From positions 1 to 20,737 of IMG/VR virus record IMGVR_UViG_3300033144_004186: a stretch of DNA of 20,737 nucleotides; one strand, 5' to 3'. Made by a program: the position numbers and the translations under genes. The stretch is from a virus. The notes below the pieces were generated by a model. It had not been told where the DNA came from and made no database searches. It saw nothing but the letters and a program-made list of their open reading frames with translations. Each line of letters starts with the position of its first letter. Position 1 is the first letter of the stretch. Shown one piece after another: positions 1 through 20,737 of the stretch.

Positions 1-264
1 ATTTGCAGACTCTGATAATCCAGAACCTATATGGTTCCCTATTATAGGAAATCATGAAATTGTTGGGAACGGAGATGCTATAGCTTGGGCAAGAGATGAA
101 TATAATAATGGAAATGCTACTATTCAAGCCACAAAGGGTAATCCTCCTAGAACTTCGTTAAAAGATTACACTAATGAAGATGGTCCTGGAGGAGCTAATG
201 AAGCTACATCTGGAAATATAGAAGAAACACAATATTCTTGGGACTGGGGACCAATTAAATATAT

Positions 265-331
265 CAGTCTTAATGTCTATGCTAATGCTGATAATACAGT
301 CTTAATGTCTATGCTAATGCTGATAATACAG
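265..331 (+). repeat. 32-bp perfect tandem duplication, frame-breaking
   Basis: Bases 265-296 and 297-328 are identical, and the match runs on through cag at 329-331. The 32-bp period is not a multiple of three. The second copy moves the phosphoesterase reading frame and leads to an early stop; dropping one copy restores a sensible continuation (NADNTDDDSTDSG). Confidence 0.9.
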
Positions 332-483
332 ATGATGATTCTACGGATAGCGGCAGAATCACTGCTGCTAATCTTGTATGGTTAGAAAAAGTATTGCAAT
401 TAGCGGCAGAAGAAGGTAAGCAGATAATAGTGCTGGTTCATGAACCGGCTTTTGATCCAGATTGGTCTCGTAAACCTGATAAC

Positions 484-560
484 TGTTTAGATAGAGATAG
501 GGCGACAAGAGATTTATTCTGTGTTTAGACAGAGATAGGGCGACAAGAGATTTATTCTGT
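484..560 (+). repeat. 38-bp tandem duplication with one mismatch, frame-breaking
   Basis: Bases 484-521 and 522-559 are identical except for t492 versus c530, and base 560 extends the match. The 38-bp period breaks the phosphoesterase frame and creates an in-frame TAG in the second copy. With one copy removed the protein reads DRDRATRDLFCQMMEDYG. The single mismatch means the two copies are not simply the same read counted twice. Confidence 0.9.
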
Positions 561-757
561 CAGATGATGGAAGATTATGGAGTATTAGCTTGTCTTTACG
601 GTCATACTCATTTATATAAAACTTTTATTCCTAGTGACGTTGTTGATGATACAGGAGATTTTCCTCATGAAAATGCAAACGGAGATGCTGATTTTCCGCC
701 AAACAAAACTGTCCATATAGATTTTGGCAACTGTGGGAATGATCCAGGATCACAGAA

Positions 758-1096
758 TTGAATCTTCCATTTAGAAATGCTAATCCATCAGTATATGAGC
801 CTAGCAGCAGTTCAAGTGCAAGCTCAAAAAGTTCAAGCAGTTCTAAGAGTAGCTCTTCAAGCAGCTCAAAGAGTTCAAGTAGTTCTTCAAAGAGCAGTTC
901 TTCAAGTTCTTCAAAGAGTTCTAGCAGTTCAAGTTCTAAATGTTCAAGTAGCTCTAAGAGTTCAAGTTCTAGCTCTTCTAATAGTAGTTCTTCAAGTAGT
1001 TCAAAGAGTTCTAGCTCTAGTTCAATAAGTTCTTCATCGTCTGCTGTGCCAGGAACGGGTAGAAGAAGAATTATAATTACAGAATGTATAGGTTAA
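758..1096 (+). CDS. Poly-serine linker protein, probable C-terminal part of the phosphoesterase
   Basis: The frame reads NLPFRNANPSVYEP, then about 80 codons of nearly pure Ser (803-1042) broken every 4-8 residues by Lys (once each Ala, Cys, Asn, Ile), then a short tail AVPGTGRRRIIITECIG. Ser codons mix AGT/AGC and TCA/TCT freely, so the tract is kept at protein level and is not a simple DNA microsatellite. The only start in this frame is TTG at 758, which overlaps the TGA at 759-761, so translation would need coupling. More likely it was fused to the upstream phosphoesterase and a single missing base separates them. Such tracts act as flexible spacers between domains in some secreted enzymes. 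A second poly-Ser linker in the fibre protein at 17154-20312 suggests this product is also on the virion surface. That link is inference. Confidence 0.6.
   Translation: MNLPFRNANPSVYEPSSSSSASSKSSSSSKSSSSSSSKSSSSSSKSSSSSSSKSSSSSSSKCSSSSKSSSSSSSNSSSSSSSKSSSSSSISSSSSAVPGTGRRRIIITECIG
803..1042 (+). repeat. Poly-serine coding tract
   Basis: About 80 codons are built from Ser codons with a Lys every few residues. Imperfect repeats of agttcaag and tcttcaag type run through it. All three forward frames stay open over much of the tract, which explains an overlapping Val/Gln/Leu-rich frame that is not a gene. Confidence 0.85.
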
Positions 1097-1110
1097 TAAG
1101 GAAAAATAAA

Positions 1111-1557
1111 ATGCTACCAGAAGAAGAATTTAGGCGTAAATATGATACAACATTTACCCAAAAACACCCAGAATCTTTCTTGGATGAAGTGTCTAAAGAG
1201 GATAGAGAATTGTATGAAGATGTGGAAATATTGACTGGGAAAAGTTTAGATAACAAGTTTAATAAGTTTAATAATAGTGGGAAAAAGAATAAGGGAAAGA
1301 CGTATAATACTGTTAGACAGAGAGCAAGGAATGCTTTTTCTAGGTTCTTAGACGAAAAAATCACCTCAGGTGAAATGAAACAAATATTTGAGCAACTATT
1401 AAAAGAAGGTAAATTAGGTAGTTATAAACATATACAATTATTACTGGATAGAAGTTTAGGTAAAGAAGAAGATAAAATGAATGTTAAAGTAGACTCAGTT
1501 GATTTTGTTATGGATGAATCGAAATTAATTCGAAAGAAAAAAAATGAAAAAGAATAA
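1111..1557 (+). CDS. Putative terminase small subunit / DUF5681-like protein
   Basis: A 148-residue charged protein just upstream of the large terminase. The start at 1111 is preferred over an ATG at 1084 because AAGGA at 1099-1102 sits about 8 bases before it and the earlier ATG overlaps the previous gene without a ribosome site. The N-terminal half is acidic and then Lys-rich (KKNKGKTYNT). The C-terminal half is helical with GKLGSYKHIQLLLDRSLGK at roughly residues 105-123, which resembles the Leu-rich LLLD..LGK ending of DUF5681-type proteins often found next to TerL. Small terminases bind the packaging site and hand DNA to TerL. The assignment rests on position and this motif; no clear helix-turn-helix is visible. 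It could also be another DNA-binding accessory protein. Its last 14 bases overlap the next small gene. Confidence 0.5.
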   Translation: MLPEEEFRRKYDTTFTQKHPESFLDEVSKEDRELYEDVEILTGKSLDNKFNKFNNSGKKNKGKTYNTVRQRARNAFSRFLDEKITSGEMKQIFEQLLKEGKLGSYKHIQLLLDRSLGKEEDKMNVKVDSVDFVMDESKLIRKKKNEKE

Positions 1558-1699
1558 ACACAAGTGTAAATATGCTGATATATGTAAATGGAAATGTGAA
1601 AAAATGCACAACAATAATTTTTCAACTTGTTCCAATTATAGATTTTTTGAAGGTAATTTATCTTTGAAGAAAAAAGAGAAAGAAAATAAAAGTGAATAA
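1544..1699 (+). CDS. 51-residue Cys-rich basic microprotein
   Basis: Begins MKKNKHKCKYADICKWKC at an ATG overlapping the end of the previous gene by 14 bases. Cysteines at residues 8, 14, 18 and 29 give C-x5-C-x3-C-x10-C, with His22 between the last two. This suggests a single zinc-binding knuckle or a small disulfide fold. The C-terminal 12 residues are almost all Lys/Glu. The upstream ribosome site is only gaaag-like, so translation may be coupled. Placed between the terminase genes it could be a packaging accessory or DNA-binding factor, but the family is not recognised. It fills a region that would otherwise look non-coding. Confidence 0.6.
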   Translation: MKKNKHKCKYADICKWKCEKMHNNNFSTCSNYRFFEGNLSLKKKEKENKSE

Positions 1700-1743
1700 T
1701 AATTGTCAGTAATTAGTTATTCACAACAGGAGATACAAGTGTA

Positions 1744-3150
1744 ATGAAGATCCAGTATCAGCCACCACAATTTTTTTATCGAAAACAACAGCAAATATAT
1801 GATTGTAAATCACTTTATACAGTTGTTTTATCTGCTAATAAAACTGGTAAAAGTTTATCATTAAGTTGTTGGTTGAATGAACAGGCAATTTTGGGTGGAG
1901 AGGGGAAAAGGTACTGCTGGTTATCCCCTTTCTCCAAAACATCAACAATTGGATTTGAACTAATAAAAATAATAATTATGGGGACAAAAATATATAAACA
2001 TTTAAGAGAGATTAACCATCCTGAACAGTTCAAATTTTATAATTCTTTTCCTCAAAAAATAATTTATCCTAATGGCGCTATTATAGACTTTGTAAGTGGT
2101 CTCAATATTGATTCTCTTTGGGGTCAACAGTATGATGCTGCTGTTGTGGATGAAGCTGCTAGACTTAAACAAAAAATAATAGAAGTGGATGGAAGGCAGA
2201 TTTATACATGTCCAGCATTTGATGCTCTAAAGACAAATTTAAGAATAACAAAAGGAGCAATTAAACTTATAAGCAATCCAACCACTAAGAACAACTGGTT
2301 CTATATTTGGTATAAAAAGATATTAAAAGGTGAAGATAGTAGAGCCAGTGCTTTTCACCTGAGCGCTGAAGATAGTGTAGTAGCAGGATTCCTCTCAAAA
2401 GAGGATCTTGAATATGCCAGGAACAATGAGTCTGATTACATATTCCAAAGGGACTGGATGGGAGTGGTTCCAGTAACGGAATGTTCTGTATTTAGAGCAG
2501 ATAGAGTATATGAGTGTATAGATGATGAAATAAAACAAAATCTGGCAAAAGTGGATTACCTAGGTGTAGATGTTGGATTTACAGATAATAATAAAAGTGA
2601 CTGGACTGTAGTTAGTGGATTAGATAGGAATGGAGAATTAAAGTTCTTTAGGAGATTTAGAGCAGAAGGTGATAAGTTAATAAATAAGTTAAAAGCATAT
2701 ATTAATAATAGAAAGGCTTATATTGATGCTACTTCTGGAGGCTACGTAATTTACTCATTACTCATTAAAGATTGTCCTAATTTAGAACCTATCAAATTTA
2801 ACAATACAAATAAATGTAGTATAATAGAGACTTTAGCTCATTATATTCATACCCAAAAAATAAAATATCCGAATATCGATGTCATGATAAATGAATTGTT
2901 GGGATATGAAAGTGAGACAAAGCCAAATGGAACAGTCACATATAACAATGGGAAAAATGTCCAGAATGATGACTCTGTAATATCTTTAGCATTAGCTACA
3001 TTAAAATATAAAGAAGATAATGATAGTGGAAATGATTATACTTATAATGTTTATGATTTATCAGAGACTAATGAGAATGAGAATGAGAGAGGTCACTGGA
3101 AAAATATAAATGAAAATTATTTTTTTGACTATAATATAGGACAAATATAG
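1744..3150 (+). CDS. terL: Terminase large subunit (ATPase and nuclease)
   Basis: A 468-residue DNA-packaging motor protein that docks on the portal, pumps DNA into the prohead with ATP and cuts the concatemer. The N-terminal ATPase shows a variant Walker A, SANKTGKS at residues 30-37, and a Walker B, AAVVDEA at 132-138, ending in the catalytic Asp-Glu. The C-terminal RNase H-like nuclease shows three acidic sites: GVDVG with Asp276, IDAT with Asp328, and NDDSVISLALA with Asp409/410. This order and a length near 450-500 are typical of the family. The ATG at 1744 follows AGGAGA at 1728-1733. The last 40 residues are Asn/Glu/Asp-rich and probably disordered. The next gene is the portal, as expected for a packaging operon. 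Confidence 0.95.
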   Translation: MKIQYQPPQFFYRKQQQIYDCKSLYTVVLSANKTGKSLSLSCWLNEQAILGGEGKRYCWLSPFSKTSTIGFELIKIIIMGTKIYKHLREINHPEQFKFYNSFPQKIIYPNGAIIDFVSGLNIDSLWGQQYDAAVVDEAARLKQKIIEVDGRQIYTCPAFDALKTNLRITKGAIKLISNPTTKNNWFYIWYKKILKGEDSRASAFHLSAEDSVVAGFLSKEDLEYARNNESDYIFQRDWMGVVPVTECSVFRADRVYECIDDEIKQNLAKVDYLGVDVGFTDNNKSDWTVVSGLDRNGELKFFRRFRAEGDKLINKLKAYINNRKAYIDATSGGYVIYSLLIKDCPNLEPIKFNNTNKCSIIETLAHYIHTQKIKYPNIDVMINELLGYESETKPNGTVTYNNGKNVQNDDSVISLALATLKYKEDNDSGNDYTYNVYDLSETNENENERGHWKNINENYFFDYNIGQI

Positions 3151-3173
3151 AACAGGAACGTTATATTAACGGA

Positions 3174-3199
3174 CAATTATAATTCTCAATTATAATTCT
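3174..3199 (+). repeat. 13-bp intergenic tandem duplication
   Basis: caattataattct occurs twice in a row (3174-3186 and 3187-3199) in the 62-base gap between terL and the portal gene. Each copy holds the palindrome attataat. It could be neutral slippage or a doubled AT-rich promoter-like element; no matching -35 box is evident. Confidence 0.8.
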
Positions 3200-3212
3200 G
3201 TAAGGAAAAGAT

Positions 3213-4742
3213 ATGAATATAATTAAAAAATTGTTTAGTAAAAAATCACAGACAGATAACATTAAATATATGAATAGTGAGGTATCCAAAATAACTTCTT
3301 CTTTTAGACAGCCAAGATTTAACAGGGCTGTTGCTATGAGTGCTTATACAGGATATTGGGCAGCTGCTTTAGATGCAAACTCTAATGCTGCTGCTAATGG
3401 TATAATTAGGTTGTATAGTAGAGTATCAAAGAATGGACAAAAATGTTTATTTCCTACTACTCAGCATATAGACATTCGCCAGAGGAATTATTTTTCCGGA
3501 AAATTAAAAGATAAACCAGATGCAAATGTTCAATATAAAACAATGAACACAATGGAAGATTTTGAAATAGTAGTTGGACATCCAATTATAGATTTATTCA
3601 TTAAAGCAAACCCATTACAATCTACATACCAATTATTGTTTAGCATCTTTCTCCAATTACAAATAACTGGAGATGCGTTTATACACGTTGTAGATTATGT
3701 AGATGGAACTCCTGCACAATTATATGTATTACAATCTCAGTATATGAATATCATTCCTGCTAAAATGGGAGAAGGTAGATTAATATCTGGATATGAGTAT
3801 AAAAAAAATATAGCATCTCCTGTTATTTATGAACCTGATGAAATTATACATATTAAATATCCAAATCCAAAGAGTGATGGGCTATTCTATGGAATGGGAG
3901 TGATAGAAAGGGGGTGGATGACTCATCTTTTGAACAAATTCTCACACGAATATCAAGTTGCTCTATACGCAAATAATGCAGTGCCTGATTATTTACTCAT
4001 TAATAAATCTGGAAATAAAATGGATAGAAAAAGATTCTTTAGGAATATGAGTAATATAAGTGGTGGAGGACCCAAGAACAGAGGAAAAGTGATAGCTGTA
4101 GATGGAGATGTTGATATAAAAACAGTAGCATTTACTCCAAAAGATTTAAGTGATGTTCAGTTAAATATCGTGGAGATAGCATCTATCTCTGGTTGCCCAA
4201 TAAATAAATTAATTGGTAATGATAACATAAAAGCTAATTCAGAGCAACAAAATACATCTTGGTTAAGAAATACTATATCTCCAATGTTGAAATTAGTAGC
4301 ATCTTCTCTTTCTGAAAATCTATTATGGAGATATGGAATAGAAGATGGAGATGCTTATCTAGCATTCGATAATGTAGTGCCTGAAGATGCTGAACAAAGA
4401 AGGAAAGAAGATGAGACATATAGCAAAATAGGGATTATTACACCAAATGAAATTAGAGTATCTTTAGGATTAGAGCCTTTAGGCGAGGAATTAGATGAGG
4501 TTTATTTTAATGGGAATAAGCTGGGGAAAAATAATACAGGGTCTCCAGCTCCTTTCCCACCTCCAGAAGAGCCAGAGAAGGGGGCTGAGTTGCTCTCAAA
4601 TCAACTAAAATCTAAAATAGATACAATCATTAAGGATATATCAGATTTAAATAAACAGAAGGATATAGTGGAAGAAAAACCTGTTCAGCCAATTACAATC
4701 AATATAAATAACACAGATAGTGAGGAAGATGACAATGAGTGA
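3213..4742 (+). CDS. Portal protein, HK97 type
   Basis: A 509-residue dodecameric ring protein at the capsid vertex through which DNA enters and leaves. The family core is recognisable: a helical segment with LLFSIFLQLQITGDAFIHVV at about 141-160, EIIHIKYPNP at 210-219, the glycine loop ISGGGPKNRGKV at 282-293, and the late block EIASISGCPINKLIG at 321-335. A Pro/Glu-rich stretch (445-460) leads into a coiled-coil and acidic tail. The length is somewhat above the usual 400-450, the excess lying in this tail and in an insert around residues 75-110. A ribosome site AAGGAAA lies just before the ATG. The 3' end overlaps the protease gene, so the two are probably translationally coupled. Family: Phage_portal (HK97 gp3-like). 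Confidence 0.93.
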   Translation: MNIIKKLFSKKSQTDNIKYMNSEVSKITSSFRQPRFNRAVAMSAYTGYWAAALDANSNAAANGIIRLYSRVSKNGQKCLFPTTQHIDIRQRNYFSGKLKDKPDANVQYKTMNTMEDFEIVVGHPIIDLFIKANPLQSTYQLLFSIFLQLQITGDAFIHVVDYVDGTPAQLYVLQSQYMNIIPAKMGEGRLISGYEYKKNIASPVIYEPDEIIHIKYPNPKSDGLFYGMGVIERGWMTHLLNKFSHEYQVALYANNAVPDYLLINKSGNKMDRKRFFRNMSNISGGGPKNRGKVIAVDGDVDIKTVAFTPKDLSDVQLNIVEIASISGCPINKLIGNDNIKANSEQQNTSWLRNTISPMLKLVASSLSENLLWRYGIEDGDAYLAFDNVVPEDAEQRRKEDETYSKIGIITPNEIRVSLGLEPLGEELDEVYFNGNKLGKNNTGSPAPFPPPEEPEKGAELLSNQLKSKIDTIIKDISDLNKQKDIVEEKPVQPITININNTDSEEDDNE

Positions 4743-5544
4743 AAAAAGAATTATAAATAAGAGTTTCTTAATTAAATCTACAAAAGTAGATACGGAAAAA
4801 AGAGAGTTTAGTGCTACTATTACTGATTCTTCTGTTGATAGAGATAAAGAGGTTCTTTTACCAGATGGTATGAATATATCTGAGTTCAAGAAGAATGGAA
4901 TAATATTATTCAATCATGACAAAAATTTACCATTAGGAACTGTTTTATCATTAAGAAGAAAAGGTGAAAGTTGGGTAGCAAAGGGAAAATTAGCTGAACA
5001 AGGAACATCACCAGAGATAGACAGTGTGTGGAGTTTGGTGAGTCAAGGAATTCTAAAAGCAATTAGTATTGGATTTGTTAATCAAGAAGGTAGACAACCT
5101 ACTAAATTAGATATTAAAAAATTTGGCAAAAATGTTAATTATGTTATATCAAAGTTTGAGTTAATTGAATTTAGTATTGTTGCAGTTGGATCCAATCCAA
5201 ATGCTTTAATAAGCAGTTGTAAAGAATTAGATCTTGACCCAAAAATTATTATGGGTGATGGATATAAAGATTTAGAAGATACAATTGAAATGACAAAAGA
5301 AGAGACAGATGATGTATTAAAAGATGTTGATAATGAGAAAGAAAAAATAATAAAAGAAGCAATTGAAGAATTAGAAGATGTTGAGATAAAAGAAGATATT
5401 GAGGAGAAAATAGTAGAAATTGTGGAAAATGAAAAAACCTTAAACGTTAAGAGTAATAGGAGAGTAGATATTAAAAAGGTTATGAAGTATTTTATAGAAG
5501 AAGTTAAAAAAGAGATTAAGAGAAGTAAGGGAAATTTATTTTAA
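4735..5544 (+). CDS. Prohead protease, HK97 gp4 family
   Basis: A 269-residue maturation protease that removes the N-terminal delta region of the capsid protein after prohead assembly. The ATG at 4735 was chosen because GAGGAAG (4722-4728) sits 6 bases before it; in-frame starts at 4720 (GTG) and 4729 lack this spacing. Family blocks: VDRDKEVLLPDG at 34-45, ILFNHD with the predicted catalytic His61, LKAISIGF with Ser111, and ELIEFSIVAVGSNPNAL at 142-158. The catalytic domain ends near residue 165. Residues 180-269 are a Glu/Lys-rich extension with heptad-like spacing, longer than in typical 200-225 residue members, possibly with a scaffolding role (inference). The gene overlaps the portal gene by 8 bases. 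Confidence 0.92.
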   Translation: MSEKRIINKSFLIKSTKVDTEKREFSATITDSSVDRDKEVLLPDGMNISEFKKNGIILFNHDKNLPLGTVLSLRRKGESWVAKGKLAEQGTSPEIDSVWSLVSQGILKAISIGFVNQEGRQPTKLDIKKFGKNVNYVISKFELIEFSIVAVGSNPNALISSCKELDLDPKIIMGDGYKDLEDTIEMTKEETDDVLKDVDNEKEKIIKEAIEELEDVEIKEDIEEKIVEIVENEKTLNVKSNRRVDIKKVMKYFIEEVKKEIKRSKGNLF

Positions 5545-5680
5545 CCAAAAATATATTTTTTATATTGTGAGAATAAAGATATACTTTGGAGTAATTACCC
5601 AAGGCTAGATCAGAATTAGACATATAAGATAATATTTTTAACTATAGATAAAAAATGTTATTTTAATTAAGGAGCCAATA
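5545..5680 (+). promoter_or_regulatory. 136-base leader upstream of the capsid gene
   Basis: This is the longest intergenic stretch in the head region. It starts with an AT palindrome (5547-5560, five A, TATA, five T), holds the element TTTGGAGTAATTA at 5585-5597 that recurs before both tail-tube genes, and has several AT-rich -10-like strings (TATACT 5580-5585, GATAAT 5628-5633) without a convincing -35 box. It ends with the strong ribosome site AAGGAG at 5669-5674, six bases from the ATG. It probably carries a promoter or an mRNA processing or stability element for the capsid gene. The exact start of transcription cannot be read from sequence. Confidence 0.45.
5585..5597 (+). promoter_or_regulatory. 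Shared leader element, copy 1 (TGGAGTAAT)
   Basis: TTTGGAGTAATTA, about 85-95 bases before the capsid ATG. The core TGGAGTAAT is repeated in the leaders of both tail-tube genes and was not noticed in any other intergenic gap here. It contains GGAG, a Shine-Dalgarno core, but no start codon follows at a useful distance. Confidence 0.4.
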
Positions 5681-6904
5681 ATGGCTAAAGAAAAAGAGAA
5701 TAAAGAAGTTGAGATTATAGAAGACGAAAAGACAGAAGACGAAAAAGAGATAAAAGTAGCTAAAGAAATGGCAGCTACATTCGCTGCTGAGATGAAAAAG
5801 TCTCTTGCTGAACAAAAAGAAGAAGTAACAGAAAAGGTTATTAAGAGTTATAGAGTATCAGTAAAGGACGTTCCTTGTGAAGGTTTTGAAAGCAAAAGTC
5901 ATATGCTCTGTTTTGCTAAAGAGTTTGTTCCTAAACATATGTTAGAAAAGTTTAATAATAAAGCAGCATTATCAACTTATTCAAGCATTTCAGATTCTGC
6001 TGGTGAGATGGGTTCTCTTGATCCTATCGATGCACACGGAATACTGGCTTCATCTGTAGCGTTGTATCCAAGTTATCTTGAGAGGACATTACAAGTCCCA
6101 ACTCTGCAGTCAGTATCTACGTTCGTTGACAGGACACAGCTGAATACCGCTTACGTGATTGGTGAATCAACTGCTATTACACAGAGTCAGCCAAAGTTCA
6201 CAACAAGAACTGTAACACAATACAAAATAGCAACATTATCTCCTGTTACAAATACTTTACTCCGCTTCGGAACTTTAGCTTCTGTAGCGACAGAAGTATT
6301 GGATAGTTGTGCTCAAGCTATTTCTCAAAAGATACAGTATCTTCTGTTGGGGGATGCGGATGGGACCAGTGATACTACGGATGGTGGGATGACCTCAATA
6401 CCTAACACTATTAATGGTGTAGCAAGTAATAGTGCGGAGTATACAGTCACAGGTACTTGGAGTGATATTACTAATACAGATATTAGTTCTATTGTTTATC
6501 AGACTAGTTCTTGGGCAAAACCTTCTAATTTCGCGTGGATTTGTCATCGCAACTTTGCTGGAATTCTAGAAGGTGTGGCTCGAACATTGGGTGGAAACAC
6601 TTACGAAATACAGACTGGAACTGCTCCAAGGGCTATGCTTTATGGGTATCCAATACTTTTCGCAGACCAAATGCCAGCTTCAGCGAGCACAACTCGTAGT
6701 GGCTTAATTTTTGGTGATCTCAGTGGTTGTTGTGCTACTGCTTCAACAGGTGGAACTTTCATAGATTTTAACGAAGGTCAGTGGTTTGACCAAGACACAA
6801 GTGCTCTTCGTGTCATTAAACATTATGGTCAGAACATTTATCAACCTGGAACTAACGGAACAACTACTTCAATCGTATGTGTTAATTTTACGAGTGAGTC
6901 TTAG
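5681..6904 (+). CDS. Major capsid protein, HK97 fold, with N-terminal delta-like region
   Basis: A 407-residue shell protein. Residues 1-60 are Lys/Glu-rich and helical, as in the scaffolding delta domain of HK97-type capsid proteins, which the upstream protease would remove, probably near residues 90-110 (around NNKAALSTYSSISDSAG). The mature part shows the HK97 pattern: the stretch LERTLQVPTLQS, then VIGESTAITQSQPKFT, a long spine-type helix around 195-225 (LLRFGTLASVATEVLDSCAQ), an insert near 228-265, and the late block YGYPILFADQMP at 321-332 followed by IFGDLSG. Codons end in C more often than in neighbouring genes, a sign of selection for expression. Start: AAGGAG six bases before the ATG. 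No crosslinking Lys/Asn pair can be assigned. Confidence 0.93.
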   Translation: MAKEKENKEVEIIEDEKTEDEKEIKVAKEMAATFAAEMKKSLAEQKEEVTEKVIKSYRVSVKDVPCEGFESKSHMLCFAKEFVPKHMLEKFNNKAALSTYSSISDSAGEMGSLDPIDAHGILASSVALYPSYLERTLQVPTLQSVSTFVDRTQLNTAYVIGESTAITQSQPKFTTRTVTQYKIATLSPVTNTLLRFGTLASVATEVLDSCAQAISQKIQYLLLGDADGTSDTTDGGMTSIPNTINGVASNSAEYTVTGTWSDITNTDISSIVYQTSSWAKPSNFAWICHRNFAGILEGVARTLGGNTYEIQTGTAPRAMLYGYPILFADQMPASASTTRSGLIFGDLSGCCATASTGGTFIDFNEGQWFDQDTSALRVIKHYGQNIYQPGTNGTTTSIVCVNFTSES

Positions 6905-6924
6905 ACAAGGACAAGTTCTTAATG

Positions 6925-6965
6925 GGATGGGGATTAATTTCCCCATCCTATATCATATTATTTTT
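6925..6965 (+). terminator. Hairpin after the capsid gene
   Basis: A 9-bp GC-rich stem (GGATGGGGA 6925-6933 with TCCCCATCC 6940-6948) closes a 6-base loop. The T-run (6961-6965) comes 12 bases later, not directly after the stem, so it may be a weak terminator or an mRNA-stabilising hairpin. Either would favour capsid over downstream expression. It is the strongest inverted repeat noticed in an intergenic region here. Confidence 0.5.
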
Positions 6966-6979
6966 AGAAAGAGAGAAAA

Positions 6980-7357
6980 ATGAAAAATAAAGATGAAGAT
7001 TATGATATACCTACTTTTGGTGAACAATATCAAGTAATTTTACTTGAGCCTTGGAGTGGGAACAATATAGGTGATACTGTTACAGTTTACAGAGGAATGT
7101 ATAACACTCTTCTAAATCTCAAAAAAGCTATAGCAGTTAATGATTATGAAGATGTAAACAAAGATATGAAATTGTTGATAACAGCAAGAAATAATGAGAT
7201 AGAGAATAAAGAGTTATTAGATGAAAATATAAAACTAAGAGAAGAGATAAAAAAATTGAAAAAAACTATCGGGAAAAAAGATTTAGAATATAAGAACAAA
7301 ATGATGCTAAAGAAAGATATAAGAACTAAATCTAAAAAAAAGAAAAAGGATAGATAA
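6980..7357 (+). CDS. Small protein after capsid gene, beta-type N-terminus and coiled-coil tail
   Basis: 125 residues, function unknown. Residues 17-55 read YQVILLEPWSGNNIGDTVTV and then YRGMYNTLLNLKKAIAV. This matches the general pattern of a short domain common in small phage head proteins (hydrophobic strand, a Gly-Asp turn with IGDTV, a helix, then 'AIAV'). Residues 70-125 form a Glu/Lys-rich likely coiled coil ending in a Lys-rich tail. In related phages this position can hold decoration or head-accessory proteins. The ribosome site AGAGAG precedes the ATG. It overlaps the next gene by one base (TAATG), suggesting coupling. Confidence 0.65.
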   Translation: MKNKDEDYDIPTFGEQYQVILLEPWSGNNIGDTVTVYRGMYNTLLNLKKAIAVNDYEDVNKDMKLLITARNNEIENKELLDENIKLREEIKKLKKTIGKKDLEYKNKMMLKKDIRTKSKKKKKDR

Positions 7358-7605
7358 TGAAGACATCCAGCATTGTGGGTATTATTAGTTTAATTATTAC
7401 AATTGGAGGTTTATTAGTTGGATTTGGTAGCTTTGTTGGGACAACGAATACTTCAATAAAATATGTTGAAGAGAAAATTACTGTAGTAGGCGAAGATGTA
7501 AAAGATATTAAAGATCTAATGATTGACCATATTGTAATTTCTAAAAAAAGAGTTGCTAAGTTGGATGAAGAGGAGAAAGAAAATGGATCTCATAGAATTG
7601 AGTGA
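7357..7605 (+). CDS. Small single-helix membrane protein
   Basis: 82 residues. Residues 5-27 (SIVGIISLIITIGGLLVGFG and on) form one clear transmembrane helix rich in Gly, Ile and Leu with no charge. Residues 33-75 are a charged amphipathic helix, IKYVEEKITVVGEDVKDIKD, probably a coiled coil. The ribosome site is AAAGGA at 7345-7350. The 3' end overlaps the connector gene by 23 bases. A membrane protein inside a head-connector operon is unusual. Candidates are a holin or holin-like protein, a superinfection-exclusion factor, or an inner-membrane anchor; no lysis enzyme is nearby to support the first. Single-helix-plus-coil proteins exist near lysis genes (XhlA type), but there the helix is C-terminal. 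Confidence 0.65.
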   Translation: MKTSSIVGIISLIITIGGLLVGFGSFVGTTNTSIKYVEEKITVVGEDVKDIKDLMIDHIVISKKRVAKLDEEEKENGSHRIE

Positions 7606-8167
7606 TTTAGAAGTATATTTAAAAAGCACAATAAGTGATGGGAATCCATCATATAATACTGCTGATGAGGCATTATATTCTTTTTTGATCACAGCAATGA
7701 GTGAATATGCTGAAGCCTATTGTGGTAGAACATTCTCTGCTACTGATTATACTACTAGACTGGATGGTAATGGTTGCAAAGATTTAATATTACCACAAGC
7801 TCCAATTATTTCTCTTACATCAGCTACTTATATTGATATAGATGAGAATGAAACAACAATAGATACAGATAATATTGTTATAGAATATGATGAAGGTATT
7901 TTATACAAATCTACTGTTTGGGCAAAAGGGAGACATAATGTTAATATTACTTATAGTGCTGGTTATAGTAGTATTCCTGATGGTCTCAAAAGCATAATAT
8001 GTAGTGGTGTAGTTTCAGCAAAGAATAGAATAGGAACTACAGCTGGAATTAAAAAAGAGACACTTGGTGATTATGAATATGAATTAGTTGATAATAGCAG
8101 CACAACAACTGAGCAATTAGATTTTAATTCAAAATTGGATCTTTACAAATTGGGAGATGTACAATAA
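7583..8167 (+). CDS. Head-tail connector / adaptor, HK97 gp6-like
   Basis: 194 residues from the ATG at 7583, chosen because AGAGGAG (7569-7575) lies 7 bases upstream; a start at 7553 would overlap more and lacks a ribosome site. It begins MDLIELSDLEVYLKSTI and carries the family pattern: a first helix, then LITAMSEYAEAYCGRTFSAT, the block LILPQAPIISLTSATYID, a strand VNITYSAGYSSIPDGLKSII, and a helical end. These proteins form a ring under the portal. Gene order (capsid, connector, closure, gp10-like, completion) agrees. The C-terminus is longer than the minimal 100-residue members and looks partly disordered. Confidence 0.85.
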   Translation: MDLIELSDLEVYLKSTISDGNPSYNTADEALYSFLITAMSEYAEAYCGRTFSATDYTTRLDGNGCKDLILPQAPIISLTSATYIDIDENETTIDTDNIVIEYDEGILYKSTVWAKGRHNVNITYSAGYSSIPDGLKSIICSGVVSAKNRIGTTAGIKKETLGDYEYELVDNSSTTTEQLDFNSKLDLYKLGDVQ

Positions 8168-8482
8168 ATGAAACCTACTAGCCTATTAAAAACAACATTT
8201 TATACTTACAGGAGTGTTGAAACAGTAGATAGCGGGGGTAGTCCAATCTCTGCTTTCTCTATAGAGAATACTCTACTTGGAAATATTCAACCATATAGAA
8301 GCTCAGAAGCAGTTAAAGCTGGAAGAGAATGGAGCAACAGCATGTTAAAAATATATTGTGCTGATGACTCTGATATAGATATGAGTGATAGAGTGTATTA
8401 TAATAATGATTTTTATAATATTGTTGAAAAAGAAATATGGAATGATACTTATATGATGTTAGTTTGTTCAAGAGTGGACTAA
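8168..8482 (+). CDS. Head closure / head-tail joining protein (SPP1 gp16-like)
   Basis: 104 residues, the usual length for this small beta-barrel family. Pattern seen: TVDSGGSPISAF, an internal GNIQPYRSSEAVKAGREWSN, the strand block MLKIYCADDSDIDMSDRVYY, and NIVEKEIWNDTYMMLVCSRV at the end. In SPP1-type phages gp16 plugs the head after packaging and docks the tail. The start directly follows the preceding stop, with GGGAGA (8152-8157) as ribosome site. The stop TAA overlaps the next ATG by one base. Confidence 0.85.
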   Translation: MKPTSLLKTTFYTYRSVETVDSGGSPISAFSIENTLLGNIQPYRSSEAVKAGREWSNSMLKIYCADDSDIDMSDRVYYNNDFYNIVEKEIWNDTYMMLVCSRVD

Positions 8483-8793
8483 TGGCAACAAGATTTATAC
8501 CAAATAAAAGATTAAAGAATGAGATTATAACTTCTATAAGTAGAGCATTAGATAAATCTGCTATAATATATAAGGAAGAAGCAGAAAAGGTAACTCCTGT
8601 TACGTCTGGGCATTTGAAAAGAAGTTATGACATTCTAGATTCAGAGGAATTAAAGAGAAGAGTAGTGAATAATGCAGAATATGCTGCCTGCGTAGAATTT
8701 GGCACTCTTCATCAAACTGCTCAACCTTTTATGAGGAGTTCTCTTGCTTCCTCGAAAAAAAAGATTTTAAATGAATTTAAGGATATATTATAG
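8482..8793 (+). CDS. HK97 gp10-family neck protein
   Basis: 103 residues from ATG 8482 (TAATG overlap with the closure gene); an in-frame TTG at 8464 is less likely. The family signature is clear: an N-terminal helix ending AIIYKEEAEKVTPVTSGHLK, then NNAEYAACVEFGT at about residues 64-76 and AQPFMRSSL at about 81-89. HK97 gp10-like proteins act at the head-tail interface or in tail completion. Its place between head closure and DUF3168 genes is the standard order. Confidence 0.88.
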   Translation: MATRFIPNKRLKNEIITSISRALDKSAIIYKEEAEKVTPVTSGHLKRSYDILDSEELKRRVVNNAEYAACVEFGTLHQTAQPFMRSSLASSKKKILNEFKDIL

Positions 8794-9203
8794 TGAAATC
8801 ACAACAGTTATTAGTTGATGCTCTTTATCTTGCTATTAAAAACTCTATTGGATCTTTAATTGGGAATAGAGTATATGAAAATCTCGCTAAACAAGATTGT
8901 TCATTACCTTGTTGTGTGTTTAGTGTTATATCTGATACACCAGAAGGTTGGTTCGTAACTGACTCATTAGATGCTGATGTTCAAGTTGTTATATATGGAT
9001 GGAAGAGATTAGGATCTAAAGCTGTTAGAATTATATCATATACTCTATTAGAAGATTTACATAGAGCAGAAATAGATATTGATGGTTATGAATATAGTTT
9101 TGTAGAGTCAACTGTAAGAGGACTTACATCAGTTGAGGGTGATACTATTCGTGTCAGGTCTCAATATAATATAAGAGCAGCAGAAGAAGTGGATTTATCA
9201 TAA
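8793..9203 (+). CDS. Tail completion / terminator protein, DUF3168-like
   Basis: 136 residues, close to family length. It starts at GTG 8793, overlapping the previous stop, with AAGGA about 9 bases before. Pattern: an N-terminal helix (LLVDALYLAIKNSIGSLIGN), RVYENLAKQDCSLPCCVFS, a central strand-helix block VQVVIYGWKRLGSKAVRIIS, and a C-terminal strand SQYNIRAA. Homologues (SPP1 gp17 type) cap the tail tube and join it to the neck. The Cys pair at LPCC is unusual, since family members more often have Leu-Pro-Tyr or Leu-Pro-Phe there. Confidence 0.82.
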   Translation: MKSQQLLVDALYLAIKNSIGSLIGNRVYENLAKQDCSLPCCVFSVISDTPEGWFVTDSLDADVQVVIYGWKRLGSKAVRIISYTLLEDLHRAEIDIDGYEYSFVESTVRGLTSVEGDTIRVRSQYNIRAAEEVDLS

Positions 9204-9265
9204 TTGCTCATAAATGGAGTAATTATAATTATAATGTTAAGTATAATGATTAAGGAGTAAAAAAA
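9204..9265 (+). promoter_or_regulatory. Leader of tail-tube gene 1 with shared element, copy 2
   Basis: TGGAGTAATTA at 9215-9225 repeats the capsid-leader element. It is followed by perfect TATAAT strings at 9224-9229, 9230-9235 and 9242-9247. A TTGCTC at 9204-9209 is a possible -35 box, but the spacing (14 or 20 bases) is not ideal. The leader ends with AAGGAG (9252-9257), 8 bases from the ATG. Confidence 0.4.
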
Positions 9266-9673
9266 ATGGCAAGAACAGTATACGATAGTGCTACTTTAAC
9301 AATTGGAGGAGACTCATATGAATGCAGTGATTTTGCGATATCAATTCAGCAAAATACAACCCCAGACTGGGAAGCATTCACAAAAGATTATGTTCAGAAC
9401 GCTCCTACAACCTATTCCTGGACAATGACGGGTTCTAGTATCCTTGATAGCGCAGCAGGCGCAAATATTGCAACATGGTTGCCAGTTGCCGGTGGAGTAG
9501 CTAATCCTACACCTGTGACAGTAGTTGCTGATACAGCAGATAGTGGTGGGCCTATTTACACTGGGACTTCTAACTGTACCATTTCATGTGATATTGATGT
9601 TTCCAGAGGAGACTATGGGAAGATTAGCCTCTCGATAAAAGGCGGGGGTGCGCTCACAGTTACTGAGTCCTAA
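9266..9673 (+). CDS. Major tail tube protein, copy 1
   Basis: 135 residues, beta-rich, beginning MARTVYDSATLTIGG. Family-like blocks: SIQQNTTPDWEAFT, PTTYSWTMTGSS, GANIATWL and DIDVSRGDYGKISLSIKG. Small tube proteins of this kind stack as hexamer rings around the tape measure. It lies between tail completion and chaperone genes, exactly where siphophages put the tube protein. It shares about half its residues with the next gene. A 10-residue insert (about 73-95) separates the two. The strong ribosome site and C-ending codons fit high copy number. Assignment is from position and fold-like pattern; the sequence family is divergent. Confidence 0.75.
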   Translation: MARTVYDSATLTIGGDSYECSDFAISIQQNTTPDWEAFTKDYVQNAPTTYSWTMTGSSILDSAAGANIATWLPVAGGVANPTPVTVVADTADSGGPIYTGTSNCTISCDIDVSRGDYGKISLSIKGGGALTVTES

Positions 9674-9727
9674 GCATTAAAGTATTTAAATGATTGGAGT
9701 AATGATTTTTTTTAAGGAGCCAATATA
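9674..9727 (+). promoter_or_regulatory. Leader of tail-tube gene 2 with shared element, copy 3
   Basis: ATTGGAGTAATGA at 9693-9705 is the third copy of the shared element. An eight-T run follows, then TTAAGGAGCCAATA, which matches the capsid ribosome-site region almost exactly (TTAAGGAGCCAATA before ATG 5681). The element lies only 33 bases from the ATG, too close to be a simple -35 box. Confidence 0.4.
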
Positions 9728-10105
9728 ATGGCAATTAAAGTATATGATAGCGGTGCTGTCACAATAGCGGGCACAACTTTTGAAGTGAGTAATTTTACAG
9801 TTTCAATTCAGCAGGGGACCACTCCAGATTGGGAGTATTTCACAGCAGATAATATCGTGAATTATCCTACCACCTATTCCTGGACGGGTTCATTCAGTGC
9901 TACTCTAGACGGGACCTACGGAGCAAGAGTGGCAACATGGCTTTCTTCTGAAGTAGAATTAATATTTACTGCTCTGGCAGGAGCACCAGTTTATACTGGA
10001 AACTGTACGGTGTCAGCAGATATTGATGTTTCCAGAAGCAATTATGGTATGGTGAACTTCACCTGTAAAGGCACAGGCCCTCTCACCATTGATGAGACAG
10101 TCTAA
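9728..10105 (+). CDS. Major tail tube protein paralogue, copy 2
   Basis: 125 residues, MAIKVYDSGAVTIAG, with the same ordered blocks as copy 1: SIQQGTTPDWEYFT, PTTYSWTGSFSA, GARVATWL, and DIDVSRSNYGMVNFTCKG. About half the residues match, with a deletion in the middle loop. It could form a mixed tube with copy 1, build a distinct zone such as tube terminus or tip ring, or be a tube decoration protein. Its own strong ribosome site (AAGGAG 9714-9719) and well-adapted codons suggest abundant expression, so it is not a decaying copy. Confidence 0.72.
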   Translation: MAIKVYDSGAVTIAGTTFEVSNFTVSIQQGTTPDWEYFTADNIVNYPTTYSWTGSFSATLDGTYGARVATWLSSEVELIFTALAGAPVYTGNCTVSADIDVSRSNYGMVNFTCKGTGPLTIDETV

Positions 10106-10167
10106 TGGTTATTAGAACTACTAACTGTAGTATAGAGATAATATATTAATTTTTTAGGAGAAAGAAA

Positions 10168-10572
10168 ATGGAACTTTCAAAAGTATTAAATCAAGACAGA
10201 GAAGTAGAATTAGGGAATAAGACATTCAAGATAGGCAAATTAACATTAAATGACCAAGCAAAATTTGATATCTGGATAGACAAACAAGTAGTTGAAGAAG
10301 CAAAAACTGTATTAAAAGATTTAGGCAAAGAAGCAGATGTAGATAGTTATTTAAAATTAAAATGTAATGATACATTAAGAGCACAAGTAGCTGGAAGCAC
10401 TTCTGCAACTATTCAACTTATTTATATCTTAATATCAAAGAAAAATGATATTGGATATGATGAATTTGCAGAATTACTCACTATAGAAGACCTACCAAAT
10501 ATAAATGAAATATTTGGGGTAGAAACAGGCGAAGATAGTGAAGCCGAAAAAAACTTGACGGACAAAAAATAA
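10168..10572 (+). CDS. Tail assembly chaperone G (short form)
   Basis: 134 residues, upstream of the tape measure gene, where siphophages encode the chaperone pair. It begins MELSKVLNQDREVELG with a beta-type N-terminus (REVELGNKTFKIGKLT), then helices (about 25-105) and an acidic tail. The gene ends shortly after the slippery site at 10548-10554. Most ribosomes stop at 10572 to make G; some shift -1 to make GT. Such chaperones bind the tape measure while the tube polymerises and are absent from the mature virion. The ribosome site TAGGAGA precedes the ATG. Confidence 0.82.
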   Translation: MELSKVLNQDREVELGNKTFKIGKLTLNDQAKFDIWIDKQVVEEAKTVLKDLGKEADVDSYLKLKCNDTLRAQVAGSTSATIQLIYILISKKNDIGYDEFAELLTIEDLPNINEIFGVETGEDSEAEKNLTDKK

Positions 10573-10817
10573 AAGACTTTGATTGGTCTTTTAATATCTC
10601 TTTGCTTGTTCATTTTTATGGCTATTCTTTGGAAGGAATAGGAGAATTAACTTTTGATGAGTTCTTTAATTTAAGGAATGATATTGTGGATGTATATGAG
10701 TTCTTTCATCCAAATGAACAGAAATCAGGACATCAAGATTTATCTCCAAAAGAGTTTGAGGTTAAAGCACGAAAAGTTCAAGCTGAAATGGAACGGCGTA
10801 AAAAAGAAAGAGGATAA
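10168..10817 (+). CDS. Tail assembly chaperone GT (frameshift fusion; T part 10554-10817)
   Basis: The T frame has no good start of its own (only TTG at 10602, in mid-domain). With a -1 slip on A AAA AAC, G residues 1-129 continue as LDGQKIKDFDWSFNISLL, then VHFYGYSLEGIGELTFDEFF, giving a protein of about 216 residues. The block DWSFNISLLVHFYGYSLEGI is the usual shape of a gpT-like domain (FDW...LL...YGW.L..I), and the C-terminus is a charged helix with AEMERRKKERG. The lambda G/GT pair and its equivalents use the same layout. The T domain recruits tube subunits to the tape measure-chaperone complex. Confidence 0.83.
10548..10554 (+). other. Programmed -1 frameshift slippery heptamer A AAA AAC
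   Basis: In the G frame the codons are gaa aaa aac ttg, so A AAA AAC has the classical X XXY YYZ form in the correct register. The -1 frame is open from 10542 (after a TGA at 10539) through to 10817, so a slip here joins the two frames cleanly. The G stop lies 18 bases downstream. Confidence 0.85.
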
Positions 10818-10820
10818 AAA

Positions 10821-12719
10821 ATGGCTAAATCAGCTGGCACATTATTCATAGAGATTGAGGTAGACCAGAAAAATTTTCAAAGGCAATTAGCCAGAGTTAA
10901 TAAATCTGTAAGCTCTACAACATCGAAGATAAATAATGAACTTAAAAGAGTTGGTGCTCTTGCTAATAAATCTCTTCTAGCTATAGGAGCAGCAGCCGTG
11001 GCATCATCTGCTCTTATGACAAAATCTTTTATTAGTGCTGGAGCTAGTTTAGAGTCATTAAATATCAAATTCAAAGTGGTATTTGATGGTCTAAATAGAG
11101 AAGCAGAGAATTGGGCCAAAACATTTGCTAAAAGTAGTGGTAGAGGGACAAAAGCTGTTAGAGATTGGATGGCTTCATTACAAGATATGTTAGTCCCAAT
11201 GGGTGCTACTACACAACAGGCACTTGAGATGGATAAAGCACTCATTAGCACAGCACTTGCATATGGTATTGATATAAAACAAGCAGCACTACAGACATTT
11301 GCTTATGAACAGGGAATGACACAATCAGTCACCACAATGAACGCATTTCAAAAGTCCCAGTTAATTGTAAAAAAGATAGTTAAAGATAGTAGTGCTGCTA
11401 TAAAAGGATCTTCAAAGGCAACAGAAACATTTGTTGAACAAGTTCAAAATTTAAAAGCTGCTTGGCAGAACTTTAGAGATGCTATTGGCCTTGAAATTAT
11501 TGATTTATTCACCGAAAAAATAAAAGGGATAAATACTTGGTTAGAGACAAATCAAAAAACTGTAAAAGATTGGGAAACATCTATTGTAAAAGCATTCAAA
11601 GGAGCATTTGTTGGTGCTGAAAAATTATATAAGAAGGTTGGTGGGTTAGATGGAGTGTTAAAGATATTAAAAGCAACTTTTATAAGTTTAACAGTCGTTG
11701 CTATTACTAATTTTATTGCTCAGCTTATTGCTTCTATTATGACAATAAAAGCTAGTATAGGGGCTATGGGTAAGCAGAGAATGGCTATAGATGCGGTGAC
11801 ATCGGCATATGAAAGACAAAATGCCGCTAGATTAGCCAAAAACTTTGAGACTGGTGCTTTTGGCTTTGGAGAGAGTATGAAAGGATTTGTATCTCCAAAA
11901 GATAGAGCAAAAATGGCAGGAAGGGCATCTGTATCAGGAGTAATGAAAAGAAAAGCCGCTATTCAGGCTTCCTCATTTGGAACAGGAGCAAGTGCTGGTG
12001 TTATGTCCAGTAAAGGTGCTGCTTTTGCTGGGGCTGGTGCTGGTGGCATTACTGTTGGTGGAGTAGCAACTGGTGCTGCTGGGGCTGCTGCGGCTCTTGT
12101 AGCATTAGCATCTGCTGCGGTATTATTGAACGATGATTTTGCTGAATTGATTGGTAATACAAGAATAGCAAAGAAACTTTCAGCTGGAACCGGAGAAGAT
12201 AAGTTCTTTGATATAAAACGTATGAATAAGGTTCCGACAATGAGTCTTGCTCAGCCTAGAACATTAAGCACTAAAGAGAGAGAAGAAAAAGATAAAATAT
12301 CTGCAGAAAAAAGATTTAACCAAAGAGCAGAAAAAGAGAAAAAGTTTCAAGCAGAAAGAGCTAAACAAGCAGAGTTTGCCAGGAGAAGAGGTATCCTACA
12401 AAGTATAGCAGATGGTAGAGCATATTTAGAAAGAAGAACAGCGCAAAGAAAAAATGCTCGTCTTGATGTCTTGAACAAAAAAGGTGTTGGATTACAAGAA
12501 GACCAGAAAACAGTAATGGGTTTTTTACAATCTCCTGAAGGGGCTACTAGAACATCTAAACTTATTACTGGACAAGGAGCTATTTCTCATCTTCAAAGTA
12601 GAGGAGGGTCTCTGACTAGTAATTTTAAAGATAGAAATAGAGATGATATGATACAAGTATTAAAAAATATACAAAAGGCAATTGAAGATAATAATAGAGA
12701 AAAAGATAGATATAGTTAA
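10821..12719 (+). CDS. Tape measure protein
   Basis: 632 residues. The N-terminus (FIEIEVDQKNFQRQLARVNK) is an amphipathic helix typical of tape measures, followed by a PhageMin_tail-like region with repeated Ala/Lys helices (about 60-260). Two hydrophobic segments lie near 279-320 (FISLTVVAITNFIAQLIASI) and 393-440 (Ala/Gly-rich). The last 150 residues are highly charged coiled coil. At about 1.5 angstrom per residue, the known ruler relation, the tail would be near 95 nm. No lysozyme or peptidase motif was noticed. AGAGGA (10809-10814) precedes the ATG. The position after the chaperones supports the call. Confidence 0.88.
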   Translation: MAKSAGTLFIEIEVDQKNFQRQLARVNKSVSSTTSKINNELKRVGALANKSLLAIGAAAVASSALMTKSFISAGASLESLNIKFKVVFDGLNREAENWAKTFAKSSGRGTKAVRDWMASLQDMLVPMGATTQQALEMDKALISTALAYGIDIKQAALQTFAYEQGMTQSVTTMNAFQKSQLIVKKIVKDSSAAIKGSSKATETFVEQVQNLKAAWQNFRDAIGLEIIDLFTEKIKGINTWLETNQKTVKDWETSIVKAFKGAFVGAEKLYKKVGGLDGVLKILKATFISLTVVAITNFIAQLIASIMTIKASIGAMGKQRMAIDAVTSAYERQNAARLAKNFETGAFGFGESMKGFVSPKDRAKMAGRASVSGVMKRKAAIQASSFGTGASAGVMSSKGAAFAGAGAGGITVGGVATGAAGAAAALVALASAAVLLNDDFAELIGNTRIAKKLSAGTGEDKFFDIKRMNKVPTMSLAQPRTLSTKEREEKDKISAEKRFNQRAEKEKKFQAERAKQAEFARRRGILQSIADGRAYLERRTAQRKNARLDVLNKKGVGLQEDQKTVMGFLQSPEGATRTSKLITGQGAISHLQSRGGSLTSNFKDRNRDDMIQVLKNIQKAIEDNNREKDRYS

Positions 12720-12730
12720 GGTAAAAAATT

Positions 12731-13786
12731 ATGGCAATTGTGGAATTAGCAGATAGTGGTCGAGAACACAGAACAATAGAGGTATGGACAGCCACTATGC
12801 ACTATCATATGCTCCAATTAGATTACAGGAACAGAGGAGGAATATTAATGAACCCTGCGAATGGGAATGTTAATGGGAATGGAACTCAATTGGGATATAT
12901 AGAATTGCCTTATGAGGGAATGCCTTATGGAGCTAATACGGATCTTGTGTGCGTGGATATTGATGAGAATCCTATTTCTCAAGGAAATCTATTAAATGGG
13001 AATGATAGAATATTAGATGTAGTTTATACCTGGTCAAATGACTCTAGATATTATGATGCCCCACGAGCTAATGCAGCATCATCTTGGAGAATATGGTGGA
13101 ATGGGAGTCTTGAGTCTGCTACTACAGATGCTTATGTTAATTTGGAAAATAAGTTAATATATGGTGGTGAAGATGGAGATAATAAAACTTATATTGTAGA
13201 CTGGATGAACCAGTGGTTTGAGTATAAATATGGAACAGAATGGACTAAATATCAAACAGATAATGCTGTTGATCCCGCTAATCCTACTGATGAAGAATGG
13301 GATGTTATAAGAGGTGCTCAGCAACCTTTCTTAACCAGACACGCAAGCGAAGTCCCAGAACTTGAGATGAGATATCCAAGAGTCTTTTTTAATTTTACTT
13401 TTTTTACATCCAAAATATTAAACTTTACACCATACCTGGGATTTATAAATAGCACAGATTTTATTACTAAAATATATGAAAGAAGAGAAGAGGCTCTACA
13501 ACACCAATTAAAGAATGGAGCTTATGCCACAAATGATAAAGTAGCCGGAATTGAGAGATTTATGTTAGTAGATATCCAACACACAGAAAGAACTTCTTCT
13601 CTACACGAATATACTTTAATTTGGGAAGAGAATGTTCAGGGGTGGAATAATTATGACCCTGATGATTATACTACTTATCTGGATGTTGAATCTATTGGGG
13701 GGATTGATACTAGCCGGTATCAATCAGTAGATTTTTATTCAATGCTTTCTGGAGCTGACGATGTAGAAACCACTATACCATATTAA
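12731..13786 (+). CDS. Unrecognised distal tail protein
   Basis: 351 residues, the first gene after the tape measure, where Dit-like baseplate hub proteins usually lie. No family recognised. Features: a Trp/Tyr/Asp-rich composition, RTIEVWTATMHYHMLQLDYR near the N-terminus, a Gly/Asn loop (NPANGNVNGNGTQLGY), WRIWWNGSLES near 120, a segment FFNFTFFTSKILNFTPYLGF near 221-240, and a C-terminal strand-type end. No signal peptide or membrane helix is convincing. It could be a divergent distal tail protein or hub. The TAA at 12717-12719 and AAGG at 12718-12721 set the start. Confidence 0.6.
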   Translation: MAIVELADSGREHRTIEVWTATMHYHMLQLDYRNRGGILMNPANGNVNGNGTQLGYIELPYEGMPYGANTDLVCVDIDENPISQGNLLNGNDRILDVVYTWSNDSRYYDAPRANAASSWRIWWNGSLESATTDAYVNLENKLIYGGEDGDNKTYIVDWMNQWFEYKYGTEWTKYQTDNAVDPANPTDEEWDVIRGAQQPFLTRHASEVPELEMRYPRVFFNFTFFTSKILNFTPYLGFINSTDFITKIYERREEALQHQLKNGAYATNDKVAGIERFMLVDIQHTERTSSLHEYTLIWEENVQGWNNYDPDDYTTYLDVESIGGIDTSRYQSVDFYSMLSGADDVETTIPY

Positions 13787-13806
13787 CTATACCATTAGGT
13801 GAGAAT

Positions 13807-14361
13807 ATGAGACTATTTAGAAAAAATGAAAACACAAATACAAAAGCATATGTTGACAATCTTAATGAGTTAATAAGAATATCAAAAAAGATTGAGAATA
13901 TGAGAGTTGGTAAGGGCCTTTCATTAAAACAGAACAAAAATAGAATACAAATACTTACAAATAAAAGGGACTTTAACGGAACGGCATCTTCTTCAGATAC
14001 TAATGATTTTGACATTACCTGGATTAAAATTACAAAAACTCTAAAATATCTAGATGGAGCAACTGAAGACCCCGGTGTGTCAGCATATACAGCATTTGAT
14101 CTAAATGATAATAATAGAACAGTTACACCAAAAATATTAACGAATACAGAAAGTTTTGATCTAAGAGATTTTGTGCCATGGTTGGAAGTTGGAGATATAG
14201 TTCCTGCAGCTTATATCACACTCAATAACCCAAGTGGAGCGTCAGGAGTTAATTTTGATAACTTATACATTTTACAGACATTTAGCTACGTTGGAGACAA
14301 CACTGAGAAGAGCATAAGTTGGAACGAAGACAGCGGGAGATTAATGAGCGTCTATTCATAA
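13807..14361 (+). CDS. Unrecognised tail-region protein
   Basis: 184 residues. It begins with a basic helix, MRLFRKNENTNTKAYVDNLN, running through a predicted coiled segment (ELIRISKKIENMRVGKGL) and then a beta-rich C-terminal half with DFDITWIKITKTLKYLDG, FVPWLEVGDIVPAAYI and LYILQTFSYVGDNTEKSISW. The ending SWNEDSGRLMSVYS looks like a natural terminus. AGGTGAG (13797-13803) is close to the ATG. N-terminal coil plus C-terminal beta domain is the layout of small fibre or tip proteins, but no family is recognised. It is in the same frame as the next gene, separated by one TAA (14359-14361). Confidence 0.6.
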   Translation: MRLFRKNENTNTKAYVDNLNELIRISKKIENMRVGKGLSLKQNKNRIQILTNKRDFNGTASSSDTNDFDITWIKITKTLKYLDGATEDPGVSAYTAFDLNDNNRTVTPKILTNTESFDLRDFVPWLEVGDIVPAAYITLNNPSGASGVNFDNLYILQTFSYVGDNTEKSISWNEDSGRLMSVYS

Positions 14362-14376
14362 TTCGGAGAGAGAATC

Positions 14377-17157
14377 ATTGTTAATGAATACATACAAGAA
14401 TGGTATCATAACCAGAATTGCTGGGAATATGGAGACTGGGATACAATAGTAAAAGGGAAAGAGATTTCTCACCTCCATTTTGAGGACTTGAGAAAAAGAA
14501 TATTTCTAGCTACTTATCCTCACGCAGGTCGAAAATTAACCACTGAAATTTATGAAAGTTATTTTCAGGTGAAGTGGGCATACGGTAGTGCTCCAGAACT
14601 AGAAGATAGACAGTATCAAGATGCTGATGGGAATACAATTACTCTTGAAGCTGGAGAAACAAGATGGGATACAAATGGAACTGACCCTTGGATGGGTGAT
14701 GATAGATCAGACCCACGCCCGCCGGGCTTTGTAACCTTTTATGATGGAGATTTCTACCTGCCAGATGGCAGATATATTCCAGCAATTTTATTTACCAACA
14801 ATGACACTTCTGACCAAGGTATTCTTAATTCAGGTTCTTTAATTAGACCAATAAACCCAGATACTGGCGAGTTTAACGAAGCGAGATTTTCTCAAGTCCC
14901 CAATTATAATAGGTATTACACTTTTGATAAAAATGCTAATACTAAAATATATGACAGATTAAAAAAGATACAGTTCCCAGAAACGGATAGTGATTATTAT
15001 AATATCGCTATCTCTGCTCATCGTTATTTCCCTCGCGACACTGATCCTAAAGAAGCATCTTCATATCCAATATATTGTGTAGATAATAAGTATTATGTAT
15101 GGGTATATAAAGGTAAAGTAGAGAAATTTAAAACTGATATAACAAATATAGACGCTCAAGGTCCAATAGGTGATTTTAGTATCAATTATGGAACTCTGGG
15201 TAATGGAGTAAAAATAGGTTATGTTCCTTGGCCGAGACAAACAACATACACAAAAATGGAGGGGAGTCATCCTCCTACAAAATCTGGAGAAGATGGATTT
15301 GTAGAAGCACCAGATCAACCATACACAGATTCAAAATTTAATGACTCATATCAATCAGCAATAGAAAGAGTAGTTGAGCTTGGGAACTGGGCGTGGGATG
15401 TAGAAAACGATACAGATTACCAGACTAACTGGCTCCGAAATAATAATTATTTTGATACTGTTAATAATAGATGGTTATATGAAACAGAAAAAGGAGTCTG
15501 GTTAAGTAATAAATATGCTGCTCAAGATAATATGGCTTTACTTAAAGATGAAAATTGGGGTTGTAATGGAGCAGCAATTGAATTATTATTAAAAAATCTG
15601 GGAGAAGAAGCATATGATTGGTATTGGGATACAGAAACTCCAAAAAAACTTCACGCTATGGAAAAAATGAAGGAAAAAGATAGCCATTTAGTTCATCAAC
15701 CAGATAATTTAAATATTTTATATCCTGACCCAATTGGCTGTTGGAGAAGAACTTGGAAAAATACATTTGGTAGAAAACCAGATACAAAATATTGGCCTTC
15801 TGAATTAGGAACTCCACCAAATTACCAAATAGATAATAGAATGATTATTACTCAAGAACAATATGATGCTGCTGATTTTAATTTCAAAGAAAAATGGTAT
15901 AGAACTATTACATCTATTGAACAATTTAATGATGATTATTATGCTGCATATGGAGAGTATCTTAACCCATCTGATTTTGGACAATATGGAGATGAATTAG
16001 ATGTAGAGAATAATGCTGAAGGTGTTCAATTCATATTAGATAATTTTACTCCAGGAACAGAAACAGCAATTGATACAGATTATGATGACTCAACACAATT
16101 ACCTGCTGAATATTTTATTGTAAAAAATCATCACCCTGTTCAAATAATTTATACAGAGATAAAAAATGAAAATGATGAAATAACTGGATATAAAAATCAC
16201 GGACAATATGAGTTAAAAACACAATTGTTAATTGATATGAGAAGTGTTTTATTACAATTAAGATATCATAAAGTCCATATGGGAGTTGGAGTTGGGCTGG
16301 GATATGCCGGGGGCTATACTCTATGGGAGGGTGATGGATCACTGGGGGCAGGGACTCCTCCAAAAAAAACATATGAAGAAGCCTATCAGGCAGCAATAAA
16401 ATTTATTGAAGCGATAGAATTAGACCCTCCAACCACTACCGCTCAATACCTTGCCAATCCAGATGCTTTTAGGGTTGATTTGGGAAGAAGATCTGGGGAA
16501 TCGTCCTGGATACTCGCTTCTGAGTTGATTAAAGGTATGAGCGGAGAATGGGGTTATTATAACGGGCAATCCTATATAGCTTTTTATAATATGAGGGCCA
16601 TGGTCCTCGATGGTATACCGGGATTCTCCGAAGATTTTTATGTTGTAGACGTGATACAAAGAAGTCATTGTATTATTATACCTTCTTCTGATTTAATCCC
16701 CGTTGGTGCTACAATGTATCTGCGAATAAAATATATAAAAACTGGTGGGGCAACAGATGGCAAGGAACTAATCGCCTTCGGAAAGAACTTCAGGGGAACT
16801 GATGAATACAAATATATATATTTAAAAGTGGGTATTCCGCAGGGACAAGATAATGAATGGCACTTGGTAGAAGATACTGATAATTGGGCCGGATCAGATG
16901 TCAATGCTGGAACAGGGACAACTTGTTACTATTCCACAACAAACAATTGGTTTTACAGCACCGATTGGGATTATATACCAGAATCTGTCTGGGTAAGAGA
17001 TGTGTGGAATAATTATGAATGGGAAAGTTGTGACAACCCATCTACATATGTTACAAGCCCAGAAATATGGCATCCAGATTTAGATACAGATAATACAGAT
17101 ACACCATTATGGCATTTACCACCACATTTAGATAGTCAAGGGAATAACGCAGAATGA
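14377..17157 (+). CDS. Large unrecognised tail/tip protein, apparent non-AUG start
   Basis: About 926 residues. The first ATG/GTG/TTG codon in frame is TTG 14488, but the frame is open back to the TAA at 14359 and reads coherently as EYIQEWYHNQNCWEYGDWDT, then IVKGKEISHLHFEDLRKRI, which looks like a continuing domain: an 'I.a.h...LR..I' helix common at the N-terminus of phage fibre proteins. ATT 14377 (or ATC 14374) follows GGAGAG at 14365-14370 at good spacing, so an AUU start is proposed. Composition is Trp/Tyr/Asp/Asn-rich with no poly-Ser. The middle part (15470-16250) is very AT-rich (about 25% GC) while the part around 16260-16560 is near 45%, suggesting module swapping. It ends by a 4-base ATGA overlap with the next gene. 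Probably a tail-tip or receptor-binding component; function unassigned. Confidence 0.65.
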   Translation: MVNEYIQEWYHNQNCWEYGDWDTIVKGKEISHLHFEDLRKRIFLATYPHAGRKLTTEIYESYFQVKWAYGSAPELEDRQYQDADGNTITLEAGETRWDTNGTDPWMGDDRSDPRPPGFVTFYDGDFYLPDGRYIPAILFTNNDTSDQGILNSGSLIRPINPDTGEFNEARFSQVPNYNRYYTFDKNANTKIYDRLKKIQFPETDSDYYNIAISAHRYFPRDTDPKEASSYPIYCVDNKYYVWVYKGKVEKFKTDITNIDAQGPIGDFSINYGTLGNGVKIGYVPWPRQTTYTKMEGSHPPTKSGEDGFVEAPDQPYTDSKFNDSYQSAIERVVELGNWAWDVENDTDYQTNWLRNNNYFDTVNNRWLYETEKGVWLSNKYAAQDNMALLKDENWGCNGAAIELLLKNLGEEAYDWYWDTETPKKLHAMEKMKEKDSHLVHQPDNLNILYPDPIGCWRRTWKNTFGRKPDTKYWPSELGTPPNYQIDNRMIITQEQYDAADFNFKEKWYRTITSIEQFNDDYYAAYGEYLNPSDFGQYGDELDVENNAEGVQFILDNFTPGTETAIDTDYDDSTQLPAEYFIVKNHHPVQIIYTEIKNENDEITGYKNHGQYELKTQLLIDMRSVLLQLRYHKVHMGVGVGLGYAGGYTLWEGDGSLGAGTPPKKTYEEAYQAAIKFIEAIELDPPTTTAQYLANPDAFRVDLGRRSGESSWILASELIKGMSGEWGYYNGQSYIAFYNMRAMVLDGIPGFSEDFYVVDVIQRSHCIIIPSSDLIPVGATMYLRIKYIKTGGATDGKELIAFGKNFRGTDEYKYIYLKVGIPQGQDNEWHLVEDTDNWAGSDVNAGTGTTCYYSTTNNWFYSTDWDYIPESVWVRDVWNNYEWESCDNPSTYVTSPEIWHPDLDTDNTDTPLWHLPPHLDSQGNNAE

Positions 17158-20100
17158 GAATCTGGTATTTACATATGAGTTCAGAAATGGTTGAGGATTT
17201 ACAATATCCTGAATTGTGTTCATATTACTTTACAGTTTATAATTCAGGTCAATATTTTGAAGACTCTGGGTGGCAAACTTCTCATGATTGGTCAATTAAA
17301 ATAGGTAATGATGATGATTTATGCGATTTAATTAACCCAAGCAATGAGGCATATGGTCTCTTTAATTGGGAGTTCAGTATCAAAGTAAAAGATGTAAATG
17401 GTAATGAGTCTCCAGAGTCAGTGAAATTGAGTATAGACCCAGAAGCACAAGAATTACCAGATTGTTATGTTGAAGGTATTTATACTGCTTTAAGAGTTTG
17501 TCAAGCAGATACTTTACCAGAGCAAGATTGTGATACGTCTAGTGGAGCATATCATTTAGAATTAGATACACAAGATGGTGATTATAATTCAAATGATACA
17601 ATTCATATTTTAACATCTGATATAGAAACATTATTTCCAGACCTTCCTTGTGTTGTTCAATATAATAATAAATGTTATTATTTACCCGAAAATTATAATT
17701 ATGCTAAAGTAGACAATCCAGAGAAATTAGTTGAAGGTGAGATTAAAATACTTAAACTTAATTCATCAGGTTGTTATACACCTGCTCCATATCCAAATCC
17801 TTCTTGTGACTGTATGAATGAGTGTTGGGATGCTGACCCATCTTGCTATAATATAGATGAGTTTTTACTTGACTCAAGCACCTTCTTGCACAATGATATG
17901 TTAGCTCATTGGTATCTAAATGATAGAAGAGATGATGATATAGTATACGAGAATATCCATTACATAAATGGAACAAGCAATAATAATACTGACCAAATGG
18001 ACCAAAATCCGAGTGATGATATCTCAATTCATTTTAATGGAACAAATGATTTTATCGATTTTACACTTTATGGTAATGATGAGTGGAGTTATACATCTCT
18101 ATATTCACCTGAAGATTATCCAAATCCCAGTTATTATGAGCCTGAAAACCCTTCTGCTATAGAGAATCCATCAGTAGTATCTGTTGATTATTATACTCAA
18201 GAAGAACTAGATGCTTTATATGGAGAAGACCCATCTGTCCCAGAAACTTTTCTTTATGATCATAGATTTTATGATAATAAAGATATGACATATGCTCTTT
18301 GGTTCAAGGCAGATGATAGCTCAAATGGAGTGATTATAGCAGATGGCAAAGATACGGGATTTACTCTACTCTGGGAAGATAATAGCATTAAACTTATAAG
18401 CAACGCTGACCCCTCTGACTTGACCGTAGTTAATAGTTTAAGCTCTAAACAATGGATTCACGTCATTATAACATTTGATTATAACAATCCATCTCACAGT
18501 GGTGTAATTTATGTTAATAATGTAGAAATGACATCTTTTAATAATACATTTTACACTACTGATGACAATTTAATGGCAGGAGTAGGAACAGGAGTTATTG
18601 AGTTCTTTAAGGGATTTCTTGCTGATATTAGAATTTATAATAAGATATTAAACAATACAGAGAGAAGCAGAATATATAATTCTGGGGAAATAACATATGA
18701 AACTAATTTTCCAGATTATGACTATGAAAAAAGCAGATGTAAAGGATATGAAGTATTAAGAGACCTTGATGCTTATAATACTTGTCTTAATGACTGCAAT
18801 AGTAATTGTCATTATACTTCATCTTGTTATAACTTCAATCCAAGTGATGAAGCAAACGCAAATCCAAGTGATGATTGGATATATGTATATCATACATGCG
18901 AGGAATGTTGGGATGTCGTAAATCCTGAAACAGGTTGGGATTGTGTGAATAACCCAGAAACAGCAGTAGAAATGACTTGTTTAGAAAGTATAAGAACAGC
19001 AGGAACAAACTACGGGCGAATGATACCATACACATTTCAAAATGTTAATAATAATGATACAACCTTACCACTTATAATAACCAATGCTGCTGATTGTTCA
19101 GGTGTATATAATGCTAATGACCCAGCACTACAATCTCTATTATGTAAAAGTTTTGAAACGCTAAGTTTTGAGAATGTAATAACAATCAGACTTTTCGCCA
19201 AAAATGGAACAGCAGATGTGGCCGTTAATGGTTATACTTTAGATTGGCAAATCCGGGCACAGACAACACTCGGTTATGATACTTATTCTTATCAGTTTTC
19301 TCCATTAGCACTTTACAATTGGGCACAAAAAAATAATACATATGAAATGTATGGTGGAGTTGGACAGTGGAACTTACCTTATATCACTGTCAAAAATCAA
19401 ACGCCTGGAATGGATTGGCATATGATTATTTACTGTTTTTGTAGATCGATTTGTTCTGGTGAACCTGAGACTGGGAACCAACCACTTGCAATTCCGGCAA
19501 CATTATGTGATATATCTGACACACCAGATACTCAATTATGGATATTAAAAAATGCTATAAGAACAGGTGATAATATATTCAAATATAATGATATCTGTTA
19601 TTCTATAAACAAAAATGATGCTGGAGCAATCGCTGCTAACTTATTGCCAGCAACAGGGATTACATTATTAAACTACTTGACAAAAGAATATGATACTTGT
19701 GAAGAATGTTTGGCCGTAAGTAGTTCAAGCTCTACAAGTAGTAGTTCTCAAAGTTCAAGTTCAATGAGTTCAATGAGTTCAAGTTCAATGAGCAGTTCAA
19801 GTAGTTCAAACTCAAGTAGTAGTTCAAGTAGTTCAAACTCAAGTAGTAGTTCTGTCACCCCATCTTGTTTAGAATGTAGTGGTTCTATACCTAATATTAT
19901 AGAAGTGACATATTCTGGTGTGAATTGGTGCTCAGGAGAAGGCCCAGGTACGCTTAATGGGACATTTGAGTTAACTTATGACCAAGACTACTCTGATGAA
20001 ATAGCTCTCGGTTCCAATATTGAATGGGCTTGCGTTTGGACTAATTTTGATGATGATGTTTTTAAGATTCTTTTCATAGGCAAAGATACTAATGGGTATT

Positions 20101-20312
20101 ACCCACCTGATAATACTTATATATATTGTTCTATGGGCGAAGACCCAGAAGTTAGTGATATATTCCTTTTGGAAGTAACAGAAGGTTCGTATTCATGGAA
20201 TAGGTTCGATTGTAATGACAAATATACTAGCGGGAACAATGGATTCTCCATCATTCATTGTGACCCATATAAAGGATATGGAGGTAGTGTAAGTATAAAT
20301 TGGAACCCTTAA
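17154..20312 (+). CDS. Fibre-like protein: Cys-rich modules, LamG domain, poly-Ser linker, C-terminal Cys domain
   Basis: 1052 residues, starting by ATGA overlap with AAGGGA 10 bases upstream. Domains in order: an Ig-like N-terminus ending GLFNWEFSIKVKDVNGNES (about 67-85); a Cys module with KCYYL at 174 and CDC at 218-220; a LamG-type jellyroll at about 249-515 (MLAHWYLNDRR, ISIHFNGTNDFIDF, MTYALWFKADD, QWIHVIITFD, GFLADIRIYNKIL); a Cys-rich section about 530-650; a second Cys module (C785, ICYS at 815, CEEC at 849-852); a poly-Ser linker at 856-900; and a C-terminal domain, CLECSGSIPNIIEVTYSGV. LamG domains bind carbohydrates, so cell-surface glycan recognition is a fair inference. Asn/Asp-Pro-Ser occurs 12 times. 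Probably a receptor-binding or host-surface adhesion protein. Confidence 0.75.
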   Translation: MRIWYLHMSSEMVEDLQYPELCSYYFTVYNSGQYFEDSGWQTSHDWSIKIGNDDDLCDLINPSNEAYGLFNWEFSIKVKDVNGNESPESVKLSIDPEAQELPDCYVEGIYTALRVCQADTLPEQDCDTSSGAYHLELDTQDGDYNSNDTIHILTSDIETLFPDLPCVVQYNNKCYYLPENYNYAKVDNPEKLVEGEIKILKLNSSGCYTPAPYPNPSCDCMNECWDADPSCYNIDEFLLDSSTFLHNDMLAHWYLNDRRDDDIVYENIHYINGTSNNNTDQMDQNPSDDISIHFNGTNDFIDFTLYGNDEWSYTSLYSPEDYPNPSYYEPENPSAIENPSVVSVDYYTQEELDALYGEDPSVPETFLYDHRFYDNKDMTYALWFKADDSSNGVIIADGKDTGFTLLWEDNSIKLISNADPSDLTVVNSLSSKQWIHVIITFDYNNPSHSGVIYVNNVEMTSFNNTFYTTDDNLMAGVGTGVIEFFKGFLADIRIYNKILNNTERSRIYNSGEITYETNFPDYDYEKSRCKGYEVLRDLDAYNTCLNDCNSNCHYTSSCYNFNPSDEANANPSDDWIYVYHTCEECWDVVNPETGWDCVNNPETAVEMTCLESIRTAGTNYGRMIPYTFQNVNNNDTTLPLIITNAADCSGVYNANDPALQSLLCKSFETLSFENVITIRLFAKNGTADVAVNGYTLDWQIRAQTTLGYDTYSYQFSPLALYNWAQKNNTYEMYGGVGQWNLPYITVKNQTPGMDWHMIIYCFCRSICSGEPETGNQPLAIPATLCDISDTPDTQLWILKNAIRTGDNIFKYNDICYSINKNDAGAIAANLLPATGITLLNYLTKEYDTCEECLAVSSSSSTSSSSQSSSSMSSMSSSSMSSSSSSNSSSSSSSSNSSSSSVTPSCLECSGSIPNIIEVTYSGVNWCSGEGPGTLNGTFELTYDQDYSDEIALGSNIEWACVWTNFDDDVFKILFIGKDTNGYYPPDNTYIYCSMGEDPEVSDIFLLEVTEGSYSWNRFDCNDKYTSGNNGFSIIHCDPYKGYGGSVSINWNP
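19719..19853 (+). repeat. Second poly-serine coding tract
   Basis: 45 codons, nearly all Ser with single Met, Asn, Gln and Thr interruptions. It includes a perfect 27-bp direct tandem repeat (19794-19820 and 19821-19847) coding for nine residues. AGT/AGC and TCA/TCT codons are mixed. It separates the CEEC module from the C-terminal domain in the fibre protein. Confidence 0.85.
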
Positions 20313-20337
20313 ATCGTTATTAGAATAGGAGATTAAA

Positions 20338-20481
20338 ATGGCATGTGGCGGATGTAAAAGAAAAAGAATAAAGTCGGAAAGAAAAAGACAAAGAAAGAAA
20401 AAAGATAAACTACTAAAAGAGTTAGAGATAAAAAGAATATCGGCTATGATTTTTAAAATGCCCTTGAAAAGAGATAAATAA
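20338..20481 (+). CDS. 47-residue basic protein with N-terminal CxxC
   Basis: Begins MACGGCKRKRIKSERKRQRK and ends KMPLKRDK; about half the residues are Lys or Arg. The C-G-G-C pair at residues 3-6 could bind a metal or form a redox pair, and the rest is a basic helix. AGGAG (20327-20331) lies just upstream. The stop TAA is directly followed by the next ATG. No family recognised. Similar tiny Cys/Lys-rich proteins appear in this window at 1544-1699. Nucleic-acid binding is a guess from charge only. Confidence 0.6.
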   Translation: MACGGCKRKRIKSERKRQRKKKDKLLKELEIKRISAMIFKMPLKRDK

Positions 20482-20737
20482 ATGAGATATATATCACAAC
20501 AAATTAAATTTAATATCTATCTTCTTACATCTGAAATGGAATCAGAAGATTATATTATAATATATAATATGTCTGCTAATCCATCATATGATGAGGAAGT
20601 TGATACTGTATATTCTGTTCCTCTAGTAACAACAGATGACCCATCTATGGGTGATAGTTATTTATATACAACAACAAAAAAAGCAACTGAGAATGGTTTA
20701 TTTGAGTATAGATATAAACCTGTTGATAAATACGGGA
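20482..20737 (+). CDS. Fibre-like protein, N-terminal fragment (runs off the window)
   Basis: 85 codons are visible: MRYISQQIKFNIYLLTSEME, then an Asp/Tyr/Thr-rich strand-type region, ending FEYRYKPVDKYG at the window edge. The block GLFEYRYKPVDKYG lines up with GLFNWEFSIKVKDVNGN of the upstream fibre protein, so both probably start with the same Ig- or fibronectin-like domain. It also carries NPSY and DPSM, the tripeptide enriched in the fibre protein. The start directly follows the preceding stop. Function: likely another tail-surface protein. Confidence 0.6.
   Translation, partial: MRYISQQIKFNIYLLTSEMESEDYIIIYNMSANPSYDEEVDTVYSVPLVTTDDPSMGDSYLYTTTKKATENGLFEYRYKPVDKYG

Follow-up and report, generated by a model that had tools for sequence, protein, structure and literature searches.

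Phage T7 carries a class III promoter of 23 bp ahead of gene 10 that is read by T7 RNA polymerase, and in any phage the distance between a promoter and the ATG is free. In T4, the late promoters lie 5' of the late genes and have the core TATAAATA at -13 to -6, as described in the accessible part of PMC1524935. For a Listeria phage, the accessible part of PMC12282133 describes late promoters without a consensus -35, and structural genes with internal starts and terminators. Here we describe a nine-base word, TGGAGTAAT, in the leaders of the capsid gene and of two probable tail tube genes of another, uncultured phage. The word would probably serve as a small on-switch or as a leader signal for the most-needed proteins, but it is missing from the sole relative known.

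The window analyzed here is the whole of IMG/VR virus record IMGVR_UViG_3300033144_004186 (20,737 bases), possibly a genome fragment, and covers structural genes of a tailed phage. It encodes terminase, portal, protease, an HK97-type capsid, head-tail connectors and a tail terminator, together with two paralogous probable tail tubes, a probable tape measure and tail proteins. The identification of portal, protease and capsid is firm, and that of terminase and connectors is good. We also observed long tracts of serine-rich low-complexity sequence with KSSSSS repeats, both in a small ORF (758-1096) and in a large LamG-domain protein (17154-20312). A 126-nt gap (14362-14487) stands before an 889-aa ORF called from a TTG, a start that may be miscalled. 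No tRNA was found in the record. The genes that carry the word in their leaders, and the copies themselves, are as follows.

5587-5595, + strand: TGGAGTAAT, copy in the leader of the major capsid protein (MCP) gene, exact match
5681-6904, + strand: MCP, HK97-type
9215-9223, + strand: TGGAGTAAT, copy in the tube1 leader, exact match
9266-9673, + strand: probable tail tube 1 (tube1)
9695-9703, + strand: TGGAGTAAT, copy in the tube2 leader, exact match
9728-10105, + strand: probable tail tube 2 (tube2), paralogue of tube1 (54% identical)

Gene order, size and the mutual identity of 54% suggest that tube1 and tube2 are probably tail tubes. A weak profile match was obtained for tube1 only (phrog_4574, major tail protein, E 0.014). 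The AlphaFold model of tube1 is uninformative (pLDDT 32), and when PDB sequences were searched with the alignment of the two tubes, a single match came up, which we judged to be chance.

An exact search of the 20,737-base record returned these three copies, all of them on the + strand and in leaders, and no copy within coding regions or on the opposite strand. This confirmed all three coordinates of the sequence-only reading, which had placed the same core in the three leaders and had seen it in no other gap. Its figure of roughly 250 intergenic bases also agrees with the 252 nt of the three leaders; all gaps together amount to 681 nt. When up to one mismatch was allowed, we found 20 sites in the whole record compared to 8.45 expected, with none in any leader beyond the three exact copies. 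One such site, at 8475, overlaps the start of the stopper/neck gene. From the start of the word to the ATG there are 94 nt for MCP, 51 nt for tube1 and 33 nt for tube2. A start-Glu-stop reading of the word (ATG or TTG, GAG and TAA at all three copies) was dropped because no SD precedes it.

The sharing had been called very unlikely by chance, and we assessed it in several ways. Whole-record dinucleotide shuffles gave a mean of 0.31 copies of TGGAGTAAT, and none of 100 shuffles reached three. In per-gap shuffles (n = 5000), any 9-mer occurred in at least three of the 11 gaps in 2.9% of cases, and a 9-mer with at least three G/C in 0.06%. Random placement would put three sites all within the 681 gap bases with a probability of 3.5e-5. 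In five AT-rich control phage modules, no 9-mer was shared by at least three gaps, which is a weak check at n = 5, with less gap sequence in four of the five (187-415 nt vs 681 nt). The sharing thus exceeds chance on evidence that is fair but post hoc: the shuffles uphold the earlier claim, and the choice of the word after the sequence was seen tempers it. In conclusion, TGGAGTAAT is a real, probably non-random word common to three high-demand leaders.

Next to these counts stands the composition of the three carrier genes. Their GC3 values are 0.35, 0.31 and 0.26, in comparison to 0.18-0.23 for the rest of the seven genes whose leaders measure at least 40 nt; by chance, three given genes would rank as the top three of seven once in 35 times. 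A GC3 of 0.25 is found in two genes that lack such leaders, so that the margin of MCP is small. The high GC3 is consistent with highest demand and agrees with the earlier proposal that the carriers encode the most-needed products. The two adjacent tail-tube-like paralogues (9266-10105) both have raised GC3.

Tentatively, we take TGGAGTAAT for the short core of a promoter or for an element at the transcript start, in either case without a -35, on the model of T4-type late promoters, which neither need nor have one; no consistent -35 was found at the three copies. The word would be a cis-acting element marking separate transcript starts before three high-copy virion genes, either within a short late promoter core specific to the phage or as a sequence straddling the start site, and would need no -35. 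A phage-directed polymerase would recognise it and initiate a few bases downstream, so that the capsid and tube mRNAs would gain their own supply beyond read-through from the terminase-portal region. We infer that the word works as DNA, that it is a site of transcript initiation and that it is read by a factor of the phage; the 20.7 kb record, which shows only structural genes, sets the scope for any phage sigma factor or RNA polymerase. By reading of the tube2 leader, a start 6-8 nt after TGGAGTAAT would leave a short leader with an intact SD.

Sigma-70 readings of the word were tried and were rejected or proved weak, an extended -10 among them. As a -35 box, it has no good -10 at 15-19 nt, and at tube2 the -10 would coincide with the SD and the start codon. 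Read as a -10 (AGTAAT), the word is poor, and upstream of it a good -10 exists at MCP only. The three copies have neither a -10 nor a -35 in common (joint p 0.07 for the -10, 0.22 for -10 plus -35), and a -10 at fixed spacing after a -35 was not found at the three copies. The sequence-only reading had argued from the variable distance to the ATG (33-95) against a simple -35 box and in favor of an mRNA element. The argument from distance does not hold, since promoters lie at any distance from the ATG; the rejection of the -35 box stands, owing to the missing -10 and to the proximity of the tube2 start codon. A further and bolder reading, which we consider unlikely, is that a start element of the lineage's own gives exactly the capsid and tube genes private transcripts, as a three-member regulon that sets virion stoichiometry; this reading concerns one co-directional structural cluster in a lineage without close sequenced relatives.

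To place the word within the leaders, we list the neighboring features.

5567-5586, + strand: block just upstream of the MCP copy of TGGAGTAAT, identical at 15 of 20 positions in the relative L142 (GTGAGAATAAAGATATACTT)
5625-5665, + strand: A/U hairpin of 15 pairs, ends one base before the MCP SD (predicted fold)
5667-5680, + strand: TTAAGGAGCCAATA, MCP SD block, its GCCA able to pair with TGGC at the start codon
6922-6951, + strand: hairpin of 12 pairs after the MCP stop codon (predicted fold)
9250-9257, + strand: TTAAGGAG, tube1 SD
9712-9725, + strand: TTAAGGAGCCAATA, tube2 SD block, with a start-codon hairpin as in MCP

The ribosome-site sequence already seen to be common to MCP and the second tube is TTAAGGAGCCAATA, and the predicted hairpin between GCCA and the TGGC of ATGGC encloses the ATG in both (MCP 5674-5685, tube2 9719-9732).

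One true relative was found, the 6761-base contig L142, whose portal and MCP are 58% and 51% identical in full-length alignments. Its MCP leader measures 135 nt, compared to 136 nt here. Conservation in a related leader had been set beforehand as a test of the word, and the outcome was negative: TGGAGTAAT is absent from the MCP leader of this sole relative, even with two mismatches allowed. The contig is without tube genes, and the comparison covers the MCP leader only. The best conserved part of that leader is the block at 5567-5586, which is borderline by shuffling (p 0.05-0.09). It contains a -10-like TATACT (5580-5585), one base upstream of the MCP copy of TGGAGTAAT, which we count in favor of the promoter reading. 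The counterpart place in L142 scores as TTCACA-N17-AATACT; this L142 stretch holds 5 promoter-like sites vs 4.5 expected, so that the match alone means little. The absence of the word from the L142 leader argues against the promoter reading, and so does the fact that the conserved upstream block is only borderline and is MCP-specific.

Predicted hairpins flank MCP in both phages. The A/U hairpin before the SD has a z of -2.7 here and of -2.2 in L142 (2479-2514), and the hairpin after the stop codon a z of -3.3 here and of -4.05 in L142 (3758-3788, 13 pairs). The latter differs in sequence between the phages; its position and stem strength are kept. These data suggest a partial terminator or an mRNA 3' stabiliser that isolates the capsid mRNA, and with a strong hairpin after it in both phages MCP looks like its own transcription unit. 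L142 matches from the portal to the gene after MCP and then carries different genes (5096-6761), which points to head and tail modules with different partners.

Searches for further relatives gave little. We found no confirmed relative among viral contigs (queries MCP, TerL, tube1, the tube1/tube2 alignment and portal) and none among genome contigs (portal alone and a two-sequence portal alignment). Among phages, there was nothing, or only portals or terminase at up to 32% identity (MCP, TerL, portal, the 12731-13783 protein, tube2 and the L142 MCP), and plasmids reached at most 26% with the portal query. A portal alignment with eight distant phages was too divergent as a query. A degenerate MCP pattern returned 15 stretches, with L142 as the true relative and the others at 25-38% to MCP; a candidate found with a degenerate portal pattern (L128) was rejected, as it has no similarity to any protein of the record. 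A collection scan for TGGAGTAAT followed by TTAAGGAG within 5-35 nt gave at least 119 stretches, a lower bound that allows no count against chance and that we judged uninformative. Among the 119 matches listed, 39 lie ahead of an ORF that starts with ATG and spans at least 60 aa, two carry a second copy of TGGAGTAAT on the matched strand, and none shows likeness to this phage beyond one portal at 25%. A literature search for the word yielded, among the matches listed, no title on a phage leader.

Chance combined with descent could also account for the shared word, and we regard this as nearly as likely as the promoter-core reading, which leaves it possible and still on the unlikely side. Duplication of the tube gene would have carried related leaders along, MCP and tube2 would have exchanged leader pieces, the MCP match would in part be luck in leaders that are AT-rich and G-skewed, and the word would have no function. 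The tubes are indeed paralogues, and gapped alignments of the leaders exceed shuffles for MCP-tube2 (p 0.003) and tube1-tube2 (p 0.006), with the aligned blocks close to the SD. The tube1-tube2 alignment pairs the word of tube2 with the SD of tube1 and not with the tube1 word; it is the GGAGTAA of the tube2 copy that aligns best with this SD region. Once the last 22 nt are removed, no pair of the three leaders remains significant (p 0.067-0.154), so that part of the likeness may stem from leader duplication or exchange. Two other pairs among the 21 also score (portal-tube1, p 0.008; orf6980-chaperone, p 0.014), and such p values are therefore not rare among these leaders. The 2.9% of shuffles with some 9-mer in three or more gaps and the lack of conservation in L142 likewise fit descent and luck. 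However, the third codon positions of tube1 and tube2 are only 49% identical, and a neutral leader word should have decayed over such a distance; MCP and the tubes are not paralogues, and the exclusive placement at the three leader genes of highest GC3 is left unexplained.

Two further explanations act on the mRNA. The word may be directed at the ribosome: its GGAG would be a second, SD-like standby site further upstream, or an SD that has been displaced, and would increase the loading of mRNAs in high demand. The core of TGGAGTAAT is GGAG, and GGAGTAA also forms the SD of tube1 at 9254, where the tube2 word aligns. Across the seven leaders of at least 40 nt, GGAG occurs outside SDs in these three copies and nowhere else. 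We nonetheless consider this unlikely: the word is longer than ribosome pairing needs, its 33-94 nt to the ATG are unconstrained, and a standby site requires no fixed nine-base sequence. In addition, five of the nine bases of the MCP copy are paired in a small predicted hairpin (CTTTGG...CCAAGG). A standby site would be an accessible, unpaired stretch ahead of a structured SD, and each of the three predicted folds pairs part of the word, in a different way; no RNA structure holding it is common to the three leaders in these folds, and Rfam gave no match. The lack of a common fold also weighs on a target for mRNA processing or regulation, by a GGAG-cutting endonuclease like T4 RegB or by a phage RNA-binding protein, which we consider improbable. 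As with RegB sites, GGAG lies in untranslated leaders, but according to the accessible part of PMC3014915 strong sites read GG*AGRAYARAA, a flank from which every copy of TGGAGTAAT departs by a T after GGAG, and the late transcripts of T4 are all resistant to RegB. Of the mRNA-element options proposed earlier, what survives is thus the GGAG core with its SD-like reading; the missing common fold and the RegB flank speak against the rest.

If the promoter-core reading is true, TGGAGTAAT would add a promoter or leader element to a phage group for which the literature titles listed describe none, and shared leader words would offer a cheap predictor of high-copy virion genes in uncultured phages. 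Repeated late-gene signals are well known as a kind, and only the sequence and the lineage would be new. We regard the word as ordinary to mildly interesting, of a known kind if functional and not conserved in the one testable relative.

In comparison to the described systems, the host-type late promoters of Listeria phage CKA15 (extended -10, no consensus -35) resemble this locus in that structural genes have their own starts, terminators follow the tail tube and chaperone genes, and promoter motifs lie upstream of MCP; according to the accessible part of the source, those are SigA -10-like motifs that were mapped experimentally, whereas here a -10-like hexamer exists at MCP only. The T7 class III promoter, in turn, is similar in that a repeated promoter stands at the capsid gene and a terminator follows, and differs in its length of 23 bp and in being read by T7 RNA polymerase. 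T4-type late promoters, which depend on gp55 and gp45, differ in their core: TGGAGTAAT contains G and is unrelated to TATAAATA, no TATAAATA-like core was found at the copies, and no gp55-like factor is visible in this structural-gene fragment. With these promoters TGGAGTAAT shares a short word without a -35, a free distance to the ATG and, apparently, a place at late genes; all three copies precede virion genes, in a fragment that shows only structural genes.
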